64,000 nucleotides of DNA, taken from Ruegeria sp. A3M17. Its GTDB lineage: Bacteria > Pseudomonadota > Alphaproteobacteria > Rhodobacterales > Rhodobacteraceae. Under the pieces are notes generated by a model. The model was not told the DNA's origin and made no database searches. It was given only the letters and a program-made list of their open reading frames with translations. Both the position numbers and the translations under genes were made by a program. The stretch covers positions 124,001 through 188,000 of the forward strand of contig NZ_QOCF01000031.1 of NCBI RefSeq assembly GCF_003318255.1, written 5' to 3'. Shown here piece after piece: positions 1-64,000 of the stretch (its first letter is position 1; every line of letters begins with the position of its first letter).

Positions 1-696
1 ATAGCCACCGCGAAACAGGGTAAAAGTACCGGCACCCCGGTCAAACTTCTGTGCATGGGACATATCGCCGGCAAGCAAACGATCCACCGCCTCGCGGTCT
101 TCGGTTTCGTCGGTGCGCGAGTTTGGCAAGAAGGCAAAATCACCGCCAGTTTCAGCGGCCTGCAACAGCAACGTCACGGTGCATTCCGTCGTATCATAGT
201 GCCAGGCGTGCCAGCTTCCTGGATGCAGGGCGACGACATTCAGCGCCTGAAACTCATCGGCGCAACGATGCAGCACCTCTTTCTTTTGAACGCGGCGCAC
301 AAAGTCCGTCAAACGCGGCGACTGATAAAGCTGTTGGATGAGCGTTTCATTTGGCAGCTGATCGTCCGCCAATTGCGTTGCCACATGCGTATATTCCTTA
401 CGACGCGGATCATCCTTGGGCAGCGACGGATCAATTGCGCCCTGGTAGATGTTGCGCTTGATGGTCAGCACGTCAGCGGTGGGCAGCAAGGCGTTGGATT
501 CATCGGCCAGAGCAACCAGCGCCTCGGGACGGATAAACCCATCCAGATTGCACCAGCCATGTTCCTCCATCTGGTCCTGACAAGCCTTGAGAAACGCAGC
601 GCCTTCGGCACTTTCCAGATCCGCAATGGGATAGCGCGCCAGATCCACAAGGCTCAAAACCATGTCGGTGTCTGTTTCTTGAATGATCTCCGGCAT
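1..696 (-). CDS. 2-oxoglutarate/Fe(II)-dependent oxygenase, BesD/HalD-like, partial (3' end off window)
   Basis: The reading frame opens at an ATG at 694-696 and stays open for 232 codons to the window edge, so the C-terminus is missing. The fold signature is an HxD facial-triad pair (H166-Y-D168, in WHYDTTE) followed by TLLLQ and a GGDF stretch, as in the BesD/HalD-like family. In the halogenases of that family the Asp is replaced by Gly or Ala so that chloride can bind iron; here Asp is present, so hydroxylation or another oxygenase reaction is the better prediction. The distal His should lie just outside the window, after TLFRGGY. The gene is divergent from the LysR gene at 816, with 119 bases between them, which suggests control by that regulator. 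The substrate is unknown. Confidence 0.75.
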   Translation of the reverse strand, partial: MPEIIQETDTDMVLSLVDLARYPIADLESAEGAAFLKACQDQMEEHGWCNLDGFIRPEALVALADESNALLPTADVLTIKRNIYQGAIDPSLPKDDPRRKEYTHVATQLADDQLPNETLIQQLYQSPRLTDFVRRVQKKEVLHRCADEFQALNVVALHPGSWHAWHYDTTECTVTLLLQAAETGGDFAFLPNSRTDETEDREAVDRLLAGDMSHAQKFDRGAGTFTLFRGGY

Positions 697-815
697 AGGT
701 CGCTCCTTTTCGTCTGGTCGACTTCGTCGTCGATTATTTCTGTCTAGCCGTCGCCCAAAATGAAGGAAAATGAAAGAATTTGCCTCCATGCACATAAAAA
801 ACTTATGAATGGGCA

Positions 816-1685
816 ATGAAAAGCAATCTGAATCTGAACTGGCTTCGCACTTTCGAGGCCGCCGCACGTCATTTAAGCTTTACCGCCGCCAGTCGAGAGT
901 TGGGGCTGACACAAACGGCAGTCAGTCAGCACATGAAGGCGCTGGAAGGTCAGCTGGGGCAGAAACTGTTCATTCGCAAGGCGAAAAGCCTGCAACTGAC
1001 GGAAATCGGCCGGGCCTATTTGATATCGGTGCGGGATTCATTGGAGCACATTGCTTTTTCCACAAACGGCCTATTTGGGCCTGCCTTGGAGACGGCGATC
1101 GTGGTGCGGGCGTCGGCGGCCATGATCATTTGGCTGGCGCCGCAACTTGCCACCTTTCAGACCGCCCATCCCGGTATCGGAATCAAACTTGTTACCTCTT
1201 TGTGGCAGAGCGGTCGGGAAGGGCATCCCGTGGACATTGACATCCTGCTGGCTCCGCAAACCCATTCCGACACGCGCATGATCAAGCTTTCTGATGAGTA
1301 CATCGTTCCGGTTTGCGGTGTGCGCACCGCGCCAAAGATCAAAACACCCAAGGACCTGCTGGCCCACGCTGCCATCCACGTTCTGGGGTTCGACGATCAT
1401 TGGGCGCGGTATCTGTCGGCCCGTGGTCTGCCCAATGCAGATGTATCCCCGCGCCTTATCGTCGATACCTCGGTTGCCGCCTGCGAATTGGTGGCCGCGG
1501 AAAGCGGCTGCACCATTATGATCAACCGGTTCGCGCAGCAAGCCATCGCAAGCGGCCGCCAGATCAAAATTGTCGGCGCCCCCGTTGATACAGGCCAGGC
1601 CCACTACGTCTTGCAACACAAAACAGGTACGGCAGGGTCACACGTTTCGGCCGCTTTTTGCGAGTGGTTACAAACCCGTTTTTGA
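816..1685 (+). CDS. LysR-family (GcvA-like) transcriptional regulator
   Basis: The 289-residue protein has an N-terminal winged helix-turn-helix (residues about 6-65, with LSFTAASRELGLTQTAVSQ) and a periplasmic-binding-protein-like effector domain. The pattern WLRTFEAAARHLSF is typical of the GcvA-like subgroup. It is transcribed away from the oxygenase at 1-696 and is convergent with the RraA operon that ends at 1865. A close paralogue lies at 21815-22690; they share the HTH and an unusual STxxLFG stretch after it, so the two bracket the catabolic island. The inducer cannot be predicted. Confidence 0.92.
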   Translation: MKSNLNLNWLRTFEAAARHLSFTAASRELGLTQTAVSQHMKALEGQLGQKLFIRKAKSLQLTEIGRAYLISVRDSLEHIAFSTNGLFGPALETAIVVRASAAMIIWLAPQLATFQTAHPGIGIKLVTSLWQSGREGHPVDIDILLAPQTHSDTRMIKLSDEYIVPVCGVRTAPKIKTPKDLLAHAAIHVLGFDDHWARYLSARGLPNADVSPRLIVDTSVAACELVAAESGCTIMINRFAQQAIASGRQIKIVGAPVDTGQAHYVLQHKTGTAGSHVSAAFCEWLQTRF

Positions 1686-1826
1686 CGATGGTCTTCAAAG
1701 AGACCCTCCGCCAAGTTTGTTCCGACCACAAGATGATCGCTGCGAATGAACAGGGACGAGGCAAATCTCGGTGAAAATACCAGATCACTTCTCAACTGAA
1801 ATCAGCAAGACCTTGGGTTTTTTCTT

Positions 1827-1849
1827 CTCCACTCAACCGGCATGTGGAG
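1827..1849. repeat. Short hairpin between convergent genes
   Basis: CTCCAC at 1827-1832 pairs with GTGGAG at 1844-1849 around an 11-base loop, between the convergent ends of the LysR gene and the RraA gene. A T-run precedes it on the plus strand, but no T-run follows the stem on either strand, so it does not qualify as a classical Rho-independent terminator. It may still help end transcription. Confidence 0.3.
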
Positions 1850-1864
1850 TAACTGCCCCAATAA

Positions 1865-2560
1865 TCAGACCCTGGCTTTTTCAAAGGCCGCCCAAGCGGT
1901 CTCAAAAGCATCAAAATCAAACTCCGGCTGACAGGCTGCATCCAAGACGATGTGTTCTGTCGCCAATAGCTTTTGGATTGCGGCTTCTAGCTGATCGACG
2001 ACATCACCGGGTACGACCAACGCGCCATGACGGTCGGCGTGCACCAGTTCGCCAGGATTAACTGTCAGGCCAAAAACGGAAACCGGTGTATCAATCTCGC
2101 GGACGTGGACGAAACCGTGGCTTGGCCCGACGGAACCGGCGACGACCGGGAACCCCTTGGGTAAGTCACCCAGATCCCGCATGACGCCATTGGTTACGAC
2201 ACCGGACATACCAAAACCCTTGTGGACGGATGTATTGATTTCACCCCAATAGGCTCCGATGCAATCCGGATAATCCATATCTTCGATCACCGCGACGCAC
2301 GGATTGGGCGCTTCGGCCATGTATTTATAATAGGCCATACGTCGGGCCTTGATGACGTCAGGCGGCTCGGTCGGTGGATTGACTGCCGCTATTTTGGCCG
2401 TGCGGGCATAACCGACGATCGGAGGTTCTTCAGGCGCTGAACACAACATGGTGCCGCGAGTGAAATCATCGAACCCGCGCTTGCCCTGCGCCACTTCGAT
2501 GGCATTGCAGACGGTGGGGGTATCGACCTTGCGAAGCAGAGACAAAAGGGATGGCGTCAT
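1865..2560 (-). CDS. RraA-family protein (HMG/OMA aldolase-like)
   Basis: The product is 231 residues. The ATG at 2558-2560 is chosen because the family begins a few residues before the TVCNA motif, and because it gives a 4-base overlap with the upstream hydrolase; a longer open frame to 2722 is out-of-family sequence. Family hallmarks are the NGVMRDLGDLP loop, the position of the substrate-binding R-D pair, and PGELVHADRHGALVVP near the C-terminus. RraA-fold enzymes include 4-hydroxy-4-methyl-2-oxoglutarate aldolases and oxaloacetate decarboxylases with a divalent metal, as well as the RNase E inhibitor RraA. In this catabolic operon, where it is the last gene, an aldolase or decarboxylase giving a pyruvate-type end product is the more likely role. 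Confidence 0.82.
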   Translation of the reverse strand: MTPSLLSLLRKVDTPTVCNAIEVAQGKRGFDDFTRGTMLCSAPEEPPIVGYARTAKIAAVNPPTEPPDVIKARRMAYYKYMAEAPNPCVAVIEDMDYPDCIGAYWGEINTSVHKGFGMSGVVTNGVMRDLGDLPKGFPVVAGSVGPSHGFVHVREIDTPVSVFGLTVNPGELVHADRHGALVVPGDVVDQLEAAIQKLLATEHIVLDAACQPEFDFDAFETAWAAFEKARV

Positions 2561-3252
2561 GTGTCCTCCAACCAACGGATCAAGGCCGCTGTGGTTTCTT
2601 GGGGTTGTTCCAATGTCGGCAGATGCCCAGCGCCTTCGATGATCTCCAGCGCGCTGTCTGGCAATAGATCGTGCATCAACTGGTGGCGTTCCACGGGGCA
2701 CAGCCGATCTTCTTGCCCACACAGAACCAAAGCCTTTCCCGTGTAAGCTGTCAGCGTCACGCTTTGGTCCGGGCGATCCATCAGAGCCTGCGATTGGCGC
2801 AAGAATACGTCAGGGCCCAAGTCGGTGGCCATTGCCATGCACAGATCCAGGATAGCCCCCCGGTTGGGCCCGTCCGACAGGTAACTGGGCTTCATCTCGT
2901 CTCGCATCACCGACCTCAGCTTGCCGTCGCGAACGGCTGCCATTTGAGGCGCGCGGCGGGCTTTAACCTCTGGTTTTTCGGCTAGTGGATTTGTGTCAAG
3001 CAAAGCCAGGCGCGAAACACGTTCCGGGGCATGACGCAATACTTCCATTGCCACGATACCGCCCATCGACAATCCTGCCAGCGCGAATTCAGACGGCGTA
3101 TTTTGCAGAATGTCATCTGCCATTGCCTGTACGCTGTCATGCCGCGACAACGGGAAAGTCATCACCGGCATCCTGCCAGACAGTGCGTCTATTTGCGGGC
3201 CAAAAAGCCGGGCGTCACACATCATGCCCGGCAAGAAAATCACGGGTGTCAT
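2557..3252 (-). CDS. Alpha/beta hydrolase
   Basis: The 231-residue protein has a typical alpha/beta-hydrolase layout: an N-terminal strand with an HG-like oxyanion loop (FLPGMM), the nucleophile elbow GLSMGG with Ser62, an acid at Asp182 (GQEDRLCP) and a His at 210 (GAGHLPTLEQP). There is no signal peptide, so it should be cytosolic. The start overlaps the end of the MetE-like gene by four bases and its end overlaps the RraA gene by four bases, indicating translational coupling. It probably hydrolyses an ester or lactone intermediate of the island's pathway. It is also in the size range of MetX/enol-lactonase-like hydrolases, so the reaction is not fixed by sequence. Confidence 0.87.
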   Translation of the reverse strand: MTPVIFLPGMMCDARLFGPQIDALSGRMPVMTFPLSRHDSVQAMADDILQNTPSEFALAGLSMGGIVAMEVLRHAPERVSRLALLDTNPLAEKPEVKARRAPQMAAVRDGKLRSVMRDEMKPSYLSDGPNRGAILDLCMAMATDLGPDVFLRQSQALMDRPDQSVTLTAYTGKALVLCGQEDRLCPVERHQLMHDLLPDSALEIIEGAGHLPTLEQPQETTAALIRWLEDT

Positions 3253-4373
3253 GCGGAGGCCAGCTTGGCCCCCTCAGATAGCGCGGCCAACTTGGCATAG
3301 GCGATCTGAGGGTCAACCGCGCCGAAGCCCGCGAAAGTGCCAAAGCCGCAATCGCTGCCTGCCATCACCCGGTCCGCGCCGACGATTCCCGAAAAACGTT
3401 CGATCCGTTGGGCCACAAGCGCGGGATGCTCGACGAAATTGGTGGTGGTGTCGACCACACCGGGGACCAAAACCTTGTCACCGGGTATCTCAGATTTGCG
3501 GTCGCGGAACACGGTCCACTCGTGGGCGTGACGCGGGTTCGAGGTCTCAAACAGGACATAGCGCGATTTGGTCGCCATCAGGGTGCTGAACACCTTGTCC
3601 ATTGCAATGTCGCAGCAGTGCGGGCCTTCGTAGTTGCCCCAGCAGATATGTACCCGCACGCGATCCTGCGGGACGTTCTGAAGTGCGTGGTTCAGGGCCT
3701 CGACATGCATGTCTGCGATTTTGACGAACGCGTCGTCAGAAATGTCTGTGAATAGCATGTGACGTGACAGGGCCAGATCGGGGCAATCCAGTTGCAGATC
3801 CAAACCAGCGGCCACGATGGTTTCGTATTCCTCTTTCATGGCATCGGCCAGCGCCGCCAGATAGGCCTCACGCGTGGGGTAGAAATCATTCTGCAAAAAC
3901 AGAGAGATCACGCCCGGGGACGCGGCATTCATGAAACCGCGCTCGACCCCATGCTGCGTCATAGCCGCCTTGAGGTTGGCAATGTCTTTCTCTAGCTCGC
4001 CCTGCCCTTTCGATCGCACCTCGCCGGTGCACATTGGTCGGGCGTATTGCGGCGTGCCGCCATCATTGGCCAGCCGCTGCAGAAAGCCGGGGAACATCTT
4101 CAAATCTGCAGGCGCGTTTCGAGGGCTGTCACCGGAAAACCCGGTGTAGCGGTCCTTGACATAGGTCGCGTAAGAAATCTTCGAAGTCTCTCCGTCGCTG
4201 ACTAAATCAACGCCAGCTTCGACCTGTTTGCGCACCGTTTCAGAGACTGCGGCAGCCATGCACGCGTCAAACGCGGCTGCTTCATAAGGTTCACCGTTTT
4301 CCCTGGCAAAGATAAGATCCACGACGTCCTGTGTTCGGGGCAAAGACCCAACATGTGTGGTTTTTACGGCCAT
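3249..4373 (-). CDS. MetE C-terminal-like cobalamin-independent methyl/alkyl transferase
   Basis: At 374 residues this is about half the size of MetE and corresponds to its catalytic C-terminal barrel only. The zinc ligands of the family can all be placed: H242 and C244 (VHICWGNY), E276 (LFETSNP) and C342 (GSDCGFGTF). The N-terminal HVGSLPR motif is also typical of stand-alone members. Known relatives include short methionine synthases and epoxyalkane:coenzyme M transferase, which activate a thiol on zinc for alkylation. It is flanked by a SAM methyltransferase (10 bases upstream in the operon) and a hydrolase (4-base overlap), so a role in moving a methyl or alkyl group from the pathway's substrate is likely. 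It is unlikely to be the housekeeping methionine synthase. Confidence 0.82.
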   Translation of the reverse strand: MAVKTTHVGSLPRTQDVVDLIFARENGEPYEAAAFDACMAAAVSETVRKQVEAGVDLVSDGETSKISYATYVKDRYTGFSGDSPRNAPADLKMFPGFLQRLANDGGTPQYARPMCTGEVRSKGQGELEKDIANLKAAMTQHGVERGFMNAASPGVISLFLQNDFYPTREAYLAALADAMKEEYETIVAAGLDLQLDCPDLALSRHMLFTDISDDAFVKIADMHVEALNHALQNVPQDRVRVHICWGNYEGPHCCDIAMDKVFSTLMATKSRYVLFETSNPRHAHEWTVFRDRKSEIPGDKVLVPGVVDTTTNFVEHPALVAQRIERFSGIVGADRVMAGSDCGFGTFAGFGAVDPQIAYAKLAALSEGAKLASA

Positions 4374-4383
4374 AAAGACCTCC

Positions 4384-4986
4384 TTACAGTTTTCGTGCCA
4401 TCAGCACAGTATGGCTTTGGGTTTCGGGGTCTTCGGCCAAAAAACCGGTCAATTGCAGCCCGTTCTCTTCAAGGCAGGTTGCATAACCGGCCGGGGACAA
4501 CGAGGCGTGGTAGACGAGCTCTGATCCCACCGTACCGCTGACTTCCCCTGCGCGTGGGCCTACGGTCAGCATCAGCATTCCACCGCTATGTAAATGGCGC
4601 GCCATGCGGGTGATGCAGCTCTTCTGCTCATCCGCTGTCAGGTGAAAAAAGCTGTTCCAGGCGATGATCCCATCGAATTGCTGATCCAGCTCAAATTCCC
4701 GCATGTCAGCTTTCCGCCAATCCCCGTCCGGCCAGCGTTCTTTGGCGATGGCCAGCATGGCTTTGGAAAAATCGACACCTGTGACGTCAAACCCTTCGGC
4801 CATAAACCAGCGCGCAATGGGATCGCCTGTGCCACAGCCCAGATCCAGTACATGGTCACCCGGTTTAAGGCTGGCCGTGAAGCGCGCCAGCCAGCGCGCT
4901 TCGAACAGGGCCTTTGAGCGGCGCTTGTCATACTCTGTGGCTTGCCGCTCATATATGGCTTGGGTGTCGTTCGGGTCTGCGCTCAT
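4384..4986 (-). CDS. Class I SAM-dependent methyltransferase
   Basis: This 200-residue cytosolic protein has motif I of class I methyltransferases (VLDLGCGTGDP), a motif-II-like acidic turn (VTGVDFSKAML) and a post-motif WNSFFHL. The N-terminus (IYERQATEYDKRRS) is the usual lead-in for small-molecule methyltransferases of the UbiE/Methyltransf_25 type. Its start overlaps the end of the cupin gene by four bases and it precedes the MetE-like gene by 10 bases, so all three are co-translated. The acceptor is unknown. Pairing a SAM methyltransferase with a zinc thiol methyltransferase is unusual for a purely catabolic operon. Confidence 0.85.
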   Translation of the reverse strand: MSADPNDTQAIYERQATEYDKRRSKALFEARWLARFTASLKPGDHVLDLGCGTGDPIARWFMAEGFDVTGVDFSKAMLAIAKERWPDGDWRKADMREFELDQQFDGIIAWNSFFHLTADEQKSCITRMARHLHSGGMLMLTVGPRAGEVSGTVGSELVYHASLSPAGYATCLEENGLQLTGFLAEDPETQSHTVLMARKL

Positions 4987-5948
4987 CCTGTCCAGGTCGC
5001 TCCTGCCGGTTCATCGGTTGCAGTGATCCGGTACAGGCCCGCCTGCCCGGTCATTGATGGCTGAACGCTATAGGATTCACCGGGCAGAACCAGAGCTGTG
5101 TCGCCTGTCGAAATTGTGGTTTCGTGCCCGTCGATCGAGATATGCCAGTGACCGCTGGCTGGCATCAGAACCACAGGTTTATCCGTCGCAATCGGTTCGG
5201 TCACAGAGGACCCGCGGCCAAGGAAGTCGACCGCAAACCCCGGCTTATCCTTGATCAGCCCGCTCTCGCCAATCACCTGCGCAGGCTTGTTGGCCGACAA
5301 CGCCATCAAATCCCAATACCGTGCAACATATTTGCCGACGACATCCTCAACCGGAACCTCAGGATAGCCCTTCAACTGCTCTTCGGTCAGCAAGGGCATT
5401 GGCCGCACATTGTGAGGCAGCTCTTGCCCTTTCTTGGTGTCGTAAAGAACGCCATTGTCACCCAGCGTCAGGCCATGCGCCTGCGCATCTTCGATGACCT
5501 GAGGGGCCCAAGTGACGCCTCCTCCCGCGTCGTCTCCGCCCAGGATTGCCATGATCATACCGTAGTCCTGGCCAACGTTTTCGAAACCACGGAAGATGCC
5601 GGTCGGGATGTTAAAAATATCGCCCTCCTCGGCGATGAACTCACCGGCGGTGCCATAACGGCCCCAGAAAAAGCGCCAGCGTCCTTTGGCAACAAAGAAA
5701 ACCTCGGCCGTTGTGTGGGTGTGCAATGAGTTCCGGCATTTCGGCGGCTGACCCGCGGCACCGATGTTGAAGCCGACCTTGTCGGTGATGTGCACGTGTT
5801 GATCCGGGGACTCCGAGACGCCACCGCCGATGATCGTGAAATTCTCTTTCTGATCGCTGCCCGGCGTATGGGCATCGATAAATGCGGTTTTACAGGGTTG
5901 GAGCTCGCCGTAGCGGACAATGCGGGAAGTGATGGCTGATTTGGTCAT
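4983..5948 (-). CDS. Bicupin protein
   Basis: The 321-residue protein holds two cupin folds. The N-terminal one carries a metal-binding pattern (SLHTHTTAEVFFVAKG, then a PTGIFRGFEN second motif). The C-terminal one (about residues 255-310; GHWHISIDGHET, then GDTALVLPGESYSV) looks more like a ligand-binding or structural repeat. Gentisate-like dioxygenases, isomerases and lyases use this architecture, so an enzymatic step on a pathway intermediate is plausible, but the reaction cannot be read from the sequence. No signal peptide is present. It starts a tightly coupled sub-cluster (cupin, methyltransferase, MetE-like, hydrolase, RraA) separated by 192 bases from the upstream SnoaL-like gene. 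Confidence 0.8.
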   Translation of the reverse strand: MTKSAITSRIVRYGELQPCKTAFIDAHTPGSDQKENFTIIGGGVSESPDQHVHITDKVGFNIGAAGQPPKCRNSLHTHTTAEVFFVAKGRWRFFWGRYGTAGEFIAEEGDIFNIPTGIFRGFENVGQDYGMIMAILGGDDAGGGVTWAPQVIEDAQAHGLTLGDNGVLYDTKKGQELPHNVRPMPLLTEEQLKGYPEVPVEDVVGKYVARYWDLMALSANKPAQVIGESGLIKDKPGFAVDFLGRGSSVTEPIATDKPVVLMPASGHWHISIDGHETTISTGDTALVLPGESYSVQPSMTGQAGLYRITATDEPAGATWTG

Positions 5949-6022
5949 TACGTATGATCCGATATTTTGTTTTCAGGAATGCAAGCTCGTGTGCTCAGGC
6001 GGCACAGGCGCTCACTCCCCTG

Positions 6023-6051
6023 GCGGGCGCAGGTTCAGTCGCCGCGCCCGC
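6023..6051. repeat. GC-rich hairpin in the gap between two sub-clusters
   Basis: GCGGGCGC at 6023-6030 pairs perfectly with GCGCCCGC at 6044-6051 around a 13-base loop. It lies in the 192-base gap downstream of the SnoaL-like gene (6141) and upstream of the cupin gene on the same strand. No T-run follows, so it is more likely an RNA stability or partial attenuation element than a complete terminator. That would make the cupin-to-RraA group a differently expressed part of the same array. Confidence 0.4.
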
Positions 6052-6140
6052 AGGCTTTGACGGAACACATGGAAACGTCGACGGGCTCCGGTTTCACGCA
6101 GACCACCTGCAAGGATGCGATATGCGACCGGGCGGGCCAC

Positions 6141-7130
6141 TCAGACCTCTCCGTTCTGCAACAAGATCTGCTTCCAGACCGAGGTTTCATCAAACAGAGT
6201 GTATTCACGGCGCAACTGCGGCTGCCCCGCAATCAGTGCGCCAAACTCGGCGTGACTGATGCCGAGGACATAAACCTGTGCCCCCGACGGCGCTCCGAAC
6301 ATGCCCCATCCGTCATGCTTGCCCCAAAGGCTCCAGCGAATTGCTGATCGCGGCGACATATCCGGGTCGTCGCGCCCGATCTGGTGTTCAATCTTGAATT
6401 CAGCATTCGGGAAACTTGCCCGCAGCCCCATCCAGAAACGGTCGACAGCATCCCAGCCGTGCCCCGTGACGCCGCCCACATATTCCGACTGCACCGCACG
6501 GTCATATTCGGCCGTGATTGTGCCCATATCGGCACTCATAATCCGGGTCAGGATATCAGCATATCGCTGCCCCCACTCATTATCATTGCCGCGACCCTTG
6601 TAGGGGCCGGGCTGGTCGATTTCGGGGGTCAGAGGCTTGGTGCAGCTGTCCTTACCGCCCTCGCGCGCAATCAGATCAGCGGCGTATTCCTTTGGGTCCC
6701 AGCCCATCTGCCGCACAATCGCGCCCTGATCGCGGATCAACCATTCGTCGTTGATCTGGTTGTCGATGGCGTGGCAGTCGGCCAGAATTCGATAGCATAG
6801 TTTTGTACCCGTAGGCTTGCCGTAAACCCCCTCGGCCAGATGCGTGGCAGTGGAGAGGATGCGGTGAGAGCTCAGCATGCCCTCTTCCGGCGTGCCCGAC
6901 CAGATCACATCTTCACCCATCAACTGCCGATCCGGAAACTCGGCCAAGGTCGCCATCGTGGCGCCGATCACATTCTGATTTCCCAAAACCACCGAACCGG
7001 GTGAGCGAACGACGATGTCTTCGCTGTAATACTCGTGCAGGGTTGCGATGCCCCGGTCTTCCCAGATCTCTTTGGTAATTCCGATGATATAGTCGGGAAA
7101 ATCCCGGAACTTGGGATCAAAGCCTTTCAT
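6141..7130 (-). CDS. SnoaL/NTF2-fold two-domain protein
   Basis: The 329-residue protein appears to be a tandem of two NTF2-like (SnoaL polyketide-cyclase-like) domains. The first half reads YSEDIVVRSPGS, then a PTGTKLCYRILADCHAI stretch. The second half restarts with MSADMGTITAEYDRAVQSEYVGG and ends in an APSGAQVYVLGISHAEFG segment. No signal peptide is seen. SnoaL-fold proteins can be aldol cyclases, dehydratases, isomerases or epoxide hydrolases. Its C-terminus differs from the three other SnoaL proteins of the island, which share an ENWV-type motif. Its start overlaps the end of the LacI gene by four bases. Function is unknown. Confidence 0.75.
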   Translation of the reverse strand: MKGFDPKFRDFPDYIIGITKEIWEDRGIATLHEYYSEDIVVRSPGSVVLGNQNVIGATMATLAEFPDRQLMGEDVIWSGTPEEGMLSSHRILSTATHLAEGVYGKPTGTKLCYRILADCHAIDNQINDEWLIRDQGAIVRQMGWDPKEYAADLIAREGGKDSCTKPLTPEIDQPGPYKGRGNDNEWGQRYADILTRIMSADMGTITAEYDRAVQSEYVGGVTGHGWDAVDRFWMGLRASFPNAEFKIEHQIGRDDPDMSPRSAIRWSLWGKHDGWGMFGAPSGAQVYVLGISHAEFGALIAGQPQLRREYTLFDETSVWKQILLQNGEV

Positions 7131-8170
7131 GTACTCATCCTTTGCGGGGTCCAGCCTTTGGGCAGCCGTGCCGAAGTGCGCACGATCAACGGCCCATCAA
7201 TCGCGACCTTGCGGGCTGCGGCAACTGCCGGGTTTTCAATATGGTCCAACAAGGCATCAACGGTCTCAGCAACCATCAGGTTGGCGCGTTGACGAATGGT
7301 GGTGAGGTTATAGGCAAGCCATCCCGCCTGCGGTACGTCATCGTATCCAATGATAGAAACGTCTTCTGGTATACGCATTCCCAGTTCAAACCGAATGACG
7401 TCCATCACGGCAAGCGCCATATGGTCATTGGCGACGAACACCGCGTCGGGTCGTTTTTGCGGTTCAACATCAAACATGCGGCGCGCGGCCAATCGCGCAT
7501 TCTCGGTCAGGAACTCTCCGATTTCGTAGGCGTACAAATCCTGACCCGCATCACCGAGTGCGGCGCGAAACCCGGCCTCGCGGTCTCGCTGGGTTGAGGC
7601 ACCCTGCCAACCGGCAATATAAGCGATGCGACTGTGGCCTGCGGCAACAAAGAATTCGGCGACCTTGCGACCGCCGGAATAATTGTCAGAGGTCACCGAG
7701 GTGATCCCGTCGATATCCTGACTACGGTTGAACAGCACGACTGGTACACCAGCCTGTTGGCACCGTGTTGCGATATCGGACGACATCGCGACCGAGGCCA
7801 GGATCACGCCATCAACCTGATAATCAAGAATTTCCTCCATAACGTCGTCAATGTTTCCGGCGGTTCTGGAGGCCATGAAGATCAGGACGTGATAGCCTTG
7901 CTCCTGCAACTCGTTCGACAACTTCTCAAGCGCTTCGGGATAGAAATAGTTGTCGAGATAGGCGACGACCAAACCGATGATGCGGCTTTTGCCTGACACC
8001 ATAGCGCGCGCCAACACATTGGGGCGATAGCCAAGCTCGGTCGCGGCTTTGCGCACTTTCTCTTCCGTCTTCTTGCTGACCGAAGCGCCCGGCGTGAAGA
8101 CGCGGCTGACGGCAGACTGGCTGACACCTGCAAGCTGGGCGACCTGAAGTGATGTTACTTTCTCAGCCAT
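7127..8170 (-). CDS. LacI-family transcriptional repressor of the catabolic island
   Basis: The 347-residue protein has the LacI N-terminal HTH (VTSLQVAQLAGVSQSAVSRVF) and a periplasmic-binding-protein-like sensor domain (SRIIGLVV to NLTTIRQ). The ATG at 8168-8170 is preferred over an upstream in-frame start at 8185 because it makes a TGATG junction with the SDR gene and places the HTH at the usual distance from the N-terminus. Two near-identical LacI-type palindromes at 16584-16603 and 16638-16657, in the divergent promoter region that drives this operon, are its likely operators, so it probably represses its own expression together with transporter and enzymes. The inducer is presumably the imported compound or an intermediate. 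Confidence 0.92.
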   Translation of the reverse strand: MAEKVTSLQVAQLAGVSQSAVSRVFTPGASVSKKTEEKVRKAATELGYRPNVLARAMVSGKSRIIGLVVAYLDNYFYPEALEKLSNELQEQGYHVLIFMASRTAGNIDDVMEEILDYQVDGVILASVAMSSDIATRCQQAGVPVVLFNRSQDIDGITSVTSDNYSGGRKVAEFFVAAGHSRIAYIAGWQGASTQRDREAGFRAALGDAGQDLYAYEIGEFLTENARLAARRMFDVEPQKRPDAVFVANDHMALAVMDVIRFELGMRIPEDVSIIGYDDVPQAGWLAYNLTTIRQRANLMVAETVDALLDHIENPAVAAARKVAIDGPLIVRTSARLPKGWTPQRMST

Positions 8171-8934
8171 CAGTCTGCCGTCCAACCTCCGTCAATCAAC
8201 ATCGAAGTGCCCGTGACCAGCGCCGAGGCGTCTGAGGCGAGGTAGCGTACCGCGCCCATGATGTCTTCGACCTCGCCCACGCGACCTAACTTGATCTTAT
8301 CCATGATCCACGCGGCGCGTTCTGGGTTGTCAAAGGTAGATTGGGTCAGAGGCGTTCGGATAAACGTCGGGCAGACCGTATTGATCCGAATGTCCTGTTT
8401 GCCCCATTCGATGGCCATTGATTTGACCATCCCCTCAAGCCCGTGTTTGGTCGCACAGTAGAGCGCCCGTTCGACCCCTCCAACATGCCCCATTTGACTG
8501 GAGATGTGGATGATCGAACCTGGCCTGTCAGCCTCGATCAAAGCACGCGCGGCATAGGCCGATAGGAAGTAGGCCGAACGCAGATTGACGCCGGTGACAA
8601 CATCGAAATCCTCTGGCGTTGTCTCAATAGCAGCACTGTGCCGTGCAACCCCGGCCGAATTCACCACAACATCAAAGCTGCGCGTTTCAAAAAGCTGCTT
8701 TAGCGCATCCAGATCGCCTTGATCCAAAACCAGCGCCTCGGCCGACCAACCCTCTGCCTGCAGAGCAGCGACAGTTGCATTCAACCGATCTTCGCCTCTG
8801 GCCGCACAGACGACATGCGCGCCCGCCTCGGCCAGGGCCACGGCACAGCCCTGCCCAATGCCTGAAGAGGCACCTGTCACCAGGGCGGTCTTTCCCCTCA
8901 GGGAAAACGAAGGGGTGCGCGGCAATTCAGTCAT
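8170..8934 (-). CDS. Short-chain dehydrogenase/reductase
   Basis: The 254-residue protein is a classical SDR: the TGASSGIG nucleotide-binding loop, the NSAG motif, and the catalytic Ser (HISSQMG), Tyr and Lys (YCATK). The Arg after the second strand (AARGEDRL) suggests NADP(H) or mixed preference, although this is only a weak indicator. It should oxidise or reduce a hydroxyl group of a pathway intermediate in the cytosol. It overlaps the LacI gene by one base and the upstream SnoaL gene by one base, so it is co-translated with both. Confidence 0.9.
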   Translation of the reverse strand: MTELPRTPSFSLRGKTALVTGASSGIGQGCAVALAEAGAHVVCAARGEDRLNATVAALQAEGWSAEALVLDQGDLDALKQLFETRSFDVVVNSAGVARHSAAIETTPEDFDVVTGVNLRSAYFLSAYAARALIEADRPGSIIHISSQMGHVGGVERALYCATKHGLEGMVKSMAIEWGKQDIRINTVCPTFIRTPLTQSTFDNPERAAWIMDKIKLGRVGEVEDIMGAVRYLASDASALVTGTSMLIDGGWTAD

Positions 8935-9986
8935 CAGCTCATTCCATCCGGTACTTCAATGCGCCCCACGTTTCGGGCCTTATTGAATTCCCGCAGACGG
9001 GCAAAGACGTCAACGCCTAGCTGGCGATAAGCATCCAGAAGATCGACCAGCACCCAGTTTTCACGAATGCGCCCGTTTTCCAGCCGCCAGAAATCGAGGC
9101 TGCGCATGGTGATTTTCTTGCCCGAGGGCGCGATGCCCATCCAGCCGTCATCAGTGACGGTCTGGATCATATTGGGCCAGCCGGTCACAGCCGCGTATTC
9201 GCCATCGCCGAAGAAGTGATAGGTGATGTCGTCCACGTACTGCCCGCGATCCGGCATCCCGTTCAGAAACGGGATCTGGTGCCAGTTGCGGAATCCTGCA
9301 TAGCCTCGTCCGGTGCCGATGCCTGAGGGGCCATACCAGTTCATGCGGGGATGCCAGAACCGCTCCATCTCCATAACTTCGGGGCCGCCTTGCGACGGGT
9401 GTTTCTTGAGGTGCTCCAGCATGTCGATGATATGCTTGCAGGTCTCTTTGCCCTTTGCCTCATCATACGGACCGGGAACGAACCCGTCCTGCGTGGCCGG
9501 GCCGGGCACGTGCCATTCGCGGCCAAGACTGGGGGCCATGGGCCAGGCACTGGCCTGCATCATCACCTCGGGGATATCCCAAAGGGCTTGCATTTCAGCA
9601 ACTTTGCCGTTTTCGAAACGGTAAAACTCATGAAACCGCATGGTGACTTGGTGGCCGGTCGGCGGGATGTCCAGCCACGGGCTGGTGAATGTACCGGTGT
9701 AGTAGCCGCCGCATCCAACCCAGTCAGAACCATGTTCATCCGGTCCACCCATGACGATGTAATCCCGCCGTTCCAGATCGGGCCATGCAGTCAACAGGTC
9801 TTTATAGGCGCGGTCATAGAAAGCGTCGCTGCCAATGCTGTCGCCAAAGGGATGGCACAGGTGGAGAACGGCGTCCGAGGCCGTTACCTCGGCCAGTGCC
9901 GCGCGAACACCGGCCTCGGAAAAATCATACATCGCAGCCCTGAGCGGAGCGATCAGGGCTTTATGCTGTGTATGCCTGTCACTCAT
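8934..9986 (-). CDS. SnoaL-like two-domain protein (ester cyclase family)
   Basis: The 350-residue protein contains two SnoaL/NTF2-fold repeats: residues about 15-160 ([15 protein letters not shown] to [17 protein letters not shown]) and about 195-335 ([21 protein letters not shown] to [18 protein letters not shown]). It ends with [20 protein letters not shown]. This C-terminal motif is shared with the products at 11326-11856 and 16715-17728. It has no signal peptide. The overlap of four bases with the HisD-like gene upstream and one base with the SDR downstream places it in the core of the operon. SnoaL relatives catalyse cyclisation, isomerisation or hydration; no catalytic assignment is made here. 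Confidence 0.8.
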
Positions 9987-11314
9987 TCAGCAGCATCCCG
10001 ATACGGCGCCGGCTCGCCATAGGGCACGTTGATGCCGCCATAGCGACGCACACGGACATTGCACTGTTCGGCGTGGCCCACAAAGCCTTCCAACATGCAC
10101 AGACGCGAGCCGTATTCGCCGATCAGTGTCGCCGCCTCATTGGTCAGAACCTTTTGGTAGCTGTGCGTTTTCAGGTACTTCCCAACCCAAAGCCCACCGG
10201 TGTAACGCCCGGCCTTCTTGGTTGGCAGGGTGTGGTTCGTACCAATCACCTTGTCCCCGTTCGACACATTGGTGCGCGGACCAAGGAACAGCGCGCCATA
10301 GCAGGTCATATTCTCCAGAAACCAATCGTCGCGATCTGTCATCACCTGCACATGTTCTGAGGCGATGTCATCTGCGACTTGCAGCATCTCATCATATGTG
10401 TCGCAGACGATCACCTCGCCATATTCATCCCAAGACACTTTCGCGGTGTCTGCAGTCGGCAGGATACGCAACAAGCGGTCCACCTCGGTCAGTGTCTCTT
10501 TGGCAAGCTTGTGAGAGTTGGTTAGCAGCACACAGGGGCTGTTATAGCCGTGTTCGGCCTGCCCCAGCAGGTCGGTTGCGCACAGTTCGGCATCTGCTGC
10601 GGTCTCATCGGCGATCACCATAGTTTCGGTGGGACCTGCAAACAGATCAATGCCGACGCGCCCGAACAGCTGGCGTTTGGCTTCCGCGACAAAGGCGTTA
10701 CCGGGACCAACCAGCATGTGAACGGGATCAATAGTCTCTGTGCCCAAAGCCATCGCACCAATGGCCTGAATACCGCCCATAACGTAGATCTCATGCGCGC
10801 CACCCAAATGCATGGCCGCAATCACTGCCGGGTTTGGTGTGCCTTTGAACGGAGGCGTACAGGCGATGATACGAGGGACACCGGCAACCGAGGCCGTGGC
10901 CACAGACATATGGGCCGATGCCACCATCGGGAACTTGCCTCCGGGGACGTAACATCCGACCGATTGTACGGGGATGTTCTTATGGCCAAGGATCACGCCC
11001 GGCAGGGTTTCAACCTCGATGTCCAGCATTGAATCCCGCTGAGCCTGTGCAAAGGTGCGCACCTGTTCCTGAGCAAATTTGATGTCGGCCAGTTCCCTAT
11101 CGGTCAGTTGACCGATCAAGTCATCGATTTCCTGCTGGCTCAGGCGGAACGAGGCTGGCGAGTAGTTGTCGAACTTCTCACTCAATTCACGCACCGCAGC
11201 ATCACCGCGGGTTTCGATGTCTTTCAGCGTCGCCTCAACCACGGCGCGGGTCTTGGCATCATCTTCCGCCCGGTCCGCATCGGATTTGCCGCGTTTAAGA
11301 TACTCGATTGCCAT
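9983..11314 (-). CDS. HisD-like NAD-dependent dehydrogenase, HpsN (sulfopropanediol 3-dehydrogenase) subgroup
   Basis: The protein is 443 residues when started at the ATG at 11312-11314, which follows a GAGGA ribosome-binding site; an alternative ATG at 11350 would overlap the upstream gene by 25 bases. Catalytic and zinc residues of histidinol dehydrogenase are present: Q and H in GQAEHG, E and H in ASEHVQV, D in [10 protein letters not shown] and H in GFVGHAEQ. The C-terminal [15 protein letters not shown] and the start EYLKRGK resemble HpsN, which oxidises dihydroxypropanesulfonate to sulfolactate with NAD. No sulfolactate lyase or sulfite exporter gene is nearby, so another diol or alcohol is equally possible. 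It should carry out a two-step oxidation of an alcohol to a carboxylate. Confidence 0.82.
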
Positions 11315-11325
11315 GTTTCCAATCC

Positions 11326-11856
11326 TCAGTTTTCGGGTCGGGGTGGACATTTCTCACCCCGGTCAAATGCTTCCCAGCCTTCGCCGTTGAACAGGTCGAC
11401 GCCCAGTTGCGCCGCGACATGTGCGAAATCGACATTCACCCAGTTGTCGACGATCTTGCCGTCAACGACTTTCCAAAAATCCATATAGCGGATCTCGACC
11501 CGCTTGCCGGTGGGGGCGATGCCCAGAAACTCACCCGTATGGGTTGCTTCCTGACGGCCAAAGGCTGCTGCCCATTCGCCCATGTAAAGACGGGCCTCAT
11601 CGATGCAGGTCTTGTCCGAAAACGCCGCTTGAAACGGGCGCTGCCAGTTTTCCTGAAACTCTTTCAGCCCGGTTTTGGTGCCGCAGCCTTGATTGCCCAT
11701 CCAGCGGAAGCCTTGGGTGAAGAATTCTCCGATGTCATCAATGCGGTGGTCGTTCAGACCATCCACCATGGTTTCGATCACGCGACGCGTGTCTTCGGTT
11801 TTGCTCATGTCCGTGTCGCGGGTCAGAACCGCTTGTTCGGGACGGGAACCTTTCAT
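11326..11856 (-). CDS. SnoaL-like single-domain protein (ester cyclase family)
   Basis: This 176-residue protein is a single SnoaL/NTF2-fold domain: [21 protein letters not shown] opens it, then [11 protein letters not shown], and it closes with [15 protein letters not shown] and [20 protein letters not shown]. The ATG at 11854-11856 is preceded by AAAGGA. It lies 11 bases upstream of the HisD-like gene and 127 bases downstream of the permease gene. It is the shortest member of the four-protein SnoaL set of the island and shares the closing motif with two of them. It may be a subunit partner of the two-domain forms or catalyse a separate isomerisation step. Confidence 0.82.
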
Positions 11857-11983
11857 GTCTATGTCCTTTCAGGTTGCCAGAGGAAGAGTTTGGGAGTTGC
11901 AGCCCCAATACTCAGAAAGTCCCTCGGCATCCTGTTCAGCGCCGGATGGCGCGACATGGCATTATGGCGGGCATGGTTGCTCA

Positions 11984-13138
11984 TCAGCCTTTGACCGCCC
12001 CGGCTGTCAGACCACTGACGATCTGCCGCTGGAAGATCAGCACAAGGAAGATCAGCGGCGCGGTGATCGAAACGGCGGCGGCCACGGCAACCACTTGGTC
12101 TGTTGTCGTCGTCTCGCGGTTGAACATGCCGACGATGGCGGGAACCATCGTCTGGTTCTGCGCGTCCAGCAGCAACGCGGTGACAAGAAAGTCGTTATAG
12201 GCCAGCAAGAAACTGAACAGGCCTGTGGTGATCACTCCCGGCCACATCACCGGCATGATGACACGGCGGAAGGCTTGGAAATGGCTGCATCCATCGACAC
12301 GGGCCGCCTCATCCAGTTCAGCCGGGATATTCTGAAAGAATGAGCGCAGCATCCAGATGGTGAATGGCTGATTGATCGCGACCAGAACGGCGATCACCGC
12401 AAAGGGTTTGCCATACAGCGTCGGGGCGTTGTCACCCAGGATCGGGGCCAGCCATTCGGCCGAATTGATGAACACTGGCAGATAACCGGCCACCAGTACC
12501 GAATGCGGCAGTGCGCGGAACACCAGCGCCACGATCAGGATCCAGAAAGCCAGTGTCGATCCCGAGCGCGCCAGGCCATAGCCCGCCAGCGTGCCAACGG
12601 TCAGCGACACGGTAACCACGCCTGTCGTCACAATCAGCGAATTCTTGAAGTTGTTTGAAAAACCCCGGTCGATCCAAACGGTCTTGTAGTGCTCGGTCGT
12701 CAGGCCAAGCACATCCCGGCCCAAAGGTCCGAACCATGGGTTGAGCACGCTTAGAACGGCAGGCAAAACAACAAAGAACACCACGAGAAAGCCCACCAAA
12801 ACGACCAGTACGCCAATGACCCACCCGAACCATTCCTGTCCGGGCTTCGAGTAGGATTTAACCATCGGCGGCAGTGTTTTTTTGGCGATGACTATCGTCG
12901 CCCAGATCACCGCAACACCCAGAATGATATCCAGCAGCGACAGCCCCTTACCGACGCCCAGCGTGGCAGGGCCAAAAATCACGTTCAGCGCGTTACTGTC
13001 GAATGCATCGACCGGCGATTTAAAGCTCATCACCACGATCCAGAAGATCGGGAAGGCCGCGATCAGGCACCAAAGCGCCAGAAAGATATTCGAGGTCAGC
13101 CGCAGGCTGAGCGGTTGGCGAAGCGCGCGCGAGGACAT
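11984..13138 (-). CDS. CUT1-type ABC transporter inner-membrane permease (MalG-like)
   Basis: The 384-residue protein has the EAA loop contacting the ATPase (EAARVDGCSHFQAFRR, then a P) and a run of hydrophobic helices. It ends with a MalG-like C-terminus (LTAGAVKG). It is about 100 residues longer than most MalG-like permeases; the extra part, after the first helix, contains two further hydrophobic stretches (residues about 65-85 and 105-130). The ATG at 13136-13138 is chosen since it lies directly after the stop codon of the upstream permease. With the genes at 13140, 14229 and 15489 it forms one importer for a sugar-like or glycerol-phosphate-like solute. Confidence 0.9.
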   Translation of the reverse strand: MSSRALRQPLSLRLTSNIFLALWCLIAAFPIFWIVVMSFKSPVDAFDSNALNVIFGPATLGVGKGLSLLDIILGVAVIWATIVIAKKTLPPMVKSYSKPGQEWFGWVIGVLVVLVGFLVVFFVVLPAVLSVLNPWFGPLGRDVLGLTTEHYKTVWIDRGFSNNFKNSLIVTTGVVTVSLTVGTLAGYGLARSGSTLAFWILIVALVFRALPHSVLVAGYLPVFINSAEWLAPILGDNAPTLYGKPFAVIAVLVAINQPFTIWMLRSFFQNIPAELDEAARVDGCSHFQAFRRVIMPVMWPGVITTGLFSFLLAYNDFLVTALLLDAQNQTMVPAIVGMFNRETTTTDQVVAVAAAVSITAPLIFLVLIFQRQIVSGLTAGAVKG

Positions 13139-13139
13139 G

Positions 13140-14162
13140 TCAGTGGCCTCCTTTATGATCACGCCATGTGCGGCGCAGCGGCAGGATAAGCAGGATGACA
13201 ACGCCGATCATGGTCAGCATTGAGTTGGCCGAGGCCCGGCTGATCGACCTGTTGCCCGCCTGATCCGGCGTCAGGTAGTCAAATGTCAGCCACTGCAGTG
13301 AGATCACGTAGCCCTGGCTCGAGAAGCCGACGATCTCTTCAAAGACACGGTAGCTGTCCATCAGGTGGATCATCGATACAAAGATGATCAGCGGCATCAG
13401 ATGCGGGATGACGATATATTTCAGCCGCTGCCAGCGTGTTGCCCCATCGATAACAGCGCTTTCCAGACTGTCCTGATTGACCGTTTGCAGACCGGCATAG
13501 AAGATGATGGCAGCAAAGGGCGCCACGTGCCAGACCCGGTAGATCATCATGAGAACTTCTATTGTCCAGGCTTGGGCAAATAGGGCGATATCGCGATTCA
13601 ACCACCATTCCATCATCGCAGTCAGGATACCGTCGCCGCGGAACAGCCAATTGATCGACAGGACACCTATCACCGGCGTGATTATGAATGGCAGTAGAGA
13701 GATAAAAATCACCGGTCCGCGGATCGATCGCGCGGCATTGTTGATCAGGATCGCAATCCCTAGCCCGCAACCGACCACCAGCGGCAGAGTGATCAGTGTA
13801 AATGTCAGCGTGAACCGCAGGGCCTTCCAGAAATTGATCGTGGACAGCACGTTCCAGCTGCCGTCACTAATGGCCCGCCATGCACGCTCGGGTTCCAGAA
13901 CATTGCGATAGCTTTGCAGCCCGACATATTGGGTTTGCGTAATTATCTCCCCATGCTCGTCTAGCTTCGGTTGTGACACTTGCTCGGTCACGCAGGTCTG
14001 CGTCACAAAACCAGGGGTGCAGGTTTCCTTTTCGACGGTCTCATAGATCGGCTGGGTGACATAGAAACTCTGCTGGAACACGCTGACCAAAGGGAACGCG
14101 ATAAAGAGAAGCATCATAAAGACAGAGGGACCGACAAAAGCAGCAAATGTCCGGAAGTTCAT
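13140..14162 (-). CDS. CUT1-type ABC transporter inner-membrane permease (MalF-like)
   Basis: This 340-residue membrane protein has an N-terminal helix (FVGPSVFMMLLFIAFPLVSVF), a periplasmic segment with two cysteines (residues about 47-56), several further helices and the EAA loop (ESAVIDGATRWQRLKYIVIPHLMP pattern). It pairs with the permease that begins one base after its stop. Upstream, a strong hairpin separates it from the solute-binding protein gene. The translocated compound is unknown, but the family handles sugars, polyols and glycerol-phosphate esters. Confidence 0.9.
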   Translation of the reverse strand: MNFRTFAAFVGPSVFMMLLFIAFPLVSVFQQSFYVTQPIYETVEKETCTPGFVTQTCVTEQVSQPKLDEHGEIITQTQYVGLQSYRNVLEPERAWRAISDGSWNVLSTINFWKALRFTLTFTLITLPLVVGCGLGIAILINNAARSIRGPVIFISLLPFIITPVIGVLSINWLFRGDGILTAMMEWWLNRDIALFAQAWTIEVLMMIYRVWHVAPFAAIIFYAGLQTVNQDSLESAVIDGATRWQRLKYIVIPHLMPLIIFVSMIHLMDSYRVFEEIVGFSSQGYVISLQWLTFDYLTPDQAGNRSISRASANSMLTMIGVVILLILPLRRTWRDHKGGH

Positions 14163-14197
14163 GGCTCTGCCTTTCTAATGGTTCTCGGGGGAAAGGG

Positions 14198-14221
14198 ATG
14201 GGAGGGCCGGAGCCCTCCCAT
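14198..14221 (-). repeat. Hairpin between solute-binding protein and permease genes
   Basis: A perfect 10-base-pair stem (ATGGGAGGGC with GCCCTCCCAT) and a 4-base loop lie in the 66-base gap between the binding-protein gene and the first permease gene. In binding-protein-dependent operons such hairpins commonly protect the upstream mRNA from 3' exonucleases, so that the receptor is made in excess over the membrane subunits. No T-run follows, so read-through into the permeases is expected. Confidence 0.7.
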
Positions 14222-14228
14222 GAGAGGA

Positions 14229-15440
14229 TCAGTTGCTGATCAGGCCTGCTTCTTTCGCGGCAGTGACGTAGTCTGCCTCGATATCGGCCAGCGTCGTTTG
14301 TGCGTCTTTGGCACCGGTCAGGTAGTCCGCCAAGCCGTTACCCAACGACGTGTGCATGATGCCCATAGGACCGGATGCCGGATACGCCTTGGCGCCCCCT
14401 TCAGCGGAAGCTGCTGCACCGGCGGCCAAAGCGCCTGCGGAATAGGCCGTGCTTAGCCAGACGGCGACATCATTGTTGGCGCTGACCATGTCCGTATCCA
14501 TGCCTTCAAGCGCGACGCGGAAGGCGGCATCGGCTTCTTCATCAGACATGTTTGAGGCCAGAACGATGCCGTCCCACCAGATGGTGGTTGCGGGCACTGC
14601 CGAACCCATCGGCGCCGCCGCCATGGTCACCTTGCCAACAACCTGGCTTTCAGCTTCGTCGTTCATGGCTGCGGCACGGCTGGCCCACAAGTTGGCCATG
14701 GCGATCTTGCCCTGCTGGAACTGCTGCTGGACATAAGTCGAGTCAGAAACCAGATACTCCGGGTCCATGTAATCGGTCATGGCCTTCAGGGTTTCCAGCG
14801 CGGCCACGCCCTGCTCGTTGTTGATTGCAGGCATGTTGCTGTCGCCAAAGAACAAACCGCCCTCGCCTAGGTACATGTTGATGAATTCCTGGCCGAGGTT
14901 CCAACCGGTCTTGAACGTCCCACCGATGGGATAGTCCATGACGCCGGCTTCCTTGATCTTGGCCGCCGCAGAAAGAACGTCGCCATATGTTTTGGGTTCT
15001 TCGATGCCCAGTTCGGCCAGAACATCATCGCGATACATCAGGTGCTGAGCGTTCACCATCATCGCGATCGCCATGGTTTGTCCGTCCACCTTGATCAACT
15101 GGTTGGGCAGCAGATCCTGGCCATATTTTTCAACCAGATCGTCCAGCGGGCGGATCGTGCCCGCGTTCAGCAAGGGGACCAGTGTTGCGTTCGATACACC
15201 GCCGATCTGATAAAGTGCGGGATCAGCCGCAAAGGCTTCGGGTTGCTTTTCGCGGAATTCCTGATCCAGCGAAGCGCTGAAATTGCCGCATTCGGCCATT
15301 GCATCCGTCACCGCTTTCCAGGCTTCAAACCCGGCGGACAGCGATTTCAGCGGCACATCATTTTCAAAGGCGCATTCAGCCCATGCGCCGGTGGCGGCGA
15401 TGGACATGGCACCTGCCATAAGGATCGTCTTGAGTTTCAT
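14229..15440 (-). CDS. ABC transporter periplasmic solute-binding protein (CUT1 cluster)
   Basis: The 403-residue protein begins with a Sec signal peptide (MKLKTILMAGAMSIAATGAWA, cleavage after AWA) and continues as a type-2 periplasmic binding fold (cluster B/D). Recognisable stretches are LVPLLNAGTIRPLDDLVEKYG and MMVNAQHLMYRDDVLAELG. The conserved region GKIAMANLWASRA is typical for sugar-binding relatives. Two Cys residues near the N-terminus (C23 and C52) could form a disulfide. It is the second gene of the leftward operon, 48 bases after the ATPase gene. It determines the specificity of the importer, which is not known. Confidence 0.9.
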   Translation of the reverse strand: MKLKTILMAGAMSIAATGAWAECAFENDVPLKSLSAGFEAWKAVTDAMAECGNFSASLDQEFREKQPEAFAADPALYQIGGVSNATLVPLLNAGTIRPLDDLVEKYGQDLLPNQLIKVDGQTMAIAMMVNAQHLMYRDDVLAELGIEEPKTYGDVLSAAAKIKEAGVMDYPIGGTFKTGWNLGQEFINMYLGEGGLFFGDSNMPAINNEQGVAALETLKAMTDYMDPEYLVSDSTYVQQQFQQGKIAMANLWASRAAAMNDEAESQVVGKVTMAAAPMGSAVPATTIWWDGIVLASNMSDEEADAAFRVALEGMDTDMVSANNDVAVWLSTAYSAGALAAGAAASAEGGAKAYPASGPMGIMHTSLGNGLADYLTGAKDAQTTLADIEADYVTAAKEAGLISN

Positions 15441-15488
15441 GCGTTTCTCCCTGTCAGGATCGGTCCGTCGTCGACGTCCGGACCGGTG

Positions 15489-16562
15489 TTAAGCCCGTTT
15501 GGGCTGTTTGTGGGGTTGTTCCCCAATCCGCGCACCGCTTTCAGCTTCAAAGAGGTGACAGATTTCTTTCGGCACCGAGAACGAGACTGTCTCGCCAATC
15601 TCGGCGCGGTAGGCTTTATCGGCTTTGACCGAGACCAGAGCACCACCGACTCGGACCGAGATCATGGTCGCGTCGCCCAGCAATTCCAGCGTGTAGATCG
15701 GTGCGGTGATCTGGCCCTGCCCTTCGGCAAGGCTGGCATCCTCGGCGCGGAAGCCCAGCGTCATAGGACCGTCTGGCGCATCCACTGGGATTTCGACGTG
15801 TTTGGTACGGAACACTCCGCCTGAAACGTCGCCATCAATCAAATTCATCGCGGGTGAACCGATGAAGCTGGCCACAAACGTGTTTGCCGGCATGTCATAG
15901 ATTTCCGTGGGGCTGCCGACCTGCTGCACCACGCCCTGTTTCATCACCACAACCCGGTCGGCCAGCGTCATCGCTTCGATCTGGTCATGGGTTACATAGA
16001 TCGTCGTCACCGCCAGCTCGTGACTGAGGTTCTTGATCTGCGCCCGGGTCGAGACCCGCAACTTGGCGTCAAGATTTGACAGCGGCTCGTCCATCAGGAA
16101 CACGTTTGGTTCGCGCACGATAGCACGGGCGAGCGCCACACGCTGTCGCTGACCACCTGAGAGTTCGGCGGGTTTGCGATGCAGAAAATCGTCCAGCTCG
16201 ACCATCGCGCTGGCCCGGCGCACCTTTTCGTCATGGGTCGACGGGTCAATGCCGCGGACCTTCAACGGAAAGCGGATGTTTTCGTAGACGTTCATGTTGG
16301 GATAGAGCGCATAGCTCTGGAACACCATCGCAACATCGCGGTCCTTCGGCTCCAGATCGTTGATCACATTGCCATCGACCAGGATTTCGCCCTCGGTCAC
16401 GTCCTCAAGCCCGGCGATCATCCGCATCGTGGTGGTCTTGCCGCAGCCCGAGGGGCCGAGCAGTACCAGAAACTCGCGATCTGCAATGGTCAGGTCGAAA
16501 TTGTGAACCCCAACGAATGAGCCCCATCGCTTGCCGACGTTCCGCAATTGAATTTCCGCCAT
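15489..16562 (-). CDS. ABC transporter ATP-binding protein, UgpC/MsmK-like
   Basis: The 357-residue ATPase shows Walker A (GPSGCGKTT), Q-loop ([10 protein letters not shown]), signature ([15 protein letters not shown]), Walker B ([14 protein letters not shown]) and the switch His (VTHDQIEAM), followed by a C-terminal OB-type regulatory domain (TOBE) that ends near IGEQ. It is the first gene of the leftward operon and begins only 22 bases from the first LacI-type palindrome. It powers the importer formed with the binding protein at 14229 and permeases at 13140 and 11984. Confidence 0.93.
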   Translation of the reverse strand: MAEIQLRNVGKRWGSFVGVHNFDLTIADREFLVLLGPSGCGKTTTMRMIAGLEDVTEGEILVDGNVINDLEPKDRDVAMVFQSYALYPNMNVYENIRFPLKVRGIDPSTHDEKVRRASAMVELDDFLHRKPAELSGGQRQRVALARAIVREPNVFLMDEPLSNLDAKLRVSTRAQIKNLSHELAVTTIYVTHDQIEAMTLADRVVVMKQGVVQQVGSPTEIYDMPANTFVASFIGSPAMNLIDGDVSGGVFRTKHVEIPVDAPDGPMTLGFRAEDASLAEGQGQITAPIYTLELLGDATMISVRVGGALVSVKADKAYRAEIGETVSFSVPKEICHLFEAESGARIGEQPHKQPKRA

Positions 16563-16583
16563 GGTGCCCCCTGCAAGGAATCA

Positions 16584-16603
16584 TTTTGCATACGTTTGCA
16601 AAA
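16584..16603. promoter_or_regulatory. Putative LacI operator O1
   Basis: TTTTGCATACGTTTGCAAAA matches a 20-base palindrome with one mismatch. It is in the divergent control region between the ABC ATPase gene (start 16562) and the SnoaL-like gene (start 16715). LacI-family operators are palindromes with a central CG of this type. Its centre is 54 bases, about five helical turns, from that of the second copy, so a repressor tetramer or two dimers could bind the same face of the DNA. Confidence 0.75.
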
Positions 16604-16637
16604 CTGTAATTCGCATATGCCAATTCAGGCAAGACTT

Positions 16638-16657
16638 TTTTGCATACGTATGCAAAA
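16638..16657. promoter_or_regulatory. Putative LacI operator O2 (perfect palindrome)
   Basis: TTTTGCATACGTATGCAAAA is a perfect 20-base palindrome with central CG. It is the second copy of the motif at 16584-16603 and differs from it in one base. The only LacI gene in this island is at 7127-8170, in the operon that this region controls. An in-frame start at 16640 for the rightward gene falls inside this site, which is one reason for choosing the start at 16715. Confidence 0.8.
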
Positions 16658-16714
16658 CTAACGCAAATACCCGACTCAACCCGGCTTCGCGCCTCTCGTA
16701 AAACTTTGATCACA

Positions 16715-17728
16715 ATGGCAAATATCGTGACCTTTCAGACAGAAAAAAAACTCGTCTCTGCACTTCACACCGCATTGGATTCCGCGACAGAACAAGAAAT
16801 CCCGAAGGTAATGAGCCAATACTGCGCCCCGGAACTGAAGTGGCGCGGCTTTCATCCATTCAACGAAATCAATGGCGCCGAACAGGTTGCCCAGAAATTC
16901 TGGCAACCACTAAAGAGCTGCCTGACCCGCATGCAGAACCGAGTAGATATCCTGTTTGCGGGGCAAAACTCGCTGCACGACGAGGCTGACGTCTGGGTCG
17001 TGTCCATGGGGCATTTGATGGGGCTGTTCGATCGCCCGTGGCTGGGCATTCGCCCAACTGGCAAGCTGGCATTCCTGCGCTATTGCGCGTTCTACAAGGT
17101 CGCCGGTGACAGGATTGTCGAAACAGCAATGTATTTCGACATACCGCACCTGATGGTGCAAGCCGGACAGAATCCGTTCCCCCCACAAACAGCGGCGCAT
17201 TTGGTGCAACCCGGACCAAGACCCCATGACGGCCTGCTGCTGAACGCACAACCCGCTGAAGAAGGCGAAAAGACGCTGGCGGTCATCAACGCGATGATCT
17301 CGGATCTCGGGCAATGGGACAGTGGGTTGTCGCTTGAGGATGAATTGGCCCAAACTTGGCACCAAGACATGATCTGGTGGGGACCCGAAGGGATCGGCGC
17401 GACCTACACGATAGAACGCTATGCCAAGCAACACTCAGGCCCGTTCCGCGCCGCTTTTGCAAACCGATCAAAGACCAATCATGTCTGCCGCCTGGCCGAG
17501 GGACACTATGGCGGCTTCTTTGGCTGGCCCAACTTCACGGCCACTCTGTCCGGAGGTTTCATGGGCATGCCGGCCACTGGAAAACCCGGCGAATTCAGGG
17601 TGATCGATATCTATCGCCGCGCTGGTGACAAACTGGCCGAAAACTGGGTCTTCATAGACCTGTTGCACTTCTGGAAAGCGCAAGGTGTCGATATTCTGGA
17701 ACGCACCACGGGGATCGAAACGTTATGA
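16715..17728 (+). CDS. SnoaL-like two-domain protein (fourth copy)
   Basis: The 337-residue protein from the ATG at 16715 has two SnoaL/NTF2-fold halves: residues about 15-150 (KWRGFHPFNEINGAEQVAQKFW to GRIVETAMYFDIP-like text) and about 185-330 (WWGPEGIGATYTIERYAKQH to GDKLAENWVFIDLLHFW). The WGPEGIG and GxFRxAF stretches parallel those of the product at 8934-9986, so they are probably paralogues. It is transcribed away from the importer operon and overlaps the amidohydrolase gene by four bases. The ribosome-binding site is weak. Reaction unknown. Confidence 0.8.
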   Translation: MANIVTFQTEKKLVSALHTALDSATEQEIPKVMSQYCAPELKWRGFHPFNEINGAEQVAQKFWQPLKSCLTRMQNRVDILFAGQNSLHDEADVWVVSMGHLMGLFDRPWLGIRPTGKLAFLRYCAFYKVAGDRIVETAMYFDIPHLMVQAGQNPFPPQTAAHLVQPGPRPHDGLLLNAQPAEEGEKTLAVINAMISDLGQWDSGLSLEDELAQTWHQDMIWWGPEGIGATYTIERYAKQHSGPFRAAFANRSKTNHVCRLAEGHYGGFFGWPNFTATLSGGFMGMPATGKPGEFRVIDIYRRAGDKLAENWVFIDLLHFWKAQGVDILERTTGIETL

Positions 17729-18597
17729 GAATAGATGCACATCACCACCTGTGGGACCTCACTGCAGTGACCTACCCTTGGCTCATGGAAAAGGGCGTCG
17801 CTCGATTCTTTGGCGACCCCTCCCCCATCCAACGAAACTATTTGCTGCCGGAATTTCGTGCAGAAGCCGAAGCCGAGAGTTTCGGCGCTTCGGTCCATAT
17901 TCAGGTAGGCGCGGCTGACCCCTGGGCCGAAGCGCGATGGGTGCAATCAGTGGCCGACCAGTTCCCGGACTGGCCCTTGGTGCAAGTGGCCTTCTGCGAT
18001 CTGACCGCTAATGATCTGGACAAACAACTCGACAGCCTTCAAACCCTGCCGTCTGTACGCGGCGTTCGACAGATCATCGGCCGCGCTCCGGGCGAGGATG
18101 CAATCACCGGCACAAACACGCTGCTTGAAGACCCAAAGTTCTTGGCTGGTCTGAAACAACTGGGCTCACGCGGGCTATCCTTCGATCTTCAATTGCTGCC
18201 TGAGTTAATGGAAATGACCGCAGATGTGTTGTCGCAGGCCCCAGAAACCCGGATTGCTCTTTGCCATGCAGGGTCCCCCCACGACCGAACCGCACAAGGC
18301 TTGCAGAGATGGGCGGACGGGTTAAAAACGTTATCAAACCTACCGCAAATCTGTTGCAAACTCTCCGGCCTCGGAATGTTTGATCATAACTGGAGCGCTG
18401 AAAGCGTCTCACCAATCGTTGCAACCTGCCTGTCACAGTTTGGTGCCGACCGTTGCATGTTCGGGTCGAATTTTCCGGTCGACAGCCTCAGTTCAACTTA
18501 CAAAGAAGTTGTTTCCAGGCACCAGGAACTCATCCCGGCATCAAACCAGGACGATGTGTTCCACGGCACGGCAAAACGCTTCTATCGCTTTGAATAG
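17725..18597 (+). CDS. Amidohydrolase-family (lactonase-like) enzyme
   Basis: The 290-residue protein begins with the metal-binding HHH/HxH strand of the amidohydrolase-2 superfamily (RIDAHHHLWD), has the barrel strand VRGVRQII, the His strand ALCHAGSP, and ends with FGSNFPVDSL, where the final Asp ligand sits. This profile matches 2-pyrone-4,6-dicarboxylate hydrolases and sugar lactonases such as fuconolactonase. Coupled by a 4-base overlap to the SnoaL-like gene, it probably opens a lactone made earlier in the pathway. It is cytosolic, as there is no signal peptide. Confidence 0.88.
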   Translation: MRIDAHHHLWDLTAVTYPWLMEKGVARFFGDPSPIQRNYLLPEFRAEAEAESFGASVHIQVGAADPWAEARWVQSVADQFPDWPLVQVAFCDLTANDLDKQLDSLQTLPSVRGVRQIIGRAPGEDAITGTNTLLEDPKFLAGLKQLGSRGLSFDLQLLPELMEMTADVLSQAPETRIALCHAGSPHDRTAQGLQRWADGLKTLSNLPQICCKLSGLGMFDHNWSAESVSPIVATCLSQFGADRCMFGSNFPVDSLSSTYKEVVSRHQELIPASNQDDVFHGTAKRFYRFE

Positions 18598-18724
18598 CGC
18601 TGAAGCACACAAACCCATGTCTTTCGGTGCCATTTCAAAACGATTGCTTCGTTCTCGAAATGCCTGAAAGTGAGCCCTTTCTGACCAAAGCTGCATAGAC
18701 GAATGCCAGCAATTGGAACTTTGG

Positions 18725-19783
18725 CTATTTGCCCTGAGCGTGCATTTCACGCTTTCGGTTGCGGGTACGTTTTGTGGCGTCCTCGGACCCATCATGATAA
18801 GTTCCGAACCACTTATCCCAGGGCATTTCGGCATTGCCATAATTGCACTCGTAATAGCGATGATGAAGCTGGTGGAAAAATGCACCTATCAGCAAAGCCT
18901 GACGATCGCGCGCCCAAATCGCTTCGTATCCCGAATGAGACGACGCTGCGCCCAGCATCAGCCAGTAGCCGAGGAAAATCATGTGAACGGGATGGCTGGG
19001 CAAGATCAGAACAATCAAAATCGCGCTAAGATACCCGAAGGATTCGACCGGATGCATCGACATACCGGACCAAGGGCCGGTGTTGACGTTGCGGTGGTGC
19101 ACCGCGTGTACGTGCCTGTATATGAACGGCTGATGCAGAAATAGATGAACGGCATAAAAGTGAAAGCTTTGCCAAAGCGCCAATATCGGGAACAGCAGAA
19201 TGAACCACACAGGATGCGCGACAAAGCTGAGCGTGCCGATATAGTTGTTGGCGTACATCCAGCGCAGGAAGCATTCAAACATCGACAGGATGGTCGCACC
19301 AAAGACCATCGAGTAGTAGATGTTGTCCCAGGTCTGATAGCCGAATTTATACAGCGCATTCTTGCGCTTCATGTAGGGTCGGGGGTCGTATTTCAGCAAC
19401 TTGCCTTGCCCGTCGACACCGTAGAACCACATATGCAGCCCACCGGCGACGACCAACAGCAACACCCAATTGCGAATGAACACCCATGACATCCAGCCAA
19501 TGCCAATAATGGCCTGATCGGATCCGACGGGCTGCAACCAGAACGCCACCAGAAAAGCCAGTGCAAGATAGATCGAACGATCCGAAAATTGCAGCCAGTT
19601 CTGCCAGACCCATTTCCCCATCACGTCGAATTTGGGTGGCCAGTGCCAATAGGGGGCGTGCTTTACCGGAAGTTCCGGGTGCCAGTGCCATTCGCGGCTC
19701 ATGGGGGCGGGATCTTCGGAGGTATGAGCTGTTTTCCGAGCGTTCGTATCTGCGGTCGTCACGGGCCTTCCTTTCCTGAACAA
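18725..19783 (-). CDS. Sterol desaturase/fatty acid hydroxylase-family membrane protein
   Basis: The 352-residue protein has several transmembrane helices and the three histidine clusters of the family: HFYAVH, HAVHH and HQLHH, which bind a di-iron centre. The N-terminus is a hydrophilic segment rich in Trp, His and Pro. Members hydroxylate or desaturate unactivated C-H bonds in lipids, sterols or carotenoids, and some cleave ether lipids. It lies 79 bases downstream of the PanB-like gene on the same strand, so it may belong to the same operon. Its presence suggests that a hydrophobic or alkyl-ether substrate could feed the pathway, but this is only inference from position. Confidence 0.85.
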   Translation of the reverse strand: MFRKGRPVTTADTNARKTAHTSEDPAPMSREWHWHPELPVKHAPYWHWPPKFDVMGKWVWQNWLQFSDRSIYLALAFLVAFWLQPVGSDQAIIGIGWMSWVFIRNWVLLLVVAGGLHMWFYGVDGQGKLLKYDPRPYMKRKNALYKFGYQTWDNIYYSMVFGATILSMFECFLRWMYANNYIGTLSFVAHPVWFILLFPILALWQSFHFYAVHLFLHQPFIYRHVHAVHHRNVNTGPWSGMSMHPVESFGYLSAILIVLILPSHPVHMIFLGYWLMLGAASSHSGYEAIWARDRQALLIGAFFHQLHHRYYECNYGNAEMPWDKWFGTYHDGSEDATKRTRNRKREMHAQGK

Positions 19784-19862
19784 ATGTACCTTTTGGGTCA
19801 GGATGACGCCGGAGGCGGCTCATACGGGTATTTCCGTGACAGACGGCAGGTCATCGTGGGGC

Positions 19863-20699
19863 CTACTCGTGAAACGGGCGGCGCTTGTCCAGCGCTTCGC
19901 GTAGTTTTTCATGCTCGCCGGGCTTCATGCCGATGCTCGTCGCAGTGTCGGGATAACCGCCGTCCAGAACCGCGGTACGATAGGCGGTCAGACCCTTCAT
20001 CCTTTCGGCCTCCAGTTTGGTACGGGCACCCGCCATATCGGCAAAGGCCTTGGCATGACGCGGAGGGTTTGGGGTGTCGCCGCAAGCGTCTTCCTGGAAA
20101 AGGAAGATCACATCGGCAGCCCCGCCAGAACCGATTGAGTGGGTGATCAGCCCAGTACGCGGACTGATCTCTGCAATCGCCTCGTCGGCAACGCATTCCA
20201 ACTCGACGGCATAAGCACCAGCGTCTTCCAACCGTCGCAGATCCTCGACCAGTTGCATTGCTTCATACGCAGTGCGCCCATAGGCGCGCAATCCACCGAT
20301 CTGGGTCGACAGGCGGGGCACTAAACCCAGATGGCCCTGAACGGCCAGCCCTTCGTCGGCCAGCAGTTCCACGGCCTTGAAACTGCGCAACGTGTAAACC
20401 GCGTCTGCCCCGGCGGTGGCGGCACGTATACCAGCACGCAGGATGTCCTGATGGGTCTCATAATCGCTGGCCATCAGCGCGGCAGTCGTGAACGTGTCAG
20501 GCGCACCGGCGCGGACCTCGGCCAGATCGTGATCGACGATTGATAGATGATCAATGCCCGCGGCCTGAGCCGCGGCAGCCTCGGTGCGGTTCAGGGCGGT
20601 CGTCTGTACGAATTTACGCGTGCCCTTGCCTGCCTTGATATCCGCCACCGTCAGGTTACGTGTCGCCGGGTGCCCACCAAAAGTATAGATCCGTTTCAA
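19863..20699 (-). CDS. PanB-like (ketopantoate hydroxymethyltransferase superfamily) protein
   Basis: The 278-residue protein aligns by eye with PanB through VQGHLGLVPR, IGGLRAYGR, LEDAGAYAVELECV (catalytic Glu region) and SIGSGGAAD. The N-terminal half diverges: the VKIEGG strand that carries a Lys and a magnesium-ligand Glu in PanB reads VYTLRSF here, and the usual DLPFMAY ligand strand is not recognisable. It therefore belongs to the PEP/pyruvate barrel superfamily but may not use tetrahydrofolate formaldehyde transfer. It lies 16 bases after the HIBADH-like gene. It may be a retro-aldol or lyase step, with housekeeping PanB expected elsewhere. Confidence 0.78.
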   Translation of the reverse strand: MKRIYTFGGHPATRNLTVADIKAGKGTRKFVQTTALNRTEAAAAQAAGIDHLSIVDHDLAEVRAGAPDTFTTAALMASDYETHQDILRAGIRAATAGADAVYTLRSFKAVELLADEGLAVQGHLGLVPRLSTQIGGLRAYGRTAYEAMQLVEDLRRLEDAGAYAVELECVADEAIAEISPRTGLITHSIGSGGAADVIFLFQEDACGDTPNPPRHAKAFADMAGARTKLEAERMKGLTAYRTAVLDGGYPDTATSIGMKPGEHEKLREALDKRRPFHE

Positions 20700-20715
20700 A
20701 ACCGCTGTCCTTTTT

Positions 20716-21681
20716 TTATTCAGCGGCTTTGCGTTCAGAGCCTTGCGGGATCACCTCATAACCGGGTTCTTCCGGCTCATCATCCATCATTTCCGGCGGG
20801 AAACCGGGGGCGAGAATGTCCAGACCGGTGGCCTCTTCCAGACGTTTGATGATGTTGGGCGAATAACAACGCTCGCCATAGCGTTCGATGCCGTCTTCAA
20901 AGATCTGAACCAGCATAGGCGAGATTTCCAGCGGCACATTGTGACGGTCAGCCACCTGCTGGAACAGACCGGCATCCTTTTTGACCAGATCCATGGTGAA
21001 AGAAATGTCCCGGCTGCCGTTCAGGATCACCTGGCTTTCGGTTTCATGGACGAAAGACGTGCCGGAGCTGATCTTCATCGCCTCATAGGTCGTGTTGAGG
21101 TCCATACCGGCCGCCTTGGCGGTGACCAGCGCTTCGCAGCAGGTGACAAGATTGGCCGTGGCCAGATAGTTCGTCACGACTTTCAGCACCGAAGCCGAGC
21201 CCAGATCGCCGGTGTGCAGAATGCGGCGACCCATGGTTTTCAGGAAAGGCGCGATACGGTCAAACGTGGCACGGTCGCAGCCCGCAAAGATCGAGATATT
21301 GCCCGTCGCCGCACGGTGGCATCCACCCGAAACCGGGCAATCCACGGCTGCGCCTCCTGCGTCCATCACCATTGCGCCCAGGCGTTTTACCTCAGCTTCG
21401 TCAGTGGTGGACATCTCCATCCAGATTTTGCCCGGCTTCACCTCGGACAGCATCTGTTGCATGACAGCATCCGAAGCGGCGGGCGATGGCAAACAGGTGA
21501 TTACGGCGTCGCAATCGCGCATCAGTTGGGCCGGGCTTTCACCCCGGGTCGCCCCACGCGAAACGAAATCATCCACAAGTTCGGGGTTGAGGTCATGCAC
21601 CGTTAGATCAATGCCATTGCGCAGCAAACTGCCACTGAGTTTCCCGCCGACATTTCCAAGGCCAATAAATCCAACTTTCAT
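20716..21681 (-). CDS. 3-hydroxyisobutyrate dehydrogenase-like NAD(P)-dependent reductase
   Basis: The 321-residue protein starts at the ATG at 21679-21681, directly before the Rossmann motif VGFIGLGNVGG; an in-frame upstream start at 21786 adds 35 residues without family resemblance. Further hallmarks are the substrate loop DCPVSGG and the catalytic Lys in ASVLKVVTNYL. This beta-hydroxyacid dehydrogenase family includes tartronate semialdehyde reductase, hydroxyisobutyrate dehydrogenase and related enzymes. The C-terminal tail is extended and acidic. It is divergent from the LysR gene at 21815, with 133 bases between, and it is the first gene of the operon with the PanB-like protein. Together they could interconvert a branched hydroxyacid and its aldol products. 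Confidence 0.87.
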   Translation of the reverse strand: MKVGFIGLGNVGGKLSGSLLRNGIDLTVHDLNPELVDDFVSRGATRGESPAQLMRDCDAVITCLPSPAASDAVMQQMLSEVKPGKIWMEMSTTDEAEVKRLGAMVMDAGGAAVDCPVSGGCHRAATGNISIFAGCDRATFDRIAPFLKTMGRRILHTGDLGSASVLKVVTNYLATANLVTCCEALVTAKAAGMDLNTTYEAMKISSGTSFVHETESQVILNGSRDISFTMDLVKKDAGLFQQVADRHNVPLEISPMLVQIFEDGIERYGERCYSPNIIKRLEEATGLDILAPGFPPEMMDDEPEEPGYEVIPQGSERKAAE

Positions 21682-21814
21682 GCGCGTGGTTCCCTGTTTC
21701 AATTCCCGCCGGGTGATCGGCAAAGATGTTACTTCGCAAAAAGTACAAACGTTGATGGCATTGTGTAAAACGAATAAAACCGGCAAGTATCAGCGAAAAT
21801 TTTTGGTGCTAAGT

Positions 21815-22690
21815 ATGCCGCAATCTCCTAACCCTATCTGGCTTCGCTCCTTTGAATGCGCCGCGCGGCATCTGAGCTTTACTGCCGCCGCGGCTGAGCT
21901 GGGTATCACGCAATCGGCACTCAGCCTGCATGTCCGCTCGTTGGAGGCGCAACTTGGTTGCCCCTTATTCTATCGCGCCGCACGCAACCTAAGCCTGACC
22001 GAAGTTGGTCAGGCATACGCTTTTTCTGTGCGGCAAGCCCTAAGAGATATCGATCTGTCAACGATCAGCCTGTTCGGATCAAACCAGAAGCACGAGCTGG
22101 TCGTACGCGCGCCAATATCCACGGCGACCTTGTTTCTCGCTCACAAGTTGCCCGAGTTTTTGCGGATCCACCCAGATATTTCCATAAAGCTGGTCTCGAA
22201 CATTTGGGCTGAATCCGCAGGCCGTGAAAATGTCGATGTCGAGTTGCGGGTGGGAAGTGGTGAGTGGACTGATATCCCTGCTCGGAAAATATCCACTGAA
22301 CAGATCGTCCGTATTGCCCCCAAGATATCTGGGGGAAAAGCCCCTTCCACCGAAGATCTGCAACAACAGCCGCTCATTCACATTCTGGGATTCCAACAAA
22401 TGTGGGAACGGTATTTTTCCGCAATCGGGGTTCAACAAACCCAGTACGCATCGACCTTTGTAGTCGACACGACAATTGCGGCGGTGGACATCGTGGCCGC
22501 AGGTGGCGGCAACGCGATCGTTATCGAGAGGTTTGCCAAAACCGCCATTGAGACCGGAAGAAAGGTCGCCATAGTTGGTGAAGCAGTTCCAATAGAACAG
22601 AGTCACTATTTGATTGCGGGGCAAAACTCAAAAGCGGATGCAGTGGCCAAACAGCGTTTCGGAGCTTGGCTGGAAGACATCTTTCGGTAA
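21815..22690 (+). CDS. LysR-family (GcvA-like) transcriptional regulator, paralogue of the one at 816
   Basis: The 291-residue protein starts at the ATG at 21815; a much longer open frame upstream is antisense to the reductase gene. It has the HTH (LSFTAAAAELGITQSALSLH) and a LysR effector domain. It shares WLRxFExAARHLSFTAA, QLGxxLFxRxA and STxxLFG with the regulator at 816-1685, so the two genes arose by duplication. Being divergent from the HIBADH-like/PanB-like operon, it probably activates that operon. Confidence 0.92.
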   Translation: MPQSPNPIWLRSFECAARHLSFTAAAAELGITQSALSLHVRSLEAQLGCPLFYRAARNLSLTEVGQAYAFSVRQALRDIDLSTISLFGSNQKHELVVRAPISTATLFLAHKLPEFLRIHPDISIKLVSNIWAESAGRENVDVELRVGSGEWTDIPARKISTEQIVRIAPKISGGKAPSTEDLQQQPLIHILGFQQMWERYFSAIGVQQTQYASTFVVDTTIAAVDIVAAGGGNAIVIERFAKTAIETGRKVAIVGEAVPIEQSHYLIAGQNSKADAVAKQRFGAWLEDIFR

Positions 22691-23156
22691 ACCAAAACTT
22701 CTTCGTCCAAACGGGTTGTGTTCGTGCGTGTTCAGCTCTGATATTTTTGGGATACTGATGGGAGCTTCAACGGTCAAGCCTCCGCGCTGGACGGCATTCG
22801 GACGTCAGCGCGGCGAAATTTGCCTTGTAGTGCATTTTCCCAGTTCGAAGTAAGCGCAGCGAATATTGGGAATAAGCGCCAGATCACTCCGCAGATACCA
22901 GTCATCTACATTTCCGTGCACAACGACGGAACATGAACCCGTGCCGACGTCGAATGAGATGCTGAGAACGTTCAATGCATCTGCCCCAAGGGACATGCGC
23001 TAAAGCAGCTTCCAAGGAACTACTCTGATCCAATCCGGGAATTGGCGACTAAAGGGGGGCGCGCGGACGTCTGATTGGTCGAACGAAAGGTGGGATGAAC
23101 AGAACAACAATCAATTTAGATTGGGACCCACAGAATGACTAAGCCTCAACACTTTT
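22691..23156. other. Intergenic stretch, no supported gene
   Basis: These 466 bases lie between the ends of the LysR gene and the IclR gene, which are convergent. A minus-strand frame of 63 codons (22805-22996) is open, and its text (VVVHGNVDDWYLRSDL) is not obviously random, but it lacks a family match that I recognise and has no clear ribosome-binding site. It may be a gene remnant. Confidence 0.4.
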
Positions 23157-23936
23157 CTATGAGGCCAGCAATCCCGATATTTTGGAGGCTCCAAACTGCA
23201 ACAGCGAAAGGAACTGCATCAAACTGTCCAATTCGTGACGCTGGGTTGGCGCGTGAACAGACAATGTAGCCACAAGCCTTTCGTGCTCATCTAGAACAGG
23301 GACAGCTATGGCGGTCATCCCGGGCATGAATTCTTCGTCGTCCGTTGAATACCCTCTTTGCGCGATGTTCAGGATTTCGGCGCGCAGAGCTTCTGGGTCA
23401 GTTATTGTTTTCTTAGTGTTCGCGTTCAGCTTACGAGCGGACAGAAACCCGTCCAACGTGTTCTCACGAAGCGTAGACAGGTACATCTTGCCGCTGGCCG
23501 TGCAATGAAACGGAACCTGAGTGCCGATCGGCAATTGAATCCTCAGGGGCCATTTCGTTTCTACCCGGTCCAGATATATCATTCCTTCCCGATCCGGGAT
23601 GGCGAGGTTGCAGGTCTCGCCAATTTCATCGGCGATGCCCCGAAGGATCGCAAGGCGGGCTGTCCGAAGGTGTTCCGACGAGACCGTGTTGACCGACAGC
23701 TGCCGCAATCGTGGCCCGGGACCATAGGACCGGCCATCCAGATCACGTTGAAGGAACCCTTCGGCCTCAGCCGTTAGAAGCAGGCGATGTACTGTCGGTT
23801 TTGCCAAACCCAATGATTCAATCAGGTCTGATGGTTTGACTGCGACCCCACGCTTTGCAACCTCTTCAAGGATCAACAGCAAACGCAGGTTCGTCGGGAT
23901 TTGGGATTCTTTCTCTCGCCTGTCTGCGTTTGCCAT
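23157..23936 (-). CDS. IclR-family transcriptional regulator
   Basis: The 259-residue protein has an N-terminal winged helix (VAVKPSDLIESLGLAKPTVHRLLLTAEAEGFL) and the IclR effector domain (CNLAIPDREGMIYLDRVE, then PFHCTASGKMYLS and GYSTDDEEFMPGMTAIAVPV). It is 11 bases after the DctM gene on the same strand, so it ends the TRAP operon and probably controls it and the divergent GMC oxidoreductase in response to the imported acid or its metabolite. Confidence 0.92.
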   Translation of the reverse strand: MANADRREKESQIPTNLRLLLILEEVAKRGVAVKPSDLIESLGLAKPTVHRLLLTAEAEGFLQRDLDGRSYGPGPRLRQLSVNTVSSEHLRTARLAILRGIADEIGETCNLAIPDREGMIYLDRVETKWPLRIQLPIGTQVPFHCTASGKMYLSTLRENTLDGFLSARKLNANTKKTITDPEALRAEILNIAQRGYSTDDEEFMPGMTAIAVPVLDEHERLVATLSVHAPTQRHELDSLMQFLSLLQFGASKISGLLAS

Positions 23937-23947
23937 CCCGCTAAACT

Positions 23948-25306
23948 CTAGTTGTTTGGCAACAAGATCAAGGCCAGATCAGGCACCAGAGAGACCAAAA
24001 TCCACACAGACAGCAAAGCCACAAGATACGGCACAGTGTAGCGCAGCAGCCGGAAGTAAGGCACACCTGTCACACCGGACGCAACATAGAGGTTCAGGCC
24101 ATAAGGCGGTGTGATGAACCCAATCGATGCGCCAACAAGGAAGATCACCGAGAAATGGATCGGATCGACCCCTACCGACGCAGCAATTGGCGCGAGGATC
24201 GGCGCAAGGATAATCGTCACCGGCAAGCTTTCCAGCACCATGCCTGAGAAGAAGACGATGACCATCGATGTGAACAGAACCGCGTAATATCCTCCCATCG
24301 AAGTCACGAAATCTCCGATCGTTTGTTGTGCTCCAAGCAGCGACAGAATTTGCTGCATGACCACCGAGATCGCGATCAGCGGCGCAAGGATTCCCGTGAT
24401 CTGGGCCGAGCGGATCACGATCGAGGGGATCTCAGGGATCGTGAATCCTTCGACAACCAGCATTTCGGCAAAGCTCTTGTCTGTGGGCGAGATATTATCC
24501 CGCGCGCCCATAATCCGGTTGATCGGATAGCTGACCAAGCCCGCGATGACACAGAAGCCAACGGTAACACCCGCCGCCTCGGTCGGTGAGAATTTGCCTG
24601 TATAGATGCCCCAAAGCACGAGACCGATGGCGAAAAAGCCGAGCCATGCACCAAATGCCGTTTTGAGAATCCGGTTCAGTTGCAGCGGGATCAGGTGCCC
24701 CCATCCGTTGATCCGGCAGATGATCCAGCACGCAAATTGCATGCCAAAAACCATAAGCGCACCAGGTATGATACCGGCGACGAACAGCTCGGAAATGGGC
24801 AGGTTCATCAAGAACCCGTAGACGATGAAGATGATGGATGGCGGGATGATGATCCCAACCGTACCGCCCGCCGCCGCCGTGGCCGCGCTAAAGCGTTCGT
24901 CATAGCCGCCTTTAACCATCTCAGGGTGCAGCATTGATCCGATGGTTGCGGTCGTTGCGGAGTTCGACCCGGAAATCGCCGCAAACAATCCACATGCCCC
25001 AAGGGATGCCATAGCCAGCCCGCCGCGTATCCAGCCTAAGCAGGAGTAAGCAAAATCGCTCAGCCGCCTTGCAATACCCGATTTGTTGATCAGATCACCG
25101 GTCAGGATGAACAGCGGCATCGCCAACAGGGCGAAGCCTTTGTTGAACACGTTCAGCAGCTCTGCACCCATATTGTCGAGTGTCAAACCCAGAACGAATG
25201 AGCATCCGATCACCCAGTATCCGATGACCAGCAGTACCGGTACGCCCAACATGAACAGAAACGTCACGCCCAGCGAAATTAGTGTAACCAAAGTTCCGTC
25301 TGTCAT
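23948..25306 (-). CDS. dctM: TRAP transporter large permease (DctM-like)
   Basis: This 452-residue, highly hydrophobic protein has about twelve predicted helices and the TRAP large-subunit features, e.g. GFALLAMPLFILTGDLINKSG, an SGSNSATTATIGSM loop, IIPPSIIFIVYG and the closing GFITPPYGLNLYVASGV. It forms the sodium-coupled channel with the small subunit, whose gene it overlaps by one base. The pair works with the Tat-type receptor at 26038. Confidence 0.93.
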   Translation of the reverse strand: MTDGTLVTLISLGVTFLFMLGVPVLLVIGYWVIGCSFVLGLTLDNMGAELLNVFNKGFALLAMPLFILTGDLINKSGIARRLSDFAYSCLGWIRGGLAMASLGACGLFAAISGSNSATTATIGSMLHPEMVKGGYDERFSAATAAAGGTVGIIIPPSIIFIVYGFLMNLPISELFVAGIIPGALMVFGMQFACWIICRINGWGHLIPLQLNRILKTAFGAWLGFFAIGLVLWGIYTGKFSPTEAAGVTVGFCVIAGLVSYPINRIMGARDNISPTDKSFAEMLVVEGFTIPEIPSIVIRSAQITGILAPLIAISVVMQQILSLLGAQQTIGDFVTSMGGYYAVLFTSMVIVFFSGMVLESLPVTIILAPILAPIAASVGVDPIHFSVIFLVGASIGFITPPYGLNLYVASGVTGVPYFRLLRYTVPYLVALLSVWILVSLVPDLALILLPNN

Positions 25307-25971
25307 CAGTCTGCCCCTATCACGGCCTGCTTGATCAGCGGCTCTCCGGTTTTCCAGTTGTGCAGATCGTCAGCAAGGTTCTGAAACACGCGACCAACCA
25401 TCAAAAAGAAGGACACAGGCGCGGCCAACAGAAACCACCATTGCATGATGTTGTCTGTCCCAAGCACGATCTGGAAGTTCGAGGCCGACAACGCCACGAG
25501 GCGCGTTGTGGTCACGATCACAATGACCGCAAAGATGAACCACAAAATGGCATCCAGAAACAAACACGCCAATTGACCGCCGCGCGGCATCGCGGTGCGA
25601 AACTCGCTGAAACTCAGATGCGTGCGCAGGCGGACATTATAGGACGCGCCAAACCAGGCCATTATCATGAACAGAAGCGGGGGAATGGTGGTGGACCAGG
25701 GTTCCTGATCGTTGAAGACGAAGCGGTCGATCACACCCCAGAAGATGATCAGCGCAATGGCGAGGTAGGAATAGACCATGACCGACCGTTCGAAGTGGCG
25801 TTCAACAAAGGGCACTTTGCGATAGATCAGCATCACCAGAAAACCGCCGAGCGCGGCGGCAATGGCGCCAACAACCCAGGCGGCATCAGATTCCAATGCG
25901 GATTGGATTTCAAATGAATCGCGAGTGAGCAAGGCGCTGAATATTGCCCCGATATCTGCCCAAAATGACAT
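25306..25971 (-). CDS. dctQ: TRAP transporter small permease (DctQ-like)
   Basis: The 221-residue protein has four main hydrophobic helices, and the family pattern is visible in MIMAWFGASYNVRLRTHLSFSEF, where the RTHL-type loop follows the second helix. It is somewhat longer than common DctQ proteins because of an N-terminal extension with an additional hydrophobic segment. The gene lies 66 bases after the receptor gene, with a hairpin between, and overlaps dctM by one base. Confidence 0.88.
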   Translation of the reverse strand: MSFWADIGAIFSALLTRDSFEIQSALESDAAWVVGAIAAALGGFLVMLIYRKVPFVERHFERSVMVYSYLAIALIIFWGVIDRFVFNDQEPWSTTIPPLLFMIMAWFGASYNVRLRTHLSFSEFRTAMPRGGQLACLFLDAILWFIFAVIVIVTTTRLVALSASNFQIVLGTDNIMQWWFLLAAPVSFFLMVGRVFQNLADDLHNWKTGEPLIKQAVIGAD

Positions 25972-26004
25972 GAACCCCGTCCTCCCAGTCGGTGTTTGGT
26001 GAAA

Positions 26005-26023
26005 CCGGCCCGTGAAGGGCCGG
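26005..26023 (-). repeat. Hairpin between TRAP receptor and small permease genes
   Basis: CCGGCCC at 26005-26011 pairs with GGGCCGG at 26017-26023 around a 5-base loop. It sits directly downstream of the TRAP receptor stop codon and upstream of dctQ. No T-run follows, so an RNA-stabilising or partial-termination role, raising receptor over permease expression, is likely. Confidence 0.6.
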
Positions 26024-26037
26024 CTCGAAATGTTAGA

Positions 26038-27276
26038 TCAGGCCGCGCCCTTCCACCAACGGCGGGGCTCAACGTTTTCGGGCAGCGTGTCTGCCGGAAT
26101 TTCGCGCGCGATGTCGTAGATTTCCTGATAGGTGTCGATGCCACCAGCCCATTTGTTCAGTCGCTCACGCCACTGCGCCCATGGTTCAGGATTGAAGTTC
26201 GGCGCACACATTTCCTCGGCCAGTTTGATCTGATCATCCGCCAGGAAGGCAGGACGCACACCGTTTTCTGCGAAGATCGTGTTAGGCAATTGCGGCTCCG
26301 AGAAGCCCACTGTATTCAGCAGCGCTGCCTCATTTGCACCCTGAATCAAGGCCTGTGTGAAATAGGACGATTCCATAACAGCGTCCTGCAGTTCACCACC
26401 AAGTCCGTCGAACACCTTGGCCGACATCGACGTATGTTCAGTGCCACAGAAGAACTTGAGGTTCACCGATTGCGACACCACAGGTGACATGTTGGCATAA
26501 GCCACAGCCGAGGCCCAGGTTTCAGCCCCATCAATCAGGCCCGTCTTGAGCGCGTCCAGCGTTTCTTCCCATGCCACCGGCACCGGATTCAGGTTCAGAA
26601 GCTGCATGGCGATCCGGCCAAGCTGTGTCCCTGTCACACGGTTCTTTGTCCCAAACAGTTCTTCCAGTTTGGTGACAGTTGGCTTGTCAGAGAACGTCGA
26701 ACCCATTTGCAGGCCGCGCAGTTCACAGTGGGTGAACAGGAATTTCAGCCCGTGGCGCTTTTCGAGGGGGTCTCGCAGAATGCGCTGGCTTTCGGGGCTG
26801 TAGAAGAAGTGATATTGGGCCGCCCTGCTGGGGAACATGTAGGCATAGTCCAGCACGTTCAGATATGGCGCACCGCCCGCAGAGTTCTGGGTCGACGCCG
26901 CATAGATGTCGACGATTCCCTGCTGAGTCTTTTCTACACAGCTCAGTTGCCCGCAGATCTGGTTGTCGCCAATGAACTCGATCCGAATCTCACCGTCAGT
27001 GCGCTCTTCCAGATCTCGGGCGAATTCGATGGCCCCTGCCCGTTCGATCAGCAGGTTGCGCGTATTGAAACCTGATGCGCCGAATTTCAGCGTGTGCTTG
27101 GGTTCTTTCGAGAACCTTTTTTCATAAGTTGATTCTGCGGCTTGTGCCAAATTGGCCAAACTCATCGCGCCGCCAAAGCCACCCGCTGCCAACAGCGTTG
27201 AGCTCATACCATAGCGCCCTGCTACGCGGAAAAAATCCCGCCGTGAGACACCGCTTAGTTTCTTACCGATCTCCAT
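26038..27276 (-). CDS. dctP: TRAP transporter substrate-binding protein (DctP-like) with Tat-type signal
   Basis: The 412-residue protein starts with a twin-arginine signal (SRRDFFRVAG, hydrophobic stretch, cut near AQAAES), so it is probably exported folded; most TRAP receptors use Sec. The mature part has the DctP fold: GASGFNTRNLLIERAGAIEFARDLEERTDGEIRIEF near the start and a conserved Arg-containing region (TGTQLGRIAMQLLNLNPVPVAWEETLDALKTG pattern). The ligand is probably a carboxylate or related acid. It is divergent from the GMC oxidoreductase gene, with 109 bases between, so uptake and oxidation may be co-regulated. Confidence 0.92.
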   Translation of the reverse strand: MEIGKKLSGVSRRDFFRVAGRYGMSSTLLAAGGFGGAMSLANLAQAAESTYEKRFSKEPKHTLKFGASGFNTRNLLIERAGAIEFARDLEERTDGEIRIEFIGDNQICGQLSCVEKTQQGIVDIYAASTQNSAGGAPYLNVLDYAYMFPSRAAQYHFFYSPESQRILRDPLEKRHGLKFLFTHCELRGLQMGSTFSDKPTVTKLEELFGTKNRVTGTQLGRIAMQLLNLNPVPVAWEETLDALKTGLIDGAETWASAVAYANMSPVVSQSVNLKFFCGTEHTSMSAKVFDGLGGELQDAVMESSYFTQALIQGANEAALLNTVGFSEPQLPNTIFAENGVRPAFLADDQIKLAEEMCAPNFNPEPWAQWRERLNKWAGGIDTYQEIYDIAREIPADTLPENVEPRRWWKGAA

Positions 27277-27385
27277 TGCTTACCTCCCTGATCGCAATTA
27301 TTGAGACGTTTTGTATCAAAAAATGCTAGTATAGATCGAACAAGTTGCATAGTGTTTTTTTCAGTTACCTTGGGAGGAGACCGTC

Positions 27386-28981
27386 ATGGAGGTGGATTAT
27401 GCAGTCGTCGGAGCAGGCTCTTCGGGCTGCGTCATTGCCAATCGGCTAAGCGCTGACCCCAGCACAACAGTGGCATTGTTGGAAGCTGGCGGACCTGACA
27501 CCAACCCGTGGATTCACATACCGGTTGGATACTTCAAAACCATGCACAACCCCTCATTGGATTGGTGTTACCGCACCGAACCAGACCCAGGTTTGAATGG
27601 ACGCTCGATTGATTGGCCGCGCGGAAAGGTTCTTGGCGGATCATCCTCGTTGAACGGGCTTTTGTATGTTCGCGGTCAGAAAGAGGACTACGACCGCTGG
27701 CGTCAGATGGGCAATGTCGGCTGGGGCTGGGACGACGTCTTGCCTCTGTTCAAACGCAGCGAGGATCAGGAGCGCGGCGAAGACGCGTTTCATGGTACGG
27801 GCGGCCCGCTGTCGGTATCCAACATGCGCATTCAAAGACCGATCTGTGACGCCTGGGTCGCCGCCGCCCAAGAGGCGGGTTACCCGTTTAATCCTGACTA
27901 CAACGGGGCCGATCAGGAAGGCGTTGGCTACTTTCAACTGACCACTCGGAATGGTCGTCGTTGCAGTGCGGCCGTTGCATACCTCAAACCGATCAGGAAC
28001 AGGCCGAACCTGAACATCATCACCCGTGCATTGGTAACCAAGGTCGAACTGGACGGCAAAAAAGCAACCGGACTTCTTTATCGCGACCGATCGGGTGAAG
28101 TGAAGTCGATCAAAGTGCGCCGTGAAATCATCTTGTCCGGTGGTGCCATCAACTCACCTCAGATTTTGATGTTGTCAGGCATCGGAGACCCGGATCATCT
28201 GAAGGCCAATGGCATTGAAGCTGTTCATTCGCTGCCCGGCGTCGGCAAAGGGCTGCAGGATCACTTGCAGGCACGCCTAGTCTTCAAGTGCAACGAGCCA
28301 ACGCTGAATGATGAAGTGCGCAGCCTGTTCAATCAGGCACGGATCGCGCTGAAATACGCGCTATTCCGGGCCGGACCTATGACAATGGCGGCCAGTCTGG
28401 CCACCGGATTTCTGAAAACCCGCCCCGAGGTTCAGACACCCGACATTCAATTCCACGTTCAACCCTGGTCTGCCGACAGTCCCGGAGAGGGCGTGCACCC
28501 GTTTTCTGCCTTCACAATGTCCGTCTGTCAGCTGAGGCCGGAAAGCCGCGGAGAACTGCATCTGGATGGCCCCGATCCCGCCAACTACGTCAAGATCATT
28601 CCAAACTACCTGTCGACGGAAACTGATTGCAGAACCATCGTCGACGGCGTGAACATCGCGCGGGATATCGCCCGGCATAATCCACTGGCGTCAAAGATTT
28701 CAGAAGAGTACCGACCAACCTCGGATCTATCCAACGATGACTATGAAGGCACTTTGGATTGGGCGCGCTCGAATTCAGTCTCGATCTATCACCCCACAGG
28801 AACTTGCGCGATGGGCACCTCGGAAAGCTCTGTTGTGGATCCAACCCTGAAGGTCAAAGGGATCGAAAACCTGCGCGTCGCCGATTGTTCCATCATGCCG
28901 GAAATCGTCAGCGGCAACACTAATGCTCCAGCAATCATGATCGGTGAAAAAGCCAGTGAGTTGCTATGCGCAAACAAGTGA
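27386..28981 (+). CDS. GMC-family FAD-dependent oxidoreductase (alcohol/choline dehydrogenase-like)
   Basis: The 531-residue protein has the FAD-binding GAGSSGCVIANRLS and the following LLEAGG, the GMC signature 1 (RGKVLGGSSSLNGLLYVRG), signature 2 (SGGAINSPQILMLSGIG) and the C-terminal catalytic His region (YHPTGTCAMG, then SGNTNAPAIMIGEKA with an Asn in place of the second His). The predicted reaction is oxidation of a primary alcohol to an aldehyde with transfer of electrons to a quinone or other acceptor. No signal peptide is visible. It is divergent from the TRAP operon and preceded by a good ribosome-binding site (GGGAGGAG). It is probably an enzyme acting on the TRAP substrate; true choline dehydrogenase is less likely, since no betaine aldehyde dehydrogenase is adjacent. 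Confidence 0.9.
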   Translation: MEVDYAVVGAGSSGCVIANRLSADPSTTVALLEAGGPDTNPWIHIPVGYFKTMHNPSLDWCYRTEPDPGLNGRSIDWPRGKVLGGSSSLNGLLYVRGQKEDYDRWRQMGNVGWGWDDVLPLFKRSEDQERGEDAFHGTGGPLSVSNMRIQRPICDAWVAAAQEAGYPFNPDYNGADQEGVGYFQLTTRNGRRCSAAVAYLKPIRNRPNLNIITRALVTKVELDGKKATGLLYRDRSGEVKSIKVRREIILSGGAINSPQILMLSGIGDPDHLKANGIEAVHSLPGVGKGLQDHLQARLVFKCNEPTLNDEVRSLFNQARIALKYALFRAGPMTMAASLATGFLKTRPEVQTPDIQFHVQPWSADSPGEGVHPFSAFTMSVCQLRPESRGELHLDGPDPANYVKIIPNYLSTETDCRTIVDGVNIARDIARHNPLASKISEEYRPTSDLSNDDYEGTLDWARSNSVSIYHPTGTCAMGTSESSVVDPTLKVKGIENLRVADCSIMPEIVSGNTNAPAIMIGEKASELLCANK

Positions 28982-29210
28982 TTTTGGGCATTTCGTGACC
29001 TTTCTTATCCGTGCCAGGATCTGACCTGTACAAGATGGTCAGATTCCATAAGTTACACGGGCATGTCGAAGGCAATGGCCTACTGCGCTTACGCACCATG
29101 GACAGCCAGAATAGAACGCTCAAAGAGTGCCTATTCTTCGACCATCACTAGACCTCCTGCCAAGCTGGCCCCTACCGCAGAGACCGGCTTGAAACATGCC
29201 TGCCGCAGAA

Positions 29211-30722
29211 TTAGCGGGACTTTGGCTCAAGAGCGGTAAAGGCGGCTATCGCCTCGCGGCAACCACGTTGCCAAATCGCGGCCAGCCAGGTAGAAAAAGC
29301 GTCTGTGAACTGCGTGTCTCGGCCCAAGTCACCAAAATACTGGCTTTGTTCGATCCACAATATCGGATTGGCTTTGGAAGCCAGCGCGGTGATTTGCAAA
29401 TGCTCCCAATGAGGGTCGTTTGGGGCGATTTCTGAACCATCTTCGCGAACGCCTGCACACATCCGGCACCAGAATGCTTCGGCCAGCGCAAGCCCATTTA
29501 CGGAAGACCCAGTTGCAAGAACATCGCGCAACGACGGCAGTAAGAAACCGGGGTGTCGTGAAGATCCATCAAATGCCACGCGGCGTGTTGTGTCGTGGAT
29601 GGTGGTGTTGGAAAATCGCCTCTCAACCAACCCAAGATATTCAGCTGCTGTGGTTCCGGGGACGGCTTCGACCTGAGGCAGAATTTCTTCCGTCTGAACT
29701 TTCCTGAAAAACGCCACGATGTCCGGGTTCTGCATGCAGTCTGAAATCGTGGGCACATTCAGAATCTCCCCGACATTTGCGAGCAGTTGGTGGCCGCCGT
29801 TCAATATGCGCAGTTTCATCGCCTCATAGCTGTGAACGTCCTGCGTCAGTGTTACTCCAACTTGCTCAAGGGGCGGTCGGCCGGCGCAGAAACCATCCTC
29901 AATCACCCATTGGCGAAAGTTCTCATGCGTGACCGGTGCGCGGTCGTCGACGCCCAGTGCGCGGCATTGCGATACGACCTCCTCGGTCGTTGCAGGAACA
30001 ATGCAGTCCACCATCGAGTTCGGGAACGCGCCATTCTGATCGATCCAATCGGCCAGATCCGGGTCGGATAGACGCGCCAAACCAACAACGCAGTTTCGCA
30101 GAATTCCACCGTTGCCCTGAAGATTATCGCAGCTGAGCGCGGTAAAGGGGTTCAAGCCATTTGTACGCCGTTGCCTGAGCGCCGCGACAATAGCGCCGAA
30201 AGCCGTGCGCGGCTGGTCCGGGTTCTCGGCATCGTGACGAATGTCTGCGTGATCCGTATCGAACGCATCAGTGTTGGCGTCCGGGAAATACCCACCTTCG
30301 GTTACAGTCAGCGACACAATCCGAATATCAGGGTCGGCCATCGCCCTGATAAGCGCGGCATTGTTGTCTTCGATTGGAAGGTAGTCGATCATCGGACCAA
30401 TCACTTCGGCGGACATGCCTTTTGGGTCCAGTTCGATCAGCGTTGTCAGGCAGTCCTGCGCCAACAGTCGTTCTCGCATATTGGCGTCATAACTTCGGAC
30501 ACCTGCCCCGATGATTGCCCAGTCATGGGCCTGGCCCAGCTGCATCAACTGGTGAACATACCAGGCCTGATGCGCGCGATGAAAGTTGCCAAGTCCGATA
30601 TGGACAATGCCCGGTGTCAAGTCAGAGCGCGCATAGGCCGGGGTCCCGACAATCTCTGGCAGGTCTGAAAGACTGTCACGCCGTAGCCGTACCGAAGGTT
30701 TTGCATTCGCCACAGGGTCCAT
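29211..30722 (-). CDS. mtlK: Mannitol 2-dehydrogenase (long-chain polyol dehydrogenase)
   Basis: The 503-residue protein has the NAD-binding GLGNFHRAHQ, the TVTEGGY segment, LSCDNLQGNG and the catalytic motif KLRILNGGHQ (Lys, Asn and His of the long-chain mannitol dehydrogenase family). It oxidises D-mannitol, and often D-arabinitol or sorbitol, to the ketose with NAD. It is the last gene of the operon and overlaps smoS by one base. This matches the order of the Rhodobacter sphaeroides polyol operon, where mtlK follows smoS. The N-terminus is about 20 residues longer than common forms, so an internal start is possible. Confidence 0.93.
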   Translation of the reverse strand: MDPVANAKPSVRLRRDSLSDLPEIVGTPAYARSDLTPGIVHIGLGNFHRAHQAWYVHQLMQLGQAHDWAIIGAGVRSYDANMRERLLAQDCLTTLIELDPKGMSAEVIGPMIDYLPIEDNNAALIRAMADPDIRIVSLTVTEGGYFPDANTDAFDTDHADIRHDAENPDQPRTAFGAIVAALRQRRTNGLNPFTALSCDNLQGNGGILRNCVVGLARLSDPDLADWIDQNGAFPNSMVDCIVPATTEEVVSQCRALGVDDRAPVTHENFRQWVIEDGFCAGRPPLEQVGVTLTQDVHSYEAMKLRILNGGHQLLANVGEILNVPTISDCMQNPDIVAFFRKVQTEEILPQVEAVPGTTAAEYLGLVERRFSNTTIHDTTRRVAFDGSSRHPGFLLPSLRDVLATGSSVNGLALAEAFWCRMCAGVREDGSEIAPNDPHWEHLQITALASKANPILWIEQSQYFGDLGRDTQFTDAFSTWLAAIWQRGCREAIAAFTALEPKSR

Positions 30723-31495
30723 CAGCTCATCCAGTTTCCGCCATCGACATTGTAGGTTTGTGCGACGATGTACTTTGCATCTTCAGAAGCCAGAAATACT
30801 GCCATCCCGGTCAGATCTTCGGCCCGGCCCATCCGGCCGTAGGGAACGGCTGCAGCCACTTCGCGTTTCTTCTGGCCCAGTGGTTTGCCTTCGTGCTTTG
30901 CAAAAAACGCATCAACACCATCCCAGTGCTCGCCATCAACAACACCAGGGGCAATGGCATTTACGTTGATCCCATGAGAGATCAGGTTCAGCCCGGCCGA
31001 TTGGGTCAAGGATATGATCGCGGCTTTGCTGGCACAGTACACGGCGACCAACCGCTCGCCCCTACGCCCTGCCTGCGATGCCATGTTGATGATCCGACCT
31101 TTGGTTCCGTGATCAATCATGTGGCGCGCAACGGCCTGCATCGTAAACAGCGCGCCAGCAACGTTGATATCAAAAACGCGGTTGTAGTCAGCGCGCTCAA
31201 CTTCAACGATTGGAGCAGCGGAGAAGATCGCTGCGTTGTTGATCAGAATGTCGATTGGGCCAAAATGTGCAGCCGTTCGTGCAACGGCGTCTTCTATGCT
31301 TTGTTGGCTGGTCACGTCCATCTCGACGGCCAACGCGGCCGCGCCGATCTCAGTTGCTGCGTCCTGCGCACGCTGCCCGTCTATGTCCGCGATGGCGACG
31401 CGCGCGCCCTCAGCCACATAAGCCCTGGCAAACGCCAGTCCGATGCCTCGCGCGGCCCCGGTGATCAGGGCGGTTTTGCCGGTCAGACGCGTCAT
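30722..31495 (-). CDS. smoS: Sorbitol (polyol) dehydrogenase, SDR family
   Basis: The 257-residue SDR has [13 protein letters not shown] and the catalytic YCASK, and a characteristic C-terminal half: [33 protein letters not shown] and [16 protein letters not shown]. This closely resembles the Rhodobacter sphaeroides SmoS polyol dehydrogenase, which oxidises D-sorbitol to D-fructose and galactitol to tagatose with NAD. It overlaps the ATPase gene by four bases and mtlK by one. Confidence 0.94.
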
Positions 31496-32496
31496 TCGAA
31501 CCGCAGACCTTTCGCATCAAACCGGTGAATGACATCTGAACGTGGCGTCAGATAGATACGGTCGCCGTGGCGAAAGCTGACCTCGCCATCTGCACGGACG
31601 GTGATGGTCTCGGCCAACCCTGTTTCGTGGACGTGGAAGAAAGTGTCCGAGCCAAGGTGCTCAGAAACGCTTACGACGCCGGACCAGTCTCCCTCAGATT
31701 CAGACACCGCAATGTGTTCAGGGCGAATTCCGATGGTTTGGGCACCGAGCTTTTCCGCCTCTGGACCTTCGATGAAGTTCATTTTGGGCGAACCGATGAA
31801 GCCTGCAACAAACAGGTTGCGCGGCGTACGGTACAGCTCCAACGGGCTGCCAACCTGTTCGATCACACCTGCCTGAAGCACAACGATCTTGTCGGCCATA
31901 GTCATGGCCTCAACCTGATCGTGGGTGACGTAGATCATCGTAGTCGCCAAACGTTCGTGCAGTTCGCTGATTTCCAGCCGCATGCCAACGCGCAAGGCGG
32001 CATCCAGGTTCGACAGCGGTTCATCAAACAAGAATGCAGCCGGTTCGCGCACAATGGCCCGACCGATGGCCACCCTTTGGCGTTGCCCGCCAGACAGTTG
32101 GCCGGGACGACGATCCAGGTAGTCAGTCAGGTTCAGAACGCTCGCCGCACCTTCGACCCGCTTGTCGATCTCGGCCTGATCCTGTTTCGCCATGCGCAGC
32201 GGAAATGCGATGTTTTTGCGAACGGTCATGTGCGGGTACAAGGCGTAGGATTGAAACACCATCGCCAGCCCGCGTTTGGCAGGCGGCACGTCTGTTGCGT
32301 CGGCGCCGTCAATGTCGATGGAACCAGAGGTCATGTCTTCCAGCCCCGCAATCAAGCGCAGCAGAGTGGACTTGCCGCAACCCGAGGGGCCGACAAATAC
32401 GGTGAACTCGCCATCTTCGATGGTCAGATCCAGCGGGGGAATGACCTCTACGTCGCCGAAGCTTTTGGTCACGGACTTGAGTTGTATACGTCCCAT
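31492..32496 (-). CDS. smoK: Polyol ABC transporter ATP-binding protein
   Basis: The 334-residue ATPase shows Walker A (GPSGCGKST), Q-loop ([12 protein letters not shown]), signature ([15 protein letters not shown]), Walker B ([16 protein letters not shown]) and the switch His ([13 protein letters not shown]), plus a shortened C-terminal TOBE region. It energises the sorbitol/mannitol importer encoded by the three upstream genes. The operon order (receptor, two permeases, ATPase, sorbitol DH, mannitol DH) supports the assignment. Confidence 0.93.
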
Positions 32497-32508
32497 GCGA
32501 AGTCTTCC

Positions 32509-33339
32509 TTATTTCACAGCGCCGAAAGTCAGGCCGCGGACAAGTTGTTTCTGGCTGAACCAGCCAAGGATCAGGATGGGTGCAATCGCCATGGTCGAGG
32601 CCGCACTGAGTTTGGCAAAGAACAGACCTTCGGGGCTGGAATAGCTGGCGATGAATGCAGTAAGCGGGGCCGCATCGACGGCCGTCAGGTTTAGGGTCCA
32701 GAACGCCTCGTTCCAGGCCAGGATGAAGTTCAACAGAACGGTCGAGGCGATGCCGGGGATGGCCATGGGCGTCAGGATATAAAGGATTTCCTCTTTCAGC
32801 GTCGCACCGTCCATCCGTGCCGCTTCAAGGATTTCCCCCGGAATTTCGCGGAAATAGGTGTAGAGCATCCAGACGATGATCGGCAGGTTGATCAGCATCA
32901 GCACCACGACCAGCCCACCGCGACTGTCCAGCAAACCCAGCTGAATGAACAGCAAGTAAATCGGGTACAGAACACCAACTGCGGGCAACATCTTTGTGGA
33001 CAGCATCCACAACAGAATGTCCTTGGTGCGTTTGGACGGAACAAACGCCATCGCCCAGGCTGCGGGTATCGCGACGATTACACCCAGAACGGTCGATCCG
33101 CCGGCGATGATGACTGAATTCCACAGGAACCGCATATAGTCAGAGCGTTCCTGCACGATGGCGTAATTTTCGAGCGTCCAGTCGAAGTTGAGGAAGATCG
33201 GAGGGCTTGCAATCGCCTGCGCCTCGGTCTTGAAGCTGGTCAGGATCGTCCAGAGGATCGGGAAAAAGATCAGCAGACCTACGGCCCAGGCAAGGGCCGT
33301 GTTTAGTGTTTTGCGTTGTGTCGTGACGGTGCGGGCCAT
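32509..33339 (-). CDS. smoG: Polyol ABC transporter permease (MalG-like)
   Basis: The 276-residue membrane protein has six predicted helices and an EAA loop (EAARMDGATLKEEILYILTPMAIPG pattern split over the family motif), and ends with LVRGLTFGAVK, the usual MalG-type tail. It sits 12 bases after smoF and 12 bases before smoK. Together with SmoF it forms the pore of the importer. Confidence 0.92.
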   Translation of the reverse strand: MARTVTTQRKTLNTALAWAVGLLIFFPILWTILTSFKTEAQAIASPPIFLNFDWTLENYAIVQERSDYMRFLWNSVIIAGGSTVLGVIVAIPAAWAMAFVPSKRTKDILLWMLSTKMLPAVGVLYPIYLLFIQLGLLDSRGGLVVVLMLINLPIIVWMLYTYFREIPGEILEAARMDGATLKEEILYILTPMAIPGIASTVLLNFILAWNEAFWTLNLTAVDAAPLTAFIASYSSPEGLFFAKLSAASTMAIAPILILGWFSQKQLVRGLTFGAVK

Positions 33340-33351
33340 GGTTTTGTCTCC

Positions 33352-34218
33352 TCACGCGTCCAGGTTTTTGCCGACGATGCGCATCAGGAAGATGGCAACG
33401 ATATTGGCAAGGATGATTGCATAGACACCGCCGGCTGATCCGAGGCCAACGTTCTGGCTTTCCAACACGCGCTGGAAGATCATGTAGGTCAGTGTGCGGG
33501 TGCCGAAGGCGCCGCCGGTGGTCACGAAAATCTCGGCGAAGATCGACAGTAGAAAGATCGTCTGGATCAGGATCACAATCGTAATGGCGCGACCAAGATG
33601 CGGCAGGATGATGTGATAAAAGCGTTTCAGAACCGGCGCACCGTCCATCTCGGATGCTTCCAGCTGTTCACTGTCCAGGGACTGGATAGCGGTCAGCAGG
33701 ATCAGCGTCGCAAAGGGAAGCCACTGCCAGGATACGATCATAACAATCGAGGTCATCGAAGCCTCGGACAGCCACGAAATCGGTTCAGCCCCGAAAAAGC
33801 GCCACAGATGGGCCAGCAAACCGTTCACCGGGTCCATGAACATGTTCTTCCAGACCAGCGCTGATACGGTCGGCATGACAAAGAATGGCGCGATCACAAG
33901 GATGCGGACAACGCCCTGCCCCCACATGGGCTGATCCAGCAGCATGGCCAGCAGAATGCCCAGAATGACCGTAATCACCAGCACGCCGCCAACGATCACC
34001 AATGTTGCTTGAACCGCGGGCCAGAAGGAACTGGAGGATACGAAACGAACGTAGTTGTCGAACCCGACCCAACCCAGATCACCTCCTCGCAGCGGCAGGT
34101 ATTTCTTGAAAGAAAAATACAGCGTCATCGTCAGAGGCACGAGCATCCAGCCAAGCAGCAGGACCACTGCGGGTGCCATCATCAGGCGGGCAACTGATCG
34201 AGAATGTTGAGTAGCCAT
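33352..34218 (-). CDS. smoF: Polyol ABC transporter permease (MalF-like)
   Basis: The 288-residue protein has six hydrophobic helices, begins with an N-terminal cytoplasmic segment and MMAPAVVLLLGWMLVPLTM, and contains the EAA loop EASEMDGAPVLKRF. It lies downstream of the receptor gene after a 106-base gap that contains a long hairpin. It is the partner of the MalG-like permease at 32509. Confidence 0.92.
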   Translation of the reverse strand: MATQHSRSVARLMMAPAVVLLLGWMLVPLTMTLYFSFKKYLPLRGGDLGWVGFDNYVRFVSSSSFWPAVQATLVIVGGVLVITVILGILLAMLLDQPMWGQGVVRILVIAPFFVMPTVSALVWKNMFMDPVNGLLAHLWRFFGAEPISWLSEASMTSIVMIVSWQWLPFATLILLTAIQSLDSEQLEASEMDGAPVLKRFYHIILPHLGRAITIVILIQTIFLLSIFAEIFVTTGGAFGTRTLTYMIFQRVLESQNVGLGSAGGVYAIILANIVAIFLMRIVGKNLDA

Positions 34219-34284
34219 AACGCAAACCCTCTCTGTTCAGGCGTAACTCAGCCTGCGAGAAAAACGCGAATTGTGGAAGGGTTG

Positions 34285-34313
34285 AACGGGGGGCAGACCT
34301 CTGCCCACCCGTT
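34285..34313 (-). repeat. Hairpin between polyol receptor and permease genes
   Basis: AACGGG then GGGCAG (34285-34296) pair with CTGCCC and CCCGTT (34301-34313), with one bulged A at 34307 and a 4-base loop: 12 base pairs in all. It lies in the gap downstream of the receptor stop codon. The position parallels the hairpins at 14198 and 26005, and a role in receptor mRNA stability or attenuation is likely. Confidence 0.7.
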
Positions 34314-34324
34314 GGGAGGATGCC

Positions 34325-35626
34325 TCAGTAACCGGCGGCTTCCATTTCTTCGGCCGTGAAAGCCTGCGCTTTGGCAAGTGCTTCCTCAACCGTTTGCTGT
34401 CCGGCATATACTGCCGAGAACTCCTGGCTCACCTGTGTGGCGATGCCTGCGAATTCCGGGATCGCGGCGAACTGGATGCCAACGTACGGGACGGGTTTTA
34501 CCGTCGGGCTGTTCGGATCAGCTGACAGGATGGAGTCTAGTGTCATCTTAGCAAACGGAACCTTTTGGTATTCCGGATTTTCGTACAAAGACGTACGTGC
34601 GCCCGGGGGAACGTTTGCCCAGCCTTCGCTTTCGGCCACTAGCTCAATGTAGTCCTTTGAGGTCGCCCATTCGATGAATTGCTTGGCAGCATCTTCTTGC
34701 TGTGTGCCGGCAGGAATAGCCAGTGCCCACGCCCAAAGCCAATTGGACCGCTTGCCCAATCCAGTGTCGGGTGCCAGCGCAAATCCTACGTGATCCGCGA
34801 CCGTAGAGTCGTCAGGGTTGGTCACGAAAGACGCCGCAACTGTCGCGTCGATCCACATACCGCATTTGCCTTGCTGGAACAGCGACAGGTTTTCGTTAAA
34901 CCCATTGGTGGCATAGCCGGCAGGACCGGATTCGTTCATCATTTCAACGTAGAAATTCAGTGTGTCGGCCCATTCAGGCTGATCGAACTGTGGCTTCCAT
35001 TCTTCGTCGAACCACCGGGCGCCGAATGAATTGGACATCGCAGTGATAAAGGCTCCGCCTTCACCCCAACCGGCTTTGCCGCGAAGGCAGATGCCGTTGA
35101 TCTCAGCGTCGCGGTCGGTCATCGCGGCGGCGGCCTCTTTGATGAACTGCCAGGACGGCGCCTCAGGCATTTCCATGCCCGCCTTTTCCATAAGGTCAGC
35201 GCGGTACATGATCATCGAGCTTTCACCATAGAACGGTGCCGCGAAAAGCGTTCCGTCATGGCTCAAGCCACCTGCCATCGCGGGCAGAATGTCACCAACG
35301 TCGTATTCTTCGGACAGGCCATCCAGCGGCACCAGCCAGCCATTCGCGCCCCAGATCGGCGTCTCATACATGCCGATTGTCATGATGTCGAACGTACCGC
35401 CTTTGGTCGTGATGTCGGTCGTTACGCGCTGACGCAGCACGTTTTCTTCCAACGTCACCCATTCGACGTCAATGCCGGTCGCCTCAGTGAATTTATCGGT
35501 ATAGCCCTGCATCCGGATCATGTCGCCGTTGTTCACGGTCGCTATTGTTAAGGTATCCGCATGAGCTGCTGCCGTCGCGACGAGTGTCATTGCAGTCGCC
35601 GCACGAAGTGCGTTTCTCAAATACAT
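34325..35626 (-). CDS. smoE: Polyol ABC transporter periplasmic solute-binding protein
   Basis: The 433-residue protein has a Sec signal peptide (LRAATAMTLVATAAAHA, cleavage before DTLTIATVN) and a type-2 sugar-binding fold; conserved parts are ATGIDVEWVTLEENVLRQRV and GTFDIMTIGMYETPIWGANGWLVPL. This N-terminal text is characteristic of sorbitol/mannitol receptors such as SmoE. A strong ribosome-binding site (GGGAGGA) precedes the ATG. It is the first gene of the operon, and a putative LacI operator lies at 35698-35712 upstream. Confidence 0.93.
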   Translation of the reverse strand: MYLRNALRAATAMTLVATAAAHADTLTIATVNNGDMIRMQGYTDKFTEATGIDVEWVTLEENVLRQRVTTDITTKGGTFDIMTIGMYETPIWGANGWLVPLDGLSEEYDVGDILPAMAGGLSHDGTLFAAPFYGESSMIMYRADLMEKAGMEMPEAPSWQFIKEAAAAMTDRDAEINGICLRGKAGWGEGGAFITAMSNSFGARWFDEEWKPQFDQPEWADTLNFYVEMMNESGPAGYATNGFNENLSLFQQGKCGMWIDATVAASFVTNPDDSTVADHVGFALAPDTGLGKRSNWLWAWALAIPAGTQQEDAAKQFIEWATSKDYIELVAESEGWANVPPGARTSLYENPEYQKVPFAKMTLDSILSADPNSPTVKPVPYVGIQFAAIPEFAGIATQVSQEFSAVYAGQQTVEEALAKAQAFTAEEMEAAGY

Positions 35627-35697
35627 CCCTGTCCTCCCTGAGCTTGGATGTCGTACAGAGAACGTAATGCAAAAATTGTCGCGGCGTCAATGAAAAC

Positions 35698-35712
35698 TTT
35701 ACGCGCGTTAAT
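35698..35712. promoter_or_regulatory. Putative operator of the polyol LacI regulator (copy 1)
   Basis: TTTACGCGCGTTAAT, a near palindrome with central CGCGCG, lies upstream of the smoE start and just after the end of the LacI gene. A similar element (TTTGCGCGCGCTAAA) lies at 36802-36816 in the other control region of the locus; 12 of 15 bases are shared. The paired placement supports binding by the LacI-family protein encoded between them. Confidence 0.5.
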
Positions 35713-35720
35713 TTTTGGAG

Positions 35721-36746
35721 CTACGCGGAATCCCTCAAAACCAGCCTTGCAGGGAACAATGTTTCCGACCGTGTTTCAAATTTCCCTCCACTTTCAATGA
35801 GTTCAAACAGAGTTTCGACGCTACGCCCGGCAACGTTGTCATAATCATGCGCAGCCGTGGTCAGAGAGGGGCAAGTGAACTTTGCGAAGGGATGATCGTC
35901 ATTTGAAGCCAGACGCAGCGCGCAATCGTCCCGTCGCCCGACCCGAATCCCTTGCTCGTAGCAGGCCGCCAGAAAACCGATTGCCAGCCGGTCATTGCTG
36001 CACAGGACCGAGTTTGTTCGCAGCTCGTTTTCCGCCAGAACTTTCAGCGCACCCTTGTGACCGATCTCTTCAAACGCCCAGCCCTTACCGTCAACTCTGA
36101 TGATATGCGGCTCGAACCCGAGACGCTCCATGACTTCAATATAGGCTTTTCGGCGTTTATTGGCGTTCGGGTTCGCAGGCGTTCGCATTTCGAAGAATGA
36201 CGGGGGCTCGCCCGTCCGGGTCATATATTCTACGGTCTGCGACACAAAGCTGAAATTGTCCGACCCGATAAACGCGGCACCCAGACCTTCTAGATTACTG
36301 TCGAACAATACGGTCGGCACATTGGCGCAGAACCTCTCGATCACTGATTGGTCTGAGGTCCGTCCCAATGGCGCCAACAAAACCCCGGCAGGCTTCATGG
36401 ATTGCAGCCCGTCCAGAATGTCGTTTTCCAGTTTTTGTTCGCCATGGGAGCTAAAGAGGGACGGACGATACCCAGCTGCGATACAGCTTTGCTCCAAATA
36501 ACGCGCGATTTCGGCAAAGAACGGATCAGCCAGATAGGGCACGACGATGCCGATATTCTTGGTCAGTTTCCGGTTCTGGTTCACTGCATAAATATTGGGG
36601 CGATAGTCGAACCGCTCCAACGCCTCTTCGATACGGGCGCGTGTTGTCGGGCGAACGCTGTCGGGATCGTGAAAGTACTTGGATACCGTAGGCCGCGAAA
36701 TGCCGCTGAGGGCTGCGAACTCTTCCATATTCTTTATTTTGGTCAT
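35721..36746 (-). CDS. LacI-family regulator of the polyol operon
   Basis: The 341-residue protein has the LacI HTH (KNMEEFAALSGISRPTVSKYF, hinge RPTTRARIEEALERFDYRPN) and a sugar-binding-like sensor domain. It lies between smoE and xylB: 94 bases upstream of the smoE start, on the same strand, and divergent from xylB with 120 bases between. Related regulators respond to polyols or their ketoses. Putative operators in both flanking control regions suggest that it regulates the smo operon, itself and xylB. Confidence 0.92.
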   Translation of the reverse strand: MTKIKNMEEFAALSGISRPTVSKYFHDPDSVRPTTRARIEEALERFDYRPNIYAVNQNRKLTKNIGIVVPYLADPFFAEIARYLEQSCIAAGYRPSLFSSHGEQKLENDILDGLQSMKPAGVLLAPLGRTSDQSVIERFCANVPTVLFDSNLEGLGAAFIGSDNFSFVSQTVEYMTRTGEPPSFFEMRTPANPNANKRRKAYIEVMERLGFEPHIIRVDGKGWAFEEIGHKGALKVLAENELRTNSVLCSNDRLAIGFLAACYEQGIRVGRRDDCALRLASNDDHPFAKFTCPSLTTAAHDYDNVAGRSVETLFELIESGGKFETRSETLFPARLVLRDSA

Positions 36747-36801
36747 GTCAGTCTGCCTGCGGATCTGAGCCGCCTTGATCTTATCCTATTTTTACATATT
36801 C

Positions 36802-36816
36802 TTTGCGCGCGCTAAA
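36802..36816. promoter_or_regulatory. Putative operator of the polyol LacI regulator (copy 2)
   Basis: TTTGCGCGCGCTAAA lies in the 120-base divergent region between the LacI gene (start 36746) and xylB (start 36867). It is a near palindrome around GCGCGC and resembles the element at 35698-35712. Its position would allow control of both divergent promoters. Confidence 0.5.
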
Positions 36817-36866
36817 AAATCAATAGCCATGCAAGGTCCGGGCGTTTCTGCGGGCAAGGGGATTGA

Positions 36867-38303
36867 ATGTTTCTCGGGATAGATATCGGAACATCAGCGG
36901 TCAAACTTGTTTGTGCGGATACCCATCGAATTCTTGCAACGTCTTCAGTAGACATAAAGACTTCCTCGCCGCAGCCCGGTTGGTCAGAGCAGCACCCGGA
37001 TACTTGGTGGCAGGCGACGCGCGATGCATTGAGCCAACTTGCAAAACAGGTCACGCTGTCTGAGGTGCAGGCCATCGGGTTGTCCGGTCAGATGCATGGG
37101 GCCGTTTTGCTGGATCGCGATCTGCGCCCGATCCGCCCGGCGATCCTGTGGAATGACAGCAGAGCGGTACGTGAGTGCGGTGAACTGCGCGAAGCCCAGC
37201 CGCAGATTGGTTATATCGCTGGCGTCCTCCCTTTGCCGGGTTTCACGGCACCCAAAATCGCCTGGTTGAAACATCATGAGCCGGCACACTATGCCCGACT
37301 TGCTCATATCCTGCTGCCCAAGGATTACATCGGGTTATGCCTGCATGGAGAGTTGGCAACCGACACGTCCGATGCAGCCGGTACAATGTGGCTCGATCAG
37401 GCATCGCGAAAATGGCACGTCGGAATTGCCGAAGCCACTGATGTAGCGCCCGATTGGCTGCCGCAGGTTTTCGACGGCCACGTCGTCGTCGGAACCGTGA
37501 CGGCGCACGCCGCAGCCGAAACCGGGTTGAAACCCGGCGCGCGCGTCGTTGCCGGAGGCGGAGACGCGGCAACCGGGGCGGTATCTCTGGGCGCCACCGA
37601 ACCGGCACGTGGCTTTATTTCCCTAGGGACGTCCGGCCAGTTGTTCGTAGCGGACCGCCGGTTCAAGCCTAATCCTGAACGCTATGTGCATGCTTTTGCG
37701 CACACATTGCCCGACCGTTGGTACCAAATGGCCGCTATGCTGAACGGCGCAAGGCCGATTTCGTGGATTGGCGGTCAATTGGGGCTGTCCGCTGCCGAAG
37801 TTGTTGCGCTTGCTGAAACGGTCAGCGGTGATCGCGGACCGATTTTCCTACCGTATTTGACAGGTGAACGCAGCCCCCTTGGGGATCCACATATTCGCGC
37901 CTGTTTCTTTGGTCTTGAGGATTCGACAACGCGCGCGGATCTCTGCCGTTCCGTAGTCGAAGCAATTGCTTTTTGTTTTGCTGACGCCGCGCAGAGCTTC
38001 GGAGACACGATAGAAAATCTACCGGAATTGGCTGCAATCGGCGGTGGCAGTCAATCAGACCTCTTGCTGGGCCTGATTGCAACGGTGACAGGAAAGCCGG
38101 TGATACGCTCTGAGGGATCGGATTCTGGCCCCGCCTACGGCGCGGCCCAGCTGGCGGCTTGTGGAGTTGGTACTTTTGATCTTGCCGATCTGGCGGTTCA
38201 GCCCGAGACAAAAGACAGATTTGAACCCGTTGACCTAGGCGCACTGCACGACAGACTGACTTTGTTTCGCCGACTTTACACTGCAGTGAGGGCGGTCGAC
38301 TGA
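36867..38303 (+). CDS. xylB: Xylulokinase
   Basis: The 478-residue FGGY-family kinase has the N-terminal phosphate-binding LGIDIGTSAVKLV, the substrate loop GLSGQMHGAVLLD, the WNDSRA segment, the catalytic Asp in GGGDAATGAVSLG and a C-terminal AIGGGSQSDLLLG. The M-H in QMHG and the WNDSRA text are typical of D-xylulokinase. It phosphorylates D-xylulose, formed for example from D-arabinitol by MtlK, for the pentose phosphate pathway. Rhodobacter polyol loci also encode xylB; a fructokinase is not seen in this window, so fructose from sorbitol and mannitol must be phosphorylated by an enzyme encoded elsewhere. Confidence 0.94.
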   Translation: MFLGIDIGTSAVKLVCADTHRILATSSVDIKTSSPQPGWSEQHPDTWWQATRDALSQLAKQVTLSEVQAIGLSGQMHGAVLLDRDLRPIRPAILWNDSRAVRECGELREAQPQIGYIAGVLPLPGFTAPKIAWLKHHEPAHYARLAHILLPKDYIGLCLHGELATDTSDAAGTMWLDQASRKWHVGIAEATDVAPDWLPQVFDGHVVVGTVTAHAAAETGLKPGARVVAGGGDAATGAVSLGATEPARGFISLGTSGQLFVADRRFKPNPERYVHAFAHTLPDRWYQMAAMLNGARPISWIGGQLGLSAAEVVALAETVSGDRGPIFLPYLTGERSPLGDPHIRACFFGLEDSTTRADLCRSVVEAIAFCFADAAQSFGDTIENLPELAAIGGGSQSDLLLGLIATVTGKPVIRSEGSDSGPAYGAAQLAACGVGTFDLADLAVQPETKDRFEPVDLGALHDRLTLFRRLYTAVRAVD

Positions 38304-38526
38304 CCTCGGTACAATCGTTTGCTTTGATCGTGTGAACCAGCTTTTCGTCATTTCGGAAAGGCGTCTTTTGAATTCACAGCGCGTGGACAATGCAACCATT
38401 GGCTGCAATCCACAAACACCGCTGGCCTTGGTGCTGATACGGTCCTTTAGGTTTTAGCTTCGCCAATACCTGACACTCGCTGAGCGACTTGCAGGCGCGG
38501 TATATTCTGAGGTTCAAGAAACGGCT

Positions 38527-40323
38527 TTATCCGGCGGGCGTGTACCAGATCGGCGAGCCCCAGGCGCGTTCCTGAATTGTAGCGGGGACTTCTTCCAACA
38601 AAGGAAGGCCAGATCGAACGGCATCATACGTCGACCACCTAGGTGTCGGAATCTCGATAGCACGTGCATAATAGAACGCGCCTTGCTCTGGGTCGAAACC
38701 AGGGTCAGTCCAACTGCCAATCAATGTTGGGGCGCCAATGTCGTTCGTATACAGGGCAGTTTTCAGATCGACAGTATTACCCACCGAAGGAAGTTTGCCA
38801 TCTGCGGCGATCTCGCGATCGCCGGACCAGGCCACGTCAATGATCTCTTCGTGGATCTCGCCCGTTGCGTCGACCCAGCCCTTGATGATCTGGATCCGAT
38901 CCAGATTAGCGCCGTCCGGGTCTTTTTGCGCATAAACGGTGAAAGTGGGCGCTTTGGCTCCAATCAAATCACCACCCATCGGCACGCCGTTTTCATAGCC
39001 ATCTTCCACCATCGCAACGGGGTCGGTGGGATTGTCCGCAAGGTCCGAGCCACCGAACATCCGCACTTTGACCCGAGGCCCGGATGTAGCGAAAGCTTCA
39101 CGCCGTTTCATCGCATCCCAAATCGAGGCTCGGGTGTTTTCCTCGGCCCAGACACCAGCAAGTGAACCAATCGAAAGGTCGATCCCGTCGATCCAACCGC
39201 CAACCCCGCCCTTGCGACGTCGATCAACACTGCCATCTTCGGGACCGTGACCGCCGATAAAATCATCTTCGGCCAGATCAGACATCAGACCGTTATGATT
39301 GTCAGTGCCGCCGATGAACCCGTATTTGTAGGGGTTTACGCCCAACTCCTGATGGGCCGCCAGTCCCAGTTTCAACCCTTCGCGCACAAAGTCGCGCTTG
39401 TGGAAATACCGGTTTGAGTTTTTCTGGATGGAATTTGCGTTTTCGAAACCAGCGAACTCATCCGCCTGCCAGAATGCTTCGTGCACCTCAGAATTACCTT
39501 TGATCTGCATCATTTCGATCAGCGGCTCCCAAGCCTGCCGAGTGCTGGCCCAGTCCTTGTCTGGAGCTTTGCCAAAACTGTTGAGTTCGGGAAACATCTG
39601 CTGTTTTGACGCGTTCGAATTATGCGGGATCGCCAAAAGGGTTGATCCATTGTCTTGTGCGTTTTGCAACCAGTCCCAGAGGTCTTCGACCTTGTTGGAG
39701 TCGTAGCTTGACATCGGAAGGCCCGGGATCACGCTATCGCGGAAAATCACGTTGCGATGCATGTTGCCACCGTTTGGTGCCGCCGACCACTCAAAGGCAA
39801 TCAGGGCTGTAAAACTGCCCGGATCATTGTGTTCCTCGGCCGCGTCTATAATGATCTGCCAACCGGATTTGGTGGTCTCAGGCCCCTGATAAAAAGGTGG
39901 GTGCGTGGGATTTTCGCCGCGATTGTTGGCAATGACGTATTTATAAAACCAGTCCTGTTTGTCTTTCAGCGTTTCCAGGCTGCGTAGTTGTTGCAGATCT
40001 TCCTGCTCGTATCCTGGTGCCCTGGGGAATATCGTCGAATACATCTCGCCCAGATATTCCACGTGATCGCTGACCGCTGCAAAATCGAGCGGGCGCGACA
40101 ATTGTTTGTGACGTCCATTTACCAAGACTGGTTCGCCCTTGGCAAAACGCAGGCTGTCAGATGGCATCAATCGTGCACCACCGATATATGCATCCAGCGA
40201 CAGTGCCGTATGCATATGGGTCTCACCAAAGTATGCGTTACGCATGGGGTTGGGTTCCGCCAATGCCATAGTCGACAGCGCCAAGGTGGATGTCGCAATA
40301 ATAAGTGTTTTCATCGGCTTCAT
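38527..40323 (-). CDS. DUF3604 (PHP-like) exported protein, copy 1
   Basis: The 598-residue protein has a Sec signal peptide (LIIATSTLALSTMALA, cut before EPNP) and then the start of a PHP-type metal site, GETHMHTALSLDA (H36 and H38). Further His/Asp-rich strands follow: SDHVEYLGEM, ALIAFEWSAAPNGGNMHRNVIFRD, GGTDNHNGLMSD, and the end WYTPAG. This is the DUF3604 family. PHP-fold proteins are metal-dependent phosphoesterases, so a periplasmic or surface hydrolase is plausible, but no substrate is established to my knowledge. It overlaps its paralogue upstream by four bases. Confidence 0.88.
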   Translation of the reverse strand: MKPMKTLIIATSTLALSTMALAEPNPMRNAYFGETHMHTALSLDAYIGGARLMPSDSLRFAKGEPVLVNGRHKQLSRPLDFAAVSDHVEYLGEMYSTIFPRAPGYEQEDLQQLRSLETLKDKQDWFYKYVIANNRGENPTHPPFYQGPETTKSGWQIIIDAAEEHNDPGSFTALIAFEWSAAPNGGNMHRNVIFRDSVIPGLPMSSYDSNKVEDLWDWLQNAQDNGSTLLAIPHNSNASKQQMFPELNSFGKAPDKDWASTRQAWEPLIEMMQIKGNSEVHEAFWQADEFAGFENANSIQKNSNRYFHKRDFVREGLKLGLAAHQELGVNPYKYGFIGGTDNHNGLMSDLAEDDFIGGHGPEDGSVDRRRKGGVGGWIDGIDLSIGSLAGVWAEENTRASIWDAMKRREAFATSGPRVKVRMFGGSDLADNPTDPVAMVEDGYENGVPMGGDLIGAKAPTFTVYAQKDPDGANLDRIQIIKGWVDATGEIHEEIIDVAWSGDREIAADGKLPSVGNTVDLKTALYTNDIGAPTLIGSWTDPGFDPEQGAFYYARAIEIPTPRWSTYDAVRSGLPLLEEVPATIQERAWGSPIWYTPAG

Positions 40324-42236
40324 CCTTCAGGTGTGTACCAGATCGGCGAGGTGTAAGCGCGCTCTTGCGTGATCATCTTGACCTCATCGGGCATGTCGAC
40401 ATCAAAGCGAACCGCATCATAGGCGGTCCAGCGTGGCGTTGGGATTTCGATAACACGGGCATAGTAGAATGCGTGCTGCGAGGGGTCGAACTCCGGATCA
40501 GTCCACACGGTACCCAGTTCGGCCCGGCCAATATCATTGGTCCAGCTTGGGATGCTCAGATCGACGGTATTTCCGACGGGTGGTAATTTACCGTCATCAC
40601 CGGGCGTGCGATCACCGGCCCAAACCACGTCATGGATTTTTTCATGGGTCTCGCCGTTTGCATCAACCCAGCCCTTGATAATCTGGATGCGGTCCAGGTT
40701 AGCACCAATCGGATCACGCAGGGCGTAAACAAGGAAAGACGGTGCATCGCTACCCGCCAGATCACCACCCATCGGGACACCTTTTGAATAGCCGATCCGT
40801 GCCAACTCGCGGTGTTTGATGTCGTCGGCCACGAAGTCTCCGCCGAAGAACCGCACTGTGATGCGTGGGCCCGTGGTCGCATAGACCTCGCGCCGTTCCA
40901 TCGCATCAAAGATACCTGCCCGGGTGTTTTCAGTGGCCCAGACGGCCGTCGGACCCGGAGTGGCATATTGCCAACCCTTATAGGAAATTCCCAAATCCGC
41001 ATTGCCCTTGGCCACCGAGGTGGCGCGGGTTTTTGACGGCTCCATCCAAGTAAAGGCGCCAAAGAAGTTGTTGTCGAGCTGCGTGGTCAGCCCGGTGTGG
41101 ATATCCGAACCACCCACAAAGCCCAGCTTGAAGGGGTTGATCCCATCGGATTGCTCAAAAACCAGGCCGTTTCTTAGCGTATTGCGCACCATTTCCGTGG
41201 CGAGCATCTCAGGCGTCTTGGCTTCGGAGATATCCAGATTGGCCCAATCCCACCGTTCGTATTCGGCAAATTCATCTGTCGGGGACAGCATCGGATGGGT
41301 TTCGCTGTCTCCTTTAGTCTGGCCAATTTCAACCAGCTTTTCCCATTGCTGCCGGGTTTGCAGATACTCTCGATCGAAAGGCGCATTGTCGTTCAACGTG
41401 TCATTCAGCGCAAACATGATGCCGTTGCTGAGGTTCGGATTGTGCGGAATAGCAAGCACGTCCCCTCCGGTCTTGTCCTCATAGCTTTGCATCCATTTCC
41501 ACAAGTCGCGGGGATCCGGGCTGCCCATTGGAGGCGCCATCAGGAATGGAACCACTTGCAACGCCCTCTCAGGTCCATCGCGAATGATGACATTGCGATG
41601 CAGGTTGTTGCCTTCGGTCAACGAGGTCCATTCATAAGCGATCATCGCAGTAAAAACATGCGGGTCGTTGAATTCCTCTGCGGCCTGTACCAGATCGCGC
41701 CAAGTATTGTCATAGCCTGGCATCCCGGGTTGATACAGCAACGCCTGGCTTAAAGTGCCCTGACTGAATTGCGCGATCAGGTCGATGCTGGCCTGTTTGG
41801 CCTCGTCACCGCCCTTCGCGAACGCTTCGTGAAACTTCTTGCCCTGTGCGTCCGCCATGATGTTTGGCGCGCCTTTTTTGATGTCGGTAATCACCCCCAC
41901 GCCATCGGTATGTTCAGTGAGCATGTAAAAGTCGAAAGGTCGCTCAAGCTTGACGGGCTGCCCGGTGTTCGACGTCACCTGCTCGCCTCGGGCAAACCGG
42001 TACATGTCTCTTGGCATCAAAGTCGTGCCACCGCCACCTGCATCCGCCGACAATGCCGAATGGACATGCGTATCACCAAACAGAACCCTCGTCGGAAATC
42101 CCCGGTTGGCATTGGGAGAATATGGTTGCCCCTTGAGGTCCCCAGCCGCGTTGTCGGCCGAGGCCGTATCCTGCGCCAGCGCAGGTAAAGTCAGCGACAC
42201 CGCAAGTGCAGTTGCCAGAGTCAAATGCATGGTCAT
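40320..42236 (-). CDS. DUF3604 (PHP-like) exported protein, copy 2
   Basis: The 638-residue protein is a paralogue of the product at 38527. It has a signal peptide (TLATALAVSLTLPALA, cut before QDTAS), a GDTHVHSALSADA metal motif (H57 and H59), MIAYEWTSLTEGNNLHRNVIIRD, GGSDIHTGLTTQ and the ending WYTPEG. Both copies share IQIIKGWVDAxGExHEKIxDVxW-type text late in the protein. The translational coupling of two copies suggests either a hetero-oligomer or two related substrates. Its position after an outer-membrane barrel gene on the same strand suggests envelope work on an external compound. Confidence 0.88.
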   Translation of the reverse strand: MTMHLTLATALAVSLTLPALAQDTASADNAAGDLKGQPYSPNANRGFPTRVLFGDTHVHSALSADAGGGGTTLMPRDMYRFARGEQVTSNTGQPVKLERPFDFYMLTEHTDGVGVITDIKKGAPNIMADAQGKKFHEAFAKGGDEAKQASIDLIAQFSQGTLSQALLYQPGMPGYDNTWRDLVQAAEEFNDPHVFTAMIAYEWTSLTEGNNLHRNVIIRDGPERALQVVPFLMAPPMGSPDPRDLWKWMQSYEDKTGGDVLAIPHNPNLSNGIMFALNDTLNDNAPFDREYLQTRQQWEKLVEIGQTKGDSETHPMLSPTDEFAEYERWDWANLDISEAKTPEMLATEMVRNTLRNGLVFEQSDGINPFKLGFVGGSDIHTGLTTQLDNNFFGAFTWMEPSKTRATSVAKGNADLGISYKGWQYATPGPTAVWATENTRAGIFDAMERREVYATTGPRITVRFFGGDFVADDIKHRELARIGYSKGVPMGGDLAGSDAPSFLVYALRDPIGANLDRIQIIKGWVDANGETHEKIHDVVWAGDRTPGDDGKLPPVGNTVDLSIPSWTNDIGRAELGTVWTDPEFDPSQHAFYYARVIEIPTPRWTAYDAVRFDVDMPDEVKMITQERAYTSPIWYTPEG

Positions 42237-42398
42237 CTCAAACCCTTTCGTTCAAATACCCATCCGCGTTTATTTTTGCTGCGATAGTTGTGCATCCGGG
42301 CCAACCTACTTGTGGCTGGCAAGAGTTAGGCCGTCCGTTTGAGCAATCTCGGAGACCGAATTTGTCATCGTCAGAACAGATGGTTGGAACACGGTCCA

Positions 42399-43382
42399 TC
42401 AGAACACCAATCCAACAGTCATCCAGACCTTGTTGCTTTCAAATCTACGTTTGGCCCCAAACTCCTTGATGTACTTTGCCTTGATTGAAATCGGTGTCTG
42501 ACCGATCTGAGTTGACCAACTAACAATAGGGCCGAGACCATACACGCTGGCCTGCAAGCTGTCGGCCCCGAGCAATTGCTTGATTCCATCCGCCCCGCTG
42601 CCGCTGTCATCGCCAATCTGATGGTAGGCATATCCCGTTACCCCAAGGGCAAGTTTGTTGGGCAAATGCCGCATGACAGTGCCTTCAAAATGCGCCTCGG
42701 GCGCGGTCTGATAGTCGGTGGCGTCGTTCTCGGCGCTGAAGGTGACGCCGAACGATCCTGAATACTCCCATCCTGTGGTCGGGTCGAACCAGGTCATCGA
42801 CAGGGTTGGGTCAAATGCAAATCGGTTTTTTCCGGCATTCAGGGCGTCAATCGACCGGTTTGCGACGTTGATCTGCGTCGTCTGATAGTGGCCAGTGGGC
42901 AGAAAGAACTGTAGGGCCAATGTTGTATGCAGCTTGCCTTTGCTCCAATTGAAGAGAGGTGAAAGAACGATATCACCAAAGGCATGTTCGCCGTCATCGT
43001 TGAGGGTTCCGGAAAACCCCGAGCTGAGGTCGCCGGAATACTGCCCGTTTGCCGAAACGTAGGGCAAATTGAAATTGAGGCCCAATCGCGCATTGCCCCA
43101 CTGCGCGTCAAAAACATGAGTGAAATTGAACTTGTAGGTAAACACCTCGACATCAGGGTCTGTCACGACCACACCGCCCGAAGCCATGCTGGGAGCGGTA
43201 CCACTGAAATACACGAAATCGTTGTTTAGGTAAGTTCCGGGAGGCGGTAGGATGCCCGACATGCTGTCGCGACTGCCAAGAAGATAGGTCTCGATGCCTC
43301 CCTCTGCGGCTTGCACCTTTTGCGCACACAAGAACACCGAAGCAGACAACGCAAATAGTACCATTGTTGTCTTCAAATTCAC
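42399..43382 (-). CDS. Outer-membrane beta-barrel protein, SphA/phenol MetA-like
   Basis: The 327-residue protein has a signal peptide (MVLFALSASVFLCAQKVQAA) followed by AEGGIETYLLGSRDSMSGILPPPG, the typical opening of the SphA/MetA-pathway transporter family (PF13557-like). It then shows alternating amphipathic strands, GHYQTTQINVANRS and a C-terminal strand ending in F, as expected for an outer-membrane barrel. Relatives are thought to admit hydrophobic or aromatic substrates. It is on the same strand as the two DUF3604 genes, 162 bases upstream of the first, and divergent from the Crp-like gene. Confidence 0.83.
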   Translation of the reverse strand: MNLKTTMVLFALSASVFLCAQKVQAAEGGIETYLLGSRDSMSGILPPPGTYLNNDFVYFSGTAPSMASGGVVVTDPDVEVFTYKFNFTHVFDAQWGNARLGLNFNLPYVSANGQYSGDLSSGFSGTLNDDGEHAFGDIVLSPLFNWSKGKLHTTLALQFFLPTGHYQTTQINVANRSIDALNAGKNRFAFDPTLSMTWFDPTTGWEYSGSFGVTFSAENDATDYQTAPEAHFEGTVMRHLPNKLALGVTGYAYHQIGDDSGSGADGIKQLLGADSLQASVYGLGPIVSWSTQIGQTPISIKAKYIKEFGAKRRFESNKVWMTVGLVF

Positions 43383-43468
43383 TCTCCCAGATACAGAGCG
43401 CTTGTTCGCACGCTTTCAGATATGATAATCCAAAATGCGCGCGGGGATTGTCTTAAATTGGATATTTG

Positions 43469-44128
43469 ATGCAGAAACCATCCACAATAAAAGAGATTCA
43501 GGCCTTAGTGGCGGCATCTCCCTGGCTTAGTGCGATAGATGAACGTCTGGCTAACGGCCTGGTAAATTCAGGTCGCAGTGTGAGTGTCGAAAGTGGCGCG
43601 GGCATTTATGCACTCTCTGATCATGATCAATCCGTTTTTGCCGTTGTGTCAGGGGCTGTTGGAATTCAGTTGGACGATGGCCAATCCGGGATCGTGTTGG
43701 GCCATGTGTTCGGGCCCGGTGCCTGGTTTGGCGAGGCGGCGGCAATCACCGGCTCGCCCCGACAGATTGGCGCGATTGCTCTGACAGATTGCCAACTGCT
43801 GCGGGTCCCGTACGAGGCTTTGATCCAACTAGAGCAGGACGACCAACCGATATGGCGTGCGCTTGGGGCGCTGGCCGTCACAAATGGCGCACTTGCCATT
43901 CGCGTTGCCCGTGATCTTATGCTGGCGGATTCCAAACTGCGCAGCCTTACAATCCTGACCAGGATATCCGACGCGTTTGCGCCGACCCGCGCCATTCCCC
44001 TGACCCAACAGCATTTGGCTGAGATTTGTCGCTTGTCCCGAAGTGCCTTCGCCAAGCTCGTTGCAGAGCTGGAGGCCGGCGGGTTGGTTCAGCGAAAATA
44101 CGGCTCACTTGTGGTCGTTCCGCAATGA
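43469..44128 (+). CDS. Crp/Fnr-family transcriptional regulator
   Basis: The 219-residue protein (ATG at 43469; an adjacent TTG would add one residue) has a cyclic-nucleotide-binding-like beta-barrel (VVSGAVGIQLDDGQSGIVLGHVFGPGAWFGEAAAI) and a C-terminal helix-turn-helix (LTQQHLAEICRLSRSAFAKLVAELEAGGLVQRKYG). It lacks the N-terminal Cys cluster of FNR. Phosphate-binding Arg-Ser of true CRP is not obvious (GSPRQIGAIALTDC), so cAMP binding is uncertain. It is divergent from the barrel gene with 86 bases between and probably controls the barrel/DUF3604 genes. Confidence 0.88.
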   Translation: MQKPSTIKEIQALVAASPWLSAIDERLANGLVNSGRSVSVESGAGIYALSDHDQSVFAVVSGAVGIQLDDGQSGIVLGHVFGPGAWFGEAAAITGSPRQIGAIALTDCQLLRVPYEALIQLEQDDQPIWRALGALAVTNGALAIRVARDLMLADSKLRSLTILTRISDAFAPTRAIPLTQQHLAEICRLSRSAFAKLVAELEAGGLVQRKYGSLVVVPQ

Positions 44129-44163
44129 TGGTCCCAGGCACAGGAGCGCTCCATCATTTTTTT
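44124..44163 (+). terminator. Rho-independent terminator of the Crp-like gene
   Basis: AATGATGG (44124-44131) pairs with CCATCATT (44151-44158) and is followed by a run of seven T ending at 44163. The left arm includes the stop codon of the Crp-like gene. The 19-base loop is long but contains a self-complementary AGCGCT. Confidence 0.7.
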
Positions 44164-44431
44164 GATGTGCGGATTGCAGCAGTTGGAATCCGGGCCGAAT
44201 ATTCACGCATTTTTGCCTAGACCTACCTCTGCAAGCAGTATTCGGGAAGTCTTGCTACCGCGGTATTCGACGTACTGCCTGAGCGAGGACCTTGCGATCT
44301 GGTAAGGGCGTTTTTCGTAGCAATTAAGCTTGGTTAACCCCTGAAACGAGAGCGCCAATTGAACTGAAAGGGAGTTTCCCATCAGCGTTTTTAGGGTGTC
44401 ACCAAAAACGACAGCGCTAACCGCTATTGGT
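44164..44431. other. Intergenic stretch, no supported gene
   Basis: After the terminator, about 270 bases precede the end of the SH3 gene. A minus-strand frame at 44203-44463 (86 codons, overlapping the SH3 gene) is open, but has no recognisable family, no signal sequence and a composition unlike its neighbours, so it is not called. Confidence 0.4.
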
Positions 44432-44737
44432 TCAGATTTTTTGCAAATATGCCCAGGAGACATACCCCTTTAATCCACGCGCGCGTTGCAAGGACACACG
44501 GCACCACCGGGTGCCACCGGTTTGCTCGCAACTGTGAACTCGAACAGCAGTTCCATTTGGAAGACCCACGATCACGTTAAAACCCACTCCAGGTCCTGCA
44601 CGCAATTTCAGCATGTCTCCATCTTCAACTCCAAAAACCTTGTATCGTCCAAGAGATGCCGCTGCTGCAGTGTCAGTTTGGACAATGACGCCTATGAAAA
44701 ATGCCGCTAAGGGTAAAAAGATTGCACTACGCATCAC
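44432..44737 (-). CDS. Secreted bacterial SH3-domain protein
   Basis: The 101-residue protein has a signal peptide (IFLPLAAFFIGVIVQTDTAAAA) and one bacterial SH3 domain: KVFGVEDGDMLKLRAGPGVGFNVIVGLPNGTAV, then GTRWCRVSLQRARGLKGYVSWAYL. The two Cys residues (CEQTGGTRWC) may form a disulfide in the periplasm. Such small SH3 proteins usually bind peptidoglycan or modulate wall enzymes. The gene stands alone. Confidence 0.82.
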   Translation of the reverse strand: MMRSAIFLPLAAFFIGVIVQTDTAAAASLGRYKVFGVEDGDMLKLRAGPGVGFNVIVGLPNGTAVRVHSCEQTGGTRWCRVSLQRARGLKGYVSWAYLQKI

Positions 44738-45041
44738 GTTAACCTGCCTGTTGCCTCAACTCCAATCGTAGCGACTCAGATCATCAAGCGGAACTACCTG
44801 ACAACAGAAAACACACTTCTTGACCTACCATTGATGCAAAATTCTCATCTGTGCTGGAGATCTGGTTTGCGCCGATAGTGACGACTGGCTGATAACTCAA
44901 AAACGTGGTGCCAACTTCATCTGCAAGCAACGGATCCACTGCTCTGCGCCTAATTTCGTTGCTAAAATAAGGTTTGAACTTGAGTGCATTTTGATGTCGA
45001 ACGCCCACCGCATATCTGATCCATCAATGACAACTGGGTTA
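44738..45041. other. Gene-poor stretch left of the IS element, possible gene remnant
   Basis: The stretch contains overlapping minus-strand frames (44784-45008 and 44897-45041) whose text (PVVIDGSDMRWAFDI; NALKFKPYFSNEIRRRAVDPLL) is in two different frames. Joining the two flanks of the IS keeps the frame open across the insertion point (PQELNSELNPVVIDG), but an in-frame TAG lies 11 codons upstream of the junction, so this looks like an old, decayed coding sequence interrupted by the IS. No family was recognised. Confidence 0.35.
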
Positions 45042-45873
45042 GGGTCAGGATGCATTGATTTTTGTTTTGCCGCGTGCTTCACGGCTCCAAGAAACGGAGC
45101 GGTGACATGAGCGACCTATTTTGGCTGACCGATGTGCAGATGGCCAAGCTCACCCCTTTCTTTCCGAAGTCGCACGGCAAGCCTCGGGTTGATGATAAAC
45201 GGGTTTTGAGCGGGATTATCTTCATCAATCGCAATGGGTTGCGCTGGCGGGGCGCCCCCAAGGAATACGGGCCACACAAGACGCTTTACAGCCGTTGGAA
45301 GCGTTGGAGCGAAAAAGGCATCTTCGCGCGGATCATGGCTGGTCTGGCCGCCGAGCACGGCGAAGAAAAGACGGTTATGATCGATGCCACATATCTAAAG
45401 GCCCATCGCACGGCATCCAGTTTGGGGGTCAAAAAGGGGGCGTGGTCGCCTGATTGTCAGAACCAAAGGCGGCATGAATACCAAGTTGCACACAATCTGC
45501 GACAGCAATGGGTTGCCTTAGAACCTCTTTGTCACCGCCGGGCAGGTCAGCGATTACATCGGTGCGCGGGCTCTGCTCAGCAGCCTCCCAAATGTGGACT
45601 GGCTGCTCGGCGATCGCGGCTATGATGCCGACTGGTTCCGAGACGCGTTGAAAGACAAAAGGATACGCGCCTGCATCCCCGGTCGAAAGCAACGCAAGAC
45701 ACCAGTCAAATACGACAAGCGCAGATACAAGCGGCGAAACCGCATCGAGATCATGTTTGGCAGGCTCAAAGATTGGAGACGCGTCGCGACCCGCTACGAT
45801 CGCTGCCCGAAAGTCTTCCTCTCAGCAATCGCTCTCGCGGCAACTGTCATCTACTGGTTATGAATCCTGAGCC
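45042..45873 (+). mobile_element. IS5-family (IS427-type) insertion sequence, decayed
   Basis: The element is 832 bases. Its imperfect terminal inverted repeats are GGGTCAGGATGCAT (45042-45055) and, at the right end, the complement of GGCTCAGGATTCAT (45860-45873); 12 of 14 bases match. It is flanked on both sides by TA, and the rebuilt target tTAa fits the YTAR preference of the IS427 group of IS5. It holds one transposase gene that needs a frameshift and also carries a nonsense codon. Confidence 0.85.
45107..45863 (+). pseudogene. IS5-family transposase, frameshifted and with a nonsense codon
   Basis: The first frame runs from the ATG at 45107 (DLFWLTDVQMAKLTPFFPKSHG, with the first Asp in MIDATYLKAH) and reaches KKG near 45437. 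The catalytic remainder (second Asp in LLGDRGYDADWF, Glu in RRNRIEIMFGRLKDWRR) lies in another frame, and the shift falls in the run AAAAAGGGGG at 45431-45440. IS427-type elements commonly use programmed frameshifting here, so the shift alone is not damage. However, in the second frame a TAG at 45519-45521 replaces the expected TTG Leu codon (GLP-stop-NLF), which should abolish full-length transposase. Confidence 0.85.
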
Positions 45874-46708
45874 TAAGTTCGCTATTAAGTTCTTGGGGCT
45901 AGAAGACCAAAACTGACGACCACAGCAAGATCAAGAGACGCGCTATTGGCGTTCCGGAGCGATTTAGACGGTTCAAATTGGCTGCTTATCGTAGCAGCGA
46001 GTGCTTTTGGGGGAGATGGCATTCAAGGCAGAAATCTATTTGTAAGTGCTTTCATGCTTGCGTCTGCTAGGATCAGGAGGCGTTGGTTGCCGCTTCCCAA
46101 TTTCTTTGCTCTACTGATACATCCCAACTTCGGTCGAATTTGCTCTTCGACATGGGATTGGTTGGTTTCTTCTATCCTCTTGGAGTGTGAGTACCGAGCT
46201 TACACCAACACAACGGGTCGTTGAGAACACGGTTAACATTGCGTACTTGGCCGCAGCAGATGTACTTGTAATTGAACTGCTTCAACACTCAATCGGTAGA
46301 TGGCAAACACAACAAATCTATCATGACCGCTTACTTTAGGATTTTTGCTGAACGCGTTTGAATTCGTGCTATCCACTTGGATGACGACTTCTTGGGGCAC
46401 AAAACCCAAAGCTCATTGACGTAAATTGGGTAAAATGCCGGCCTCGACCAAAACTCATCCAAAAACTCAATGGCCACCAAGCAGATCTTCGCGGCGTGTG
46501 AGGTACTAGGCCTCAGCGACGGCGGCAATGCACAGGAAGCGAGCAATAAACAAAGATGCAGTGTTTTTGATCCGTGGACAGTTGCGGTGCGGACGATACC
46601 GACGTTCGGGTTCCCTGCACGAAAGGTCAGTGTCCACGCATCACGACCGAAACGGAAAACGCCTGGGCACATTCGGATACCTGGCAGCAGACGCGAACAG
46701 AAATTGAG
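45874..46708. other. 835-base gene-poor stretch
   Basis: Several open frames of 60-113 codons occur on both strands (e.g. 45946-46224 plus, 46331-46672 minus), but none has a recognisable domain, a convincing ribosome-binding site or codon use like the neighbouring genes. The base composition is more AT-rich than that of the catabolic regions. It may contain decayed DNA to the right of the IS element. Confidence 0.45.
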
Positions 46709-47269
46709 TTACCCGTCATCTTTCGGATAGATAAACCCGTTTACCGGGTAGAAATTGCCATACTGGCCCGGCTTGGTTTCGACCCGGACCAAGGTCCAAT
46801 CATTGTTTTTGGATACGTCCCTGACGCCCATTTTCAACGATACTTTATTGCGGTGCCAGTTGGCGTGATTCACGATGACTTCCCGGTCCGTGACAATACT
46901 GGACACGACAGCCACATGACCCAAAGGCATCCCGCCGGTTGCTCGAAACGACATCACCGCACCGACAGCTGGTTCATTGCCCCGTTCAAAAATACTGCGC
47001 GCCCTACCCCACCAATCCTTGGCGTTGCCGCGAATTTGGATACCGCTGAGGTTCCGTGCATAGGGCACGCACCACACTCTTTGCCCACGGGCTTGCTTTT
47101 GCGCGACCTCACGCAGAGCCATTGACTGACGTTCCGGATTAAGGTCCGCATCGGTTGGACTCTTAGCGCAGGCAGAGAATAGACTAAGAACCCCAATCGC
47201 GATCGCGGTTCGGGCGGCACCAAAAAAGCGTGGCCAAATCGTATTTGTTTTATGGGCGCTGTTTTGCAA
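46709..47269 (-). CDS. CHAP-domain (peptidoglycan amidase-like) lipoprotein
   Basis: The 186-residue protein has a hydrophobic signal ending in LFSAC, so Cys34 is a probable lipidation site. The CHAP domain has catalytic Cys67 (RVWCVPYARNLSG), His118 (GMPLGHVAVVSS) and a third residue around Asn137 (VNHANW). CHAP enzymes cleave peptide bonds in peptidoglycan. It probably remodels the cell wall at the outer membrane's inner face. The gene stands alone, and the neighbouring small SH3 protein at 44432 could be functionally related but is not adjacent. Confidence 0.85.
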   Translation of the reverse strand: MQNSAHKTNTIWPRFFGAARTAIAIGVLSLFSACAKSPTDADLNPERQSMALREVAQKQARGQRVWCVPYARNLSGIQIRGNAKDWWGRARSIFERGNEPAVGAVMSFRATGGMPLGHVAVVSSIVTDREVIVNHANWHRNKVSLKMGVRDVSKNNDWTLVRVETKPGQYGNFYPVNGFIYPKDDG

Positions 47270-47678
47270 GACGCTTCATTGCCGGTTCGAAGATTGACGG
47301 ATTTCTACGCTGATTTGATCAAGAATGAAAAGAGGCCTGCCAATTCCCCAGCAAGATATTGCCAGTTCCCTGTGCCACCATTAGCCCAATGGCTGAGATG
47401 AAAGACGCATATGCACTTTTGGTGACAAATGTTGCGCTTGGATAAGGAAGTAGCAAAAGGCTCAGAACCGACGTTCACGAAACTTCGCTCGCCATCTGAA
47501 TTGCGGACAAATCTGATTGGCGCACAAGCAGCGTGATCACTAGCTCAGCCGTCACTAACTACACTCAATTCTTGGTTGTACAACTCTGGTCGGGCCGAAT
47601 TCATAAGACAGTTTGGAGAATTTTTGCTAGTCTATCTTATTGTCACTGCACTCGACTTTGCGTGGAGGCGTTGGTCTT
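47270..47678. other. Intergenic stretch with the control region of the DUF3365/kinase operon
   Basis: About 409 bases separate the divergent CHAP gene and the signalling operon. It must hold the promoters of both. I see no convincing palindrome or small gene. Confidence 0.4.
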
Positions 47679-48428
47679 TTGAAGAATTCAATTTTAGCAG
47701 CAGCGGTCATTTTGAGTACATTCTATCCGCTTAGTCCGGATGGTGTTGCGGCGCAAACCGCAGAAGAGGTTGAGACGGGCAACCGACTAGCGGCGGTGTT
47801 GCGAGCCGGTCGAAGTGTGGTGTCAAACAGCCAAGAACTAATCAACGATCCAACCGTCACTGACAAAGGTCTATCCGGTGACGTATTTTATGAGAAAGTT
47901 ATTCAGGCCTACTTGGAGGCCAATGGCGAACCACCGCTGCATGATGGACTGGACCCATTGGAGCGTAGGCTTACTGAAACGCAACTGGACGCTATGGTCA
48001 CTGTTATCGACGCAAACCAAGAGATAATAAATGCCGAAGGAGTGGCTTTCAAAGGTTTTATTCCAGCGGTTTTTGCCCGGTTGGTAAATGAGCAATTCGC
48101 TGATGAAATCGGCACATCTGCCATGGTCAAGGTAACTGCGCCCTCGGAACTTGTCCGCAATCGCATGGCCCGTCCCGATACTTGGGAGAACTCGGTTATC
48201 GAGGAAAAGTTCAAGAACTCTTCTTGGGCCGAAGGGCAGCCATTTTTCGAAGAAACTGACGTTTCAGGAACACCCGCTTTCCGAATGCTGATCCCCGAAT
48301 ACTACTCTGAGTCCTGTCTTTCATGCCACGGATCGCCAGCGGGTGAAACGGATGTGACCGGTTTCCCAAAAGAAGGTGGGCAACTTGGGGATCTGGCAGG
48401 TGCAATCAGCATAACCCTTTTTAGATGA
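47679..48428 (+). CDS. Periplasmic haem-c DUF3365 (Tll0287-like) sensor protein
   Basis: The 249-residue form starts at a TTG at 47679 preceded by GGAGG at 47664-47668; an upstream in-frame TTG at 47640 lacks such a site. A signal peptide (NSILAAAVILSTFYPLSP, cut near AAQTAEE) leads to a DUF3365/Tll0287-like sensor fold. Near the end C213-L-S-C216-H217 is a CxxCH haem-attachment motif. Tll0287-type proteins bind haem and resemble PAS sensors. The gene overlaps the hybrid kinase gene by four bases (ATGA), so it is probably the separate sensory subunit of that kinase, reading a gas or redox signal in the periplasm. Confidence 0.85.
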   Translation: MKNSILAAAVILSTFYPLSPDGVAAQTAEEVETGNRLAAVLRAGRSVVSNSQELINDPTVTDKGLSGDVFYEKVIQAYLEANGEPPLHDGLDPLERRLTETQLDAMVTVIDANQEIINAEGVAFKGFIPAVFARLVNEQFADEIGTSAMVKVTAPSELVRNRMARPDTWENSVIEEKFKNSSWAEGQPFFEETDVSGTPAFRMLIPEYYSESCLSCHGSPAGETDVTGFPKEGGQLGDLAGAISITLFR

Positions 48429-51130
48429 AACAAGAACCTGGTGTGAGTGACAATTGGCGGTGGGTGTCCGAAAACACTATTCCGGTGCGCATAGGATCAC
48501 TGTCGGCGCTATTGTTAGCTGCTTTGGTCGTGAGCACCATTGTGATGGTCTACGATCTGGCGCGCAACCAAGCCCGCATACAGGACGCAAATACTGAGTT
48601 TCACCGGCTGGAAGTGGCAGGCCAGGCAGATCGTCAATTTGGAGAGATGAGGTACTGGCTGACGGATCTTTCTGTCAGCTTACTGACCCTTTCGGAGCGG
48701 CGCGCGAACGAAGCAAGCACGAAGCTCAATAGCAGCCTCGAACAGCTCTCCGCTTTTGCACCCGAGTCCGCAGCCAGCGTGCAAGAGCAGGCAAACTCCT
48801 ATTACGAAACTTCCATGCAAGCAGCCGATGCTTACACCGACGGCAACAGAGTGCTGGGAAATACTTTACTTGCACAGGCCCGAGTGGCCAGTGATGCTGT
48901 CGACAAGACGCTGACGCAATTGGTCGAGGACCTATCCAAAAGCGCCGACCAAACCAGAAATGAAGCAACGGTTGCCGCCAAGGCAGCGATGAACCGAGCG
49001 ATCATTGCATGTGTTGTCATTGTGATATTGGGAGCGCTTCTTACCTGGCGTGCTCTGAGATCGATCGTTGTGCCACTGCATGCAATCAACATTGCGATTT
49101 CAGGCCTGATCCGGGGTGAACGGGATGTCGCGCTGCCGCCCGAAGGCCCTGATGAGCTGGGCCGGATGTCCCAAGCGCTAAGGGCCCTTCGCGACAGCCA
49201 GGACAAACGGCGCGAACTAGAAGAAGAAGCGCGTGCCCAGCGCAATACAATCCTCACTGCGATTGAAACAATCCCAGATGGATTTGCGCTGTTCGACAAC
49301 GAAGACGAGCTCATACTCTTCAACGACCGATTCCGAAGTATTTTCGCACATGTGGACGACATTCTTGTGCCGGGCACACGGTTCGAAGACATCTTGAGGC
49401 TGCAGCTGGAACGAAAATCGGTGGATACCGGCGATGTTCCAGACGAAGAGTGGATTAGCAGCCGGCTCGCACGACATCGCAGACCTGACGGGGATCGCCA
49501 AGAAGTCTTGCTGGGTGGTGCCTGGATTCAGGTATCAAAACGCCAGACACCCGACGGGGGCACGGTCGCCGTTTATAGCGATATTTCTGACCTTAAGTCC
49601 AAACAGGAACAACTTGAAGAAGCCAACGCGCAGGCGATCGCGGCCAGCTCGGCTAAAAGCCAGTTCCTGGCTTCCATGAGCCATGAGTTGCGTACACCGC
49701 TGAACGCAATCATCGGCTATAGCGAAATGCTGTCCGAAGATGCGCAGGAAATGGGTTTCGAGACAGCGATCGATGATCTGGAGAAGATCATGGCATCTGG
49801 GCGGCATCTGCTCTCTCTCATCAATGACGTTCTTGATCTATCCAAGATCGAAGCGGGCAAAATGGAAATGTACCCGGAACGCTTCGCCCTCCGACCCTTG
49901 TTGGACGAAGTCGCTTCAACGGTGGTGCCCTTGGTGAGCAAGAATGGAAATGATCTGGTTCTCTCTTGTGATCTCGAAGACACTGACGAGATCGAAACCG
50001 ATAAAACCAAACTCCGGCAGAACCTTTTCAACCTGTTGTCCAATGCTGCAAAGTTCACCGAAAGTGGTAAGATTGAGCTTCTTGTCTCCAAACTGGAAAA
50101 AAACGACCAGGACTATTTTCGATTTTCAGTGGCAGACGAAGGTATCGGCATGACCCCAAAGCAACGCGACAAGCTGTTCCAGGCGTTCGTCCAAGCTGAC
50201 CAGTCTACTACGCGAAATTTCGGGGGCACCGGGTTAGGGCTCGCCATTGCACAGGAATTTACACGTATGATGGGTGGACACATCACAGTCGATAGCAAAG
50301 AGGGTGTTGGATCAACCTTCTCTTTCGAAATCCCAGCCCGCTACGATACCGTTTCTACGTCGATTAATGATCATAGCGAAACGTCACCGGACACTGCTTT
50401 GGGCCGCGTTCTGATCGTGGATGATGAAGAAGACGCACGGAACGCGGTTGCACAAATCGTGCGCGAGGAAGGGTATGATGTCTTGCTGGCATCGAATGCG
50501 GAGGCAGGCATGGAAATCGCGCGCTCGCAAAAGCCTGACGTTATTCTTCTGGACGTTATTATGCCCGAACGCGACGGTTGGTCGATGTTAAAAGAACTCA
50601 AGGCTGACGCGAAGCTTTGCGAAACACCCGTCGTCCTGGCCACGATTGTCGCGGATCGCGACATGGGACTTGCCTTCGGAGCGATCGAGCACCTTATTAA
50701 ACCCATTGATCCTGCACGGCTGATTTCAACACTAGATTCAATCGCCACGGGGCGTGACAAGGATGTGCTGATCGTTGACGACGATATGTCAACGCGGAAC
50801 CTGTTTCGCCGTATTTTGACGCGCAATGGTTGGACAGTGCGTGAGGCGGCAGACGGTCACGGCGCGCTCAGCCAATTGAAATCCAAAAGGCCGACTCTGA
50901 TGGTATTGGATATCATGATGCCGAATGTTGACGGTTTCGATGTTCTCAAAACGGTTCGCACAACCGATGGGCTTGCAGATTTGCCGGTGATCGTAGCCAC
51001 ATCCAAGGACCTCACGCGGGACGAGCTGGATTGGTTAAAAGCCCATTCAGATGAAGTCATTCGCAAAGGCGATACGGGTCGAGGTGATCTGATTGCGGCA
51101 CTGAAACGTCAGCTACAGGATTACTCATAA
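48425..51130 (+). CDS. Hybrid sensor histidine kinase with two receivers
   Basis: The 901-residue protein has in order: TM helix 1 (about 23-43), a helical periplasmic region, TM helix 2 (about 191-209), HAMP (about 210-262), PAS (about 275-388), DHp with phospho-His420 (SMSHELRTPLNAIIGYSEM), HATPase with N-box (LFNLLSNAAKF), G1 (DEGIGM) and G2 (GGTGLGLAIAQ), and two receivers with phospho-acceptors D710 (ILLDVIMPERDG) and D829 (MVLDIMMPNVDG). The second receiver is followed by a short C-terminal tail. It probably receives the signal from the DUF3365 protein and phosphorylates its receivers and the stand-alone regulator encoded 18 bases downstream. Confidence 0.94.
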   Translation: MKQEPGVSDNWRWVSENTIPVRIGSLSALLLAALVVSTIVMVYDLARNQARIQDANTEFHRLEVAGQADRQFGEMRYWLTDLSVSLLTLSERRANEASTKLNSSLEQLSAFAPESAASVQEQANSYYETSMQAADAYTDGNRVLGNTLLAQARVASDAVDKTLTQLVEDLSKSADQTRNEATVAAKAAMNRAIIACVVIVILGALLTWRALRSIVVPLHAINIAISGLIRGERDVALPPEGPDELGRMSQALRALRDSQDKRRELEEEARAQRNTILTAIETIPDGFALFDNEDELILFNDRFRSIFAHVDDILVPGTRFEDILRLQLERKSVDTGDVPDEEWISSRLARHRRPDGDRQEVLLGGAWIQVSKRQTPDGGTVAVYSDISDLKSKQEQLEEANAQAIAASSAKSQFLASMSHELRTPLNAIIGYSEMLSEDAQEMGFETAIDDLEKIMASGRHLLSLINDVLDLSKIEAGKMEMYPERFALRPLLDEVASTVVPLVSKNGNDLVLSCDLEDTDEIETDKTKLRQNLFNLLSNAAKFTESGKIELLVSKLEKNDQDYFRFSVADEGIGMTPKQRDKLFQAFVQADQSTTRNFGGTGLGLAIAQEFTRMMGGHITVDSKEGVGSTFSFEIPARYDTVSTSINDHSETSPDTALGRVLIVDDEEDARNAVAQIVREEGYDVLLASNAEAGMEIARSQKPDVILLDVIMPERDGWSMLKELKADAKLCETPVVLATIVADRDMGLAFGAIEHLIKPIDPARLISTLDSIATGRDKDVLIVDDDMSTRNLFRRILTRNGWTVREAADGHGALSQLKSKRPTLMVLDIMMPNVDGFDVLKTVRTTDGLADLPVIVATSKDLTRDELDWLKAHSDEVIRKGDTGRGDLIAALKRQLQDYS

Positions 51131-51148
51131 GTCGGAAAGTTAAAGGCG

Positions 51149-51514
51149 ATGGCAAAGATACTTATTGTGGAAGACAATGATATGAACCTCGACATGCTGT
51201 CGCGCCGGCTGCAGAGAAAAGGCTACGAAACCGTATCGGCCCGCGATGGTCAGGCTGGTGTCGAACAAGCCCTATCGGATAAACCAGATCTGATTTTAAT
51301 GGACATGAGCCTGCCCGTAATCGACGGGTGGGAGGCGACCAGACAGATAAAAGCAAACCCAGACACAAGAGCTATCCCAGTTGTCGCTTTGACAGCCCAT
51401 GCGATGCAGAGTGATCGCGACAAAGCCATGGAGGCAGGTTGCGACGAATTCTATACCAAACCGATCGAACTGCCTGGGTTGCTGGAGATTATTAAAAAAC
51501 TGCTGGACGGGTAG
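51149..51514 (+). CDS. Single-domain response regulator (DivK-like)
   Basis: The 121-residue protein is one receiver domain: acidic pocket E8-D9, phospho-acceptor D52 (LILMDMSLP), a Thr at VVALTAHAM and Lys in YTKPIEL. The text resembles DivK-type shuttle receivers. It has no output domain, so it most likely carries phosphoryl groups between the hybrid kinase and the DHp-like helices of the next protein. The downstream gene begins 7 bases later. Confidence 0.92.
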   Translation: MAKILIVEDNDMNLDMLSRRLQRKGYETVSARDGQAGVEQALSDKPDLILMDMSLPVIDGWEATRQIKANPDTRAIPVVALTAHAMQSDRDKAMEAGCDEFYTKPIELPGLLEIIKKLLDG

Positions 51515-51520
51515 CGCGGC

Positions 51521-53068
51521 ATGGTTTCCAAGAACCGAAAAGACAAGTTGGCACTAGCCACCCGCATTTCCCAGAACCTTAATGGGCCGTCAGAAGCGAT
51601 CGTAGGGTTTCATAACCTGCTGATCGAGGAGGTGCGCAGAACTGGGCCAGAAGCCGCGTTGGAGGATTTGCAAAAGATTGGCGCCGCCGCCAGCAACCTT
51701 GTTCAGATGATCGAATTGTTGGGGAAAAGTGCGCACCAAATCTCGGCCGATAAAGACGCTCAGGCAAAATTACGGCATGATTTACGCTCACCGATCAACG
51801 CGATCATTGGTTATTCGGAAATGGTGCTGGATGACTTCGAGGCAGATCTGGAGCCGTCCGCTCGCAGCGACATAAACGCTATCCTGAGCGAAGCGCGTAA
51901 GCTGGCGCTACAGATCGACAGCACCATCAGTGATGCAGACATTCAGAATAACGCTGAGGACATTGACCGGGATCAGGAAATTGCGGCCAGCCTTGAACGC
52001 AGCCTTGCGAACTCTGATGCCAGTCGCGAAGCCCTGACCGGACGTATCTTGGTGATTGATGACGAGGCGGCCAATCGGGAAATCCTAACTCGTTTGCTAG
52101 AGCGCCGCGGACACAGTGTGCGATCGGTCGGCTCAGCCGGCGAAACTTTTGAAGCACTAGATCGCGAGGGGTTCGACCTTGTTCTGTTGGATATCCTAAT
52201 GCCAGAGGTAAATGGCATCGACGTCCTCGAAAGAATGAAAAAAGATCCGTCTTGGCGCGAAATACCCGTAGTCATGGTTTCAGGTCTGAACGAGACGAAC
52301 GCTATCGCCAAATGCATCAGTGTCGGCGCCGAGGACTATTTGCCAAAACCTATCGATCCTGTTTTGCTGCACGCGCGCGTCGATGCCTGTATGGAACGCA
52401 GTCGCTGGCGCGCCAAGGAGTTGGCATTCACAAATGAGATCACATACGAACGTGACAGGGCAGACAAATTGCTGCACTCGATGCTGCCCGCGCCGGTTAT
52501 CAAACGACTAAACGATGGCGAGACAAACATCGCTGATCGCTTTGTCGGCGCCACCATAATATTCGCGGATATCGTAGAATTTACACCACTGGTAGCCCGC
52601 ATGGACGCCGGTGACCTGATCCTTGAACTGTCAAACTTGTTTACTGCTTTTGATGACCTGGCCACCCTGCACGGCATCGAAAAAATCAAGACGATTGGAG
52701 ACGCCTACATGGCGGCATCGGGTATTCCGTTGCATCGCGAGGACCACGCCCACGCGGCAGTAAACTTTGCACGTGACATCCTTAGAACGATGTCTGACAG
52801 CACAGTAAGTAGCGCGGGTTTGCAAATCCGCATTGGCATCCATTCCGGACCGGTCATTGCTGGTCTGATTGGGCGAAAACGGTCAATTTATGATGTTTGG
52901 GGGGAAACCGTGAACCTTGCCAGCCGTCTCGAGGCCACAGGCAGGTCGGGGCACATCCACATCTCTGCCGAAACCAAGGATGCGCTGGGTGACCATTTGC
53001 CCAACGCGGAAGCGCAAACTCATTTTGTAAAAGGAGTGGGAGAAATAACGTCCTACTTCCTATCATAA
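51521..53068 (+). CDS. DHp-like/receiver/class III adenylate cyclase fusion
   Basis: The 515-residue cytosolic protein has an unusual order. Residues about 10-70 form a DHp-like helix pair whose phospho-His is replaced (SQNLNGPSEAIVGF). Residues about 80-135 form a second one with His86 (RHDLRSPINAIIGYSEM), with no ATPase domain after it. A receiver follows (173-290, D224), then a linker coiled coil (LLHSMLPAPVIKRL) and a class III cyclase domain: metal Asp350 and Asp394, K390 and D458 as the adenine-selecting pair, N465 and R469. These residues predict ATP as substrate. It is the last gene of the operon and the likely output: phosphorylation by the kinase controls cAMP synthesis. Confidence 0.9.
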   Translation: MVSKNRKDKLALATRISQNLNGPSEAIVGFHNLLIEEVRRTGPEAALEDLQKIGAAASNLVQMIELLGKSAHQISADKDAQAKLRHDLRSPINAIIGYSEMVLDDFEADLEPSARSDINAILSEARKLALQIDSTISDADIQNNAEDIDRDQEIAASLERSLANSDASREALTGRILVIDDEAANREILTRLLERRGHSVRSVGSAGETFEALDREGFDLVLLDILMPEVNGIDVLERMKKDPSWREIPVVMVSGLNETNAIAKCISVGAEDYLPKPIDPVLLHARVDACMERSRWRAKELAFTNEITYERDRADKLLHSMLPAPVIKRLNDGETNIADRFVGATIIFADIVEFTPLVARMDAGDLILELSNLFTAFDDLATLHGIEKIKTIGDAYMAASGIPLHREDHAHAAVNFARDILRTMSDSTVSSAGLQIRIGIHSGPVIAGLIGRKRSIYDVWGETVNLASRLEATGRSGHIHISAETKDALGDHLPNAEAQTHFVKGVGEITSYFLS

Positions 53069-53609
53069 GGCTTGTGATACGACTTTGGCGCTGACGTCAG
53101 ACACTATGCTGGGCTGAGCCTGCGGGCCACACCACTATTGTCGAATAGCATTGCCTTGCCCCCATCCGTGTTCGCCACGTGACAGATCAACAGAAACAGG
53201 CGTCTTCGACGTCTGATCTGCAAATCAGCCCTGATTTTCCCGTTAGGAAGTCAGGATCAATTAAATCGTTCTAGGTACTGGATCAAGGAAGTGAGGCGAA
53301 AATGGCAAGGTTCTGTCGCTGGTGGCAGAACTATGTGTCGCCTTACAAGGATTGTCGGGCGACACATAGTTTTGCCACTCACGCTTAACTAAGCTATTGA
53401 TTTCGCTTTAGCTGCCATTTCAATAGTGCACACGTTTTTCCATTTGCGTCTCAAAGGTCTTCCATCGTGTCTGCTGAACTCCAAGAGAGTTTCCATTCGC
53501 CTAAAGTGCGGAATATATCGAGAGAAAACCCAAAGCAGAAATCACTTCCAGAAAGCGATGTCATTCTTTTTGAACTTTAAAAGTGTTTTTTTATCGACTG
53601 CCTCCGCCA
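53069..53609. other. 541-base intergenic stretch with a long inverted repeat
   Basis: It lies between the convergent ends of the cyclase gene and the AsmA-like gene. It contains the 21-base inverted repeat at 53322-53378, listed separately. I see no gene in the rest; the short frame at 53426-53707 (plus) is antisense to the AsmA-like gene at its end and has no family features. Confidence 0.5.
53322..53378. repeat. Long near-perfect inverted repeat
   Basis: The arms at 53322-53342 and 53358-53378 are complementary in 20 of 21 positions (begin GTGGCAGAACTATGTGTCGC; the one exception can form a G-T pair in RNA), around a 15-base loop. There is no T-run after it, so it is not a standard terminator. 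The arms could be the ends of a small mobile element that lost its core, a miniature inverted-repeat element or a site bound by a dimeric protein. Confidence 0.75.
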
Positions 53610-56261
53610 CTACTGCAGTTGTAAAATGTCCGGAACGCAAAGTTTTCTTTTTACTGGCATTTTGTCCGCACCATCCGATCGTTTCAGTCGTTTCGGACCG
53701 TCTTTGACCTTGATCTTCGGCTTTGCTAGCGGGCCCTTCAAGGTCACGGGCCAGGGGCTCTTCGAAAGAGGTTCGCCAATCTTGCGGGGCTGCAGATTTA
53801 GGTCCAAAACCTTGCCCGCCACATTAACACCGCCAAAGACGACGACTTGGACATGATCTGTCTCCAATGTGGTTTGTTTCGTCGAAATACTTCCATTTGA
53901 AATACTAATCGGCGCACGCAAACATACGATTGGAGCAACCTTTTGTTTCTCTTTAGTAAACACCCAAGGTAGCACCCCAAGCCCCGCCAAATCTAAAAGC
54001 TGGGTCTCGATCGAGCCATCACGCAGTGAGACCGTGGCGTTGCCGCTCATTGTGTTGGCAAAATGCTTCGGTGAATCGGTTCCTCCGGTGACCGAAAAAT
54101 CTGCATAGATTGTACCGCTCGCGCCCTTTTTGAAGTTCAGATTGTGAAGAATATCATCCAGCTGCCAGCCACCTGCTTTGCCGGTCAATGTGAGCAGGTG
54201 CGCGTCGTTTGATAGATCCATTTGCCCGCTGACGTCGAAATGAGCGCCTCCGTATTCAAACTTCAGAGGTCCAGCCTTAAGCTCGTTTTTGTTGAGTGTC
54301 AGTTCGCTCTGCAAACTGCTGATGCCCTTGGCACCCTCTATGTGCCGAAGGTCAACGTCGACATCTATATCCACACCGGACAAGAGAATTGAACGCCCGA
54401 TAGGTTTAAGTGTTACATCTCTTAACGCACCTTGGTCGCCCTCGTCTTCTTGCTTAGATTCTTGCTCCTCCGGCTCTGGACCGCCTATTTTCCGCAACTG
54501 TGCAGCGGCCTGAACGATAGTTCGAATCTGATCTATCTTTATCAGGTCACTCTCAATGGAACCCTGCAACACCGGGTCACTTGTTGCATCATCTAGATCG
54601 GCCAAAATCTGCAAGACAGAGTCGGCGACCACAACATTGGCACTAACGTTCCAATCGGTGCCTTCGCTAACGAGGTCGATTTCAAGGCGAGCCTGCCCGG
54701 TTTCCACGCGTTCAAGCGATAGTGCCTCCAAAAGGTCCGCTCCGGATGGGACTGCGACATCAATTGCCAAATCCAGGTCCTCGAATTTGAGTACATTCTT
54801 AACATTGCCATGCACCTCAAGGTTCCAGACTTCCGTTTCGCTTGTCTTTCCATCCAAATTCGTCAGCGAAAGCTGATCTATATCGCCGTTCAAATGGAAG
54901 TCACCGGAAAACCTGCCAAACTGGTCGTCTGGTCCCAACAATTCTGGCGAGATCAAACTGCTTGCCGGAATATCCATTAGGCCTTCAGCTGATATGCCTT
55001 GCAATTGCAGCGCGTCATCGACCGAACCGTTCAAAATGATAAACGGATCGGCAGGGTTACCAATTCGCAGGTTGATGCTTCCGACCCTTAAGGCACCTTC
55101 TGGAGTTCTGGAAAGCTCGGAGAACTTTATCGGGGGCGGGCCTTCGCCGGACGTGTCCAGCGTGAATCCGTTGGTCTTAATAACCATTTGTCGCTGCGGA
55201 ACCTGCCCGGGCACGCTGTCGATAACCATGTCGACCGCGATAAGTTTTAGATCATATCGCGATGCGGCGGGGGCTGGTTCAGCATCTTCGGGGTACAACC
55301 TAATGCGGGTTGTCAGTGATACGTCTTCCGGGTTTCCCAATTCTCCGATCTGTCCCGACAGCGAAAGGCTTTGTCCGTCATCTAATTCAGCCAATACAGA
55401 TAGGTCGTCAATCCGTGCTACGCCGTCGACTGATTTGAATGTTGCACCAATACTTCCAGAACCTTCCAAAACCCGGTTAAGCTTCAGGATATCGAGAAGC
55501 TGACCAAGTTCGGCAATCTCTACGGTCGTTGTCACTTGCAGACCGTTTACTTTGGTGGTTTCCTCGGCGACAAAAGCAATCTGTTCAAAGTTCACCGCCA
55601 CTTTAAACGGGTCTTCCGCGGGAAATGTCGCGTTCAGATCAAACTTCTCTCCGTTTAGCGAACCGGCCCCAACTGCGGTCGCAACATCTGTTTCCGCATC
55701 GCGCTTTAAAAGCAACTCAGGAAGCTTCAGATCCAGTTCAAGCCCGTTAAGATCACTCTGATAAAGAACGGTGATATCGGTCAGGTCGATTTCGTGGTCC
55801 GTTAGAATTCCGGCTACAGGCATGTTTGCAGGTTCAGTAGGTTTCCCGGCTTCGACTTCCGTATAGGAAATGGACTTCCAGTTTCCGACGCCGTCTTTGT
55901 CTGTGATTAGGTTCAGGTGAACGCCCGAGAGCGAAAGACCACTCAGCGACAGTTTACTGTTCCAAAGGTCGCGCGCGGAAACTTCAAACTCAATCTCATC
56001 GATTGCTGCCAGGTTCACATCAACATTCTGGGAACCCGGTAGTACCAGCCCTGCCGCTGATACCTGCAATTGCCGACCAAGACCCAGACGCACTTCATCT
56101 TCAATTCTAACCTCCTGACCAAGTTTTTTGGAGATCAGGTTTTCGACGAAAGTAGTCCTGACCGAGGAAAACAACGCAGAAGACAGGAAAAGCCAAGCTG
56201 CTAACACAGCGACAAACGCGACAGCGCAACAAATCAAAATACCTTTTGTAGCGTATCGCAC
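53610..56261 (-). CDS. AsmA-family envelope protein
   Basis: The 883-residue protein starts with one membrane anchor (ILICCAVAFVAVLAAWLFL) and VENLISKKLGQEVRIEDEVRLGLGRQLQVSAAGL, the characteristic AsmA N-terminus. It continues as a long beta-rich periplasmic part and ends with an AsmA-2-like region (TGGTDSPKHFANTMSGNATVSLRDGSIETQLLDLAGLG). AsmA/TamB-like proteins form hydrophobic grooves and are implicated in lipid transport to the outer membrane. The C-terminal tail is basic (KPKIKVKDGPKRLKR). The gene is alone on its strand. Confidence 0.88.
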   Translation of the reverse strand: MRYATKGILICCAVAFVAVLAAWLFLSSALFSSVRTTFVENLISKKLGQEVRIEDEVRLGLGRQLQVSAAGLVLPGSQNVDVNLAAIDEIEFEVSARDLWNSKLSLSGLSLSGVHLNLITDKDGVGNWKSISYTEVEAGKPTEPANMPVAGILTDHEIDLTDITVLYQSDLNGLELDLKLPELLLKRDAETDVATAVGAGSLNGEKFDLNATFPAEDPFKVAVNFEQIAFVAEETTKVNGLQVTTTVEIAELGQLLDILKLNRVLEGSGSIGATFKSVDGVARIDDLSVLAELDDGQSLSLSGQIGELGNPEDVSLTTRIRLYPEDAEPAPAASRYDLKLIAVDMVIDSVPGQVPQRQMVIKTNGFTLDTSGEGPPPIKFSELSRTPEGALRVGSINLRIGNPADPFIILNGSVDDALQLQGISAEGLMDIPASSLISPELLGPDDQFGRFSGDFHLNGDIDQLSLTNLDGKTSETEVWNLEVHGNVKNVLKFEDLDLAIDVAVPSGADLLEALSLERVETGQARLEIDLVSEGTDWNVSANVVVADSVLQILADLDDATSDPVLQGSIESDLIKIDQIRTIVQAAAQLRKIGGPEPEEQESKQEDEGDQGALRDVTLKPIGRSILLSGVDIDVDVDLRHIEGAKGISSLQSELTLNKNELKAGPLKFEYGGAHFDVSGQMDLSNDAHLLTLTGKAGGWQLDDILHNLNFKKGASGTIYADFSVTGGTDSPKHFANTMSGNATVSLRDGSIETQLLDLAGLGVLPWVFTKEKQKVAPIVCLRAPISISNGSISTKQTTLETDHVQVVVFGGVNVAGKVLDLNLQPRKIGEPLSKSPWPVTLKGPLAKPKIKVKDGPKRLKRSDGADKMPVKRKLCVPDILQLQ

Positions 56262-56626
56262 GTTCTTCTCCTAAAATTCCGATTCATCCAATGGGCAGCC
56301 TAGACCATTTAATCATTAAGTTAATGGAATATATGGTCGGTAACTGTTCTGAACTCTGAATGATCTTGACCGTATAGCCGGTATTCTCAACGATTTGCTC
56401 GAACCGCTAAGAAGCGGGTAAACGACAAACGTTCGGCTAGTGCTGCACGCCCGGTTTCTAAACAGCTGGCTTGAAATAAGTTTTACTAGCGAAAACGGAT
56501 GCGCTGCATGAGCTTTGACCATGGCGGCACGACGTAAGCTTCAACCGACAGGCAGCCAAGTGCCTCCGATTTTCCATATTTATCTTATTACTGCTATGTG
56601 TGAATTCATCAAACGATGAGGACATA
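56262..56626. other. Divergent control region, no supported gene
   Basis: This is the 365-base space between the divergent AsmA-like and channel genes. It should carry both promoters. Short open frames on the minus strand (56316-56522, 56458-56706) have no family features. No strong palindrome was seen. Confidence 0.4.
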
Positions 56627-56953
56627 ATGAATTCACTAACCAGAATAACACGTGGGATAGGCGTCGCTTTCAAGGACGGTAGAGTGAAAGGCATTCTTGC
56701 CTTCACAGTTGGAATGATTTTATGGGCCTCGGTCTTTTATCACTTTGTCGAAGGTTGGAGCTGGCTCGACTCAATCTACTTTTCTGTCGTGACCATTTCG
56801 ACCGTGGGGTTTGGTGACTTTTCACCCGAAACCGCGGCAGGGAAGATCTTTACGATGGTATACATTATTGTAGGTCTCGGTGTCTTCGTGACTGCAGCAA
56901 CCACAGTGGCGGACACAATCTTGTCCCAGGACGACAAAAAAGCGGACAAGTAG
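56627..56953 (+). CDS. Small two-helix potassium-channel-like protein
   Basis: The 108-residue protein, started at the ATG at 56627 behind GAGGA, has two transmembrane helices (GILAFTVGMILWASVFYHFVEG and IFTMVYIIVGLGVFVTAATTVAD, each written here in part) around a pore loop with the selectivity filter TVGFGD. This is the minimal ion_trans_2 pore. Four copies would make a potassium-selective channel. No regulatory RCK domain is attached, and the tail is short and charged. The gene is followed by a 7-base-pair hairpin at 56983-57008. Confidence 0.88.
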   Translation: MNSLTRITRGIGVAFKDGRVKGILAFTVGMILWASVFYHFVEGWSWLDSIYFSVVTISTVGFGDFSPETAAGKIFTMVYIIVGLGVFVTAATTVADTILSQDDKKADK

Positions 56954-56982
56954 ATTATCCCAATTTGGCCAAATCGAGTTCA

Positions 56983-57008
56983 TGCCCAGGCATTGGTTTG
57001 ACTGGGCA
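56983..57008. terminator. Possible terminator hairpin after the channel gene
   Basis: TGCCCAG (56983-56989) pairs with CTGGGCA (57002-57008) around a 12-base loop, 30 bases after the channel stop codon. There is no T-run, so the terminator call is tentative. Confidence 0.35.
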
Positions 57009-57066
57009 CCTCAAGCCGTGGCCCGGATTCATTTGTGTCTTCAAGCTGATAGATGATCACTAAAAT

Positions 57067-57096
57067 TCAAAAAAATATACATATTATGTTTTTTGA
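57067..57096. repeat. AT-rich inverted repeat upstream of the export operon
   Basis: TCAAAAAA (57067-57074) and TTTTTTGA (57089-57096) are complementary, separated by 14 AT-rich bases, about 34 bases upstream of the AI-2E-family gene. The position fits an operator or promoter element of the export operon; the T-run on the plus strand could also end transcription from the channel gene. Confidence 0.4.
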
Positions 57097-57129
57097 GTGT
57101 AACATTCGAAAAACAAATGGAGGGATGGA

Positions 57130-58209
57130 ATGGAAAAGACACAGGACGCGAAGATTGTCGATCTAGCGATACGATTGCTCTTTCTCGGGCTATTCCTCTA
57201 CAGCGCCCTGGTCATGGTGGCACCGCTTGCAAGTGTGGTTATCTGGGCAACGATCCTCTGTGTGGCGCTTTACCCGGCATTTGATTGGCTTCAGTCCAAG
57301 CTGGGAGGTCGGAAAAAGCTTGCCACGACGATCTTGGTTTTGCTGGGCCTTACTCTGACCCTCGGACCAGTCGCAACTGCGGTGTCTGGTGCCGCAGAAC
57401 TTGGGTCTGAATTCGCGGAACAAGCAGACAAGGGTGATTTGAAAGTCCCACCTGCGCCCGAGGGCCTCAAGGAATTGCCCTTGGTTGGAGACAAAATTTC
57501 CGATGTCTGGGGAATGTTTGAGCGCAATCTTGACGGCGCGCTTGCAAAATATGGCGCGCAAATCCTTGAGATCACCAAGTCGCTGTTCGGAAAGGTGTTG
57601 GGCATTGGTATCGGGCTTCTAGGCTTAGCCTTGTCCGTGTTGATTATGGGGGCGTTGTTCAGTCCCGGGCCAAATTTGGTTCAGGGCCTTCAGCGCTTTG
57701 CCAACCGTGTCTTCGCACCGCGCGGCAGTGAATTCATAACACTGGCAGGCGCAACGATTCGGAACGTGACAAAAGGCGTGATTGGTGTAGCAGCCATTCA
57801 GGCGGTCTTCGTTTGGATATTGTTGGCTTTGTTTGGGATTTCTTCGGCCGCCACGCTGGCATTTGTCTGCCTGATACTCTCGATTATCCAAATCGGGCCC
57901 GGATTGGTTCTTATACCGGTTATTATCTACGCATGGAGCTCCATGTCCGGCGGAACTGCTTTGATCTTCACCATATTGGCCGTTCCAGTCATGATAATGG
58001 ACAGTTTCCTAAGACCCGTGTTCATCTCAAAAGGCCTCGAGACTCCTATGTTGGTCATCCTCATCGGTGTTCTCGGAGGTATGATGGCGTACGGTTTAAT
58101 CGGCGTCTTTATGGGGCCGGTTCTCTTCGCTGTCTTCTATGAGCTATTCAAAGTGTGGATTGATACCTCGCCCGAAGCCGAGGACGTTGCTGAAGGTGCG
58201 GCGAAATGA
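57130..58209 (+). CDS. AI-2E-family transporter
   Basis: The 359-residue membrane protein has about eight hydrophobic segments and the family's conserved pattern: LASVVIWATILCVALYPAFDWL, a soluble middle region (ELGSEFAEQADKGDLKVPP) and the late block RPVFISKGLETPMLVILIGVLGGMMAYGLIGVFMGPV. The family was named for TqsA (autoinducer-2 export), but many members are Na+/H+ antiporters or have other roles, so the substrate is open. It overlaps the HlyD-like gene by four bases, making one operon with it and the DUF2955 gene. Confidence 0.88.
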   Translation: MEKTQDAKIVDLAIRLLFLGLFLYSALVMVAPLASVVIWATILCVALYPAFDWLQSKLGGRKKLATTILVLLGLTLTLGPVATAVSGAAELGSEFAEQADKGDLKVPPAPEGLKELPLVGDKISDVWGMFERNLDGALAKYGAQILEITKSLFGKVLGIGIGLLGLALSVLIMGALFSPGPNLVQGLQRFANRVFAPRGSEFITLAGATIRNVTKGVIGVAAIQAVFVWILLALFGISSAATLAFVCLILSIIQIGPGLVLIPVIIYAWSSMSGGTALIFTILAVPVMIMDSFLRPVFISKGLETPMLVILIGVLGGMMAYGLIGVFMGPVLFAVFYELFKVWIDTSPEAEDVAEGAAK

Positions 58210-59270
58210 GGAAGACGATATGGACAACCTTGGCCGTCATTCTGATTTTTCTTGTCTGGTACCTAGTCGCTGATCGAAAAACACCGTTTACCGGAAACGC
58301 CAGGGTGAAAGCCGTAGCGACCCAGATCGTTCCGCAGGTGACCGGCACTGTGACAGAAGTCTTGGTCGAAAACGGTCAGATTGTCTCGGCCGGAGATGTC
58401 CTCATTAGGATCGACTCCCGACCCTACGAAATTCAGCGCGACAAAGCGGAAGCTGACCTTGAAGAAGCCACTCAAGAAGTGGGCGCATCTTCGGCAGAGG
58501 TAAGAGCGGCACAGGCCAAACTAGCAAGGGCGCAGAGCGATCTGGATACGATGCGCATCCAAACGGAACGCGTATTTGCGCTCGAAAAGAAAGGGCTGAT
58601 TGCCGTCTCAAAGGCTGATGACGCACGAGGGCAATTGGCAGAGTCTGAGGCAAACTATGAGAATGCAAAAGCGGATCTGGAAAAAGCAAAGCAGAGGCTT
58701 GGTGAAGATGGGATTGAAAACCCGAAAATTCAGCGCGCGTTGGCGGCCTTGGCGGATGCAGAACTGAACCTTGAATGGACTGAACTGCGTGCTCCGGCGA
58801 CAGGTGTGATCTCTAATCTGTTGATAGCCCCTGGAACGTATGCGCGATCCGGTCAGGATCTGTTGACATTTCTGGACGCAACTGACGTCTGGATCGAGGC
58901 GTATTTTACAGAGAACAACCTGGGAAGGGCTTCAATAGGGTCTCCGGTTGATGTGGTGTTGGATATGCATCCAGGTAAGATTGTTCCGGGCGTCATTGAG
59001 AGCTTTAGTGCTGCTGTTTCTTCGAGTGGCGGTGATGAGCCAGGGCAACTTGCAAGTCCGCCCAGCACCAAAGGTTTCTTGCGGGAGCCGGAAAGGTTCC
59101 CAGTCAGGATCGTATTGCCAGGCTATGAAGCTGGAAGCACCGAAGACGATCTTCGCTTTCAGCTGAACGGGCAGGCCGATGTGATCATGTATCTAAGCGA
59201 CAACTCGTTGCTGAACCTCGTAGGCCGCACCTACATCCGCGTGGTTTCAATTCTGTCCTATGCGTACTGA
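58206..59270 (+). CDS. HlyD/EmrA-type membrane-fusion protein
   Basis: The 354-residue protein has one N-terminal membrane helix (WTTLAVILIFLVWYLVA), a lipoyl half-motif (QIVPQVTGTVTEVLVENGQIVSAGDVLIRID), a long coiled-coil hairpin (about residues 85-170) and a returning half-motif (LRAPATGVISNLLIAPGTYA), then a beta-barrel domain. This architecture bridges an inner-membrane pump to the outer membrane. Here the pump partner is probably the DUF2955 protein encoded immediately downstream, with which it overlaps by 11 bases. Confidence 0.92.
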   Translation: MRKTIWTTLAVILIFLVWYLVADRKTPFTGNARVKAVATQIVPQVTGTVTEVLVENGQIVSAGDVLIRIDSRPYEIQRDKAEADLEEATQEVGASSAEVRAAQAKLARAQSDLDTMRIQTERVFALEKKGLIAVSKADDARGQLAESEANYENAKADLEKAKQRLGEDGIENPKIQRALAALADAELNLEWTELRAPATGVISNLLIAPGTYARSGQDLLTFLDATDVWIEAYFTENNLGRASIGSPVDVVLDMHPGKIVPGVIESFSAAVSSSGGDEPGQLASPPSTKGFLREPERFPVRIVLPGYEAGSTEDDLRFQLNGQADVIMYLSDNSLLNLVGRTYIRVVSILSYAY

Positions 59271-60270
59271 GGACCAACGCTCTGTCGCCCGGCTTGCGGT
59301 GGGTGTCACCGGCGTCTTTTCCTTGGGCTTGTTTCTTGGGTGGCCACTCGCCGTCGTTGGGGCGGTGTTCGCCGCCCTTTTTCTGCAAGCACCTGCCGCA
59401 TTGCCTTTGGCAGCATTTGGTAAGCTGTTTGTCTTCTCAATTGGATTGATGTTCATTTCGTTTCTGGTGTCGTCAATCTTCTCACCATATCCTCTTGTTT
59501 TTCTCATTCTAGTGGCCATTGGAATAATCCTGTCTTTCATGTGGTCGGTTTCTGGCGCCGGAGTTTTACCCGGAGTTATAGCTCTAATGGGGGCATTGAT
59601 GATCCCGAACCTAGTTCTGCAGTCACAAGATCTGGCTTTGGTGCTCGTGTATTGGATACCGTTGAACCTGCTGTTTGCAGGCTTCGTATCGACGCTGATG
59701 TTCGTGTTGATACCCGCTGAACCTCAAACGGCGGCTCACAAAAAAGCTGCCTCGCAGACGAGTTTCGACCCACATCGCCGAATAGTCAGGATGTCTCTTG
59801 TCACAGTGCCTTTTGCTATGGCGTTTTTTGTTTCCGGCGCGTCTGCAATGCTTGTTCTGTTCTTTGTCGCGCTGCTCAGCCAACAACTTGCGGCAATGCC
59901 TACTGCAGGCAAAACAGTTGCAAAAGCTATGCTGACGGCAAACCTTCTTGGGGCGGCAGTATCCATCATTTGTTATGAAATAAACGTAATAGCTCCGGTT
60001 ATTCTCACCCCCATTTTGCTGTGTTTTTTCTTTTGTTTGACACTCGGAGCACTTGGAAAATCTCAAGTTCCGCTCGCCGCCGCCGCCGGCTCCGCTATTA
60101 CAACGGCTCTGATTGTATACGGCGGGTCGGTTGCACCTTTTTCAGACGAGGCTGACGTCAAGAGCATCACTCGAGTTTTGCAAGTTGCCAGCGCCGCCTT
60201 CTTTGTAATCATCGCATATGTCGTGGTGGATGAATTCTGGCCGGAAAAAGAGCGCCAGGCGACTCAATGA
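59260..60270 (+). CDS. DUF2955 (FUSC-like) inner-membrane protein
   Basis: The 336-residue protein has two sets of about four to five hydrophobic helices separated by a polar stretch (AEPQTAAHKKAASQTSFDPHRRIVRMS), the arrangement of DUF2955/FUSC-type efflux subunits related to AaeB. In such systems an HlyD-type protein, here the upstream gene, forms the periplasmic part. It may export aromatic acids, detergents or toxic metabolites. No outer-membrane TolC-like gene is in the window. A short, charged C-terminus follows the last helix. Confidence 0.85.
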   Translation: MRTEDQRSVARLAVGVTGVFSLGLFLGWPLAVVGAVFAALFLQAPAALPLAAFGKLFVFSIGLMFISFLVSSIFSPYPLVFLILVAIGIILSFMWSVSGAGVLPGVIALMGALMIPNLVLQSQDLALVLVYWIPLNLLFAGFVSTLMFVLIPAEPQTAAHKKAASQTSFDPHRRIVRMSLVTVPFAMAFFVSGASAMLVLFFVALLSQQLAAMPTAGKTVAKAMLTANLLGAAVSIICYEINVIAPVILTPILLCFFFCLTLGALGKSQVPLAAAAGSAITTALIVYGGSVAPFSDEADVKSITRVLQVASAAFFVIIAYVVVDEFWPEKERQATQ

Positions 60271-60757
60271 AGCTAGTTGCGACAAAGCTTGGCGCTGAAA
60301 CCAGCAGAGTTCCCAGTTTGACCGATTTTCGCAACCACCGCACGAATTGCAGCGCCATAACAATCCGCGAACATCGCTGAAGCGGTTTTATGTGAAGCGA
60401 TCTCTGGTTGAGTGCTCGGCTCATCTGCGGGCCAAACGCACCATCACGTCAATCCGCCTGATTGCGGCCATTGATCCTGCGTGCGGAGAAAGTTCTCAAT
60501 GAGCCCAATTTGACCAATGCTGCGTTGTGCTTGTATGGCTGCTTTACTTGTTTTGTTGCATCACGGTACAAGTCCTGAGTTGGTCGAAGATACCTCTATG
60601 CACGGTTGTCAGCCGGTATCCACCTTCTAGAACTGCACTACGAAAAAAGCACCCGGCCAACACTACATGGCTAGGTGCAGAGTTATCAGGCCCACTGAAA
60701 ACCTGATGGGGAGGAAAAGGTAGCACGGTAGTTCGCACTTCCCGCTGTTAGTTCAAC
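60271..60757. other. 487-base intergenic stretch between convergent genes
   Basis: There is no supported gene. A weak inverted repeat (ATCAGG at 60685-60690 with CCTGAT at 60702-60707) lies downstream of the ABC permease gene on the minus strand, without a T-run. Confidence 0.4.
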
Positions 60758-61615
60758 CTACCTCCGACCAGCAACAATCCGGTCAAGGATCAGAGCGCAG
60801 AACAAGATCGCGAGACCTGCGAGGATACCTTGACCTGCGGCGGCATACTGCAGCGCTTCCAGGACATCTTCACCCAGTCCCTTTGCGCCAATCAGCGAAG
60901 CCACAACGACCATGGCCAGGGACAGAAGGATGGTCTGATTGACGCCCGCCATAATCGTCTTGTGCGCCAGTGGTAGATCCACTCGCCACAGGAGGTACCG
61001 CGGAGTCGCACCAAAGGCGAGCGCGGCCTCACGCACGGTCTCCGGCACCTGCTGCAGTCCCAGCACGGTAAAGCGGATCACCGGCGGGCTGCCGAAGATC
61101 ATGGTGGCGACAACGCCCGCGGGCTTGCCCGAGCCGATGAAGGCCACCACGGGGATCAGATAGACAAACGATGGCATCGACTGCATGAAGTCCAAGATCG
61201 GACGCACGATTGAGAACATTTTAGGCCGTCTTGCACAATAGATGCCAAGAGGAATGCCCAAAGTGATCGAAATCAGCGCTGCAGCTCCCAGAAGTGCAAT
61301 GGTGGTCATTGCCTTCTCCCAGAAGTCTAAGAGACCCAAGTAGGCCAGCGCCGCCCCGGTAAAAATCGCTACCCGTGCACCTGCCGACAGATAAGCCAGC
61401 ATCACAATGACCAGTGCAACAACTGGCCAGGGAGTGTCGACAAGCACCACTTCGATCCAATCGAGCAATGTGCGCATGCCGAAGGTCAACGCGTCAAAGA
61501 AGCCGCGCCCTGAGGTTTTGGTCCAATCAAACCCCGCCTGCACCCCGTCCCCAACGTTCAGTCGCCACTCGCGATTGGTGGGGAACGCATTGAGCAGGGA
61601 AAACGCATCTGGCAT
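60758..61615 (-). CDS. Orphan glycine betaine/proline-type ABC permease (ProW-like)
   Basis: The 285-residue protein (ATG at 61613-61615; a GTG at 61642 would add 9 residues) resembles ProW/OpuAB: WIEVVLVDTPWPVVALVIVMLAYLSAG, then GIYCARRPKMFSIVRPILDFMQSMPSFVYLIPVVAFIG and the ATPase-contact loop REAALAFGATPRYLLWRVDLPLA. In these systems it pairs with an ATPase and a binding protein, but neither is adjacent in the window. No convincing ribosome-binding site precedes either start. It may be the left-over of a lost operon, or be supplied with partners from elsewhere. Confidence 0.83.
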   Translation of the reverse strand: MPDAFSLLNAFPTNREWRLNVGDGVQAGFDWTKTSGRGFFDALTFGMRTLLDWIEVVLVDTPWPVVALVIVMLAYLSAGARVAIFTGAALAYLGLLDFWEKAMTTIALLGAAALISITLGIPLGIYCARRPKMFSIVRPILDFMQSMPSFVYLIPVVAFIGSGKPAGVVATMIFGSPPVIRFTVLGLQQVPETVREAALAFGATPRYLLWRVDLPLAHKTIMAGVNQTILLSLAMVVVASLIGAKGLGEDVLEALQYAAAGQGILAGLAILFCALILDRIVAGRR

Positions 61616-61795
61616 GGCAAATTTCAGCGTTGACAGCACCACGACAACCGCGCTCAGCCCGAGTCAAAGCTCGAAAGCTATTTAGACTTCGCGCACGACA
61701 CAGGACAATTCTAGCAGGATGAGGATTTTGCCACGCGACCAAACGAGGGTTTGAAACAGAAACGATAAAACCTGTTGTGGCGTTTGTTCCGCCGT

Positions 61796-62413
61796 TTAGA
61801 ACAACTGCTTCTCTTTCGCCAGTAGCGCGGCTTGCGTTCGATTGGAAACGCCCAGTTTTGCCAGCACGTTTTTTACATGCAGCTTTACCGTAACCTCTTG
61901 GATTCCTAAATTTCGGGCAATTTCCTTGTTGGAAAGGCCGATGCAGAGCTGTTCCAGCGTCTGCATCTCCCGGCCAGACAGGGTGGCAAAAACGCCAGAT
62001 GACTCCACTGGCTCATCTGCCTGTCCGAAATCAAAGGGAAAATACCGTTCGCCTGACAGTACAAACTTGATGGCGTTGACCAGCGACACGGCTTTCAACG
62101 ACTTGGGAATAAACCCGTTTGCACCGTTCTCCATTGCCTTGTTGGCAACCTCCCGGTTAGCGACACCTGACATCAGTGCAACCTTAGTCGCAGGAAAGGC
62201 CTGACGGGCGCGATTGAGGCCATTCAAGCCGTCCATTCCCGGCATGTGATAATCGAGGATCAGCAGATCGATGGCATCCAGACCGCCCATCAATTCCAAC
62301 GCTTCTTCCAAATTGGCAGCGGTTTGAACTTTGAAGTCGTCTACGGTTTCCAGATAGGCCGCGATTGTGTCGCGGACCAGATCATGGTCGTCAGCTAAGA
62401 GGATATTAGGCAT
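61796..62413 (-). CDS. LuxR/NarL-family response regulator
   Basis: The 205-residue protein (ATG at 62411-62413; a GTG two codons upstream is also possible) has a receiver domain with acidic DDH pocket and phospho-Asp in LLILDYHMPGMDG, and a LuxR helix-turn-helix at the C-terminus (LSGREMQTLEQLCIGLSNKEIARNLGIQEVTVKLHVKNVLAKLG). It should activate or repress transcription when phosphorylated. No histidine kinase gene is adjacent, so its partner is unknown. Confidence 0.93.
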   Translation of the reverse strand: MPNILLADDHDLVRDTIAAYLETVDDFKVQTAANLEEALELMGGLDAIDLLILDYHMPGMDGLNGLNRARQAFPATKVALMSGVANREVANKAMENGANGFIPKSLKAVSLVNAIKFVLSGERYFPFDFGQADEPVESSGVFATLSGREMQTLEQLCIGLSNKEIARNLGIQEVTVKLHVKNVLAKLGVSNRTQAALLAKEKQLF

Positions 62414-62567
62414 GTCCACAGTGTCCTTACGCTGAACGCATTCACAACCAAAAATCAGGCCAAAACATGACAGAACTATACTTTGGTATAGTTGCCTATG
62501 CCAATGCTCTGATGACCGTGGGGGACCAATAGTTATAACCCAGTTTACCTGACCCGGAGTCTATTCA

Positions 62568-63003
62568 ATGGCACAAAAACACTACTCGCGGATTTACGTC
62601 GTGCTGTTCATGCTATTGCTGAGTTTAATCACTCAGGCCACAGCTCGGGCAGAGATGACGTTGGAAGTAACAACATCAGGCTCTACACGCATCAGTGAGT
62701 TGCAAGCTGACTATCCGTTCCGACCGCGTTCAGAACACACGTTCAGAGGCCCTGAACCTCGTGCGGAATCGTAAGGGTCGTCTTCCGCACATCGCTGCGA
62801 TCACGGCCGAACCCGTGCCATCAAGAATTGCTGCCATCGCGTTAGGTACGGGGGACATCGATTGCGTCTATCACTTTGCGCTGAACGAGTTGGTTGAGGT
62901 CCTTCGTGATCAAGAACGTGAAACGCTCGAACTAGTGGAAACAATGATCGACGGTAAACGTCTCAGGGACATATCTGACCTACCACTCGATCTCGTAGTT
63001 TGA
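62568..63003 (+). pseudogene. Small exported protein gene, apparently frameshifted
   Basis: A first frame (62568-62774) encodes a signal peptide (VVLFMLLLSLITQATARA) and EMTLEVTTSGSTRISELQADYPFR, then ends in unlikely sequence. A second frame, open from about 62671 to 63003, carries the more gene-like remainder (TRSEALNLVRNRKGRLPHIAAITAEPVP, then GDIDCVYHFALNELVEVL, ending in LPLDLVV). The overlap suggests a single-base indel near 62715-62740. Alternatively the second frame is a separate short gene with a GTG start at 62695. Function is not recognised. Confidence 0.5.
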
Positions 63004-63161
63004 CGTCTGTTGTAGGCAATTAAAACCTAAACTGAATGACTTCGACACTTCGCCTCGTCACCAATGTCCGCTTCAGGGAAAGTTGAGTTGCAGCGTGCGA
63101 TTTTTCAACCAAAGTCTGATTAGTGCCGATGGCTGCGTTAAATCCCGTGAAGGCTCCGAAG

Positions 63162-64000
63162 CTAAATTTTAACCGGGAAGTCCTTAAGTCGATTGATAGA
63201 TGCGATTAACTTGCGACGGATGCGATTTTTTGCTGAATCATGATGTAACCGCCGGTGACAATTTGGGCAGCAGGCTGCCGCATTTTCGATTATGTCTGGG
63301 CCGCCTTCACCGAGCGGTCTAACGTGATGCACTTCTAAGAACCCTTCGCCGTCGATACGTTTGAAGGGCGCGGGAGAGCCGCAGTTTTCACAATTACCAG
63401 CCGCTTCCTCCAGCACCCAAGCTATGACTTTCGGATCGCGAATATATCGGTCAGAGGCAGCAGTAGTTCTTGGAACCTTCTCTTGGCCCTTTGGCGGAGC
63501 CGCCTTTTTTGAGCGAATTCGATTACGTGCGCGCTCGACCCGCTCGGACAGTTCTTTCGGGTCTCCCGTGGGTTCTTCTGAAGAATCTGATTGGGCCAAC
63601 ATGGTAGCTATTGAGTCCGCCGACATGCTGGACGCATCAGTCCAACGCATCCGCAACCTCAGTCTCTTTGTCCGATTGCCTCCCTTTTTTGACTTTGTCT
63701 CATGCTCACCAGTGACCCGTCCAATGGCCAGTCGGAGCTCGTCGAAGTCTGACACTGTCGAGAGTTCGAGTGGCAGCGTGTAGCCTTTTGGTTGAATTTT
63801 GCGCTTTTTCTCCGGCAGCCGCATCGCATCAGAGCTGGCAACTTGAAGATCGTCCAGCACCATACCGAACTCTGCCATTCGGCGGAGATGCAATACTAAA
63901 GCTCGGGCATAGTCAGTATTTCGAGGCGGGCGCCCGCCAGTGGAGCCGCCCCGAGACTCGATGATCAAATCGAAACCGCCTCTTAAAGATTCAACAGAGT
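63162..64000 (-). CDS. HNH endonuclease domain protein, 5' end off window
   Basis: The frame is open from 63162 past a TTG at 63966-63968 to the window edge without a stop, so the N-terminus may lie outside. The N-terminal part is not recognised. The C-terminal ~70 residues form an HNH nuclease with a zinc knuckle: CENCGSPAPF, FLEVHHVRPLGEGG (catalytic HH), then ENAAACCPNCHRRLHH. Such HNH proteins are often restriction or phage-defence nucleases. A basic stretch in the middle (RARNRIRSKKAAPPKG) may bind DNA. Whether it belongs to a defence operon cannot be judged from this side. Confidence 0.85.
   Translation of the reverse strand, partial: SVESLRGGFDLIIESRGGSTGGRPPRNTDYARALVLHLRRMAEFGMVLDDLQVASSDAMRLPEKKRKIQPKGYTLPLELSTVSDFDELRLAIGRVTGEHETKSKKGGNRTKRLRLRMRWTDASSMSADSIATMLAQSDSSEEPTGDPKELSERVERARNRIRSKKAAPPKGQEKVPRTTAASDRYIRDPKVIAWVLEEAAGNCENCGSPAPFKRIDGEGFLEVHHVRPLGEGGPDIIENAAACCPNCHRRLHHDSAKNRIRRKLIASINRLKDFPVKI

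Follow-up and report, generated by a model that had tools for sequence, protein, structure and literature searches.

Four genes in a 64,000-nucleotide stretch of Ruegeria sp. A3M17 DNA (the window) are predicted to form one operon and a conserved unit, and comparison of sequences supports this. They encode a DUF3365 haem-c sensor, a hybrid histidine kinase, a DivK-like receiver and a cyclase protein. The cyclase protein begins with two DHp hairpins in tandem, and these are the most unusual part of the operon. From sequence and structure models, the tandem DHp is read here as a single-chain, Hpt-like phosphotransfer module that would give a His-Asp-His-Asp relay onto the cyclase. We somewhat favor the view that the four genes are one inherited signaling unit. 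In this unit the haem sensor would act on the hybrid kinase, and phosphate would pass by way of a receiver, His86 of the tandem DHp and Asp224 to control a putative cAMP output.

Organization and Conservation of the Operon

The features of the operon are given in Table 1. The sensor and kinase genes overlap by 4 bases (ATGA), and gaps of 18 and 6 bases separate the kinase from the receiver and the receiver from the cyclase. Frames, coordinates and spacing agree with an earlier note on this DNA, which had described four tightly packed genes. Conservation of the four-gene order had been named beforehand as a check. The same order recurs in 15 other loci, with the ATGA overlap kept in 13 of them, so the arrangement is beyond chance. 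The domains claimed in the note were also found. They are a DUF3365 domain with CxxCH in the first protein, HisKA, HATPase_c and two Response_reg stretches in the hybrid kinase, a Response_reg match on the third protein, and Response_reg with Guanylate_cyc (169.9 bits) in the fourth, where the catalytic and ATP-specifying residues are present. Its proposed line from sensor through phosphorelay to cAMP held in part: the parts co-occur in the 15 other loci, but the tandem-DHp module, which makes the line a four-step relay, had been missed.

Table 1. Position of the features of the operon and of the Crp/Fnr-like gene in the window.
Feature	Position (bp)	Strand	Basis and remarks
Crp/Fnr-like regulator, judged outside the unit	43469..44128	+	PF00027, 59.4 bits
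DUF3365 sensor gene	47679..48428	+	ORF list; TTG start; 249 aa
CLSCH haem-c attachment motif, residues 213-217	48315..48329	+	Sequence
Hybrid histidine kinase gene	48425..51130	+	ORF list, Pfam; 901 aa
Kinase periplasmic domain, about residues 45-190	48557..48994	+	Bounds and helical nature by eye
Kinase HisKA/DHp, residues 410-478	49652..49858	+	PF00512, 72.2 bits
Kinase receiver 1, residues 662-770	50408..50734	+	Best PF00072 stretch
Kinase receiver 2, about residues 782-895	50768..51109	+	Second PF00072 stretch; bounds by eye
Stand-alone DivK-like receiver gene	51149..51514	+	ORF list, PF00072, 93.5 bits; 121 aa
Cyclase protein gene	51521..53068	+	ORF list, Pfam; 515 aa; tandem DHp, receiver, joining helix, class III cyclase
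DHp hairpin 1, residues 9-72, Gln18 in place of His	51545..51736	+	Homology to hairpin 2
DHp hairpin 2, residues 77-140, H-box RHDLRSP	51749..51940	+	PF00512
Hairpin 2 acceptor His86	51776-51778	+	H-box of hairpin 2
Receiver of cyclase protein, residues 176-287, acceptor Asp224	52046..52381	+	PF00072, 97.0 bits
Class III adenylate cyclase domain, residues 343-514	52547..53062	+	PF00211, 169.9 bits

In the titles and abstract openings searched, mostly outside subscription papers, no DUF3365-kinase-receiver-cyclase operon or tandem-DHp cyclase was described. Other papers mention DUF3365 for a Geobacter kinase with this domain and in a table row in Idiomarina. In one paper "tandem DHp" means a DHp plus CA domains, which is a different usage.

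DUF3365 Sensor

The sensor matches PF11845 with 63.1 bits against a cut-off of 24.1 and is the sole such match in the genome. Its N terminus, read by eye, is signal-peptide-like and ends ...GVAAQ. The two CLSCH cysteines are the only Cys of the window's sensor, and C213, C216 and H217 were invariant in 13 sequences. No Cys outside CxxCH was present in the mature part of 17 of 17 sensors, with the signal boundary set by eye. Since an axial Cys is absent, the sixth ligand site is probably open or labile. CcmE, for haem c attachment, is encoded in the genome. A single-sequence search for solved relatives gave only two matches (E of 0.44 and 0.81) and a profile search gave none at E<=0.1, Tll0287 included. 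The sequence supports a stand-alone, Tll0287-like (sCache_heme) member of the haem-c DUF3365 family with a putative export signal. This periplasmic protein would change state on NO or a redox shift.

A 2026 preprint (PMC12889525) links redox roles with stand-alone sCache_heme proteins and NO sensing with fused ones. Its NO binder is a fused-type membrane member with HAMP and without an axial Cys. The stand-alone protein studied in that work carries an axial Cys; its C59A variant also showed fast NO release, with autoxidation little changed. The Ruegeria sensor shares the PF11845 match and CxxCH with these proteins and, like their NO-binding member, has no axial Cys; it differs in combining a stand-alone form with a place in a kinase operon. 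A possibility that we hold tentatively is that redox state, and not a gas, is what the DUF3365 protein reports or carries and what the kinase reads. It agrees with the roles given to stand-alone members in the preprint. It also agrees with the genome, in which the Cu nitrite reductase model reached 30.4 bits against a cut-off of 296.3, so that a home source of NO is without support. However, the tested stand-alone member has an axial Cys, unlike all 17 sensors here, which in having no Cys beyond CxxCH resemble the NO-binding member of the same preprint. The pairing with the kinase periplasmic domain argues for sensing, of gas or redox alike. The operon is a natural test of the proposal in PMC12889525 that stand-alone sCache_heme proteins are redox-related and not sensory.

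Hybrid Kinase and DivK-Like Receiver

The hybrid kinase comprises a periplasmic helical domain between two transmembrane segments (by eye), HAMP (22.0 bits, under its cut-off of 25), PAS_7, HisKA, HATPase_c and two receivers. Alignment to the window kinase begins by residue 21 in all 16 loci with DUF3365, and at residue 158 or later in each of 30 kinase loci that lack it. By these alignments the kinase periplasmic domain is conserved only beside a DUF3365 gene (16/16 against 0/30 loci). The sensor would dock on this domain. The kinase would then autophosphorylate and may hand the phosphate to the Asp of its own receivers or of the stand-alone receiver. The best relative of the latter among solved structures was Caulobacter DivK (107.6 bits), followed by PleD (98.0 bits). 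TorT/TorS and LuxP/LuxQ likewise pair a soluble periplasmic protein with a hybrid kinase whose periplasmic domain is helical. In those systems the co-sensor is a periplasmic binding protein; here it is a putative haem-c Cache-family protein.

Tandem DHp of the Cyclase Protein

In the cyclase protein, Pfam has a HisKA (PF00512) match at residues 82-142, with 40.9 bits against a cut-off of 26.9. This match and a second, degenerate hairpin before it had been overlooked in the earlier note. Hairpins 1 and 2 are homologous (hhalign probability 99.5, E 2.3e-22). Relatives of the cyclase protein were tabulated at a threshold of 190 bits, giving 36 proteins. Hairpin-1 pieces were significant at E<=1e-3 in 33 of these, compared to 0 of 720 shuffles; the pieces of L013, L025 and L110 had no significant homology to hairpin 2. 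Hairpin 1 of the window, searched alone, had no Pfam match. L070 was left out at 189.0 bits, just below the threshold, with a match from residue 80. This chain of 1298 residues has a single H-box and, by eye, kinase ATPase motifs ahead of a receiver and cyclase; its sequence is that of an ordinary fused kinase-cyclase. Also left out were kinases from the loci whose matches to the cyclase protein began at residue 90 or earlier and scored 100-133 bits.

The acceptor His was in hairpin 2 only in 30 of the 36 proteins, in hairpin 1 only in three and in both in three; none had neither. The hairpin-2 His is thereby kept in 33. The place of the His required at least five state changes on the tree, and double loss was never seen. 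The His is kept across loci named Alpha- and Gammaproteobacteria, Desulfobacteraceae, Opitutae and Myxococcales, and the H-box residues that follow it (HDLRS/T in most) are conserved.

No HATPase_c match was found in the cyclase protein at E<=1 and Pfam gave no Hpt domain. An AlphaFold model of the fragment has the DHp pair as one four-helix bundle (pTM 0.73). Fold comparison of the fragment returned generic helical bundles, with no phosphotransferase among the matches listed; because the matches are generic, structure names no phosphotransferase and says nothing against one. HisKA-type hairpins with an acceptor His, no ATPase match and a four-helix model are features of the DHp-type phosphotransferase kind. 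Since the tandem DHp lacks an ATPase domain, we propose that it works as a phosphotransferase of the Hpt type. Phosphate would reach His86 in a single-chain, pseudo-dimeric four-helix bundle and would pass from there to Asp224 in the receiver that follows.

ChpT and Spo0B, which are homodimers, resemble the tandem DHp in lacking working kinase activity and carry out the phosphotransfer that is predicted here; the Ruegeria module differs in being a single chain, usually with one acceptor His, fused to its own receiver and output. PhyT, described in PMC5898713 as an alphaproteobacterial HWE/HisKA_2 DHp protein with a degenerate ATPase that acts as a phosphotransferase, is alike in having a DHp without working kinase activity and in the phosphotransfer predicted here. 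Compared to that description, the module here has two HisKA hairpins and no ATPase match.

Alternative Roles of the Tandem DHp

The tandem DHp may instead be a docking or reading platform like DivL, although we consider this unlikely. It would bind the phosphorylated DivK-like receiver and tune the cyclase, and the kinase would phosphorylate Asp224 directly. The DivK-like nature of the stand-alone receiver and the loss of the hairpin-1 His in 30 of 36 proteins are consistent with such a platform. So is the account of DivL in PMC4211667, where this kinase-dead protein reads DivK~P by a docking surface without His. In both systems a DivK-like receiver accompanies a kinase-dead DHp protein. However, DivL as portrayed there has Tyr for His and retains PAS and ATPase domains. 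A His would be superfluous in a pure reader, but all 36 proteins have at least one, in either hairpin 1 or hairpin 2.

A role in resetting Asp224 or the DivK-like receiver, as a phosphatase or phosphate sink and not as a forward carrier of phosphate, is rather improbable. In kinases, H-box positions after the His serve phosphatase activity, and their conservation here fits this role. Reset and forward phosphotransfer look alike in sequence, though, and a reset function leaves unexplained why the cassette directly precedes a receiver. An ordinary two-component operon of separate sensor, kinase, receiver and receiver-cyclase, in which the N-terminal helices of the cyclase protein are a vestigial dimerization region, is very doubtful: receiver-cyclase proteins without DHp do adjoin a kinase and receiver in L018, L019, L022 and L023, but the acceptor His persists in every one of the 36 proteins despite at least five changes of place, and the cassette is reused with SpoIIE.

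Receiver and Cyclase Domains

Under the relay reading the receiver's last helix runs into the class III cyclase and would alter the homodimer, changing cAMP output. In 24 sequences D180, D181, D224 and K276 of the receiver were invariant and S254 nearly so. D350, K390, D394, D458, N465 and R469 of the cyclase were invariant in the same number. After mammalian cyclases, we take D350 and D394 to be the two metal Asp, K390/D458 the adenine pair and N465/R469 the transition-state pair. The cyclase domain carries the catalytic and ATP-specifying residues, and cAMP is the predicted product.

The AlphaFold model of the whole cyclase protein had a mean pLDDT of 82.6. Its fold comparison covered mainly residues 255-515, and the S. 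platensis CyaC catalytic domain 1wc1 aligned with Z 24.7 and rmsd 1.9 over 178 residues. CyaC is one polypeptide with kinase, receiver and cyclase. Kasahara and Ohmori reportedly found in 1999 that cyanobacterial CyaC is activated by autophosphorylation and phosphotransfer. Both systems place a kinase, a receiver and a class III cyclase in one line. The Ruegeria operon, unlike CyaC, divides the line among four proteins, with kinase and cyclase on different chains; the haem sensor is a protein of its own, a DivK-like receiver is present, and in the cyclase protein a tandem DHp precedes the receiver. The tandem DHp is absent from cyanobacterial kinase-receiver-cyclase loci and so is not strictly needed for such output.

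Candidate cAMP Targets

The Crp-type regulator at 43469, suggested earlier as a possible responder, was rejected as a dedicated one. It scored 35.7 bits against the NCBIfam CRP model (cut-off 266) and had no relative at E<=1e-3 in the examined stretches of the 16 DUF3365 loci. Some of these loci have short flanks of a few kilobases; in L105, for example, the sequence starts 3.2 kb upstream of the sensor frame. Competing for the role are 12 cNMP-binding domain matches in the genome, which also has 17 class III cyclase domain matches. A potassium channel (56600-56953) was also rejected as a cAMP target; it has no cNMP-binding match, and among the 16 DUF3365 loci a relative occurred in only two, the Sinorhizobium loci L103 and L104.

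Cassette Reuse with Other Outputs

The cassette of tandem DHp and receiver seems, on balance, to be an undescribed, portable class of phosphorelay input. It would be a duplicated DHp that became a phosphotransferase of one chain and usually one His, joined to a receiver of its own and exchanged between class III cyclase and SpoIIE outputs; here it would link a periplasmic haem-c co-sensor to cAMP. If true, tandem duplication and loss of one active His turned a homodimeric kinase domain into a one-chain phosphotransfer module, and the loss occurred repeatedly, in either copy. The operon would then also offer genetic access, in symbiotic rhizobia, to a candidate pathway by which a periplasmic haem signal could reach cAMP. 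Outputs were searched more widely with profile A3 in 289 class genomes and profile A4 in 329 phylum genomes. Most weak matches spanned one hairpin. Three class-level rows and one phylum-level row (G904) were inspected as new loci. The class-level rows comprised an ordinary kinase (L180, by eye) and two SpoIIE proteins. In two genomes the cassette is joined to a SpoIIE-type phosphatase; an independent relay input would be expected to recur in this way.

Gene content of the operon

The operon is real, conserved and more unusual than the earlier note reported, and it would form a new phosphorelay variant. A literature search, largely of papers outside subscription, found no described system of this make-up. 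The four-gene unit is firm. Gene positions, the 4-base overlap and the 18- and 6-base gaps were reproduced from the open reading frames, and the proposed domain content of the four proteins was matched by Pfam, including DUF3365, the two kinase receivers and the receiver-cyclase. The sensor P0001 matched DUF3365 (PF11845) at 63.1 bits against a cut-off of 24.1, and nothing else in the 4.44-Mb genome matched PF11845. The hybrid kinase P0002 has the domain order PAS_7-HisKA-HATPase_c-two receivers. The stand-alone P0003 matched a receiver, and P0004 matched a receiver and a class III cyclase. CcmE, for haem c attachment, is encoded in the genome. The genome has 17 class III cyclase and 12 cNMP-binding matches, so many cAMP inputs besides this operon are possible. 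The potassium-channel-like protein had no cyclic-nucleotide domain match. A channel gene also adjoins the operon in the Sinorhizobium meliloti (L103) and S. medicae (L104) plasmids.

Table. Features of the operon, its surroundings and related loci
Feature	Location	Strand	Remarks
P0001, DUF3365 sensor	window 47679-48428	+	
P0002, hybrid kinase	window 48425-51130	+	
P0003, DivK-like receiver	window 51149-51514	+	
P0004, cyclase protein	window 51521-53068	+	
IS5-like transposase frames	window 45062-45863	+	broken; between Crp-like gene and operon (by eye)
Small potassium-channel-like protein	window 56600-56953	+	PF07885, 79.8 bits
Four-gene order, Rhizobium	L007, L008, L118		
Four-gene order, Phyllobacterium	L009, L120		
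Four-gene order, Sinorhizobium meliloti, medicae, mexicanum, sojae, terangae	L103, L104, L117, L119, L121		
Four-gene order, further genomes	L087, L088, L089, L105, L111		
Kinase gene, S. medicae operon	L104:8654-11486		broken into two reading frames; missing from the PLSDB gene table, which omits pseudogenes
Receiver gene, Phyllobacterium plasmid	L120:8330-8896		in frame to about residue 93 only
Two overlapping genes of unknown function, S. meliloti	L103:11680-13747		right after the cyclase; no Pfam match above cut-off
Two genes annotated likewise, S. medicae	L104:13571-15647		
Tandem DHp + receiver + SpoIIE/PP2C	L178:6712-8478	-	588 aa, SpoIIE 149.2 bits
Tandem DHp + receiver + SpoIIE/PP2C	L179:6044-7666	-	540 aa, SpoIIE 119.6 bits

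Conservation

A DUF3365 relative was present in 16 of the 103 compared loci. The four-gene order, whose conservation the earlier note had left to be checked, was found on a single strand in 15 of these 16, with protein identities to the window proteins of 41 to 81%. The sensor-kinase junction was ATGA in 13 of the 15 and GTGA in L104, with no overlap in L105. The exception was L090 (genome G063), where no stand-alone receiver is labelled and the sensor and kinase lie tail-to-tail with a receiver-cyclase that has no DHp region. The sensor-kinase pair may therefore work with another cyclase. One further locus, L192 (genome G904), was left uncounted; by eye, sensor, kinase and receiver are present there together with a tandem-DHp-receiver gene, the later part of which is N.

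In the plasmid collection 79 records matched P0004 (E ≤ 1e-60) and 79 matched P0001 (E ≤ 1e-10), 77 being Sinorhizobium or Rhizobium in each case; these are counts from separate searches, not matched record by record, and seven records were inspected. Near-full-length P0004 relatives, defined by a match beginning by residue 12, occurred in 4 of 295 family, 7 of 385 class and 5 of 398 phylum genomes, the own genome being counted and the three samples overlapping. The operon cyclase is patchy across whole genomes.

Predicted tandem DHp of the cyclase protein

The description of P0004 as a receiver-cyclase was right for both domains but overlooked a HisKA stretch at residues 82-142 (Pfam, 40.9 bits, cut-off 26.9) and a second hairpin preceding it. 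The preceding hairpin (hairpin 1) has the same pattern, with Gln where His is expected, and by itself had no Pfam match. A hairpin-2 profile recovered 33 of the 36 pieces of hairpin 1 at E ≤ 1e-3 (L013, L025 and L110 were missed) and 0 of 720 shuffled pieces, and hhalign of the two hairpin alignments gave a probability of 99.5 and an E of 2.3e-22. The repeat is thus not seen only by eye. Eight relatives were scanned with Pfam. Two HisKA stretches were found in four (L011, L015, L017 and L109), and a single match lay in hairpin 1 in L021 and L038 and in hairpin 2 in L103. L039 had one stretch, in hairpin 1, under the cut-off. No HATPase_c was found in P0004 by Pfam at E ≤ 1.

The full-length AlphaFold model of P0004 had a mean pLDDT of 82.6 and a pTM of 0.51. 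The modelled cyclase domain matched solved cyclases, among them 6sir (Z 27.7, rmsd 1.2, 176 residues) and 1wc1, the CyaC of S. platensis (Z 24.7, rmsd 1.9, 178 residues). Residues 280-321 form one long helix that connects the receiver to the cyclase. Fragment 7-161 was modelled as four long helices (pTM 0.73, mean pLDDT 81.9), with pLDDT >90 across most of the helices and <55 over the final 20-odd residues. Its neighbours were generic helical bundles, including single-chain ROP 1yo7 (Z 14.8, rmsd 1.8 over 114), scores which, by the fold-comparison tool's own caveat, may reflect common arrangement alone. Foldseek gave no hit for the fragment at E ≤ 0.001. The predicted DHp identity of these helices rests on sequence.

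Acceptor histidine pattern

Thirty-six proteins from the 103 loci, the window counted, matched P0004 at >190 bits with a start at or before residue 90. L070 (189 bits), an ordinary kinase-cyclase fusion, was left out. The acceptor His was in hairpin 2 alone in 30 of the 36, many of them closely related so that the 36 are not independent cases; hairpin 1 there had Gln in 28, Glu in one and Ser in one. Three had His in hairpin 1 alone (L021 Opitutae, L038 Desulfobacteraceae, L039 Porticoccaceae) and three in both (L015, L016, L017). None lacked both, though proteins without either hairpin signature might fall outside the selection criterion. Either His is dispensable, never both, within this sample, which is the pattern expected of a single-chain bundle that requires one active site.

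A tree was built with only the receiver and cyclase sequence, for 44 rows, eight of which had no DHp. L017 (both) grouped with L021 (first only) at support 100/100, and L015/L016 (both) fell together with L013/L113/L114 (second only), with clade support of 100/99. At least five His-state changes were needed on this tree. Its long branches include L039, L025 and L110, and for the last two the alignment of hairpin 1 is uncertain.

Sensor and kinase

In each of the 16 loci with DUF3365, the N-terminal part of P0002 aligned from residue 21 or earlier. In the 30 loci that lack DUF3365 and have a kinase match >160 bits, the alignment never began earlier than residue 158; some of these kinases are truncated at the end of a contig (L026), and many do not partner a tandem-DHp cyclase. 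This pattern ties DUF3365 to the kinase periplasmic domain, and the two presumably bind directly. Eight of the 30 kinases sit in tandem-DHp loci (L011, L012, L014, L021, L106, L107, L108, L112), so the cyclase core pairs with other sensors too.

No Cys beyond the CxxCH pair was present in 17 mature sensors, the boundary being set by eye. According to the preprint PMC12889525, such proteins hold haem c within a Cache fold. Tight NO retention is described there for a HAMP-bearing membrane member without axial Cys. A stand-alone member that does have an axial Cys is described as not retaining NO in this way. The C59A variant of the latter likewise lost NO fast, so the axial Cys alone is not decisive. 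Redox-related roles are assigned to stand-alone members in the same text. P0001 is stand-alone, without axial Cys and kinase-tied, and neither class as described there fits neatly. We lean towards P0001 as a detachable sensor subunit, for gas or redox. No Cu nitrite reductase was found above cut-off in this genome.

Putative relay and output

For the operon we infer a relay, a signal and a cAMP output. There are two phospho-acceptor His sites, in the kinase and the cyclase protein, and four receivers. A His-Asp-His-Asp relay would be the simplest reading, with one of the receivers donating phosphate to His86 of hairpin 2. PMC5898713 offers a precedent in PhyT, an alphaproteobacterial DHp protein with a degenerate ATPase that acts as a phosphotransferase. 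The main rival, by analogy, is that the tandem DHp might read DivK~P as DivL does, for which PMC4211667 gives the precedent; the DivK-like character of P0003, the third protein of the operon, favours it. At the output end of the proposed relay, receiver residues D180, D181, D224 and K276 and cyclase residues D350, K390, D394, D458, N465 and R469 of P0004 were invariant in 24 aligned sequences, which makes ATP cyclisation likely.

The cassette with other outputs

The Microcoleus loci L018, L019, L022 and L023 (cyanobacteria) have kinase, receiver and receiver-cyclase without tandem DHp. This three-gene version has a large hybrid kinase and a DivK-like receiver, without a haem sensor. A tandem-DHp profile found the cassette in two genomes from the class of the window, where it precedes a receiver and a SpoIIE-type phosphatase. 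By eye, both proteins (L178 and L179) have Gln in hairpin 1 and RHDLR in hairpin 2, as in the window. Both stretches also carry a kinase and a P0003-like receiver, about 6 kb off in L178. Occurring with a SpoIIE output as well as with a cyclase, the cassette is portable.
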